A stretch of DNA of 38,655 nt, taken from positions 1 through 38,655 of the IMG/VR virus record IMGVR_UViG_3300036985_005979. One strand, given 5' to 3'. The DNA comes from a virus. A program made the translations under genes and the position numbers. The notes under the pieces are model-generated. The model was not told the DNA's origin and did not search any database. It worked only from the letters and a program-made list of their open reading frames with translations. This document shows, piece after piece, positions 1 through 38,655 of this stretch (within the stretch, counting starts at the first letter, position 1; each line of letters opens with the position of its first letter).

Positions 1-108
1 GTGAGCGTTCATTCATTGACTGACGTGTGCCAGTGAGTGAGCGTTCATTCATTGACTGACGTGTGCCAGTGAGTGAGCGTTCATTCATTGACTGACGTTT
101 GTCAGCGA
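1..108. repeat. 36-bp tandem repeat, three copies
   Basis: Three head-to-tail 36-bp units start at 1, 37 and 73, each beginning GTGAGCGTTCATTCATTGAC. The first two are identical over what is visible and the third differs at a few bases near its end. The array touches the left edge, so more copies may lie outside. There are no spacers between copies. It could be an iteron or terminal repeat, or simply a repeat that ended an assembly. Confidence 0.93.
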
Positions 109-199
109 GGCCCCCGGGGCTCCCCCATCGCCTGCGCGCCCCCTTTCCCCGATAGGCTTCAGAATTCGTGCACCGTTTTTTACCCACACAATACCACTA

Positions 200-214
200 T
201 TAAGCTCCACTTAA
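200..214. promoter_or_regulatory. Inverted repeat TTAAG-N5-CTTAA
   Basis: Perfect 5-bp arms are separated by 5 bases. The same arms and spacing occur at 6921-6935 upstream of the capsid gene. It may be an operator or control element; this is inference from the shared pattern. Confidence 0.35.
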
Positions 215-391
215 CGCCGCCGGAAGCCTGTTCGCCGCCCGCCCGAACCGGCATGGACCGTACCCCCGAACCCCCGCTCGCCTACTTACGGGCAGAAACT
301 TCGCAGGACGCTCTCGCCCACCCTGCGCGACCAAGATTCGGGCCCGAGGCGGGGCCGAGGAAGCTGGGCGAACTTTTCTTGTGTGGGGAAG

Positions 392-420
392 TTGGCGGTG
401 CGGGGGCTGTTGGTTATAGT
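392..420 (+). promoter_or_regulatory. Sigma70-type promoter
   Basis: A -35 box TTGGCG (392-397) and a -10 box TATAGT (415-420) are separated by exactly 17 bp. The -10 matches the consensus at 5 of 6 positions and the -35 at 4 of 6. It points at the gene starting at 487 and would give a leader of about 60 nt. Confidence 0.6.
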
Positions 421-486
421 AAGAGTGCCCGGCGAGAAGAACCCTGCCGGACCTTCCAGCCCAAATCACTCAGCAGGACACTCATC

Positions 487-1251
487 ATGGCTCGCCCCGC
501 ATCCGCCCCCGTCACCTACACTGCCGAAGACATCGCCATCATCGCCGCCAAGTCGCCGCTTGAGCTGAGCGCGCTCGACCGTCAGCGGCTCGCCAAGTAC
601 CAGCGCGATCAGGCGTCGTCCGTCAACCAGCCCGTCGAGGACGCCTTCACGGCGATGCACAATCAGGCCATCCGGAACCGCCTCGCGGTTCGCGAATTCA
701 TTCTCGCCGAGGCCGCGCTCGCGGATTCTCGCGCCGCGCTGGAGAGCGTGGTGGTCAGCCAGGGCCTCACCAAGACCCTGAAGGCCAGCAAGACCCCGGG
801 CAAGGGTCGCCAGGAGGACCTGGTTGTCCCCGCCATTCCGGTGCGGCGCACCTCGTTCGCCGACGCGATGGGCATTCAGGAGCAGATTCTCGAAGACAGC
901 GAGAATCCGGGCACCGTGCTCCCCTCGCTTGTGGGCCGCCAGCTCGCCATCTCCGTCTTCGAGCCCTGCATCGCCGCCCAGGCGCCCGCGAGCACCATCG
1001 CTCTCCTCGTCCGCGCCGGAGTTCTCGCCCCGGAGAAGACCGAGGGCGCCGAGCGCAGCTCCGGCAAGTACGTCGTGACCGGCGTGCTTGTGTCCCGCGA
1101 GGACATGGAGAAGCTGGTGGAGCGGCAGACCAAGGAGGAGGCCACGGCTTCCGAGACTGGCGAGGCTGCCGAGGCTGGCGGCGAGTCGGCTCCGGTCGTC
1201 GCGGAGGCCCCCAAGAAGGGCGGTCGCGGGAGCAAGCGCACCTCGGCCTGA
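487..1251 (+). CDS. Alanine-rich protein of unknown function
   Basis: A 254-residue protein that I do not recognise. The start at ATG 487 follows an AGGACA-type ribosome binding site and sits about 60 nt downstream of a good promoter. The open frame extends further upstream, but that part is in repeats and leader DNA. The N-terminal half looks helical, with many Ala, Glu and Arg. The middle (about residues 110-200) has mixed strand/helix character, and the last 50 residues are an Ala/Glu/Gly-rich tail ending in a basic cluster (KKGGRGSKR). The basic tail may contact nucleic acid; that is inference. It is a single-gene unit between its own promoter and a strong terminator, on the strand opposite to the neighbouring head genes, so it may be expressed separately from them. 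Confidence 0.7.
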   Translation: MARPASAPVTYTAEDIAIIAAKSPLELSALDRQRLAKYQRDQASSVNQPVEDAFTAMHNQAIRNRLAVREFILAEAALADSRAALESVVVSQGLTKTLKASKTPGKGRQEDLVVPAIPVRRTSFADAMGIQEQILEDSENPGTVLPSLVGRQLAISVFEPCIAAQAPASTIALLVRAGVLAPEKTEGAERSSGKYVVTGVLVSREDMEKLVERQTKEEATASETGEAAEAGGESAPVVAEAPKKGGRGSKRTSA

Positions 1252-1277
1252 TACGCCACCAGGGTAGGTAACAAGAG

Positions 1278-1303
1278 GGGGAGAGGACTTCGGTTCTCTC
1301 CCC
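1278..1303 (+). terminator. Rho-independent terminator with UUCG loop
   Basis: An 11-bp stem (1278-1288 with 1293-1303, one G-T pair) is capped by a TTCG tetraloop and followed by TTCTTCGTTG. It lies 27 bases after the stop of the preceding gene. Confidence 0.85.
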
Positions 1304-1498
1304 TTCTTCGTTGTGCGGCGGAAGTAGGGGGTTGCGGCGGGATGCAGGAACAGGTGTTCGGGGGCTCCGCACGGGAAGTCGTGGTGGGAGGGGCGGCGCC
1401 CCGGTGTGCCGCCTCGCCCACTTTCGCAGCCCGGGGGGCGTGGTTTTTAACCCTCGTTTTCACCCCGGAGCGTCCCCGCGTGCGAACCATGGCGGCGC

Positions 1499-1606
1499 GG
1501 GCATGGACTCGGGGCACGAACTCAGGGGCATCTCGGGGCGTACCTCATTCAGTGTCTCGTGGCGGGCCTCGGGGCGGGCCTCATGACGTGCCTCGGGGCG
1601 TGCAGT
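1499..1606. repeat. Degenerate 12-bp tandem repeat, nine units
   Basis: Nine consecutive 12-base units can be laid out from 1499. The best preserved read GGGGCGTACCTC (1535), GTGGCGGGCCTC (1559), GGGGCGGGCCTC (1571), ATGACGTGCCTC (1583) and GGGGCGTGCAGT (1595). Most units end in CTC. In one frame this would give a tetrapeptide period of the x-R-G-x type. Confidence 0.75.
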
Positions 1607-1644
1607 ACCCTACCAGAGAACCCTACTGAAGTACCCTACCAGAG
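1604..1644. repeat. 15-bp direct repeat, 26-bp period
   Basis: AGTACCCTACCAGAG occurs at 1604-1618 and again, identical, at 1630-1644. A partial copy (ACCCTAC) lies between them. The pair directly follows the 12-bp repeat. Confidence 0.85.
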
Positions 1645-1656
1645 TACAAACAGAAA

Positions 1657-1684
1657 CCCCCGGAAACCATTACTGGCCCGGGGG
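1657..1684 (-). terminator. Rho-independent terminator of the terminase-portal-scaffold operon
   Basis: Outer arms CCCCCGG (1657-1663) and CCGGGGG (1678-1684) enclose an inner CCA-TTAC-TGG stem. Reading the minus strand, the hairpin is followed by a T-rich run (GTTTCTGTTTGT). It lies 45 bases after the scaffold stop codon. Confidence 0.75.
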
Positions 1685-1728
1685 CTGGTGAACTCGTGGC
1701 TGACTGGTTGGTTGGTGTAGTTGGTAGA

Positions 1729-2577
1729 CTACTTCTTATTCAGCCACTCCTTCAGATAGTCCTTCTTCTTGCCCGTGGCATCCTTCGTCATGTCGCCCGC
1801 GCTCGTCTCGCTCATCGCGGGCGGGTTGCGCTTGAGGCCCGGAATGCCAGCGACCACATCGGCGGCGGCGGCCTTGCCTTCCTCGCGCGAGGCGCCGGCC
1901 TTCGCCTCCTCGGCCTTGGGCCCGGCCTTGGGCTCGGGGGCCTTCTTGCCGTTCTTGCGCGCGGTGCCGATGGCGACCATCACGGCGTTCGGGGCGTGCT
2001 CAAACAGGTCGGCGTCGTCCTTCAACGCGTCGTAGTAGGCGTCGATGCCCTTCATCACTTCCTCGTCATCCGCCAGGTCCGGGGCCTCGGCGGCGACCGA
2101 CTCGCGCAGGTGCTTGACGAGCTGGCCGAGAAGGTGCTTCTGATACTTGTCATTCTCGGACTTCAGCGAGCCGTTGGCAGTCTCCATCTCGGAGAGCTTC
2201 GCCTTCAAATCTTTCAGCTCGGCGACCGTCTTGGCCTTGTCGCCGCTGGCCGCCGCGTTGGTAACGTCCTTGACTTCCTTCTCCAGCATGTCCTCGGTCG
2301 CGTCCGGAAGGTCGGAGTCGGCGAGCAAATCGTGGAGGCCGCGAATGTGGCCCTTCACGCTGTCCGGCGTTTTGGTCCAATCCTCACCAATCGACTTGCC
2401 CATGTGGGAGTCCCACGGGTCGGCCTCTTCGGCGCCCTCCGCCATGGAATCTTCCTTGGGCAAAAGCTCTGAGGCGAGCTTCATCGCACCCGCGTCGTCA
2501 ACTCCGGCGGCGCGGAACGCGGCCTTACCAGTTTGAACATCTTTTGGGGTGTACTGAGGGGACGAAGGCATCGGCAT
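1729..2577 (-). CDS. Probable capsid scaffolding protein
   Basis: A 282-residue, highly charged protein. The N-terminal third is acidic, residues about 114-158 form a heptad-like coiled coil (AELKDLKAKLSEME and onward), and the last 70 residues are Ala/Lys-rich and end in a basic tail (KKKDYLKEWLNKK). An acidic, coiled-coil body with a basic helical C-terminus is the usual architecture of phage scaffolds, which organise capsid subunits during prohead assembly and then leave. It is the last gene of the terminase-portal operon and is followed by a terminator. ATG 2577 has an AGGAG site 6 bases upstream. Assignment rests on composition and position rather than a diagnostic motif. It is transcribed opposite to the capsid gene, which is unusual for a scaffold. 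Confidence 0.7.
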   Translation of the reverse strand: MPMPSSPQYTPKDVQTGKAAFRAAGVDDAGAMKLASELLPKEDSMAEGAEEADPWDSHMGKSIGEDWTKTPDSVKGHIRGLHDLLADSDLPDATEDMLEKEVKDVTNAAASGDKAKTVAELKDLKAKLSEMETANGSLKSENDKYQKHLLGQLVKHLRESVAAEAPDLADDEEVMKGIDAYYDALKDDADLFEHAPNAVMVAIGTARKNGKKAPEPKAGPKAEEAKAGASREEGKAAAADVVAGIPGLKRNPPAMSETSAGDMTKDATGKKKDYLKEWLNKK

Positions 2578-2644
2578 TTGGAACTCCTGTTAGGCCGAGG
2601 CTAACCGAAGTCGGCCCCGACCGCCAGCCATTAAGCGATGGGCG

Positions 2645-3157
2645 TTACTGGTTGCGCAACATCCCGCTCTTCTCCTGCTCGGAGCGGCGGGCCCTGGCGC
2701 TGCGGTCGCGGGCATTGACCTCTGCCTCGGTGTGACCCCAGGTAGCGCGGCGGTTCTCGATAATCTGGTGTTTTCGCAACTCGTACTGGAGCTTCCGGAA
2801 GTTGTCATCCACGCGAACGAGGGTTTTGCCTGGGTTGGTTGCCTCAGTCTCGGCGACCTTGGCGTTCCACTCGCTGCGCGAAACCCACTTGCCCGGTGCA
2901 ATCTCCACGTCGCACATACCATACACTTGCGGGGCGCCGTACTCGCCGCCGGAAATCTCGTCATCGTCAGTCAGCTTGCTGAGTCGGCGGAACTCAGTCG
3001 CGGCGCCGCACTTAACGCAGCAATGCTTCTCCAGGCTACTGACGGTGGCGCGGACTTCGAGGTACCCACATGCTTCGTTGGTGCAGAAGCGGTTCTCGAT
3101 GGTGTTAAAGCCCTTGTCGGCCTTGGACGAAGTAGATGGATGCGGAGGATTAGACAT
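2645..3157 (-). CDS. Zinc-ribbon protein of unknown function
   Basis: A 170-residue soluble protein. Cys25, Cys30, Cys47 and Cys50 form a CX4C...CX2C pattern typical of a zinc ribbon near the N-terminus. The remainder is charged and mostly helical, ending in an Arg/Glu-rich segment. It lies between portal (22 bases upstream) and scaffold in the same operon, so a role in head assembly or packaging is plausible, but I recognise no family. The preceding Ser/Pro-rich 15 residues are probably disordered. Confidence 0.75.
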   Translation of the reverse strand: MSNPPHPSTSSKADKGFNTIENRFCTNEACGYLEVRATVSSLEKHCCVKCGAATEFRRLSKLTDDDEISGGEYGAPQVYGMCDVEIAPGKWVSRSEWNAKVAETEATNPGKTLVRVDDNFRKLQYELRKHQIIENRRATWGHTEAEVNARDRSARARRSEQEKSGMLRNQ

Positions 3158-3179
3158 CGTGGTGTTCCTTTACTGCTGG

Positions 3180-4979
3180 TTAGAGTTCGGGCATCTCGGG
3201 GGGAGCTTCGGCGGGCATCTCAGGCGGCATCATTTCAGGACCGGGGGCGGGAGCAGGAGCGCCATCAGGAGGCGGGCCAGGAGTCGGGCCAGGAGCCACT
3301 GCCTGGAGTTGTGCCATCAGTTCTGGCGGAACCGTACCCCCAGGCCCACCAGGACCCCCCGGAGGACCGGCCGGAGGACCGGCTTGGTCCGGGGGCGGAA
3401 GCATACCAGTTGGAGTCGCCTCAGCGTCGGGCACTTGCTTCTTCAGGTCTGGGGGCATGCCCAACATGTCAACCAGGTAGTGCTGGAGCTTGATGGAGTC
3501 GATGCCCTGCATGCTCTGGAGCAGCGGCAACCAGTTCTGCATCACTTCGGCGAGAACCGCCGGATTGTCCTTCAGCGGGGAGTAAGCGACCGCTTCGAAC
3601 TGCAACGACATCTTCGCGAGAATCTTCGCGGTCAGCTTGCCGTACTTGCCGTCGAGGTATTGCACGCCCTCAGCAGGCAACAGGTCCTGCATAATCCTGA
3701 TTACCCGCCGCGCGACCGCCTCCAGCGCGCGGTTCAGCCGGGTCACGCGGGTGGCCAGTCGCGAGTCGAGCTGGGCCTCCATCATCTGGAGTTCCTTCGC
3801 CGTTCGCACATTCATCTGTCGGCCGCGCGAGGCTTCAACGAAGGCCGACTCACTGGCGGCGTACCCAATCAGGCGGTCCAGCAGTGTCGCGATTTCGGGC
3901 GGAAGCATTGGCATCGGAGTCGGCATGAGCACTTCATCGAGAGGGCGCTGCGAATCCCCGCTGCCCGTGCGCTCCAGCGGGACGTACGAGAACACGTTGT
4001 TGCGCCCTTTCTCGCCCTCGGCAGCCGCAAACGAGGACGGCTCGATTTGACCCTTGTCGTAGAACATACCAGGAACCATTTTGCTTACAATGGTGAGAAC
4101 CAAAGTCAGCAAGCTGTCCATCTGGTGCTGCGTCTTCTGGATGAGGCCGGCTTCGGCGATACCACCCGTGCTATACCCGTCGTAGACCATGTCGAAGTGG
4201 ATGTAGGGGCTGCCGTACTCCAGCTTGTAGCACGCAAGGATACAGTTGGTGTCCGGAGAGAACACAGTCATCTCGTTGCGCGAGCAGTCCACGTAGTACA
4301 CCAGATTGACCCAGCGCTCGGCGTCGAGAATCTGTCGGTCGCGCATCGCGCGGTCCTCATCCAGCAGCCAATCAGGGAAGCTGGTACCGTTGATATTCTC
4401 GCAAGCCTTCTCGTCAAAGCCGTACTCGGGCATCTGCGCGATTCGGCGGAACTGGGACAGCGGAATCGTTGCGTATTCCATGTGGTAGCGGCACGACTGG
4501 TGGTCGCGCGCCGTGCGGTCGTACCAGAAGCGCGAGGGCTCGATGGTCGAAATCGCGAGCTGACGGTCGCAGTCCACTTCGACCTTGAAGATACCACGCT
4601 TCGCCGTCAGATTGTCGAAGACGGTGGCGCGGACGTGCTGGTGCATGTCCTGGCTGTCGAAGATGAGCCCCAGCATCTCGTCCAGCGCGGCCTTGTAGCG
4701 CTTCACCTTGTCTACCTTGCCATTCACGCAGACGCGCGGGTTTGGCGGAACCAGTCCGGCAAGCGCAGTGTCTACGACGCAGTGAGTCAGGTTGAAGCTG
4801 GCAGTATAATCGAACCCCGCGGAGTCCCGCGGAGGACCATACTTGCGGATGCCACCGAGGTTGTTGAGCGCACCTCTGTAGCGCAGTAGAATGATGTCGC
4901 GCTCGTACCGAGAGTACGCTTCGTAATCATTCTTGTGCGCTGTAATGAGGTTTTCGATTAGATCGGCAGAAGCGCTCAT
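3180..4979 (-). CDS. Portal protein
   Basis: A 599-residue protein that fits a phage portal, the dodecameric ring at the capsid vertex through which DNA enters and leaves. It follows the large terminase directly (36 bases apart) and precedes the scaffold. The N-terminal region has helices with many Tyr/Arg. The central part is mixed alpha/beta with the membrane- and DNA-proximal features of podovirus portals. Long helices around residues 380-440 (TAKELQMMEAQLDSRLATRV) resemble the portal stem and crown helices. The last 90 residues are extremely Pro/Gly/Met-rich (PPGGPGGPGG, PGPTPGPPPDG) and probably disordered, perhaps reaching into the head. ATG 4979 is preceded by GAGGAAT. No single motif proves the call; size, neighbours and overall pattern support it. 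Confidence 0.85.
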   Translation of the reverse strand: MSASADLIENLITAHKNDYEAYSRYERDIILLRYRGALNNLGGIRKYGPPRDSAGFDYTASFNLTHCVVDTALAGLVPPNPRVCVNGKVDKVKRYKAALDEMLGLIFDSQDMHQHVRATVFDNLTAKRGIFKVEVDCDRQLAISTIEPSRFWYDRTARDHQSCRYHMEYATIPLSQFRRIAQMPEYGFDEKACENINGTSFPDWLLDEDRAMRDRQILDAERWVNLVYYVDCSRNEMTVFSPDTNCILACYKLEYGSPYIHFDMVYDGYSTGGIAEAGLIQKTQHQMDSLLTLVLTIVSKMVPGMFYDKGQIEPSSFAAAEGEKGRNNVFSYVPLERTGSGDSQRPLDEVLMPTPMPMLPPEIATLLDRLIGYAASESAFVEASRGRQMNVRTAKELQMMEAQLDSRLATRVTRLNRALEAVARRVIRIMQDLLPAEGVQYLDGKYGKLTAKILAKMSLQFEAVAYSPLKDNPAVLAEVMQNWLPLLQSMQGIDSIKLQHYLVDMLGMPPDLKKQVPDAEATPTGMLPPPDQAGPPAGPPGGPGGPGGTVPPELMAQLQAVAPGPTPGPPPDGAPAPAPGPEMMPPEMPAEAPPEMPEL

Positions 4980-5015
4980 GGTGATTCCTCGCGAACATAG
5001 GTAATGCGCAGTAAC

Positions 5016-6857
5016 CTATTTGCCGCCGCGCTGCCACAGCCACGAGTTTGAGCGGATCACAGGTGCGATTCCGTTCTTCACGAATGCCTGCGCCTCAGCG
5101 GACGGCGGGCAGCGGGGGCGCGGGGTAAGGTCCAGCTCGCCCTGGTTGTTCTGCGCGACACCCAGGCGACTTGGGCGCTTGTTAATTAGCTTCTTGGTGA
5201 AGGAAGGCAGTAGCGAGCCCGCCATCATAATCGTGCGGGCGCGGTCGAAGTGGTGCTTCGCGCCGTTTGCACCGCGGATGCGCTTGTGCCGCCAGGTACC
5301 CGAGTAGCTGAGCAACTGCTGGAGCGTGCCCGTGGAGCGCAGCGTCATATCGCGGTCACGTAGGGCGATTAGCGTTTTGCCTTCCGCCTCCGCTACGCTC
5401 TTGCCCGTCGCGCGCCAGCCCATGTGGTTGTTCTCGGCGAAATAGATGTTAATCTTCTTGCCCTGCGACACCAAGTTCTTCAACACGCCGAGGCACGACG
5501 ACTCGTTGGCCTCAACAATCAGCATCGCCGCGTGGGAGCCACAGCGGTAGTACTCGCCGACGCGTTCCAGGCGAAGGGCGAACTTGTGCGAGTCCTCGAC
5601 CGCTTCGAAGAATGCAACTTCATTCCAATCCTGGTCAAACACGGTGAACGCGCTCGGGTCGCCGTCGCCGTCCAGGCCGGCGGAGTCGGCGAAAATGTAG
5701 TAGGTGGTCCCCGGCTTCGGCGTCTCAATGATAGAGCAGCCAAGCTCGAAGTTATACGGGCACAAGACATCCGAAGTCGCATCGCGCAGAAGCTCGTCAA
5801 TCAGCTCTGGCGGAAACGTCGGCTTGTCGGTGCCGACCCAGCCATGATACGGCGAGCTTGGGTACTTAGTCTCGAATGCCTGCGCGGTCCACCCCTTCGC
5901 AAGAATTTTGCGCCGCCATTGAAGGTTCTCATAAGTCAGTCCGCGACAGCGATTCAGCAGCTCGCCTTCCTCTGCTGTTGGGTTGAAGCCGCGCGGAACG
6001 GACTCGGTAAACTCGGTCCCAAACCACCACTCGAAGAACAGTGGGTAATACTCGCTTCCGGTGGACCCATCTGGCATGTTGAGGCGGCCCATCGAATTCA
6101 GCGAATCGTTCCACTGGCTGCGATGCAGGGACTCCAGCCGGCCCGGCGTCGTCTCGATTAGGTCGCGGGCGTTCTGGCGCCGCTCATATGCAGGGAAGAG
6201 CTGCTTGAGCAGTTCCTCCTGTCCATCGATTTCGCCGTACTCGGTCAGCAGCACGCGGTCGGGCGACGTTCCGGCGCCAGGTGAGCGTCCCTCCGCCGAG
6301 TCAATCTTGATGGAGCCGCCACTGGCGAACTCAATCTTGTGCTGGGTACCGATGCGTCCCTTCGCGAGTGGAACTTGAATTGACGGGTCCAGCTCTTCAT
6401 AGGCGGTGACAATGGCGCCGTGCAAGTCGTTAGCCGTCTCTCGCTTGTTAGCGAACAGGCGCCCCTTCAGCCCGAAATACATGCAGTCGCGTAGCAGCCA
6501 TCCCACCGAGGCACCGGTTGACACCTGAGCCTGTCGCGGCTTACTACCCACAAAGCAGTGCCGGTAAGTGTGTAGGGCCCAGAAGTACCACATCTGGAAA
6601 TACTGCGGAGTTGGATGCTCCAGCATCGACTTGTCTGTCTGGATCTTACTGGAGCAGAAGAACCCATCTACCGTACCCAAGACATCCCACACCGCACTCA
6701 GGTCCAGCTCGGGCGCGACCGCCATACGCTCGGTGTCGTCCTGACCCCACAGCATGCACCCGGTAGCGGCCCCACGCCGAGTGTACAACTCGTCTGCTGG
6801 AATGTGCGGGGGAGCGACTTTCTGTCCGTGTCCCCAGCTTCGGATTAGTTCGGCCAT
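5016..6857 (-). CDS. terL: Large terminase subunit (packaging ATPase-nuclease)
   Basis: A 613-residue DNA-packaging motor that would pump DNA through the portal and cut concatemers. The ATPase domain has an adenine/Walker A-like segment KPRQAQVST at 106-114, a Walker B-like strand RVLLTEYGEI at 201-210 and a TTPGR coupling-type motif near 236-240. The nuclease domain shows IFADSAGLDGDGD (Asp391 and following), LIVEANESS (Glu449) and a final HHFDRART (Asp538), the acidic set expected of an RNase H-like terminase nuclease. The Walker B strand ends TE rather than the usual DE. It is the first gene of a minus-strand operon with portal and scaffold and faces away from the capsid gene across a 166-base gap. 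No adjacent small terminase gene is seen. Confidence 0.93.
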   Translation of the reverse strand: MAELIRSWGHGQKVAPPHIPADELYTRRGAATGCMLWGQDDTERMAVAPELDLSAVWDVLGTVDGFFCSSKIQTDKSMLEHPTPQYFQMWYFWALHTYRHCFVGSKPRQAQVSTGASVGWLLRDCMYFGLKGRLFANKRETANDLHGAIVTAYEELDPSIQVPLAKGRIGTQHKIEFASGGSIKIDSAEGRSPGAGTSPDRVLLTEYGEIDGQEELLKQLFPAYERRQNARDLIETTPGRLESLHRSQWNDSLNSMGRLNMPDGSTGSEYYPLFFEWWFGTEFTESVPRGFNPTAEEGELLNRCRGLTYENLQWRRKILAKGWTAQAFETKYPSSPYHGWVGTDKPTFPPELIDELLRDATSDVLCPYNFELGCSIIETPKPGTTYYIFADSAGLDGDGDPSAFTVFDQDWNEVAFFEAVEDSHKFALRLERVGEYYRCGSHAAMLIVEANESSCLGVLKNLVSQGKKINIYFAENNHMGWRATGKSVAEAEGKTLIALRDRDMTLRSTGTLQQLLSYSGTWRHKRIRGANGAKHHFDRARTIMMAGSLLPSFTKKLINKRPSRLGVAQNNQGELDLTPRPRCPPSAEAQAFVKNGIAPVIRSNSWLWQRGGK

Positions 6858-7023
6858 CTGACTGTCCTGCGAGTGCGGTGTTCAGCGCTACTTAACTGTG
6901 TCAACAGGCACATGCTTGCGTTAAGCGGGGCTTAATGTCCTTGTACAACTTCTTGGAGTACCGAGCGTAGAAAGACTATCGGATATGCTAACGGCACAAC
7001 GGTTTGCAACAGGAGATTCCACC
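6858..7023. promoter_or_regulatory. Divergent control region between terminase and capsid operons
   Basis: This 166-base gap must hold the start signals for two divergent units. On the minus strand a perfect TTGACA (plus coordinates 6899-6904) could be a -35 box for terminase, but I find no good -10. A TTAAG-N5-CTTAA inverted repeat lies at 6921-6935. No clear capsid promoter is visible. An AGGAG site at 7011-7015 serves the capsid start. Confidence 0.4.
6921..6935. promoter_or_regulatory. Inverted repeat TTAAG-N5-CTTAA
   Basis: The arms extend to 6 bp here (TTAAGC-GGG-GCTTAA). The same 5-bp arms and spacing occur at 200-214. Both copies lie in leaders of plus-strand units, so a shared regulatory role is possible. 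Confidence 0.4.
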
Positions 7024-8193
7024 ATGGGTGCGTATACTGGTAGCACGGCGATTGACGCCTTTATCGACGAAGTCAAGATTGGCATTGACGCCGTTGAGAA
7101 GACCGGCGTTGAGACCTGGCTCGACAAGAACCTTGTCCTCACCGACTTCATGACCAAGATCCGCTCGAAGAAGCCCATGGGTGCGCTCGGCTGGGCCGGC
7201 GACATCAAGAAGGCGACCTCGGGCGCCCGGTTCAAGCGCATCGTGACCGGTACGGAGGAGCTGGCCCCCGCGCCCAAGCTCACCCGCGCCGTGACGAAGC
7301 TCGGCATCAACCTCATTGAAGGCGCCTTTGTAATGGGCGACTTCCAGTGGGAGCTGATCGAGATTGAGAACAGCCCGATTCAGGCTGCCAAGTCCTTCGT
7401 GAGCGATGTCATCATTGAGACGCAGAAGGCGTATGCGTACACGATGGAGAGCTACATGCTCATCGGCGCTCTGCCGGGCGAGCAGGCCGCCGTCTTTGAC
7501 GATGTGGCTGAGCTGTATGGTATGAACAGCCTGTGCGGCGCCGTGAACGCTGGTGGTCTGGTTGACGGCGTCAACTACGGCTTCATCGAGTTCCTTACCC
7601 CGACTGCTCAGACTTCCGCGGGCCATCTCACGATGGGTCTTGCCCGCGATCAGGCGATTGGCCACTACAACCAGTTCAAGCTGTGCGGCGCTTCCGGTCT
7701 TGCCGAGACTGACGCGCTTACCTCCGGCAAGAACCTGCTTGGTACTATCATCCGCGAGATCAACCGCGCGAATGGTGGGATCTCCAATCTCCGGTTCATC
7801 GCGGACGTTGACACGTACGCGTACGCCGAGTCCCAGCAGAACACCCGCGTTGTTCCCATTGTGGTTGGCGTGCCCGTCGGTGAGGACCTTACCGAGTGGG
7901 ACTCCACCGTTGAGTACATGAAGGGCGTGCGGATTCAGGCGTCCCAGGTGCTTGACCGCACCGCGGCGACCCTGGCCGGCACCGATGCCGAAGACGGCTT
8001 GATCTACTGTCTGTCACCCAACCGTATGTTCCGTCTGGAGCACAACGGCGGTCTTCAGGCCATGGGTCGCGCCCTTGAGCACATCGACGGGCTGTCCACC
8101 TCGCGGGCCATGCGTTGGCGCCACAACGTCAACTTCGGCTGCGAAGACCTCCGTACCCTCGGCGTTCTCTGCGGAACCGCGCTCACCGCCTGA
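7024..8193 (+). CDS. Major capsid protein
   Basis: A 389-residue protein that is the best candidate for the main shell subunit. The start at ATG 7024 is chosen because AGGAG lies 8 bases upstream; an upstream in-frame ATG at 6985 lacks such a site. The sequence has a helical N-terminus (DEVKIGIDAVEKTGVETW), then mixed alpha/beta with many Gly/Ala, and a long helix around AAKSFVSDVIIETQKAYAY that fits an HK97-type spine helix. Codon use is clean and strongly GC-ended, as expected of a highly expressed gene. It starts a two-gene operon closed by a terminator. The call rests on size, composition, expression signals and position beside terminase, portal and scaffold. HK97 fold is inferred. Confidence 0.78.
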   Translation: MGAYTGSTAIDAFIDEVKIGIDAVEKTGVETWLDKNLVLTDFMTKIRSKKPMGALGWAGDIKKATSGARFKRIVTGTEELAPAPKLTRAVTKLGINLIEGAFVMGDFQWELIEIENSPIQAAKSFVSDVIIETQKAYAYTMESYMLIGALPGEQAAVFDDVAELYGMNSLCGAVNAGGLVDGVNYGFIEFLTPTAQTSAGHLTMGLARDQAIGHYNQFKLCGASGLAETDALTSGKNLLGTIIREINRANGGISNLRFIADVDTYAYAESQQNTRVVPIVVGVPVGEDLTEWDSTVEYMKGVRIQASQVLDRTAATLAGTDAEDGLIYCLSPNRMFRLEHNGGLQAMGRALEHIDGLSTSRAMRWRHNVNFGCEDLRTLGVLCGTALTA

Positions 8194-8295
8194 TTAGGTT
8201 GGGTATGAGTGGGGCGGTTCTGGGTTATTCCAGACTGCCCCATTCTAACATCTACTCCTCGTTTTCCGTCATCTCTCATTCGAAGGACACTCACC

Positions 8296-8898
8296 ATGGC
8301 TCGCTACGACACCATTCCCTCCGCCATCTGGCTCTCCTCTGCGGTGACCAACACCAACTTCCTTGGGAAGAAGCTGCACCTCTCGGCCTCGCAGATGGCT
8401 GAGATTGTTGCGAAGGCCGCCGCCGAGGGCCTGACGATGACGGGGCTTACCTCGTTCACTTTCACGGGCAACTCCACACTCGTCTGGGTGAATAACGGAA
8501 CTGGTTCTGCTCTTGCCGTGCCCGGTGGCATCCTCGTGATGCGCTCCGGCGCCTCCAGCAAGTTCGACGTGGAGCCGAACGCGACCAACAACACTGGTAC
8601 TGCGTATGCCAAGGATCTTGTGGTCGGTTCGCAACTCTTCCCGATTCCCGCGGGTGAGTATGGCTGGGCTGTCTCCTTTGAGACTGGTGAGGTTGCTCCC
8701 GTTGTTGCGGGAAATGCCTCTGCTACCTTCCTCCGCGTTCCCGTCTTCGCTGCGGACTCTACCGCGGGAAACGAGAATGGTATTGAGGTCGGCACTTTCG
8801 GCGCTGCTGGTCTGGCCCGCTGTATCATTGGTGTTGGTCTCGCCAACTCCACGGCTGCCACGACTCCGTTCGACATGATTCCGATGCTCTGTAGCTGA
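8296..8898 (+). CDS. Probable virion protein, possible capsid decoration or head fibre
   Basis: A 200-residue protein 102 bases after the capsid gene and before the operon terminator. ATG 8296 follows a GAAGGACA site. The N-terminal 60 residues are helical; from about residue 60 it is rich in Thr, Ser, Asn, Gly and Val with repeated short beta-type segments (FTFTGNSTLVWVNNG, AGEYGWAVSFETGEV). Such composition is common in surface decoration or fibre-type virion proteins. Co-transcription with the major capsid supports a structural role in high copy. I do not recognise the family, so the function is inferred from context. Confidence 0.6.
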   Translation: MARYDTIPSAIWLSSAVTNTNFLGKKLHLSASQMAEIVAKAAAEGLTMTGLTSFTFTGNSTLVWVNNGTGSALAVPGGILVMRSGASSKFDVEPNATNNTGTAYAKDLVVGSQLFPIPAGEYGWAVSFETGEVAPVVAGNASATFLRVPVFAADSTAGNENGIEVGTFGAAGLARCIIGVGLANSTAATTPFDMIPMLCS

Positions 8899-8924
8899 GC
8901 CACCATCAGATAGTTCGCAAAGTT

Positions 8925-8954
8925 GAAGGCCCGAGGAGCAATCCCCGGGCCTTC
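8925..8954 (+). terminator. Rho-independent terminator of the capsid operon
   Basis: A perfect 9-bp stem GAAGGCCCG / CGGGCCTTC (8925-8933 with 8946-8954) has a 12-base loop and is followed by TTCATTTCCT. It lies 26 bases after the stop of the last capsid-operon gene. Confidence 0.88.
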
Positions 8955-8976
8955 TTCATTTCCTCATCCTACCTAA

Positions 8977-11900
8977 CTACGAACATCCACTCGTGCCGCC
9001 GCAGTTCGTACAACGATAGCACGAGCCGGAGCGAACCATCATCGAGCCACACGAAGTACAGAACGGGGCATCGGACACGAGGGGCTTGACCGCAATGTCG
9101 CGAATGAAGCCCTGCGAAAGTACAGTGGGCGCAGGATTGCTGACTGCCACCGCCACCACTTTCCTACTTGCACCGAATCGCAGGTCGAGCCAGCGGAAGA
9201 TGTAGTCAATCAGACTGCTGGCGAATCCCAGCTCAGCCGAGCCAGTGAACCCCGACGGCTCGAACCTGGTGTGAGAGAACTTCGACACCAGCGTCTCCAG
9301 AGGCACGCCGTACTGAAGGCCGAGGCTGGCGGACGTAGCGAAGGCATCCATCAGGCCAGAGATGGTGGAGCCCTCTTTCGCCATCACGAGGAAGATTTCA
9401 CCAGGAGTGCCATCTTCATGCAGACCGACAGTGATGTAGCCTTCGTGCCCGCCAATATCGAACTTGTGGGTAAGCGACTGTCGTTCGACGGGGAGCCGCC
9501 GACGGTGGGGTTGTATATTTTGTAGTCCGCGCTCGGGGGCAGACTGATGGTTGGTGTCAGGCAAAACATCGGCAGTCTCCTTCGCCTTGTCTTCCTTCTT
9601 GGTGTTCAGCGGTTGGCTCATCTTGCAGCCATCGCGGTATACAGCGATCGACTTGAGACCGAGCTTCCACGCCTGGACGTAGAGTGCCTTGATATCTTCC
9701 ACCGTGTAATGATTAGGAACATTACAGGTGTTGTGGTTCACAATACCATTGCCGACGAAAGTTTCGGTCGCAGGTACAGAGATATCAAACACTTCTGCTT
9801 CTTCGGCTTCTTCACACTTCACCACCTGAATGTAGTCGAATACCCACTCATCCTCACTAAATGAAAGATCCATTGCTTCGGCAACTTTCATCGCCGTATC
9901 GCGCCGAATGTACTTTGTACGAGGATCGAAGATACCACGATATTCCCATGCCTTTGCTTTGGTTACGGCTTCCATCATCGCAGCTCGGTGCATGGGGAAT
10001 CGCCGCGTGTCTGCCGTGGCCTTCTGCACTTTTGCACGTTCTCGCTTGTGCTCCTCCAACCACTGAAGCGTATCCGCGGCGATCTTTCTGTCACATCCGA
10101 GAATGTGCAGCACAGGATAGTTTACGTCGTTTACTACATTGTCATTGAAATAAGTGCCGATGCCGAGATTATCAAACATGATCTGTACATCACGCAGCAG
10201 CGATTGATGCTTCTGACCGATTGCGATGTCCCCGATTTTCGAGATCCATCCATCCAAGAACAACCCAGAGATATAAGCTACACACTCTTTTCGGCTGCCC
10301 GACAGAACACACGAGGGCACATGTTCCTTCGAGAATTCGATTCCTTTAAGCCATTCTACGATGGTCTTGGAACTGAAGTGCACCCCGAGTACACCATTTC
10401 GTGCATCTTCGGTGTACTTACAGGTAATCCCGAACAGCTCAGTCGCAGCCTTTTCAAAGGCATTCAACACGGGAATGTTGTTCTTTGTAAGACCGACGGT
10501 GTACGTAGTTTTGGTAACATGACCATCGGCAGTAAGCATACCGAGAAACAGCGCGAGCTGCTCTGTCATATGTGTTGGAAGGTTTACCGCTTTTTGCGAA
10601 CCATGCGGGGCTGATATGGTGACGGCCGGAAGTTCAGCACCCTCCATCCCCCACATTTCAGTGCCACGATGGATAGCTACGAAGTCACCGATTTCCAGCT
10701 CTGGGATGCGCTTCCAGACGAGCCCGTCTTCCGTGGCTACACGAACACGGTGAACAGCAGTACCAGAAAGCAGATGCCCATCCGCCAGCTCGGCCCGCCA
10801 TACCTTCCGAGTTCCGCCATAGTAGAAGTGCGAAGCTCGCTGCGCTCCGTTGTATGAAGGCACGCTAAAGTCCACAGGAGTGAACTCATCCTCGTTTTCA
10901 CTGGTGTAAAGCGAACCGATACGCTTCATGCCGTTGGACGTTACGATAATCGTATCGCCCACAACACACTTGCTGATTGCGCCGCTAAGGAATGGTTGAA
11001 CAGCAGCCATCATCAGAATGTGCGCCTCTGGGGAGAGCACCCGCTGACCGCTCGCCGAGCGAAGGGCGCAGTCGAAGACCTCCAGATGCGCCTCGTCCAG
11101 CCCAGCGCCTTCGACATGCCCGTACTCCTCGACGTGCCGAACGATAGCGTCCACCAGGTCCGGCACGTAGCCGAGCGCCACCAGGGCCGCCCGCACGCCG
11201 TCATTAGCGAGACGAATGAACCCGCCGCCGACCAGGTTCTTGTAGGACACCAGCGCGATGTTCGGCTCAACACCAGTGGTTGAGCAATCCATCAACATCC
11301 CGATCGTACCAGTCGGCGCGAGCACAGTTACCTGGGAGTTACGAAACCCCTGCCTGTACCCCTCGGTGTAGCACAACTCCCACATGCGCTGAAGCTGCGC
11401 GGGCTGGTGAGCGTCCAGTGCCGCGTTCCAGTGCTTGGTGATGACGTGAAGCATCGCGTCCTTGTTCTTCGCGTAGCCGGCAAACGGTCCCTTCACCTGC
11501 GCCAGCTTGGCCGACATCGTATACGCCGCGCAGTGCATCGCCGATGTGATCTCCGCGGCCAGTTCGCGTCCCTTGTCGCTACCATACCCAAGCCCGTTCA
11601 CCATCAGCAGCGAGCCGAGATTCGCGTACCCGAGCCCGAGCGGCCGGAAGTCACGCGACATCTGCTTGAACTTCTCAGTCGGGTAATCGGCGCGGTCAAC
11701 AAGGATGTCCTGTGCAATAATGATGAGCTGGCAGGCAGCGGCGAACCGCGTGTAATCGAATCCCTGAATGCCCCGCGGGTGGAACTTCATCAGGTTAAGA
11801 CTGGCGAGGTTACACGCCGTATCGTCAAGGAAATTGAACTCACCGCAGGGATTTACAGTGTTAATACGTCCACTTTCTGGGCAAGTGTGGAAATCGTTGA

Positions 11901-12909
11901 TAGTAGTGTCGAACATAAGCCCGGGGTCACCACAGAACCACGCCGCCTCGGCCATCTGCTCCAGCAGCAGGAGCGGGTTGACAGTCTTGCAGACATTTCC
12001 GGTGGTACGCTCGATCAAATCCCAGCTACCGCCGATACTCTGTGCAGCCTGCATGAACTCGTCAGGTACACGGATACTATGGTTGGCGTTCTGGAAGGCA
12101 ACCGTCGAGTAGGCGCCGTTTTTCGCATTGAAGGCACCGCTATACCCCGCAGCAATCAGAGCATGCGCCTTCTTCTCCTCGACTACCTTGCATGAGATGA
12201 ATTCTTCGATATCCGGATGGTCAACATTCAGTTGAACCATTTTGGCCGCGCGCCTCGTGGCGCCCCCTGATTGAACTACGCCTGCGAATGCGTCATATCC
12301 ACGCAGGAACGAGATGGGACCACTCGCCGTTCCACCACCAGAAAGCTTCTCGTGCGCACCCCGGAGCTTGGACAGGTTTACACCCGCGCCGGAGCCGCCC
12401 TTAAACAACCGAGCTTCGGTGGCGGCCAGCTCCATGATAGATTCCATGGTGTCATCGACGCTGTTCAGGAAACATGCACTCGCCTGATTCGTCTTCCCGG
12501 CGCCGATGTTGAACCACACTGGCGAGTTAAACGCGAAGCACTGGTGGAGCAACAGCCACACCATGTCACAATAGAAGGCTTGGCTATCTGCGGGGGTAGC
12601 AAAGTATCCATCCTCCATCCCCCAGATTGCAATTGTATTGGCTACCCGATCAACCATTTGACGAATAGAATACTCCCTACCATCTTCGCCGATGTGACCC
12701 CGGAAGTATTTGCTCGCGGCGATGTTGACCGCAGTGTCGGACCAATCGGCCGGCGCCAGAACCCCGAGCTGCTGGAAGACGATGCCGCCCTTCGAGTCGG
12801 AGATGGTGCAGTCGCGCGTTCCCCACTCCACGGTGCTCCAGGGGTCAATGCCCTCGGGACAGAACTTGCGAACCCAGGGCAGGCCATTGTGCTTATCAGC
12901 GACGGACAT
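8977..12909 (-). CDS. nrdJ: Adenosylcobalamin-dependent (class II) ribonucleotide reductase with intein
   Basis: A 1310-residue precursor; removing the 413-residue intein leaves an 897-residue enzyme. Class II reductases turn ribonucleotides into deoxyribonucleotides using vitamin B12 coenzyme, supplying dNTP precursors for phage DNA. Visible hallmarks are FNSPVWFNIG near residue 127, Cys146 (ASACF), the NPCGE motif with radical-forming Cys355 and Glu357, Cys366 of the redox pair (DDTACNLASLNL), and LAPTGTIG further on. After the intein come TVEDI and WKLGLKSIAVYRDG, and a C-terminal Cys-rich tail of about 27 residues (CTSCG...CYRCTNCG...SGCS) typical of NrdJ. ATG 12909 has GGAG 6 bases upstream. 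It overlaps the dNMP kinase gene by 14 bases and ends the nucleotide-metabolism operon. Confidence 0.96.
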   Translation of the reverse strand: MSVADKHNGLPWVRKFCPEGIDPWSTVEWGTRDCTISDSKGGIVFQQLGVLAPADWSDTAVNIAASKYFRGHIGEDGREYSIRQMVDRVANTIAIWGMEDGYFATPADSQAFYCDMVWLLLHQCFAFNSPVWFNIGAGKTNQASACFLNSVDDTMESIMELAATEARLFKGGSGAGVNLSKLRGAHEKLSGGGTASGPISFLRGYDAFAGVVQSGGATRRAAKMVQLNVDHPDIEEFISCKVVEEKKAHALIAAGYSGAFNAKNGAYSTVAFQNANHSIRVPDEFMQAAQSIGGSWDLIERTTGNVCKTVNPLLLLEQMAEAAWFCGDPGLMFDTTINDFHTCPESGRINTVNPCGEFNFLDDTACNLASLNLMKFHPRGIQGFDYTRFAAACQLIIIAQDILVDRADYPTEKFKQMSRDFRPLGLGYANLGSLLMVNGLGYGSDKGRELAAEITSAMHCAAYTMSAKLAQVKGPFAGYAKNKDAMLHVITKHWNAALDAHQPAQLQRMWELCYTEGYRQGFRNSQVTVLAPTGTIGMLMDCSTTGVEPNIALVSYKNLVGGGFIRLANDGVRAALVALGYVPDLVDAIVRHVEEYGHVEGAGLDEAHLEVFDCALRSASGQRVLSPEAHILMMAAVQPFLSGAISKCVVGDTIIVTSNGMKRIGSLYTSENEDEFTPVDFSVPSYNGAQRASHFYYGGTRKVWRAELADGHLLSGTAVHRVRVATEDGLVWKRIPELEIGDFVAIHRGTEMWGMEGAELPAVTISAPHGSQKAVNLPTHMTEQLALFLGMLTADGHVTKTTYTVGLTKNNIPVLNAFEKAATELFGITCKYTEDARNGVLGVHFSSKTIVEWLKGIEFSKEHVPSCVLSGSRKECVAYISGLFLDGWISKIGDIAIGQKHQSLLRDVQIMFDNLGIGTYFNDNVVNDVNYPVLHILGCDRKIAADTLQWLEEHKRERAKVQKATADTRRFPMHRAAMMEAVTKAKAWEYRGIFDPRTKYIRRDTAMKVAEAMDLSFSEDEWVFDYIQVVKCEEAEEAEVFDISVPATETFVGNGIVNHNTCNVPNHYTVEDIKALYVQAWKLGLKSIAVYRDGCKMSQPLNTKKEDKAKETADVLPDTNHQSAPERGLQNIQPHRRRLPVERQSLTHKFDIGGHEGYITVGLHEDGTPGEIFLVMAKEGSTISGLMDAFATSASLGLQYGVPLETLVSKFSHTRFEPSGFTGSAELGFASSLIDYIFRWLDLRFGASRKVVAVAVSNPAPTVLSQGFIRDIAVKPLVSDAPFCTSCGSMMVRSGSCYRCTNCGGTSGCS
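9730..10968 (-). mobile_element. Intein with LAGLIDADG homing endonuclease in NrdJ
   Basis: Residues 648-1060 of the NrdJ precursor. The first residue is Cys648 (CVVGDTIIVT), a TxxH block B motif lies at 717-720 (GTAVHRVRV), and the C-terminus ends VGNGIVNHN with splice residues His-Asn; the first C-extein residue is Thr. Two LAGLIDADG-type helices are visible at about 787-796 (LFLGMLTADG) and 879-887 (YISGLFLDG), so an intact homing endonuclease is likely. The insertion point is in the conserved SGAISK/T stretch of NrdJ, where removal restores SGAISKTCNVPN. The DNA of this part looks richer in A and T than the flanking exteins, in keeping with later acquisition. Catalytic Asp residues of both helices appear present. 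Confidence 0.95.
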
Positions 12910-13510
12910 TCGGGACTCCAGTGAGAAGAAGCAGATGCTCGAACAGTTGGGGAATCTGAGAGGACAGGTCAGCGAGAGAAGTATGGTTCATAGCGCGCAT
13001 CTCAGCCGTCTCTACCAGCTTTGATGTATATTCTTCGGATTCGTGGGTAATCTGTGTTGGAACTACTCGGTCGTTAAGCACGCCAATGATAATACCGCCG
13101 CGCTGCCTAATTCGCACGGCCTCGTTGGGGAAGCGTACGTCTGGAATAAAAACGAATCCAGGCTGCATCTCCTCCAAAGCATAGTTGATCCATGTATCCG
13201 CCCAAACGGTGCGCGCCACCTCGGTCCCGAAGCGCTGGAAGAAGTAGCGCGGCGTCTGTCCGTAGCGTTCATCAACGACATCTTTCAGTACACCATGGCA
13301 TTGCTCGTGGGAGAAGCCATACAAGTCCGCACACATGGACTTTACCTTGTCCGCCAGCCCAATCCGCGAGTTGGCGAATCCCTTGCCCAGCATGTAGGAC
13401 ATAAGCAGCGAGGCGACGGTGTCTTTTCCCGCGCTCGCGAAGCCCGCGAGGCCAATCGGTACGCAGGCATACTGCGCGCGGTTCTGGAAAGTAGCTATTG
13501 CGGGGTGCAT
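12896..13510 (-). CDS. Deoxynucleoside monophosphate kinase
   Basis: A 204-residue P-loop kinase of the type many large and medium phages use to phosphorylate dNMPs to dNDPs. The P-loop is GFASAGKDT at residues 23-31. Further family-type stretches are RYFFQRFGTEVAR, the ADTWINYAL helix, and IPDVRFPNEA after it, which in this family forms the substrate-binding/lid region. It overlaps the preceding gene by 16 bases and the following nrdJ by 14 bases, indicating translational coupling. Its products would feed dNTP synthesis together with NrdJ and the MazG-like enzyme. No strong ribosome binding site is visible at ATG 13510, consistent with coupling. Confidence 0.88.
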   Translation of the reverse strand: MHPAIATFQNRAQYACVPIGLAGFASAGKDTVASLLMSYMLGKGFANSRIGLADKVKSMCADLYGFSHEQCHGVLKDVVDERYGQTPRYFFQRFGTEVARTVWADTWINYALEEMQPGFVFIPDVRFPNEAVRIRQRGGIIIGVLNDRVVPTQITHESEEYTSKLVETAEMRAMNHTSLADLSSQIPQLFEHLLLLTGVPNVRR

Positions 13511-14187
13511 GGGGTTCCAATCACTTGCAGTTGGTTGTTGATATACACTCGCCCGTACTCAGAGCGAACGTGCTTCAACTCATCTTTGATGTACTTGCGC
13601 TCGACAAGGCGACTGTCTTCACTTTGGTCCACCTTGCTGTGTTGCCATTCCAATGTGACCGACTTAACTGCGGGCTTCAAGTCAGTTTCCATGTCCATAT
13701 CGCAGTAAGTACCGCGAATCATCGACGGGAACTTCTCGTACCGATAGCGAACGCCGCAGCCGAGGCAGACTTCCTGCTGCCCGTGCGCGCGAACTTCCGC
13801 GAACGCCCACAGAGTAGCGTTGCAGTGGAAGCAGGCGTCCGCCGTCTCAAACAGCAGGGCGCCCGTATCCTTTGTAGTATCCTTCACGATGATGCCCAGC
13901 TTGGTACTTACCGCACGGAGGCATTCAATGACCTCTTCCCGACTGCCCATCCATTCGGTGCGCCAGCAGTAGAGTTCTTGGGGCAGCTTGCGGAAGCCCG
14001 TGAGCTGAATCATCCACCGATGTTTCACATACACCATTCCGACCTGGTTACCCAACTCGTCGTGAATCCAGAAACGCTGCAACTCGTTGTGGTGTAGTCC
14101 GGCCGGCACCCCAGCCGGAATCGACAGAGTCGCTACTGGCGATACGAAGTCCGCATCGCGGTAGAAATTAAGCACGGAGGCCGCCAT
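13495..14187 (-). CDS. Zinc-ribbon protein of unknown function
   Basis: A 230-residue protein with Cys119/Cys122 (CFHC) and Cys141/Cys144 (CLGC), a classical four-cysteine zinc ribbon. The N-terminal half is beta-rich (VGMVYVKHRWMIQLTGF); the C-terminal half is charged and may bind nucleic acid. It overlaps both neighbours (20 bases with the MazG-like gene, 16 with the kinase), so it is part of the nucleotide-metabolism operon. I do not recognise the family, and no catalytic residues are evident. A regulatory or nucleic-acid-binding role is only inference. Confidence 0.8.
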   Translation of the reverse strand: MAASVLNFYRDADFVSPVATLSIPAGVPAGLHHNELQRFWIHDELGNQVGMVYVKHRWMIQLTGFRKLPQELYCWRTEWMGSREEVIECLRAVSTKLGIIVKDTTKDTGALLFETADACFHCNATLWAFAEVRAHGQQEVCLGCGVRYRYEKFPSMIRGTYCDMDMETDLKPAVKSVTLEWQHSKVDQSEDSRLVERKYIKDELKHVRSEYGRVYINNQLQVIGTPCTPQ

Positions 14188-14938
14188 GCCGATAGGGGCG
14201 GCCCTTGTTGTACTCGTGCTTCAGCATAATCGCGGGAACAATCTTGCTGGGGAACTCACGGTTCAAGACTTCATAGACACACACGTAAGTGTCCCACAGG
14301 CCGACGATGAAGTTCTCGTGGGTGGTGCGGCGATACATCTCCCACAAGATGCTCACCTGAGCCGACAACCAATCCGCGACGTAGCGGAGGCCCCGCTGGC
14401 TGTACCCACCGATGGCTTCCTTTCTGCGCATAGCCTCGGTAATGCTACCCACGTAAGCGCGTATGCCTTCCTCGATAAACGCATAGTCAACCGCCCCGAA
14501 CCGGACGCTCGGGTGGTCATTCAGGAAATAGCCAATTGCGTCGGCCATTCGAATCAGCAGGTCAGCCAGTTCAATCCACGCGCCCTCGGGCTTCATCGAG
14601 GTGACGTTACCGGAAGCGTTGTAGTAGACATCATACTTCTGGCGGAACACTTCGACGCGAAACTCCTTAATCTCGCCTTCGAAGTTTTGCAGAATCTCCG
14701 CCACGTCGCGGGGCTTCAACGCGCCGGTCTTCTGGTCGTGGTACCAACCATGTGCAAATGCGTTCTGATAGGCAAGAACCGCAAATTCGTAGGGCTGGAA
14801 CTCGCCATCCTTCACATACACATGCAGCGCGTCCACCACACGAGTAGCGACCTCAGTAACGACACTAACCGACACCACTTCTTGCTCTGGCAGGGGAAAT
14901 AGCTGTAGTTGCCATGCTTCGGTTTCTGTGGTAGACAT
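14168..14938 (-). CDS. MazG-like nucleotide pyrophosphohydrolase
   Basis: A 256-residue all-helical protein. The MazG-type metal-binding pattern is visible: NFEGEIKEF near residues 85-93 gives the ExxE(E) set, and EGAWIELADLLIRMADAIGYF around 118-138 is the second acidic helix (E..ELAD). The C-terminus KHEYNKGRPYRHGG matches the conserved K-x2-N-x-R-P-x-x-H-G tail of phage MazG-like enzymes. These hydrolyse (d)NTPs to monophosphates plus pyrophosphate and may sanitise the nucleotide pool, remove host nucleotides, or lower alarmone signalling. The protein is longer than minimal MazG-like enzymes, with an N-terminal 70-residue extension. It overlaps the next gene by 20 bases. Confidence 0.85.
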   Translation of the reverse strand: MSTTETEAWQLQLFPLPEQEVVSVSVVTEVATRVVDALHVYVKDGEFQPYEFAVLAYQNAFAHGWYHDQKTGALKPRDVAEILQNFEGEIKEFRVEVFRQKYDVYYNASGNVTSMKPEGAWIELADLLIRMADAIGYFLNDHPSVRFGAVDYAFIEEGIRAYVGSITEAMRRKEAIGGYSQRGLRYVADWLSAQVSILWEMYRRTTHENFIVGLWDTYVCVYEVLNREFPSKIVPAIMLKHEYNKGRPYRHGGLRA

Positions 14939-14940
14939 GC

Positions 14941-15234
14941 TCAGTTGCTTCCCGTGTCGTCGTTGGTAGTATCGCAGAAAGTGTGAGCGTCCAGCAGGAC
15001 AATCCCACGGCGGCCCTCGTCAACCAGCAGGACGGCGCGACAGTCCTCGGTCATCCGGTCTTCAATCAGTAGAATGGTGACATCTTCGCCGTTATGATGC
15101 GTCGTCGTCGCGTAGCGAGAAGATGGCAGTCCGGAATACTCCAGTTGCAGCGCGCCGCCTCGCCCCGTATCTGGAGCACCGCCGCCCTGGCAGCCGAACC
15201 AGGTCAGCACGAACAGCAGAATCGCGCGGCTCAC
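14941..15234 (-). CDS. Small exported protein, possible lipoprotein
   Basis: A 97-residue protein with a short N-terminal hydrophobic segment (AILLFVLTWFGC) ending at Cys15. This resembles a lipoprotein signal, but the lipobox is not standard (Trp at -3, Phe at -2). The mature part is small and polar, with two further Cys. It begins inside the preceding gene through an ATGA overlap (15231-15234), so the two are translationally coupled. A membrane protein followed by an overlapping lipoprotein is the arrangement of two-component spanins used in lysis of Gram-negative hosts. However, the partner lacks the usual long periplasmic coiled coil, so this remains a weak idea. Confidence 0.65.
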   Translation of the reverse strand: MSRAILLFVLTWFGCQGGGAPDTGRGGALQLEYSGLPSSRYATTTHHNGEDVTILLIEDRMTEDCRAVLLVDEGRRGIVLLDAHTFCDTTNDDTGSN

Positions 15235-15434
15235 GGAGCCACCCCGGCCTGCGCGCTGTCATTGGTGTCAATCACTTCGGGCTGGTCGAAGTAGAAGGTA
15301 CACGTTCCGTAGCACTTGACGCTTAGCGCAACGACGAACATAAGGAGGATGAACACAACGCTCGGGTTCTGGAGCGCGTTCCAAGGCACCCCGTAGTAGT
15401 CGTCTTCGCCCTTGTCTTCTTGCTTCGAGCCCAT
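15231..15434 (-). CDS. Small single-pass membrane protein
   Basis: A 67-residue protein with a charged N-terminal 24 residues, one membrane segment (SVVFILLMFVVALSVKCY, about residues 25-42) and a short acidic tail. ATG 15434 has a very strong AGGAGGTG ribosome binding site. It is the first gene of the minus-strand nucleotide-metabolism operon and overlaps the next by ATGA. Function unknown; see the neighbouring lipoprotein-like gene for the spanin alternative. Confidence 0.75.
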   Translation of the reverse strand: MGSKQEDKGEDDYYGVPWNALQNPSVVFILLMFVVALSVKCYGTCTFYFDQPEVIDTNDSAQAGVAP

Positions 15435-15560
15435 CGCACACCTCCTGTGAGTTCGTTCACTACAGCTTAATGCACCGCTTCTTGCCCCGCAAGCCCAAGA
15501 AGGCCAGATTTCTCACTTTTCTCGGGTTAACTCGCACCATGAAGACATTGAGGAGACACA

Positions 15561-15887
15561 ATGAGCGAGCCCGTCGAGCCTACACTGAACAATCTCGGGA
15601 GCGGTACTCTTGGAGCTGTCGTAATGGCACTCCTGGGCTTGATCTACAAGCTCATTACGCCGCGACTGTCCGCGGAGCCCACTGCTAACAAAACAGAGGC
15701 GCCAACAAAGAGCGCCATTGATGAGCGGATTGAAGCACTCCAGCACCGTGTCACTGTTCTCGAAGCAACTGTCACTCATATCGACCACAAAGTTGACAAC
15801 ATCTCGGTAGACATCGCCCGCGCCGCCGGGGAGATTGGCTCCATCGCCGCTTCGGTGCGTGGAGGCTCTAATGGGCGTGTTCGATGA
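15561..15887 (+). CDS. Membrane-anchored coiled-coil protein
   Basis: A 108-residue protein with one hydrophobic segment (TLGAVVMALLGLIYKLI, about residues 16-32) followed by a heptad-patterned coiled coil (AIDERIEALQHRVTVLEATV and on, about residues 50-90). The strong AGGAG site at 15551-15555 fixes the start at ATG 15561. A membrane anchor followed by a coiled coil is found in holin-like proteins, in i-spanins, and in structural membrane proteins, and the sequence does not decide between them. It overlaps the following gene by 17 bases and is divergent from the nucleotide-metabolism operon. Confidence 0.78.
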   Translation: MSEPVEPTLNNLGSGTLGAVVMALLGLIYKLITPRLSAEPTANKTEAPTKSAIDERIEALQHRVTVLEATVTHIDHKVDNISVDIARAAGEIGSIAASVRGGSNGRVR

Positions 15888-16206
15888 TGAGTTCGACGGC
15901 GATCCCAACAATGACCCGCTGGAGGACACGATGAACAGTGACGAAGACCAGGGCAGTCAATTCGGTAAATACGCCGAACCCGTTGTTTTTGAGCCGTGGC
16001 AGCAGTGTGTTCTGCTCCGCGCAATGGGTAGGCTACTCAAAGCCCAGCAACACCTGAATCCGACGACGCACACACTCATGCCTAACAATGACATGGAAGA
16101 TGCCGCGCTGGCCGCGCTGGAACGATATAGATTTGGGCGCCGCCGCACCGATTATTCTCGCGATGCCGCATTGGAGGAGACAAGCTCGATCAACCGTATC
16201 CATTAG
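15871..16206 (+). CDS. Small acidic protein of unknown function
   Basis: A 111-residue protein. ATG 15871 is chosen because GGAGG lies at 15861-15865; an in-frame ATG further upstream at 15835 has no such site. The first 30 residues are very acidic and Asn-rich (DDEFDGDPNNDPLED); the rest is helical and ends with an Arg-rich stretch (RYRFGRRRTDYSR). It overlaps the coiled-coil gene and ends 19 bases from the stop of the convergent primase-helicase gene. No family recognised. Confidence 0.7.
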   Translation: MGVFDDEFDGDPNNDPLEDTMNSDEDQGSQFGKYAEPVVFEPWQQCVLLRAMGRLLKAQQHLNPTTHTLMPNNDMEDAALAALERYRFGRRRTDYSRDAALEETSSINRIH

Positions 16207-16225
16207 CACGCATCGCTGCGACTGC

Positions 16226-18823
16226 TCACGCGCGCCGAAATGGGTACACAAAGTTACGCCCACTCGGCGTTTGTACTTTCTTGTCTGTCAGGCCCGGCCA
16301 CCCGAGAGCTTTCACCGCGGCACTCAATAGTTGAGACCAGCCGGTCGAGAAGATACCTTTGTGTCCGGACTTGCGCATCGTCTCGTTGTAGTGCTCCTCG
16401 ATATTACGAGAAGACACGCCGATGCTCGCGGGGGCACCAATGGACGAGGCGCCTGTAATTTTGTCCTCCTCAGCGATAACTGCGTAGTTCTGCTGAAGAA
16501 ACATCGCGATCGGATTCGCCTCGATTTCCCACGAGCCAACGACGCTGGCGCTGGACTTCGGCACATCGTAAGTATCACCAATGCCGAATGAGCACTCCAG
16601 CGCCAAGCAGATGAGCGCGTGAATCTCGGGGAGCATCTTGCTCTCCAGCTTGGTGTCTACCTCGTGGTCAAGCAGCACGTTCTCGCACTTGAGCGCGATG
16701 AAGCGCCGCCACCAGCCGGAATCGCCGCGACGAACCGGCGGCATTGCGTTGCACGCATAGACGTGGGCGGCAGTCAGGTGATGCACCGAACCCTGAATGC
16801 CTTTCGTCTCAATCGTCATCGGCTCGCCGCAGACCGCCGACTTGAATCGCGCCGTCTCCATGATCATGTCTGACGCCATGTCGAATACCATGTTCAGTCG
16901 CTTGCCAATCAGCGAACCGGCGCCGAATCGCGACTCCATTTCTTGAATCGAGACGCCGCTGACCGAATCCGGCGGGAAGCACAGGCGGAACAACTGAAGG
17001 ATACTCGACTTTCCGGAGCGACCTGGCCCGACCAGGAGCAGCGCCTTCTGGTACTTTATCGTTTTACCCAATAGTGCTGCACCAAGATACTGAAGAAAGA
17101 AGTGGATGTTCCCCCGTGTGTCAATGTCATTCTTCCACAGTCGGTGTAGCACGCGCGAGACGACCGGACACGAATTCGCCAACGCCCCGACGAAGTCACC
17201 GTCCTCAACTTCAGGGCGCGTGTAGTCGAAGTCCATATAATGCCCGGCCAGCACGCCGTTACGCTGGTGGTTCTCAGTAAGCCCGTCCTCCGGTGCCGCA
17301 GCAGATAGGAACCCATTGCGAAATGACAGGCCAATGTGGCGCTGCTCCCGCAGATCGCCATTCTGACGCTTCATGCAGTAGCGAACGATGCACTGTAGAA
17401 CGCCCTGCTCCTTCTGCGCGCTGAATCGGTAGCGACACCACTTGGCCTCATCATTCTTGTTGACCTTGAGGTAGCGATACTTGCGCAGTTCATCGAACGC
17501 CGGCATCACGAGTGCCAGGGTCGCCTTCGCCTGTCCGCGGGTCACCCAGAACTGCCCGTTGTACAAATAGAAGCTCTTGTCCATCACTGAGTAGCCAAGC
17601 TTACCATCAAGAATGTTCTCGACAATCAGCTCGGCCAGCTCCGCGTCGTCATACTCGTACTTGTGCTTGTACTGTTCCTCGGGTTCTTCACTCTCTTCCT
17701 CTTCTTCCACTTCTTTGCGCGCCTTCTCTGCATCAGCATTCAGGCGGTCGCAGAACTGCGCTACCTTTTCTTCGCCACAATGGTCCAGGTAGGCGGCGAC
17801 GGAAAGAATCTCGGGCTTCTGACACTGCTTATGGAAACAATGAAAGCTCCACCAGCCGGAGTCCTTCTCGCTGACGATGCAATCCTTATCCTTCGCGACA
17901 CCATGCTTGGAAGCGTCCAAACATTCGACATAGTGCTGGCGCTCGTCCTTCTGATTGATGTAAAGATCGCACTCAGTCAGCAGCTCGACCCACTTCATGG
18001 TAGATAGCGCATACTTGCCAGTGAACCATGCGGGAAGATTCTTCCATTCCTTGCCCTGGTGCAGCTTGTCGATGGACGACTCTGCCTTGAGCCCCGCCGG
18101 GCGCCCCATTGTCGGCTTGAAGTGCGTAAAGAAGTCATCAACCGAAACACGAGCAGCGGGGTCCTCGGCCACCAAGCGAACCAGTTTCAGCTCGCCTGTG
18201 TGTCCGTCCATTACGCCCTTACGATTGAAGGCGCCCGGCATGCGTACATAGCGATTGACATTACAGCAAGCGTCGTCAGCCAGGTTGAAGCCGGCAGCAT
18301 CATTGATAGTTTTGATGAGCCGCTTCATACAGCCTTCGTACTTGCTCTTAATCTTCTCACCATCATCGCCGGAAACATTCACCGGGACATCGAACCAGTA
18401 GTGGAAGTGGTAACCGTACCCCGTAGCAACAACCGCGCGCGCCTTGAACTCCGGGGCGCTTTTGCTGATACTCCGCCGAATCAATTCCAGATGCTCATTG
18501 TAGGTCTGCGATGAGATATACCAGGTACCATTCAGCAGGGAGTTCTTGTGTTCCTTACGCATGTCATCGTTCCATTTCGCCATCCCATCAACCATGTAGT
18601 CAATGATGTCGAAGTCAAGAAAGAACCCAACCAGGTGACTGACGGCCGCTTTCGACGCCTGCTTTGCATCTTCGCGGACCAGGTTGAATGTCTCGAAGTC
18701 GCCCGCCAGCCCAGCGCCCGGAAAGTCGTTCGGGTTGCGCAGGTACACCGCGCCTGGAAGTGTTGGCGGGTGCGGGGCAACTACTACGGGAGCTTGACGT
18801 TGTTCAACGGAGAGGCTATCCAT
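16226..18823 (-). CDS. Primase-helicase (archaeo-eukaryotic-type primase fused to SF3 helicase)
   Basis: An 865-residue replication protein. The N-terminal domain shows primase motifs: FFLDFDIID with Asp70/Asp72, GYGYHFHYWFD with His139/His141, and NVNRYVRMPGAFNRK (Arg191, Arg194), as in archaeo-eukaryotic primases. A Cys/His patch (WWSFHCFHKQC) lies near residue 330 and may bind zinc. A Glu-rich linker (EEEEESEEPEEQ) follows. The C-terminal half is an SF3/D5-type helicase: Walker A GPGRSGKSS with Lys605, a Walker B-like LNMVFDMASD, sensor strand HVYACNAMPP and arginine-finger motif SGWWRRFIAL. Such enzymes melt the origin and prime replication. It follows the RHH gene and repeat-rich region, supporting an origin nearby. 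AGGA precedes ATG 18823. Confidence 0.93.
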   Translation of the reverse strand: MDSLSVEQRQAPVVVAPHPPTLPGAVYLRNPNDFPGAGLAGDFETFNLVREDAKQASKAAVSHLVGFFLDFDIIDYMVDGMAKWNDDMRKEHKNSLLNGTWYISSQTYNEHLELIRRSISKSAPEFKARAVVATGYGYHFHYWFDVPVNVSGDDGEKIKSKYEGCMKRLIKTINDAAGFNLADDACCNVNRYVRMPGAFNRKGVMDGHTGELKLVRLVAEDPAARVSVDDFFTHFKPTMGRPAGLKAESSIDKLHQGKEWKNLPAWFTGKYALSTMKWVELLTECDLYINQKDERQHYVECLDASKHGVAKDKDCIVSEKDSGWWSFHCFHKQCQKPEILSVAAYLDHCGEEKVAQFCDRLNADAEKARKEVEEEEESEEPEEQYKHKYEYDDAELAELIVENILDGKLGYSVMDKSFYLYNGQFWVTRGQAKATLALVMPAFDELRKYRYLKVNKNDEAKWCRYRFSAQKEQGVLQCIVRYCMKRQNGDLREQRHIGLSFRNGFLSAAAPEDGLTENHQRNGVLAGHYMDFDYTRPEVEDGDFVGALANSCPVVSRVLHRLWKNDIDTRGNIHFFLQYLGAALLGKTIKYQKALLLVGPGRSGKSSILQLFRLCFPPDSVSGVSIQEMESRFGAGSLIGKRLNMVFDMASDMIMETARFKSAVCGEPMTIETKGIQGSVHHLTAAHVYACNAMPPVRRGDSGWWRRFIALKCENVLLDHEVDTKLESKMLPEIHALICLALECSFGIGDTYDVPKSSASVVGSWEIEANPIAMFLQQNYAVIAEEDKITGASSIGAPASIGVSSRNIEEHYNETMRKSGHKGIFSTGWSQLLSAAVKALGWPGLTDKKVQTPSGRNFVYPFRRA

Positions 18824-18916
18824 ACGGGAGTCCTGTGAGGGCTGGGGAGCCGGAGCGGGATGGTGGGAGGTAGGAGAGTAACCGTCGAGGCGGGCAGGGT
18901 CGGGACGGAACTCACT

Positions 18917-18948
18917 GAGGTCGGTAGGGGTAACAACCTACCGACCTC
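18917..18948. terminator. Strong 12-bp hairpin between RHH and primase-helicase genes
   Basis: A perfect 12-bp stem GAGGTCGGTAGG / CCTACCGACCTC (18917-18928 with 18937-18948) has an 8-base loop. On the plus strand it is followed by TTTCATTT, so its terminator polarity favours rightward transcription, where no gene is obvious upstream. On the minus strand it lies between the RHH and primase genes without a T-run, so it could act as an attenuator or protein-binding site. Confidence 0.7.
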
Positions 18949-18995
18949 TTTCATTTGCGGGCGAGCTGGGCTGCATTTGTACCATGCCCTGGACC

Positions 18996-19238
18996 TTACC
19001 CAACACCACCAACTACCTCGCCCTCCCCGGTGCCGCTCTCCGTGTCAAACCGCGCGATGTACTCTGCAATGGCTTCTCGCAGTACATCCGAGCGTAGGGT
19101 TGCGCGGCCGGTCTGCCGCATCTTGGCGCTGGCAATCTCACCAAGTCGGTCGTAAATCTCGGGCGTGACGTTCGTTGCAACCGGCTTGGTCCAGCCGTTG
19201 TGCTGCTTCTTCTCACTGTCGGGCTTCTTGGGGGTCAT
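18996..19238 (-). CDS. Ribbon-helix-helix DNA-binding protein
   Basis: An 80-residue basic protein with the CopG/Arc-type pattern: a short strand (KPVATNVTPEIYDRL) and two helices (DRLGEIASAKMRQTG and RSDVLREAIAEYIARF), residues about 18-65. Proteins of this family dimerise and bind short repeated operators with the beta strand, often as repressors, plasmid copy-control or partition proteins. GGAG lies 9 bases before ATG 19238. It sits between the repeat-rich region and the primase-helicase, so the TCAGGACA sites are candidate binding sites; this is inference. The last 15 residues are Gly/Val-rich and probably disordered. Confidence 0.82.
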   Translation of the reverse strand: MTPKKPDSEKKQHNGWTKPVATNVTPEIYDRLGEIASAKMRQTGRATLRSDVLREAIAEYIARFDTESGTGEGEVVGGVG

Positions 19239-19439
19239 GGGAGTTCTCCATCAATGGGTGGTGCGGAACCCGGTGGCCCGCGGCGGGGCGGCTCAAGCTT
19301 GCCCACCTCTTGTACCCCACGAGCCTTGGGGCGGCAAGGTGGCGGGGCGAGAAAGTTGACCTCCTCTACGATGTCGATGGCGCCTACAGGACAGCGGAAG
19401 AAGAGGAACAACCTATGTTTTTCGTAGGGCTGTTTAGGG

Positions 19440-19464
19440 TCAGGACACGCGAAAGGGCAGGTAC
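19440..19464 (+). repeat. 25-bp iteron-like repeat, copy 1
   Basis: Fits TCAGGACA-N2-CGAAA-N3-CAGG-K-AC. This copy has T at the K position (GTAC). It is extended from the octamer and shared with copies at 19708 and 20001. Confidence 0.8.
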
Positions 19465-19521
19465 TTCCAGGGTTATTCCCATTTGTCCGGAGTCTGCACT
19501 CCCCACATCCTTTCTCTATAC

Positions 19522-19602
19522 AGAGTGTCGGATAGAAGTCTCAGCGGATAAAAGTCTCCCCTTCTGGACTTCTATACTTCTATACTTCTTTCCGGACACT
19601 CT
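19522..19602. repeat. Nested inverted repeat with AT-rich 8-bp tandem
   Basis: The outer arms AGAGTGTC (19522-19529) and GACACTCT (19595-19602) and the inner arms ATAGAAGTC (19532-19540) and GACTTCTAT (19567-19575) are all perfect. The right side contains ACTTCTAT, ACTTCTAT and ACTTCTTT in tandem (19568-19591). This is the most AT-rich part of the region and could be a melting element or cruciform. Confidence 0.8.
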
Positions 19603-19707
19603 ATGTAAAACCACTACACTTTCACAGGACAGTCAGGACAGTAAGGAAAAGAGAAGGGAGAACCAGGGGAAAACATGTCCTGACTACCCAGGACAGCCAC
19701 TTTCGAG

Positions 19708-19732
19708 TCAGGACAGCCGAAAGCGCAGGGAC
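19708..19732 (+). repeat. 25-bp iteron-like repeat, copy 2
   Basis: Fits TCAGGACA-N2-CGAAA-N3-CAGG-K-AC, here with GGAC followed by AAC as in copy 3. Confidence 0.85.
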
Positions 19733-19779
19733 AACCGGGACTAATCAAAAAAACCACCTGTCCTGACTCCCCGGCACAA

Positions 19780-19993
19780 AAGTCTCCAAGCCACGGAAAA
19801 GTCCCCGAGCGCCACCCTGCGAGGCCACGAAAACCTTGCCGGACTTTCATCCAACCCTTGACGTGTCAACATCATGCCCCCCAACCAATCGAAATAGATG
19901 ACGTTCGCTCGTGGGGAAAGTCCGGGAAGAGGGGCTTCGGACATCCCAAAATAAGTCTCCAAGCCCTCCTCCGGATTAAAGTTCCAGAGCGCC
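19780..19993 (+). repeat. Duplicated two-part block
   Basis: AAGTCTCCAAGCC occurs at 19780-19792 and 19953-19965. Each is followed by a second shared word: AAAGTCCCCGAGCGCC at 19798-19813 and AAAGTTCCAGAGCGCC at 19978-19993 (14 of 16 identical). The gap between the two words differs (5 and 12 bases), so the words rather than the whole block are conserved. Confidence 0.85.
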
Positions 19994-20000
19994 TGCGGAC

Positions 20001-20025
20001 TCAGGACAGGCGAAACCCCAGGGAC
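20001..20025 (+). repeat. 25-bp iteron-like repeat, copy 3
   Basis: Fits TCAGGACA-N2-CGAAA-N3-CAGG-K-AC and continues AAC like copy 2. A reverse TGTCCTGA follows 16 bases later at 20041, making a spaced dyad. Confidence 0.85.
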
Positions 20026-20289
20026 AACGCGCACTATCGCTGTCCTGAGCGGTCAGCGAGAGCAGGAGGAGCTGGGGTTGGCCTTGGGTCCGGTCCAGGC
20101 GGCGCGGCCCCTCCATCTCGCACGCCGCCACGAAGAAGGGAGGCGGGCCGCTCCATCGTGAGCCAGCCGCGCCTCCCTGGTGTGTCCTCGCCGCGCTGTC
20201 GGCCCGGAGTCCCGTGGCGCCCGGTTTTTAACTCGGGAACCTGGGGTCGCGGGCATCTCGGTCCAGCTCGTGGGGCCCCTGCGCCGCCC

Positions 20290-20753
20290 CTACCGCCCGA
20301 GCAGAGAGAGCACGATGTACGCCGCAAACCCGATGTTGAGGAGGTGGTGTACGAACTGGTCGAAGCCGAGCGCCACCCAAAACAGCTTCTTGTCGGCGCT
20401 CCATCGCCCACCCAGCAGCTTGTGGGCCTTCATCCGGTCAACGATGCAGTGGAGCCCCATGTCAGCAGCGAAGAGCTGGAGGTCCACGAAGCCGTCGTCC
20501 TCTACTTCGAGCACGGCGCACAGCACCCGCACAATGAGGAACGTGCCCAGTCCGTGCGTCCAGCAATGTTTCAGGAGGGGGCGGCCCAGACGAGGAAGTC
20601 ATCGGAGCCCTTCTTTGGGGCGTCTGCGTGAATCTGGAACACATAGTCGCAGAGGAAGTGCTTGAGCTGGAATGCAATCATCAAGGAGATGAACACGAGG
20701 AGTTCGCTGTTCTGGTTGAACAGCGTAAGCATGGGGGCATCTTGGAAAATCAT
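20290..20753 (-). CDS. DUF3307-family membrane protein, reading frame interrupted
   Basis: Two adjacent minus-strand frames together make one DUF3307-like protein of about 154 residues. The first (20753 to 20571) holds the start MIFQDAP and helix IAFQLKHFLCDYVFQ; the second (readable from about 20590 to 20290) continues LLKHCWTHGLGTFLIV, HCIVDRMKAHKL and the FDQFVHHLL helix. The family normally has these elements in one chain with three or four membrane helices. The frames differ by -1, and a run of five C (minus strand; 20577-20581) lies just before the first stop. One added C there would join them. This may be a sequencing or assembly indel, a natural mutation or programmed slippage. An AGGG site precedes ATG 20753, and the HTH gene ends 5 bases upstream. 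The biochemical function of DUF3307 is not known to me. Confidence 0.72.
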
Positions 20754-20758
20754 GGTTG

Positions 20759-21028
20759 TTATCCCTGCGATGATGAGGAAGTGGAAGTAGAGTTGGTTGT
20801 GTTGGGTACGGTATCCGCCGAGGTGCCATCCACAACTGAGGTAACATCCGTCACTGATCCATCATCTGACGCGGGCGCAACACTTTTGGTGTATTTGCGC
20901 GTGCGTACATGGAATGTCGTGCGACACACTCGCGCCGCCTTGCACGCCTTCCGTTCGGACAATCCGCCAGCGATTAGTTCAAGGGCCTTTGCCACTCGCC
21001 CGTCCACGTTCTTGTATGGTCTACCCAT
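20759..21028 (-). CDS. Small helix-turn-helix protein
   Basis: An 89-residue protein starting MGRPYKN. Residues about 8-45 (VAKALELIAGGLSERKACKA and on) form a tri-helical HTH of the resolvase or small-terminase type. The last 40 residues are Ser/Thr/Asp-rich and probably disordered. ATG 21028 overlaps the end of the upstream gene by 8 bases, which decides the start against a longer upstream reading. It could be a transcription regulator or, less likely given its distance from terL, the missing small terminase subunit. A MGRP start and a recognition helix before a short tail occur in both. Confidence 0.7.
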   Translation of the reverse strand: MGRPYKNVDGRVAKALELIAGGLSERKACKAARVCRTTFHVRTRKYTKSVAPASDDGSVTDVTSVVDGTSADTVPNTTNSTSTSSSSQG

Positions 21029-22106
21029 TGGACACCTCGGCATTATTGTTGTTGGCCACACTCCACACCATGCACAGCGCGTATGTATCATCCGGTAGTT
21101 GGACCGGGGTCGCTTCCCAGCCTTTGTCGCACAGAGCGTCAATGATCTCCACCTGAAGCTGCTCCCAGATTGCATCGCTGACTTGTTGCTGGAAGAGCGC
21201 GCGAATACGCGTCATCGTGAAGCAGTCGATGATGTCTCGCAGACAATGGACGACGTGCACGATGCCAGAGTGCCCTGGAACCTGCGACTTGGACGGCTGC
21301 ACAACTTTAATCGCAACATCGGGCTTCATCGCCGCGACGATGCGCTGGTTGTTGGGGCGCGTAATGACGACATCGGCGACATCCGCCATTTCCTTACCTG
21401 CGCGCCCAGTAGTTGCGAGCGTGTGCAGGTCTTCGTCACTCGACTCTTTGGAGGCTGTGGCACGGAACCGAGCGACATCCACGTCATCTTCATTGACACC
21501 GACGCGATACTGATTCTTCATCTCACGCGGCACCTTGTTCTTGCTACCGGGTGGGCGCCCGCGCTTCCGCTTCACCGGAACAGGCTCAGCGGTACTTACT
21601 TTTGATTCGCCAGATATGGCTGCCCGCATTTCACGGTCAGTCTTCTCCGCAGCCGCAATCAAGTGTGTCGGGAGTACATCGTAGTCCGGTGAAACACAGG
21701 GCGGCGCGAACACGCGCTGCGGAGTAACATCGTTGATGCTTCCTCCCGCAATAAACGCAATACCCGGAATGTGGGAGAGCAGGCGGCGGGCTTCGGTGTC
21801 GGTGTAGCTGGCCGGGACGTACACGGTACTCTTTGCGTTCTGGTACTCGACCATGCCAGCCGCCCACCAGCCCGCGCGGCGAATCATCGTGCCGAAGCTG
21901 CGCGCTTGGCGTTTGAACTCGCTGCGGGTGACCCCCATCACTTCGGCGAGATTATGCGCGAAGACGTACGACGTACCGGTGTCGATGGCATTGACCAGAT
22001 GGCGGTGCAAGCGGACGAGCGCGATGTGTAGGTCATCCTTCGAGAGCTTGAGGTCTAAGTCATCACCAACATCCTGCGTGATGCTGTTGGGCTTGCGGAC
22101 GGTCAT
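21021..22106 (-). CDS. AT-hook DNA-binding protein of unknown function
   Basis: A 361-residue protein. A winged/HTH-like segment is visible near residues 49-75 (AHNLAEVMGVTRSEFKRQAR), and a clear AT-hook, KRKRGRPPGSKNK, at about 179-191, which binds the minor groove of AT-rich DNA. The C-terminal part (about 260-350) is a separate mixed alpha/beta domain (HVVHCLRDIIDCFTMTRIRALF). AGGAG precedes ATG 22106. It starts the minus-strand operon that continues to the HTH and DUF3307 genes and the repeat-rich region, so a role in transcription control or replication is likely by context. Confidence 0.78.
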   Translation of the reverse strand: MTVRKPNSITQDVGDDLDLKLSKDDLHIALVRLHRHLVNAIDTGTSYVFAHNLAEVMGVTRSEFKRQARSFGTMIRRAGWWAAGMVEYQNAKSTVYVPASYTDTEARRLLSHIPGIAFIAGGSINDVTPQRVFAPPCVSPDYDVLPTHLIAAAEKTDREMRAAISGESKVSTAEPVPVKRKRGRPPGSKNKVPREMKNQYRVGVNEDDVDVARFRATASKESSDEDLHTLATTGRAGKEMADVADVVITRPNNQRIVAAMKPDVAIKVVQPSKSQVPGHSGIVHVVHCLRDIIDCFTMTRIRALFQQQVSDAIWEQLQVEIIDALCDKGWEATPVQLPDDTYALCMVWSVANNNNAEVSNG

Positions 22107-22354
22107 GGCGGGGCTCCTGTGTGGGCCGCAGAATAGCTCGGCGGGCGCCCATCACTTAATATCACGGTAGAACGCTGGCAAGTTTTTATTCGAACTTCTT
22201 GTTAACTACGATTCAACCTGGACTTTTTAAGATGGTTTGTACTCAAACTAAATCGGCTGGACGTGGCAGATGTAGTAGGGCGCGTTGCGAAGGGGTTAAA
22301 ACTGTGATAGCCTGCTTCCAAGCGTAGTTATCCACTTCTTTCCGGGGCAATCTG
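22107..22354. promoter_or_regulatory. AT-rich divergent control region
   Basis: This 248-base gap separates the minus-strand AT-hook operon from the plus-strand tail operon and is visibly more AT-rich than its surroundings (for example 22180-22250). It must hold both start signals. A plus-strand promoter candidate is listed at 22285-22313. No clear minus-strand promoter is visible. The AT-rich tract is a possible target for the AT-hook protein. Confidence 0.45.
22285..22313 (+). promoter_or_regulatory. Possible promoter for the tail operon
   Basis: TTGCGA (22285-22290) and TAGCCT (22308-22313) are 17 bp apart, with TG one base before the -10 as in an extended -10 element. Each box matches only part of the consensus, so this is tentative. 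Confidence 0.3.
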
Positions 22355-23869
22355 ATGTCCAGCCTCATCTACTCCGAGTTGAAGCGCCAGGTGATGGACC
22401 TGATGACGCTGGACGACCCCTTGACGGAACAGTTTGATGACCGGGTGCGCGATGCGGCGCGCGCTGCGTTGTCCGAAATCGAGCCTACGGCGGTGCAGCA
22501 GTCCACGTTTACTACTCAAGTATTCGAGGACCGGACGACGGGCACCACTGAGGTATACTTGGAGGCCACTGCGGACCCCCGCGTGCTGATGTTCACGGAT
22601 GTTGCGGGGGTGTCTGAGACGCTGCCCTGGACGCCCCCAGTGAACGGCACATGGGATCGCATTATGAACCTGGCACTTACCGTGATTATCATGTCGTCTG
22701 GCATCGTTATCTCTACGACGGAATACCGAGCGCTTGCATGGGAGTTCTTTAGCCTTGAGACTGGCGTGGCAGAGGGCGACCCTCCCAACACCATTCGCTA
22801 CTATGTGTCGCTCGACCGCCCGTGGCACAATACGTCCGACACCGGTATTACGTTCCGCATCTATCAGAACACGGTATGGACCCCGAACTGGACGAACGGG
22901 CTGACCGGAGCAATGCCCGGACGCATCTACGGAACGGGTGAGCAGAACATTCTGTTGGGCACCCAGGAGCAGTTGAAGCCGACGAAGCGTGAGAGCGGCC
23001 AGGGCGTGCCGCGTCTGATCGCGCGCAATGGGCAGTATGCGCTGCCTCCGCTTCGTCGCGCGGTTATCGCAACGGCGGATGACAATACGCCATGGAATGG
23101 GCCCGAGCAGGAAGGCCAGTGGCAGTTCTACGCGACGATTGTCGGTGGACGGCAGGACCGACGGTATAACATTGGCGGCACCGAGATTGTTGACCCTGTG
23201 TTTGAGTCGGCACCGACGCCCATTTCGCTTGAGTTCGACCATACCAATCACGGGGGTGGTTCAATCATTCTGACTGCGCCCAATCCTGACCAGATGCTCA
23301 ACTTCGATACTGCCACTCTTAGGAAGGGTCACTCCGGCTTGCGCGTGCGATTCTACGTGGCTTGCAATGGCCTGATTGCTTCGGGCGCCGGGACGCGCAA
23401 CGATGTGTCGGCGGATAACATTCCGTACCTGCTTGTTGAAGTAGACCCCGAGCCGAGCGCGATGGATGTCTCGTTTACGTGGTCCGGTGAATCGCTTGAC
23501 CGGATGCGTACAATGTTCGCGTCGGGCGAGCAGTTTGGCTACGAGCTGTATCCGCGTCCGGACGACGACTACGTGATTGACTGGCAGGTGATGAAGCGGA
23601 TGCCCGCATTGTGGTCTGAGTACGACCCCATGCCCATCAAGCCCGAAGCGCTGAATGCGTTTCTGTACCTGTGGGCCGCCAATCTCGGTCCAAAGGTGGG
23701 TATCGGTCTTGATATCGCCGAGCAGTGGCGCGCAGCTTCACGCCCACACATGAGGAAGGCGCTGGCAGTTGACGCGGACAATGGCATCATTCGCAGTCAC
23801 GGTTATGGTATGCTCGGCGGTGACCCCATCGCGCAGTCGTACCGGAAGATTCGCCCAGTCACCTACTGA
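22355..23869 (+). CDS. Probable head-tail adaptor protein
   Basis: A 504-residue virion protein that opens the tail operon. The N-terminal 45 residues are helical (SLIYSELKRQVMDLMTLDD), and the C-terminal 100 residues (YPRPDDDYVIDWQVMKRMPALW and on) resemble the closing part of podovirus adaptor proteins, with an Asp/Pro-rich turn, a Pro/Leu segment and a long Ala-rich helix (ALNAFLYLWAANLGPKVGIG). Between them is a large beta-rich insertion of about 350 residues. Adaptors connect the portal ring to the tail nozzle. ATG 22355 has only a modest GGGGCA site upstream. The adaptor call is by overall pattern and by position before the nozzle gene. Confidence 0.55.
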   Translation: MSSLIYSELKRQVMDLMTLDDPLTEQFDDRVRDAARAALSEIEPTAVQQSTFTTQVFEDRTTGTTEVYLEATADPRVLMFTDVAGVSETLPWTPPVNGTWDRIMNLALTVIIMSSGIVISTTEYRALAWEFFSLETGVAEGDPPNTIRYYVSLDRPWHNTSDTGITFRIYQNTVWTPNWTNGLTGAMPGRIYGTGEQNILLGTQEQLKPTKRESGQGVPRLIARNGQYALPPLRRAVIATADDNTPWNGPEQEGQWQFYATIVGGRQDRRYNIGGTEIVDPVFESAPTPISLEFDHTNHGGGSIILTAPNPDQMLNFDTATLRKGHSGLRVRFYVACNGLIASGAGTRNDVSADNIPYLLVEVDPEPSAMDVSFTWSGESLDRMRTMFASGEQFGYELYPRPDDDYVIDWQVMKRMPALWSEYDPMPIKPEALNAFLYLWAANLGPKVGIGLDIAEQWRAASRPHMRKALAVDADNGIIRSHGYGMLGGDPIAQSYRKIRPVTY

Positions 23870-23943
23870 CGCATCGCATGGTTAGTAGCAGAAATATGTG
23901 AGTTAGTGTCCCGCATCCACACCAGCCGAAAGAGGAAAGCACC

Positions 23944-24447
23944 ATGTCTGAAGTCCACTGGAACCGTCAATGGCCCACCCCCAAGATTGGGGATGTCTTC
24001 GTCACGAGCCATGCGAAGGGTAGTACCTGCTACCGCGCGATTATCGGCATCGATGAAGACGAGAACGGCTGGAAGGCTCTTGTCGTTGATGAGGCGCGCA
24101 ACGTCGTGCGCATCACTCCGGGCCATCTGAAGCTCCACAGTGGCGTGACTCGCGATGCTTGGCGTCCGACGGGTTCCGTGTGGAACGAGGCGTATCAGTG
24201 CTGGGTGCCTCCTGGGTACGAAGTTGTGGTTACTCGCGAGTTCAAGCACGGAGTAATCCAGGCAGTTAAGAACTGCGATGAGAAGGCTTCCTACCCGACT
24301 ACTGGATCGACGGGGAATAAAACGGCAGATGCAGAGACCACTACTGCACCCGCGACAACTACTCCTGCTGCTGCCTCCAGCGTATCCAGTACGCCCAAGG
24401 CTCCCGCTTCGGCGGCGCCTTCTCCGCGAGCCCGCACGGTGGCGTAA
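23944..24447 (+). CDS. Small protein with Ala/Thr/Pro-rich tail, unknown function
   Basis: A 167-residue protein. The first 115 residues form a compact beta-rich domain (GDVFVTSHAKGSTCYRAIIGID, ALVVDEARNVVRI). The last 50 are a low-complexity Thr/Ala/Pro/Ser tail ending in RARTVA. GAGGAAAG precedes ATG 23944. It lies between the adaptor and tail-nozzle genes and may be a minor virion or head-tail connector component; no family recognised. Confidence 0.72.
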   Translation: MSEVHWNRQWPTPKIGDVFVTSHAKGSTCYRAIIGIDEDENGWKALVVDEARNVVRITPGHLKLHSGVTRDAWRPTGSVWNEAYQCWVPPGYEVVVTREFKHGVIQAVKNCDEKASYPTTGSTGNKTADAETTTAPATTTPAAASSVSSTPKAPASAAPSPRARTVA

Positions 24448-24475
24448 TTCGGTGCCTTAGACTCTGGAGGTTCGC

Positions 24476-26572
24476 GTGCCGAAGCCCACTCTGACTGAAC
24501 TGCTCTTGGCCCCCGGCGAGTCGGATGACTTGCTGGCGATGGATGTTGCTGACCGTATCCAGAATCTCCTTCCGTCGCAGGAGGGTGGACTTCAGAGTGT
24601 ACGTGGTCCGGCGCTGTTTGAGCCGGAGTCAACGGCGCTTGGGCGAATCAAGGGAATGGCTTATGCGAATCTCCAGAACGGCTCTGCAAGTACGCTTATC
24701 GTCCGCGCGGCGAACAAGTTGTTTTTGCACCATGGCTGGGAGCGCGAGTTCGTGGAGGTTGCAACCGGCCTCTCGGATTCGCTGCACCAGTCGTATCCTG
24801 ACCAGTTTGTGGTGATTAACAACGTCGTCGTATGGACAAATGGGGTGGATGCGGCTCAAGTGATCCTCCACGACGGCGTTGTTTTACCTCTGGGCTTCGA
24901 TCGCGCGCCCTCCGCGCCTAGCCCCGATGGGCCCGAGCAGCCGGACGAGTTTCAGGTTGTCAACTACTACAGCAACTCGCAGGGGTACTCCTGGCCCGGT
25001 CCTATCGGAACTCCTGGTGATATACTCTCGCAGCATCAAGGCAAGCTGCTTGCGGGTAGCTGGGTTTACTGCGACCAATACAAGGACCAGTTCGGCAATC
25101 TCTCGCCGAAGTCGGTGCTATCGGCCTCGGTAGACATCGCTGAGATTGCTACTGCGCCATTGAGCTTCTACCATGATCACAACACTGGAACTTCCTACGA
25201 CGTAACCTTTGACAAGGCGGCATACGGCGCCACGATTGACCAGCTCACGCGGCAGTTCTTCGTGCGCCTCGAAGGCGACGGACCAGATCACGCGGTTGGT
25301 CACGTCGTCGGGCGCTCGAAGGACTTGAAGCGCAACGACTTGACTATGTACGTTCTCGGCGAAACGGGCGGCCTCAGCTCTATCGCCATTCCTGACTCGT
25401 GGTCGGATGCCGCGCTTGGACGCAAGACCATCAATCCAGTTGGGGTGCCCATCTTCCGCGTGATGTGCGTCCACGGCGGTTGTCTGGTCATTGGCAATCT
25501 TCGGGGTGAGCCGGGCAAGATTCGCAGGAGCCAGGTCAATCTGTTCGGCACCTTTGACCAGGATGATTGGGTTCTTGTCTCGCAGGTGGATGAGGTCACG
25601 GCGCTCTGCTCCCACTTCGGCATGCTCATCGCGTTCACTGAGCGCGGGATGTTTGACATCACCGACATGAGCAAGCCGAAGTCGCTGAGCCAGGGCATCG
25701 GCTGCTCGGCCCCGAGAAGTATTCAATCGCTGCCGGACGGTGCACTGATTTGGCGCGCGGTCGATGGCTGGTACGCATGGAATCAGACCACTGGCGTAAC
25801 GACTCCGGTGCTCATCAGCGCGACCCATCGTACGCTGGTTGAGGAGGAGCTGAACCTCAGTCGTATTCGGCACTCGATGTCCGCCTACGATGCGAAGCGC
25901 AACATGTACTTGTGCGCGGTCGCTTCCGCCGGGTGCACTCACAATGACATCATTCTCGGGTACAACCTGACGCGTGGCTGGTGTCGGTTCGACTACGGTG
26001 TTGAGATCGGCGACATCATTACTTGCGACGACATCTACAAGGACATCCTGGTTGGAGCCCGCTGGACCAATGGTGATACTCCACCTACTACGTCTGACAA
26101 TATTCTTGTACTATACAAAGAGAGCGACTGGTCTCCGCCGGCACGAGTCAGTCGGTATCGCACAAAATGGTTCCGCGTGGATGGCGTCGGACGATATCGA
26201 TTCAACGTCCACAACTTGTTCGTGACGTTCGTTGAATCCTGGGCCGCACCGATTAGTATGTTGGTGCGCAAGAATATGGAAGCGCATGTTGTCTCGACAT
26301 CACAGGTGCGATTCAACGAGGTTCCGCTGTCGGCGGGGCATTCGCCATACGCCATTGAAGACACGCTGGTCGGCACTACGAAGTTGCGCAATCCGCGCAT
26401 CGGTACGCGAATGGCTGGCGCCCAGGCGCTCGATGTACGCTCGGCGCAGTTTGAGTTCGAAGCCACATACCCAGCACAGCTTCATCTTCTCAGCTTGTCT
26501 GTCGCAACTTCTACTGCGACTGGCGACAACGACGATCTCATCAACCGTAATCCGAAAGCCAACGACGCATAG
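24476..26572 (+). CDS. Tail nozzle/stabilisation protein, propeller type
   Basis: A 698-residue protein that begins with GTG 24476, chosen because GGAGG lies 5 bases upstream. Residues about 60-150 and 340-470 contain repeated beta-type blades (SHFGMLIAFTERGMFDITDM, DGALIWRAVDGWYAWNQTTG, RNMYLCAVASAG), as in the propeller-type nozzle or DNA-stabilisation proteins of podoviruses (T7 gp12, P22 gp10 in the wider sense). These form the distal tail tube and hold packaged DNA. It follows the adaptor and precedes further virion proteins. The fold is inferred from pattern; the exact family is not certain. Confidence 0.72.
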   Translation: MPKPTLTELLLAPGESDDLLAMDVADRIQNLLPSQEGGLQSVRGPALFEPESTALGRIKGMAYANLQNGSASTLIVRAANKLFLHHGWEREFVEVATGLSDSLHQSYPDQFVVINNVVVWTNGVDAAQVILHDGVVLPLGFDRAPSAPSPDGPEQPDEFQVVNYYSNSQGYSWPGPIGTPGDILSQHQGKLLAGSWVYCDQYKDQFGNLSPKSVLSASVDIAEIATAPLSFYHDHNTGTSYDVTFDKAAYGATIDQLTRQFFVRLEGDGPDHAVGHVVGRSKDLKRNDLTMYVLGETGGLSSIAIPDSWSDAALGRKTINPVGVPIFRVMCVHGGCLVIGNLRGEPGKIRRSQVNLFGTFDQDDWVLVSQVDEVTALCSHFGMLIAFTERGMFDITDMSKPKSLSQGIGCSAPRSIQSLPDGALIWRAVDGWYAWNQTTGVTTPVLISATHRTLVEEELNLSRIRHSMSAYDAKRNMYLCAVASAGCTHNDIILGYNLTRGWCRFDYGVEIGDIITCDDIYKDILVGARWTNGDTPPTTSDNILVLYKESDWSPPARVSRYRTKWFRVDGVGRYRFNVHNLFVTFVESWAAPISMLVRKNMEAHVVSTSQVRFNEVPLSAGHSPYAIEDTLVGTTKLRNPRIGTRMAGAQALDVRSAQFEFEATYPAQLHLLSLSVATSTATGDNDDLINRNPKANDA

Positions 26573-26582
26573 GGAGTCTGTC

Positions 26583-27353
26583 ATGCCCATCGACCAGTCC
26601 GACGCTACTCTTGAGTTCTACAAGAGCCACCCCAACGCCATGAAGGCTGGGCTGACTGATGAAGACATCATGGAGCGACATGCCAAACTGCCGCCTATGC
26701 AGCAGTGGAATATTGAAAGTGCTGCAAAGACGGCAAGGCGCGGGCGCGAGTTAACTGCGCAAGTCAAGGAGAAGTTCGGTGGTCCTCGAAAGGTTGAGAC
26801 GGATAACTACACCATGGCGTGGAATGCGAAGCCGAAACTTCAGGAAGACGGTTCGCGAAGTGATATCGAAGCGGGAGCAATCGCTTTGCCCGAGGCCCAG
26901 CTACGCAAGCTTACCGGTGATGCTGCGTTTGGTTCGTTCACCAACGATAAAGGAACGAGTGACCCGCTTAGACTGCGCGACCCGGAAACTCGCTTGGCGG
27001 GGAAGACCAAGGCAGAGCAGGAAAGAGGTTGGCTCACCCAGCCGAACTACGAAGATCGGGTAATCAGCGCGTCTAAGCAACCAACTCCGAAGCGGCAAAA
27101 CGACGCTATGGTGGAGCAGGCCCAACGACTGGCGATCGACATTCAGACGGCTACGGGTGATCGTAATATGGCGTCGTTGGTCGCAAAGTACACGCTGGAT
27201 AAGTGGCGTGGTACGCTCGATGAGGCGGATTACGCGAGCAAGATGGATGCTATCGCTAACGAGTACTATGCAGAGCAGCACCGTCTGACTGACTCTGCCT
27301 CGATTTTCAACACGGCTACTCCCCGTTCGCCCATCGGCGCCGCGAGGAACTGA
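26583..27353 (+). CDS. Virion-associated protein, paralogue 1
   Basis: A 256-residue, charged and largely helical protein. ATG 26583 follows AGGGAGTC and is 10 bases after the nozzle stop. Its N-terminus (FYKSHPNAMKAGLTDEDIME, RHAKLPPMQQWNIESAAKTA) matches that of the protein at 29051 (YYNNHPKATNASMPDDEILS, RHATLPGAQRRNIERAAQED) closely enough that the two are paralogues. The C-terminal halves are also alike (a DIQT..N.AS..AKYTLDKW-type helix). It lies in the tail operon between nozzle and spike-like genes. The precise role is unknown; a chaperone, adaptor or minor tail role is possible. Confidence 0.72.
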   Translation: MPIDQSDATLEFYKSHPNAMKAGLTDEDIMERHAKLPPMQQWNIESAAKTARRGRELTAQVKEKFGGPRKVETDNYTMAWNAKPKLQEDGSRSDIEAGAIALPEAQLRKLTGDAAFGSFTNDKGTSDPLRLRDPETRLAGKTKAEQERGWLTQPNYEDRVISASKQPTPKRQNDAMVEQAQRLAIDIQTATGDRNMASLVAKYTLDKWRGTLDEADYASKMDAIANEYYAEQHRLTDSASIFNTATPRSPIGAARN

Positions 27354-27358
27354 TCATC

Positions 27359-29029
27359 ATGGACTATGACTTTCCGACGAAGCGTCTCCAGCCAGAAGAG
27401 CTTGCGAGCCCCAAGGCACTGAATGGCGACATTCAGTCAGTGGGTAACCGGCTGCTCCAGGTTACCGGGCACAACATCGAAGCAGCCGACACCGCGGCGA
27501 ACGCAACCGAGGCGATGTATATGGCGGGTGCCATCTACGTTGATGAGCACTTCGAAGACCCTGGGTATGACGAAGGTACGGGCGGCTTCAGCTACCCAGA
27601 TGACACTTCCGGGCAGAAGCTGGATGACATTGGCAGTTGGACAGAAGTGGAGAACTTGGAGATTACCCTCACGACGGGTACCTCCGAGTTGACGGTTGAT
27701 GTATCGGTTCAATATATCTGGCACTCATTTATTCCAGTCGCCGCAGATGTCCCTATTACTACTCCGCCGTTTGATGGGTGGGACCACATCGCCGCCGATT
27801 GCGCCTATCGGGAAGTGAACCGCACGACTTCGATATATGGTACTCCGACTTCTCCGACTGACACATTGGAGAACCTTGCCTATGATGACTTGACGGCGAT
27901 TAACTCGGGCGACTTTGCGATGGCTGGCGTCCAGTTCGCGTTTTCTATCTCCGGGCAGATTGTGGAGCCATCGATTACGGGACACCTTGGGGTACACCGG
28001 AGGGACTTCTTGCCGGTGAAGGCGAGGTACGAGCGCACCGATACGACTCCAGCGCCAGGTCCGCAGACACCTCGCACGGCGCCGATTACTGGCCTTGGCG
28101 CGACGGTGTATCAAGCGCGGTGTGGCTACATTGCGTCGGTTGAGCCGGGGACCTACGTGATCAAGGTCTATGCCAAGCGCGTGCCTGTACCCCATCGTGG
28201 AACGACTGCGGCGAAGCGCTCGGATGATGACTTTATCCGCTTGTTGTCGCGCAAGATCATGGTGTGCGACAAGCCGATTTGGGCGGCGCCACGCGACTAC
28301 AGTAGTACGATTGCGATTCCGCCGTTCAACCCGGATGACACGCTTACGTCGGCTTCGATGCTGACGAATCGAATGGCAGTCGCACGCAATTTCGTTAACG
28401 CGCTCCCGGCAGCCGCGATTAAGCCATGGTCGTTGCGGCGCGCGCACTTGCCGCGCACGCTGATTGACGCGAACATTGCGAGTCAGGTACCTGGGTCGTT
28501 CTCTTCCACGGAATCGCTGTACCCTGGCTATGGTCACTCGCGTGACCAAATCATTGACACGACTGGAACCGGCGTCGGCTGGTATCAGGTGCGCGATGGC
28601 GTAACGAAGCTGGAAGTCGCTGGATCTGGCGGCGCGTGGGACTCTACCATATCATCGTTCTTCCGCATCAAGGCGAATATCGAGATTATCAAGATTGCAA
28701 ACTCGGACACTGTCTTCCGCATGTCCGATGCGGTGGCGCTGGCGATTGGATATCTGCCGACGGGTAGCGCTGACTGGGTAATCATCCAGAACTCTGTGGC
28801 TATCTACGGCAAGAGCAACGTGTGGACATACGATGAGAATCCAACAGCCATCGTAGGGTTCGATAACATTGACGGCTCGCTATTTACCTGGCTGGACTTG
28901 CGGCCTGTGCAGCACGGAGTTACAATAGACAAGTTCTCCATCTTTATTTCGCTGATTTCGCCGAAAGATGAAGCAGTCGAAGTATTCTGGAACAGTGCAT
29001 CCATCCAGGTTGTGCAGGAACTCCCATAA
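27359..29029 (+). CDS. Probable tail fibre or spike-type virion protein
   Basis: A 556-residue protein rich in beta-forming residues, Thr, Ser, Gly and Asp, with a short helical N-terminus (NGDIQSVGNRLLQVTGHNIEA) of the type that attaches fibres to the tail. The rest appears to be several beta-sandwich-like parts (TLTTGTSELTVDVSVQYIWHS, VDKFSIFISLI-like strands near the end). It lies between the two paralogues, 5 bases after the first. GAGGA precedes ATG 27359. No catalytic or receptor-binding motif is recognised. Fibre or spike function is inferred from composition and position. Confidence 0.5.
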   Translation: MDYDFPTKRLQPEELASPKALNGDIQSVGNRLLQVTGHNIEAADTAANATEAMYMAGAIYVDEHFEDPGYDEGTGGFSYPDDTSGQKLDDIGSWTEVENLEITLTTGTSELTVDVSVQYIWHSFIPVAADVPITTPPFDGWDHIAADCAYREVNRTTSIYGTPTSPTDTLENLAYDDLTAINSGDFAMAGVQFAFSISGQIVEPSITGHLGVHRRDFLPVKARYERTDTTPAPGPQTPRTAPITGLGATVYQARCGYIASVEPGTYVIKVYAKRVPVPHRGTTAAKRSDDDFIRLLSRKIMVCDKPIWAAPRDYSSTIAIPPFNPDDTLTSASMLTNRMAVARNFVNALPAAAIKPWSLRRAHLPRTLIDANIASQVPGSFSSTESLYPGYGHSRDQIIDTTGTGVGWYQVRDGVTKLEVAGSGGAWDSTISSFFRIKANIEIIKIANSDTVFRMSDAVALAIGYLPTGSADWVIIQNSVAIYGKSNVWTYDENPTAIVGFDNIDGSLFTWLDLRPVQHGVTIDKFSIFISLISPKDEAVEVFWNSASIQVVQELP

Positions 29030-29050
29030 ACTTTTATCGAGGTGCCCGCC

Positions 29051-29857
29051 ATGCCAAAGGATTCTTCTAACTACCTTACCGCCTACTACAACAATCATCC
29101 GAAGGCGACCAATGCTAGCATGCCTGATGATGAGATTCTGTCTCGGCATGCTACACTGCCTGGAGCTCAGCGGCGTAATATCGAACGCGCGGCACAAGAA
29201 GATGCCAAGATGCGTGATACGATGGTGCGTTTTTCGTACGCTGATTTGCCTGGCACGCGCAGTGACGCAAAGGAAGTCGCAGAAGAAGCCAAGCACGCAG
29301 CGGTTACGAAGGCTGCGGAAGACACGCGAAAGAAGATTGTAGATGCTGAAGCTTATACGCCGGGAGACCACAATCGAGAGTCAGCTAAAAACTACGATCA
29401 AGCTAACATCCATGGTATGGGTCACATGAAGGGTATGCCGGAGTATGTCCGCGCTCCAGGTTCTCACAGCCATAGCATGGATAAGAAGCTTGCAGCTAAA
29501 CTCGGTCTTACTGAGTTTACGGAGCAACCTTCGCATGTCGCCGTTGCCCAGATGGTGAACAAACTTGATCTCGATCCGCACAAGCGATACGAACTTCTGC
29601 ACGAACTGCGTAACGATGTTGAAAATAGCGTGGCTGCCGACATACGCGACAACGAGCTTGCGCGCCAACTGGCAGACATGGCGTACAAGCAGTGGTCACG
29701 CCCGCAGCCCGCACTGGAGTACAACCAGCAGCTTCTGGATTTTATGGATAAGTACCGCGCAGCCAAGTACGAAGGGATTGACGTGTCGCCTATCTTCGAG
29801 CAGGCGCGCGAGTACCCGGGGGACGCAGTAGTTACGCCAATAAGGGCGATTGAATGA
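29051..29857 (+). CDS. Virion-associated protein, paralogue 2
   Basis: A 268-residue helical protein. The start ATG 29051 is preferred to GTG 29042 because GAGG at 29039-29042 gives normal spacing only for the ATG. The N-terminal 50 residues pair with those of the protein at 26583 (the HP, DDEI, RHA-LP and NIE-AA positions are all kept). The middle has Met/His-rich residues (IHGMGHMKGMPEYVRAPGSH). It overlaps the next gene by ATGA (29854-29857), indicating coupling. Role unknown; duplicated virion-associated or chaperone-like protein. Confidence 0.75.
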   Translation: MPKDSSNYLTAYYNNHPKATNASMPDDEILSRHATLPGAQRRNIERAAQEDAKMRDTMVRFSYADLPGTRSDAKEVAEEAKHAAVTKAAEDTRKKIVDAEAYTPGDHNRESAKNYDQANIHGMGHMKGMPEYVRAPGSHSHSMDKKLAAKLGLTEFTEQPSHVAVAQMVNKLDLDPHKRYELLHELRNDVENSVAADIRDNELARQLADMAYKQWSRPQPALEYNQQLLDFMDKYRAAKYEGIDVSPIFEQAREYPGDAVVTPIRAIE

Positions 29858-30618
29858 GCACCGTTGCTTTCACAGGTGCGTATACTAACGGTGTCGCCTT
29901 TGATGCGGCGGGGCACGCGAATAACCTGTACTCGGCCAGCTCTGGTTCTGGGCTGCACTCTGAGCGCAATGGCAGACTGACTGTCGATAACTTCGATGGC
30001 GGTCTTGCGATTAAGTGCTCAGACATCTTGCCGGGCGAGGCGTATCGAACTTATGCCGATTCTGGTCTGCGTGGGCTCGCCTATGTTTCGAATGCTATCT
30101 CGGATAATACCGACGATGGCTTCGTCTCGGTCTTCCAGGCTGGCATGCGATTTAAGCTTCCGAGAGAGGCGCGTTGTATTGAATGGAACTGGCAGGCATA
30201 CTACCATTTGTTCCGTACGCGCACCGAAGTTGAGACCGAGGCGGCGCAAGGGCTTGACTTCGAGGTAGAGCTTGGGGCGATGGTAGACGGTGCCATGGTT
30301 GCGCACTCGCGGCGCCAGTTGCCAGCAACCATGTTCTCGTTTTACATGCCGACTGGTGGTCCTTCTTCTTCGCCGCTGACGTTTCTGGTGAACAATGAAG
30401 CCATTGCTGCTGCGCAGTATTGTGGCAATCACATGTCACTGAACCACGCGGCGGGCTGGACGGGGTTCGCAATGCGCGTGCGGATGCAGAAGACGCACCA
30501 GCCGCCCATTCGTTTCAAGATGGAGCGCAAGACTTCTAAGTGGACTGCACGCCCACACGATGCCTTCAATCGTGTGACTATCGGCGTGCGCAACTGCTGG
30601 GCTCTTGTTCATTTTTAG
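29854..30618 (+). CDS. Probable virion or receptor-type beta-rich protein
   Basis: A 254-residue protein with many Gly, Ser, Asn and aromatic residues and alternating beta-type segments (AYTNGVAFDAAGHANNLYSA, FYMPTGGPSSSPLTFLVNN, FAMRVRMQKT). Such composition fits a fibre, spike tip or accessory virion protein. It is coupled to the preceding paralogue by ATGA. After the stop there are 48 bases before the next gene, including short inverted arms GTTAG (30640-30644) and CTAAC (30652-30656). No family recognised. Confidence 0.62.
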   Translation: MSTVAFTGAYTNGVAFDAAGHANNLYSASSGSGLHSERNGRLTVDNFDGGLAIKCSDILPGEAYRTYADSGLRGLAYVSNAISDNTDDGFVSVFQAGMRFKLPREARCIEWNWQAYYHLFRTRTEVETEAAQGLDFEVELGAMVDGAMVAHSRRQLPATMFSFYMPTGGPSSSPLTFLVNNEAIAAAQYCGNHMSLNHAAGWTGFAMRVRMQKTHQPPIRFKMERKTSKWTARPHDAFNRVTIGVRNCWALVHF

Positions 30619-30666
30619 TAGCTTGCACGCTGGCTTTGTGTTAGCGTTCGTCTAACGAGGTTTGTT

Positions 30667-31302
30667 ATGCCTGCTGCTGCTCTTGCTGGTACTGCCGCGG
30701 TTGCGGGTGGAGCTGCGGCGGCGGCTCCGCTGGCTGTTCCGCTGATGGCTGGTGCAATCGCCGCTCCGATTGTGGCGAAGGCGGCCGGCGGAATCATCGG
30801 CAACCTGGTCACGCGCAAAGAGTTCAAGGCGCAGCTCGCGCAGAACAAGGAAGACCAAGCGCGCATGGCGCAGGGCAAGTTGGGCATCTCGAATGCTCAA
30901 CGGCGCACGATGCTTTCCCAGGCGAATTCAGCGATGCGCAATGACCAGAGAGAAGTTGCGGTTGCGCAGAACGGGATGAAGTCCGGGTTTGATTTGCAGA
31001 AGGAGCAGCAGGACAAGACTGCACGCGCATCTGCGACAGGTCAAATGAGCCAGGGCATTGATCAGATGTCGCAGCAACAGGCTGTCAGTGCCGCAGATCG
31101 CATCATGAACACGCGCAACCAGCTCATGCAGCAGAAGGCCGCGCGCTGGTCACTGGCTGCCGCGCCCATTGGCGAAGCTGCTGGCGCTGCGGGAGGCTAT
31201 GCTCTGGCTGACAAGGCTGGAATGGACCCAGATCGCTATTTTGATACCATTGGTCAGAGCTATGGCTATGGCAAATCTGACTCGAATGCTGGAGTGAGCT
31301 AA
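30667..31302 (+). CDS. Probable internal virion (ejection) protein
   Basis: A 211-residue protein. The first 50 residues are Ala/Gly/Val-rich and hydrophobic (about residues 3-45, a likely membrane-inserting segment). The middle is a long polar, Gln-rich helix (AQNKEDQARMAQGKLGISNA, FDLQKEQQDKTARASATG). The C-terminus has an Ala/Gly stretch and ends with Tyr/Gly. A membrane-active N-terminus with a Gln-rich helical body is a pattern seen in podovirus internal core proteins such as T7 gp14, which form the ejection channel. GAGG precedes ATG 30667. The next gene begins two bases after the stop. Function inferred. Confidence 0.6.
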   Translation: MPAAALAGTAAVAGGAAAAAPLAVPLMAGAIAAPIVAKAAGGIIGNLVTRKEFKAQLAQNKEDQARMAQGKLGISNAQRRTMLSQANSAMRNDQREVAVAQNGMKSGFDLQKEQQDKTARASATGQMSQGIDQMSQQQAVSAADRIMNTRNQLMQQKAARWSLAAAPIGEAAGAAGGYALADKAGMDPDRYFDTIGQSYGYGKSDSNAGVS

Positions 31303-31304
31303 CA

Positions 31305-33866
31305 ATGGCAAGCCCACAAGACGATTTTTACGGCGCAGCCGGTCAGTACATGCGCGAGCGGGAGCTATCAGAGCCTGAGCGCGTGGCTTACGCAAAGTAT
31401 TTGGCACAGCTCCTCACTGAGAAGTCCCAGGCTAAGGGGCGCTCAGAGAAGTTGCTTGTCCAGATGCGCGCCGACCAAATGGACGCTGCTGCTAAGATGG
31501 CCGATGCACTCGCGCAGGTAAAGCGCGCACGCATCTCGGGTAACAGCGACTTGTTGAAGTCGGCGGTTGAGCTGGCTGGGCATCAGATGGATTTCCTTGC
31601 TGACACCAGCTACAAAGTTGCGTCGGGGGAATACGCACCACTGTTTTTGAACGCGAAACAGCAAGAACAACAGGCGAAAAACGGCTTTGCCAAGCACGCA
31701 TATTGGTCCGCGCTTGCTGGCGATATGCTTACCAAGATTCCGACGGTGGCTGGTAAGTCTTACGTCGATGCGATGCTTCTGCTGACGCAGCAGGGTTCGC
31801 GCGATTGGCGAAAAGAACTGGCATCTGAGGGTTTTAATCAGAATGACCTTACTTGGCAGAACATGGAGCAACTGGAGCGCGAAGCCGAGGCACAGCGCAA
31901 GAATCGTACCAATGCGCAAGACTACATCAATAGCTTGCTCGGCGATATCAAGGGCGATGGCTCCGGTAGTCTTTCTACTGAGGCGAAGTTGCCGAGTGAG
32001 GATGCGGCATTCAGTGGTTATCTGGCTGATGTTACCGAGGGTTTTGGCGTTGACAAGCTGAAAAGTATGGCCGCCGACCTTCGGTCTACTGTTGACGATA
32101 CACAGATGAACGAGACGATTGACTTTCTGCGAAAGTCTCTCGGGGCAAGTACAAGCGCCCCGACTAATCCCAACTATGTCAAGACGTTACAGCATCCAGA
32201 GTTTCAGGCGTGGGCGAAGGACCATGGGTTCGTTGTGGGCCAGGTTCAGACTAATCCTGATGGGTCGTTCGCGGGTGTTACCCCGGGAAAGGACGATTAC
32301 ATCGCGGCGAAGGGCTACGTCTACCAGATGAAGCGTGATCCTCTGGCTCGTCAAAGGAGATGGCGGGCCTCACACGATATTGTTCGGCTGGACTGGAACG
32401 AGGGCGCGATGGGGGGCGAGAAGCCGCGTGACCCGAATGATGTCGTGAAGGCCGAGAAGTTTGTTGTTGTGGACGCAGAGAATAAGCCTCATGTCATCAC
32501 GCGTTATTTTACTGGGGATATGTCGAAGGATTTGTACCTTGATAGTAATGGTGCAACAAAGACGCTGGTGCAGGTTAGGGAGATTGGACAGATTGATAAA
32601 GATAGTGTGAAGTCCTTTGTACTCAGTGATGAGAAGGGATTGGTACACAAGAGTGCCATCGATGCTCCTGACAAGCTGATCAACTATCTCATGCTTGATT
32701 CTGGCGAGGCGGATGTCCGGCTGGCTGCCGAAAGCTCAGAGCTAAGGAAGGCATCGGCTGGCTCGCCTCAGTATGCTTACGGCGTTGACCTGGGCTTGGC
32801 TGGCGGGCATGGCGTTCGCGTCATCATTGATGAAGAGGGTAAGCGGCGGACTATTCCGGCCAGCGCCAAAGTGACGCGCCTGGAGTCGCTGACGCCCGAG
32901 CATGTCAACGAGCTGGACAAGCTGCGAGCGAATCGTGTGAACCGGGCAGTGAAGAATACGGATGCGCTGACTGATGCTCAGAAGGAACAGCAGCTCCCTG
33001 ATTTGCTGAGCCGTGGGCCGACGCTCAGGGAGAAGATTGAGGAAGCCAAGGCTAAGGACGAGGCAGAAAATAAGGCCGCGAACGAGCAGAAGAATGAATC
33101 CAGACTACCGAGCACGGGCAATATCGTTGCTGTCGGTGATGATCTCGAAATCACCGAGGATCGCAGCGACAAGACTGCTGCACCTGTCGGGACGAAACAT
33201 GCTGAGGATGTTCGGTATACCGATGCTAAGTCTGCTCGCCAGATTGAGGCTGATCCAGCGCGGATGGCGCGAGAGGAAGAGGCTAATACAGTTGGATACT
33301 GGCAGGCAAAGGCAGACAATGCTTTTACTAACCAGGGCGTTCCTGCTGCGGCAAAGCTGGTAGACCCTGAGTCTGGCCTGTCTGGTGTTCCTGGGTCAGA
33401 AGCCAGAGGTCGCGTGCTGGAAGGTGCACCCGATAGCACTGGTCGCTCTACGATGTCTACTCCGATGCCCAATGTGGAAGCCGCCCTGGGTCCGCGTAGT
33501 ACCCAGAATATGCGCGATGCCAATACAGTCAGTGAGCGTGCGGGCGGACTCCCTTCTCCTGTGCTAACACGTAAGCAGCTCTCGCATAATCCTGGCAAGT
33601 TCACTGCGTCAGCTAAGCAGGAGCCCGAAGAGGTAGCTCCGCGCTCTCTTCGTGCGACTGCATGGGGAAAGGCGCGGCGTGAAGAGCGCCTGCAACAGCT
33701 TAGCAATAAGGTTGCCGAGCAGTTAGGCATCGCCTCGTGGAATGCGACTGATGCTGCGCGCAAAATGGAGTGGGAGGAAAAGCGACGGAAGGAAACAGAG
33801 GAGAATAAGTACATGCGCCAAGCGTATGATTACGGGATTGCGGGGCAAAGTAAGACCTCGCCATAG
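31305..33866 (+). CDS. Large helical internal-virion-type protein
   Basis: An 853-residue protein, highly charged and predominantly helical. The N-terminal 150 residues are Ala/Gln/Lys-rich helices (ERELSEPERVAYAKYLAQLL). The central region (about 300-520) has mixed alpha/beta and a beta-rich patch. The C-terminal third is Lys/Glu/Ala-rich with probably disordered links and a final helix (WEEKRRKETEENKYMRQAYD). It follows the gp14-like gene by two bases and precedes the giant gene, which is the order of internal core proteins in podoviruses. GGAG precedes ATG 31305. No enzymatic motif (lysozyme, protease) is visible. Structural ejection role is inferred. Confidence 0.6.
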   Translation: MASPQDDFYGAAGQYMRERELSEPERVAYAKYLAQLLTEKSQAKGRSEKLLVQMRADQMDAAAKMADALAQVKRARISGNSDLLKSAVELAGHQMDFLADTSYKVASGEYAPLFLNAKQQEQQAKNGFAKHAYWSALAGDMLTKIPTVAGKSYVDAMLLLTQQGSRDWRKELASEGFNQNDLTWQNMEQLEREAEAQRKNRTNAQDYINSLLGDIKGDGSGSLSTEAKLPSEDAAFSGYLADVTEGFGVDKLKSMAADLRSTVDDTQMNETIDFLRKSLGASTSAPTNPNYVKTLQHPEFQAWAKDHGFVVGQVQTNPDGSFAGVTPGKDDYIAAKGYVYQMKRDPLARQRRWRASHDIVRLDWNEGAMGGEKPRDPNDVVKAEKFVVVDAENKPHVITRYFTGDMSKDLYLDSNGATKTLVQVREIGQIDKDSVKSFVLSDEKGLVHKSAIDAPDKLINYLMLDSGEADVRLAAESSELRKASAGSPQYAYGVDLGLAGGHGVRVIIDEEGKRRTIPASAKVTRLESLTPEHVNELDKLRANRVNRAVKNTDALTDAQKEQQLPDLLSRGPTLREKIEEAKAKDEAENKAANEQKNESRLPSTGNIVAVGDDLEITEDRSDKTAAPVGTKHAEDVRYTDAKSARQIEADPARMAREEEANTVGYWQAKADNAFTNQGVPAAAKLVDPESGLSGVPGSEARGRVLEGAPDSTGRSTMSTPMPNVEAALGPRSTQNMRDANTVSERAGGLPSPVLTRKQLSHNPGKFTASAKQEPEEVAPRSLRATAWGKARREERLQQLSNKVAEQLGIASWNATDAARKMEWEEKRRKETEENKYMRQAYDYGIAGQSKTSP

Positions 33867-33892
33867 TCCGTGTGGTCAGTTATGGGGTGGGC

Positions 33893-36800
33893 ATGCCTAC
33901 CCCATCGACCATCACGCCCGCCCAGGTCTCCTCCACTTCTGCGACGGTTCAAAACGTCGTAGAGGATCAGAAGTTCTTGGAGGAGTGGAAGGCTAAGAAA
34001 GCCGCTGAAGCAGCCAAGACTGCTCCGGCGGCTTCTCCTGTTTCTGCTCCCAAGGCAGAGCAACCCAAGCCGGTTGTCGCGCCGACTGATGTTAAGCCGG
34101 TGGGCATGCCGGTAAACAAGTCCGAGCGTTTCGAGGCTAATCGCCAGAAGACATTGGCGACGACCGGGCAGATTGCGCCCCAGGCCACTCCGACTGTAAA
34201 GAGTGAAGCCGCCGCAATCGTGAAGTCTTCGCCCATCGCCGCGAAGAAGGTGAAGCCGGTTGTCGCGCCGGCTATTCCCGGCTCGCCAGAGGCCGAGTTC
34301 GAAGCTGCTGTCGCTCGCCGCGGTAGTGAACGTATTCAAGCTCAGGTAGATGACGAAGCGGCCAAGCGTGTCGCAGCCGAGGCTATCCAGTCGGTGCGTA
34401 ATGGTGTTAGCCAGCTTCCGCCGCAGACTCTCGCCGGACTTGAGCCCGCACTCATCAAGGCCGAGGCGATGCTCGAGGAAGAAGCAAAGGTCAATCGCGA
34501 GAAGGAAGCGGAGTCGCGCGAGTTCTATCGTGTGCTGGGTGTGAACAAAGCGAAGTTCCCCATGGCCACCATCGAGAAGCCACGCGCTGAGATGCCGGAC
34601 CTTGACACTCTGGACATTACCGGCGCGATTGACCGGTTCTCTGTTGCCCAGTACAATACCGAGTACTATGGCGGGCACCAGGATGTGGGATTCTATACGT
34701 TCATTGGTAAGGAATGGGCAGCGAAGGGAATTACCCCGGAGGTCGGCGCTGGCGTGCTTGCGCGCGAGGGCGTTGAGTTTCCCGTAGTGGTTGACCAAGC
34801 ACGGTTCAACGCCCGTGGGATGCTGAACGACCCCAACGACCCTGAGCGACTGAAGTTCAACACTTGGATGCACCGCGAACGAATCCCTCTGACGAATGCC
34901 ATCAAGGCGCAGAAGGAAGCTGAATCCAAGAAGACTGTTGAATCTCTCCGCCAACTGGCTGCCGAGCCATACAGGCCGGGCGATACTGAGAACAAGTTCG
35001 GCATTACTACGCGCTTGGGTGTGGTAAACGCGGGCGACCTCGGAACCTTCACGATCAATACCACCGACTCCACTTCCGAGGTTCACTCGCCGGCCGCGCA
35101 GTACCAAGCGGACAAGCTGTTCGCTTACTTGACTGTGCGCTCCGGCGGCGAAGACCCGCGCGATTACTTGCAGCAGTACGCTGCTTCCGGTGATTGGCGC
35201 ACGGCCGTCAAGGGCAATGCCGAGCGGATGAGGAAGTCTTCGGCTAAGCAGGGTCATCCGATGACCAGCGAGGAGGCGCTGAACTTCTCTCTGCGCGCCA
35301 TCGCGGGCATGCAGACGAAGGGTCAGTGGAATGGTGTCGTCCGCGTGACTGACGAGGATGCGCCTATCTTCAGCACGTTCAAGAACAGCTTGCTTCCTGA
35401 GACTGTGATCGTTGGTCTGTCTGGTCGGCCAGGTGACTCGGGCGGGCATGTCGTGGCGCGCGCCGAGAGCTTGGCCAACTGGTTCTTCAACAGTGCGCTC
35501 CAGGTTCCTGAGTCAGTGTTGCAGGGCGTCAAGAAGGCTGGTGTAAAAGCTGCTGTAGAAGGGGTGCAAGAGTTTCCGTACCCAGATAATGCGGCTAATG
35601 CGGCGATTCCAGTGCAGCCCGATGGGACGCGTGGGAATAACATGTCGCGCGTGTCTGCTGATGGTGGTAAGCCATTCGAAATCTATGACTATGCAACTGA
35701 ATCTACCGAAGAAAAAGCTATTCGTAAGAATAGTGCCAATGGCGATATCATTTCGAATGAGCGTAAGACTGCCTCCGACGACAACGCTCGTTTGTTGCGG
35801 CAGTTTGAACTGTTCGCGGAACATCTGTCTCCAGAAATCGCCTATGCCGTAGAGAAGCGCGCGAATGCCGTTGTGACCAATCTCGAAATCGGCCAGCAGT
35901 TCCAGGCTGACGGCTCCGTGATGTTGATGCTTGGTGGTCTTGGACTGGTTGAGAGCGTGCTCACCCCGAGCCCTGTCGAAATCGCGAGCAAGGGGATGTC
36001 GGCCAAGAAGGGCCTCGCCACCATGGCCAAGAGCACCAAGACGTACACGGCATGGGCTCCGTACATCGACCACGTCAATACCGCGCTGAACAACACTGCG
36101 GCGATGCAGGCGCTCAAGTACGACGTGGTGCGCGGCGCGGCCAATGCTGCTCGGCGTATGATTCCTGGTACAGAGCTGCCTCTTGACCTGTCCAATGCTG
36201 ACGCTGTGGACAAGATTGCCAAGCTCGGCGAGGCGGCACAGGCGAAGGCGCAGAAGAGTGGGTACACGATGCACACTGCGCATGCTCCAGCCATGGGCAC
36301 GCGCACCGAGCTTGACCCCGTGCTGAATGCCGCGCGCAAGGAGAAGGAAGCGCTTGAAGCCAATCTGCGCACACGGATTCCCGGGACTACTGCGCATCAC
36401 GACCGCCTGACGGCCGAGCTTGAACAGATTGTCCACGGGACTGAGGGCGGCTCGCTCAGTCCGGAGGTGCGCGCCGCTGCTCGTGCACTCAATGACGAAG
36501 AGATGGGTGTCGCGCTTTCGCGAATGGGCGCCCAGGCGGATGCCAAGCTGCCGAAGACTGTACAGAATGTCGCCGAGGAAAGCCTCGAAGCTCGCGCTGG
36601 TGGGGCGAACATCGCCAGCTCGTTCAAGCGCAAGGAGTCGGCTGTTGAGGAAGCTTCGTACAACATGCTGTATGGTACCCGCGACCAGACGAATGCTGTT
36701 CTGACGCTACGCAACGCCGTGGTCACCAAACCTGGCAATGTCATCGAGCCGCTTGTCCAGGCCGCGACTCGCGACGAAGCCATCAAGGCGGTTGTCGAGG

Positions 36801-38655
36801 TGATGGGCACCGAGCAAACCATTCGCAAGGGCGGTAAGAAGACTGTTCAGAAGTTGCCTGTTACTGACCCGGCCGTCCTCGCGTTCCGCGAGAAGCTTGC
36901 GGGTGACATTGTAGACGGCAAGGTTACCATCGACCAAGCGAAGGCGCAGATTAAGGCATTCGTGCAGGCCCAGCGTAAGGGCACTGGCGGCGCGCTTGTT
37001 GGCAAGGCTAAGGCGGTTGCTGTCAATGCGGCTGCACTGAACGCGCGGCATGGGCTTAGCGGACTGGGCAGGGCATTTACCGAAGCCAAGGTCCAGAGCT
37101 ACCTGATGAATCCTACGGAGACGTTGGACACTGCGCAGCGTGCGCTCTGGTTGCGCGAGGAAATCCGCAACACTGCCGGGCGAGTACTCGCGAAGAACAT
37201 GCGCGACGTGCGCATCCTGGGCGGGCTCGGCAGCCGCGAGTCCACCGCCGCGCTGATCACGCTGGCCGAGAGGAGTGCGCGCCAGTCTTCCGTAGGCAAT
37301 TCTACGGAGCGCTCGCTCAATCTGTGGGGCACCATCAAGGAAGCCCGCGAGGCGAAGGCGATCAACCGCGCGCCGCTGTCGGCTGATGGACTGGCGTTCA
37401 AGAATCGCCTTATGTCCGTCTTCGCGAGCACCAACAACCCGCTCACCCCGACGCAGGCGCGCTATCTCGCGGGTGTCACTGATGCGCGGGCGCGTGCCTG
37501 GGCAACCGCCAATGGCCGCCCCGCGAGTGCATATTACGCTGAACGATTCGGTGACAAGTTCGGCGACCCCACTCTTGGTCTGTCGCGCAGAACTGACGTG
37601 GCTGGTGCGAAGGGCACGACGATCGCACTGGAGACTGCGGCTGCGCAGAATCGACGTATCATCGAGTTCTTCAAGGGCGCAGACTTCTCTACGGCTGCCC
37701 ACGAGTTCGCGCATGTGTTCCGCGCCGACATGGGCCCAGAGGCGATTGCGCTCCATGCCGCCGAAATGCGCGCAATGGGCATCGGCGTTGAGATTGGTCA
37801 TGGCGATGCGGGCCTCGACATCGTTGACATGGACCCCGACATCTTCAAGCAGATGAAGCGCGTGTACTCTGAGTACGCCACTGCATCTGCCTCGAAGTGG
37901 GAAGATTATGTTGATGAGATTGACACGCTTGAGAACGAAATCATTAGCCTTGTCGACGCCATCTCTGATGGCGGCAAAGCGGCGGAGCTGAAGGCTTTCC
38001 GCCTCGAACTCAAGGCCAATCGCAAGCGCCTGACTGAGCTGCGCAACAGCGAGTACGCCCCGGAGATTGTCGCTGCGCGCGTGATGTTTATTCGTGACAA
38101 CGTCCCAGGGAACGCGACCACCAAGCTGAAGGTTCAATACCGACTGGCTGAAGAGGAGCTGGTTCGTGAGGCGGCTGAGCGGATGGCGAATGATGTCGCC
38201 GAGATGGACAGCTTGACCCAGGCGAACAAGGGTGCGAAGGACGAGCTTGTTGTCCACGGCGATGAAGGTAAGGCCGCGGAGGCTGAGGTTGTGGTGGCTG
38301 GGGGTAAGGTTGAGCCTGAAGCAGCCACTCCGGTCACTGTGGTTGAAGAGGTCGATGCTCTAGCAATCGTGAAAGACATCGCTGAGGCGAAGGCCCGCCG
38401 CGCGAAGTTCGTGCCAGGGAAGACGGTAACCGAGGCCACTCCTGTGACTCCTGCTGCCACGGCTAAGGCCAAGCGAGCGCCCCGCGGCTCAAAGCCGACG
38501 GCACTGGACCACGAAGCGATCTATCGCATCATCTTTAAGCCAGGGAACGAAGTCGATTCGTACGGCGGCGGCAAGGACATCGTTCAGAGCTTCGACTACA
38601 AGCCTGATGGTACTTGGTCTGTCACGGTCAAGGGTGAAGATGGTGTGGTGCGCAC
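33893..38655 (+). CDS. Giant virion protein with zincin-type HEFAH motif, cut by window edge
   Basis: An open frame of at least 1587 codons from ATG 33893 to the right edge with no stop seen, so the C-terminus is missing. It starts with a Pro/Ala/Lys-rich linker-like N-terminus, then alternates helical domains with Lys/Ala linkers. HEFAH at residues 1270-1274 (nt 37700-37714), within the context IIEFFKGADFSTAAHEFAH, matches the HExxH active site of the zincin-like peptidase found in large phage and mobile-element polyvalent proteins. A long acidic helix region follows (KAAELKAFRLELKANRKRLT). Proteins of this size and position in podoviruses travel inside the head and enter the cell with the DNA; the peptidase could process host or phage proteins. 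The ATG lies 26 bases after the preceding stop. Identity of the other domains is unknown. Confidence 0.8.
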   Translation, partial: MPTPSTITPAQVSSTSATVQNVVEDQKFLEEWKAKKAAEAAKTAPAASPVSAPKAEQPKPVVAPTDVKPVGMPVNKSERFEANRQKTLATTGQIAPQATPTVKSEAAAIVKSSPIAAKKVKPVVAPAIPGSPEAEFEAAVARRGSERIQAQVDDEAAKRVAAEAIQSVRNGVSQLPPQTLAGLEPALIKAEAMLEEEAKVNREKEAESREFYRVLGVNKAKFPMATIEKPRAEMPDLDTLDITGAIDRFSVAQYNTEYYGGHQDVGFYTFIGKEWAAKGITPEVGAGVLAREGVEFPVVVDQARFNARGMLNDPNDPERLKFNTWMHRERIPLTNAIKAQKEAESKKTVESLRQLAAEPYRPGDTENKFGITTRLGVVNAGDLGTFTINTTDSTSEVHSPAAQYQADKLFAYLTVRSGGEDPRDYLQQYAASGDWRTAVKGNAERMRKSSAKQGHPMTSEEALNFSLRAIAGMQTKGQWNGVVRVTDEDAPIFSTFKNSLLPETVIVGLSGRPGDSGGHVVARAESLANWFFNSALQVPESVLQGVKKAGVKAAVEGVQEFPYPDNAANAAIPVQPDGTRGNNMSRVSADGGKPFEIYDYATESTEEKAIRKNSANGDIISNERKTASDDNARLLRQFELFAEHLSPEIAYAVEKRANAVVTNLEIGQQFQADGSVMLMLGGLGLVESVLTPSPVEIASKGMSAKKGLATMAKSTKTYTAWAPYIDHVNTALNNTAAMQALKYDVVRGAANAARRMIPGTELPLDLSNADAVDKIAKLGEAAQAKAQKSGYTMHTAHAPAMGTRTELDPVLNAARKEKEALEANLRTRIPGTTAHHDRLTAELEQIVHGTEGGSLSPEVRAAARALNDEEMGVALSRMGAQADAKLPKTVQNVAEESLEARAGGANIASSFKRKESAVEEASYNMLYGTRDQTNAVLTLRNAVVTKPGNVIEPLVQAATRDEAIKAVVEVMGTEQTIRKGGKKTVQKLPVTDPAVLAFREKLAGDIVDGKVTIDQAKAQIKAFVQAQRKGTGGALVGKAKAVAVNAAALNARHGLSGLGRAFTEAKVQSYLMNPTETLDTAQRALWLREEIRNTAGRVLAKNMRDVRILGGLGSRESTAALITLAERSARQSSVGNSTERSLNLWGTIKEAREAKAINRAPLSADGLAFKNRLMSVFASTNNPLTPTQARYLAGVTDARARAWATANGRPASAYYAERFGDKFGDPTLGLSRRTDVAGAKGTTIALETAAAQNRRIIEFFKGADFSTAAHEFAHVFRADMGPEAIALHAAEMRAMGIGVEIGHGDAGLDIVDMDPDIFKQMKRVYSEYATASASKWEDYVDEIDTLENEIISLVDAISDGGKAAELKAFRLELKANRKRLTELRNSEYAPEIVAARVMFIRDNVPGNATTKLKVQYRLAEEELVREAAERMANDVAEMDSLTQANKGAKDELVVHGDEGKAAEAEVVVAGGKVEPEAATPVTVVEEVDALAIVKDIAEAKARRAKFVPGKTVTEATPVTPAATAKAKRAPRGSKPTALDHEAIYRIIFKPGNEVDSYGGGKDIVQSFDYKPDGTWSVTVKGEDGVVR

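Follow-up and report, generated by a model that had tools for sequence, protein, structure and literature searches.

The alpha protein of phage P4 binds the repeats of the P4 ori through a winged helix (PMC4234260), and SaPI Rep and SCCmec Cch2 are D5-type helicases that bind iterons and load there (PMC7581432). The origin required by pRN1 is a stem-loop of approximately 100 nt, the sequence of which is poorly conserved although its flanks are conserved (PMC4234260). In phage NrS-1, each strand has one copy of an 8-nt word close to the middle of the genome (PMC7102993). Origins with iterons, as in P4 and the phage-inducible islands, have usually been described separately from the pRN1 replicon with its RHH gene and stem-loop, and the locus analyzed here appears to join the two designs.

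The window in this study is the whole virus record of an uncultured phage (38,655 bp). Three protein or profile queries against viral contigs yielded one relative, L001 (record G001; 37,512 bp), of which the primase is 70% identical, and no DNA similar to the window was found in phage records. A gap of approximately 1 kb separates an RHH gene from a leftward membrane-protein gene (20290-20753, minus strand), and the original prediction took it for a candidate replication origin. Judging from the features below and from analogy with described systems, we regard this region as quite probably a replication origin, in which P4/satellite-type iterons would be bound by the primase-helicase of a pRN1-like operon.

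16226-18823, minus strand: P4-family primase-helicase of 865 aa, with an AEP N-terminal part, a helicase and a C-terminal candidate DNA-binding region
18917-18948: 12-bp hairpin between the RHH and primase genes, conserved bar one G-U pair
18996-19238, minus strand: ribbon-helix-helix (RHH) protein of 80 aa, ORF56-like
19330-19420: non-coding block to the left of the array, conserved at 91% vs L001
19386 (plus strand) and 19484: weaker outer sites, ACAGGACA and TGTCCGGA, respectively
19440-19464, plus strand: outer iteron within a 25-bp repeat
19507-19626: candidate DNA unwinding element, the 120-bp stretch of lowest stability in the nearest-neighbour profile of the record
19522-19601: long imperfect stem-loop within the unwinding element, including the tandem 8-mer at 19568-19589
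19617-19778: core iteron array, 81% identity to L001 with identical spacing
19624-19631, plus strand: iteron ACAGGACA, one mismatch, first of a 9-bp tandem pair, kept in L001
19633-19640, plus strand: iteron TCAGGACA, which completes the 9-bp tandem pair
19676-19683, minus strand: iteron TCAGGACA, inverted
19688-19695, plus strand: iteron CCAGGACA (TCAGGACA in L001)
19708-19715, plus strand: iteron TCAGGACA
19708-19732, plus strand: 25-bp repeat, middle copy, of which a copy is found in L001
19759-19766, minus strand: iteron TCAGGACA, inverted
20001-20025, plus strand: 25-bp repeat, third copy, window only
20001-20048: two outer iterons (20001, plus strand; 20041, minus strand), not kept in L001
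20085-20289: non-coding block to the right of the array, conserved at 90% vs L001 and containing a strong GC-rich hairpin

The octamer TCAGGACA occurs in seven exact copies (four forward and three reverse), starting at 19440, 19633, 19676, 19708, 19759, 20001, and 20041 and spanning 19440-20048. The number and the two orientations are as originally claimed, and the proposed count across the genome against shuffled sequence favored the cluster: not a single copy was found elsewhere in the 38,655-bp record, while the shuffled record is expected to contain 1.29 copies and contained three at maximum. With up to one mismatch, the gap holds 12 sites, whereas the density in the rest of the record predicts 0.75. 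The three 25-bp repeats at 19440, 19708, and 20001 match the predicted pattern, TCAGGACA-N2-CGAAA-N3-CAGG-K-AC, letter for letter, and the AT-rich tandem 8-mer (ACTTCTAT) is present at 19568-19589. The commonest word across the window and L001 was AGGACA, extended to (T)CAGGACA(G). No believable gene had been seen in the gap. Consistently, the substitutions between the window and L001 in the ORF at 19175-19744 were distributed over the three codon phases without bias (28, 29, and 26), and thus we regard the gap as non-coding. None of the Rfam families matched the window.

L001 possesses five exact copies of TCAGGACA, every one of which is in the matching gap. In the alignment of the two gaps, three conserved blocks were separated by unalignable stretches. 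The six sites of the core (19624-19766) are spaced by 9, 43, 12, 20, and 51 bp in both phages, and 47 of the 48 octamer bases are unchanged, compared with 79 of the 108 spacer bases (Fisher P 7e-5). When the site mask was shifted circularly (162 shifts), only the true register reached the observed conservation of the octamers. L001 lacks the outer sites found at 19440, 20001, and 20041 in the window, and in the left stretch, where the window has outer iterons, it bears four sites with one mismatch each; thus, the triple 25-bp repeat is specific to the lineage of the window phage. As the 25-bp unit is present only once in L001, the octamer is the conserved unit. The expectation that relatives share the array was therefore borne out for the six-site core, albeit not for the triple repeat. 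The array is known from two genomes only, the window phage and L001, and the octamer cluster is real and evolutionarily fixed.

The conserved block at 19330-19420 is probably the leader or promoter of the RHH operon, and the hairpin block at 20085-20289 is probably the terminator of the leftward gene at 20290-20753. The latter block is conserved above many genes and is perhaps more than a terminator. The membrane-protein gene itself is split by an apparent one-base deletion in the window and intact in L001.

Some features outside the gap were also observed in this comparison. The gene for class II ribonucleotide reductase (8977-12909, minus strand) contains an intein with LAGLIDADG domains at 9729-10950, while the insertion site is empty in L001. 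A protein of 402 aa (6985-8193, plus strand), encoded on the strand opposite to its neighbours, is 99% identical in L001 and found no match in 50,697 phage records; it is possibly the major capsid protein. The left contig end (1-109) comprises three copies of a 36-bp tandem repeat, and the contig of the relative (L166, 1-190) opens with degenerate related repeats containing TGACTGAC words. These repeats are perhaps close to a true genome end.

The weak segment at 19507-19626 touches the core array. Its counterpart in L001 (8884-9003) is the weakest 120 bp of the whole L001 record and occupies the same place beside the core. The result is strong but not scale-free, as the weakest DNA of the window was found elsewhere when the width was set to 100 bp or to 200 bp. 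The stem-loop at 19522-19601 has a z of -4.2, and that of L001 (9058-8988) a z of -4.0, none of the 200 shuffles being as strong in either case. Thus, a stem-loop is present in both phages although the sequences of the segments are unalignable. Genome-wide, the window stem-loop ranked approximately 9th among 1544 windows, and is strong rather than unique. No origin-like array or conserved stem-loop was detected downstream of the primase gene. GC skew, another proposed check, was uninformative: the cumulative minimum at 20,532 falls in the region but is broad, and the skew at third codon positions shows no switch. We dropped this minimum as evidence for the origin because it is explained by gene orientation.

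The D5-type primase-helicase predicted near the array turned out to be of the P4 family (D5/SF3). It matched TIGR01613 (phage/plasmid primase P4 family) with an E of 5.3e-30, the score of 104.3 bits being just below the cut-off of 108.7, and DUF5906 above the cut-off (E 9e-12), while the match to RepB_primase was weak (21.8 vs 24.3 bits). The motifs LDFD at 69, HFHYW at 139, and the P-loop GRSGKS at 601 were recognized. An AEP primase is thus fused to an SF3 helicase, as in pRN1-type proteins. Residues 410-833 were aligned with six P4-family primases including ORF904 of pRN1 (hhalign, 99.8%), and ORF904 shares 24.5% identity over 35% of the length. The nearest solved relative of the helicase is a DNA primase (PDB 7ola), and NrS-1 polymerase (PDB 6k9c) is related to the helicase part with an E of 0.002. 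The C-terminal 62 residues are 85% identical to those of L001, compared with 57-65% in the helicase core, as expected of a part reading an invariant site; approximately one-fifth of the windows along the protein are as conserved. No Pfam DNA-binding domain matched the C-terminal region, and the AlphaFold model of the primase had a pLDDT of 30.

To see whether arrays of this sort go with the primase family, we surveyed approximately 1,400 genomes of five classes by a TIGR01613 profile search, which gave 128 loci (L175-L302). Iterons were detected as a 7-mer repeated at 8-12 bp plus an inverted copy within 220 bp. The detector was positive for 61 of 122 downstream flanks and 8 of 95 upstream flanks (Fisher 1e-11), and for approximately 3.6 of the downstream flanks after shuffling. 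Spacing was 9 bp in 36 of the 61 positive downstream flanks, and the median distance of the arrays from the primase stop codon is 89 bp. The iteron words vary by locus, with GAC, ACA, and GTCA/TGAC enriched (computed without correction for flank orientation, which leaves the words unaffected). The arrays of the window and L001 pass the same detector with CAGGACA/AGGACAG at a spacing of 9. In Salinibacter pSR11, an RHH gene lies ahead of the primase gene, and TAACACAG pairs face each other across a hairpin. The original remark that so organised an array is rare in phage genomes is thus wrong for P4-family primases, about half of which, the survey suggests, have a recognizable iteron origin just downstream. 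In place, the array of the window runs counter to the origin model: it is upstream of the RHH-primase operon, unlike most surveyed arrays, which are directly downstream of the primase gene. The occurrence of the array in two genomes only, the uninformative GC skew, the scale dependence of the weak segment, and the absence of a Pfam hit in the C-terminal region also count against the model. The predicted origin is nevertheless supported by the conservation of the octamers, by the presence of weak DNA with a stem-loop in each of the two phages, and by the grammar common to the surveyed arrays. The survey makes the pairing of initiators and iterons accessible to study on a large scale, and it provides a simple means of locating origins in uncultured phages and satellites.

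Searching for the words themselves was less fruitful. In viral collections, 20 loci contained the 16-mer, which is about the chance level, and most of them were coding. Stretches with three words numbered 23 in viral sequences and more than 120 in genomes, mostly coding tandem repeats, against 3 for the reversed word, and a literature search for the octamer returned only primers. As the word searches were near chance or hit coding sequence, we do not take it as evidence that the word recurs in L004, which has a D5 primase, and in L008, of which the primase is BT4734-like. Both loci are nevertheless of note in their own right. The contig L008 (53-599, 4279-4813) contains a 4.2-kb element as a tandem dimer; the element encodes the BT4734-like primase and a resolvase and carries 12 TCAGGACA sites within 550 bp. 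In L004 (6302-6405), the 3' end of the D5 primase gene has three xTAGGACAG and three TCAGGACAG iterons, which face each other with an AT-rich palindromic segment between them and lie partly inside the coding sequence.

If the region works as an origin, the copies of TCAGGACA(G), above all those of the core at 19624-19766, would be double-stranded binding sites for the P4-family primase-helicase, bound probably via its C-terminal winged-helix-like region. This binding would load the SF3-type helicase, which may melt the adjacent weak segment (19507-19626) and extrude or stabilise the stem-loop. The AEP primase part would then lay primers, and copying would proceed bidirectionally. The ORF56-like RHH protein would most likely be the copy-control repressor of the operon. 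We propose the identity of the binding protein and the melting of the weak segment by analogy with SaPI, SCCmec, and P4, and bidirectional copying is likewise a proposal.

RHH repressors of the CopG or omega type coat operator arrays. The octamers may likewise be operator sites, at which the RHH protein coats the array and represses the RHH-primase operon. An ORF56-like RHH gene (18996-19238) does adjoin the region directly, as had been predicted, and it is conserved in L001, just upstream of the primase gene and in the same direction. The best NCBIfam match of the RHH protein is NF041793 (ORF56, plasmid copy control), with an E of 3e-5 and a score of 24 bits, below the cut-off of 50; it places the protein nearest to a family of plasmid copy-control repressors. 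The nearest PDB chain is 2k9i (ORF56 of pRN1), with a non-significant E of 0.33, and the structure model is moderate (pLDDT 61). L008, which bears a large TCAGGACA array, also has a small protein upstream of the primase, albeit one not recognized as RHH. On the other hand, the core is at a distance of approximately 390-530 bp from the start codon of the RHH gene, on its upstream side, rather than over the regulated promoter, and the irregular spacing and the two orientations of the sites count against operators. The predicted DNA-contacting strand changed from TKPVATNVT in the window to THQCAFNIT in L001 while the octamers are almost invariant, and the array shares its grammar with those beside P4-family primases generally. 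Thus, of the alternative raised originally, the adjacency of the RHH gene stands, but we regard the operator function as unlikely because the sites are far and irregular and the contact strand has changed while the sites have not.

The primer start of pRN1 uses a GTG motif. The octamer could similarly act chiefly in single-stranded form, as a template word on which the AEP part begins its primers, rather than as a duplex site. The relationship of the helicase part to NrS-1 polymerase, of which the word occurs once per strand (PMC7102993), is in line with this idea, and TGTCCTGA contains CCTG, within which certain PrimPols start (PMC8718748). However, a priming word would need neither fixed spacing nor six clustered copies, and 9-bp tandem iterons of varied words are found beside many primases of the family. 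We consider such a main function quite improbable, while a priming-template role could coexist with that of a duplex iteron. A partition (centromere-like) site, another alternative raised originally, would fit the clustered repeats beside a small RHH protein, as in ParG-type systems, but is exceedingly improbable, as partition requires neither the weak DNA nor the stem-loop, and no ParA/ParB match was found among the main ORFs scanned.

Returning to the origin, we compared the locus with the described systems one by one. The P4 ori is distant from the primase gene, and a 3' position of the origin is not required in P4. P4 resembles the window in having octamers in both orientations, a 9-bp tandem GTGAACAG pair in crr, and a P4-family helicase, and the words end in ACA(G) in both (GGTGAACAG in P4 and TCAGGACAG in the window). 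In contrast, P4 has no RHH gene beside alpha, its array is located differently, and DNA homology is absent. A 43-bp spacing common to the window and P4 crr/ori was discounted, as the polarity is opposite when the words are aligned on ACAG. The primases also differ in type, being TOPRIM in P4 alpha (PMC4234260) and AEP in the window.

SaPI/PICI Pri-Rep and SCCmec Cch2 share with the window iterons beside an AT-rich melting site and a D5-type helicase (PMC6092414, PMC7581432). The origins of PICI and SCCmec are directly 3' of the rep gene and comprise two facing sets of iterons, whereas the array of the window is 5' of the RHH-primase operon and its inverted sites alternate. The pRN1 plasmid of Sulfolobus (orf56/orf904) resembles the window in gene order, an ORF56-type RHH gene being followed by an AEP-helicase gene, with the likeness of the RHH protein judged from a match below the curated cut-off. 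A large stem-loop of poorly conserved sequence between conserved flanks is also common to both, but the pRN1 origin lacks iterons and is downstream of the operon, while the window has iterons and an upstream stem-loop. NrS-1 shares a DUF5906-type helicase relative, an 8-nt recognition word, and the position at the genome centre (PMC7102993, PMC8718748), but has two word copies only, which are read as a priming template, and no iteron array.

Altogether, the best supported comparison is that P4/PICI-like iterons are combined with a pRN1-like operon and stem-loop, placed upstream instead of downstream. This provides a concrete candidate origin for a phage lineage without close cultured relatives. 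More tentatively, the AEP-helicase replicons of the pRN1 kind and the P4-family satellites and phages might share one origin grammar, in which iterons spaced by 9 bp, with a variable head and a conserved core of the GAC/ACA type, sit next to a weak stem-loop segment, and this phage might be a transitional form. We regard this as possible, albeit doubtful. If it is true, a phage with both an ORF56-type operon and iterons identifies the kind of binding motif missing for ORF904 of pRN1.
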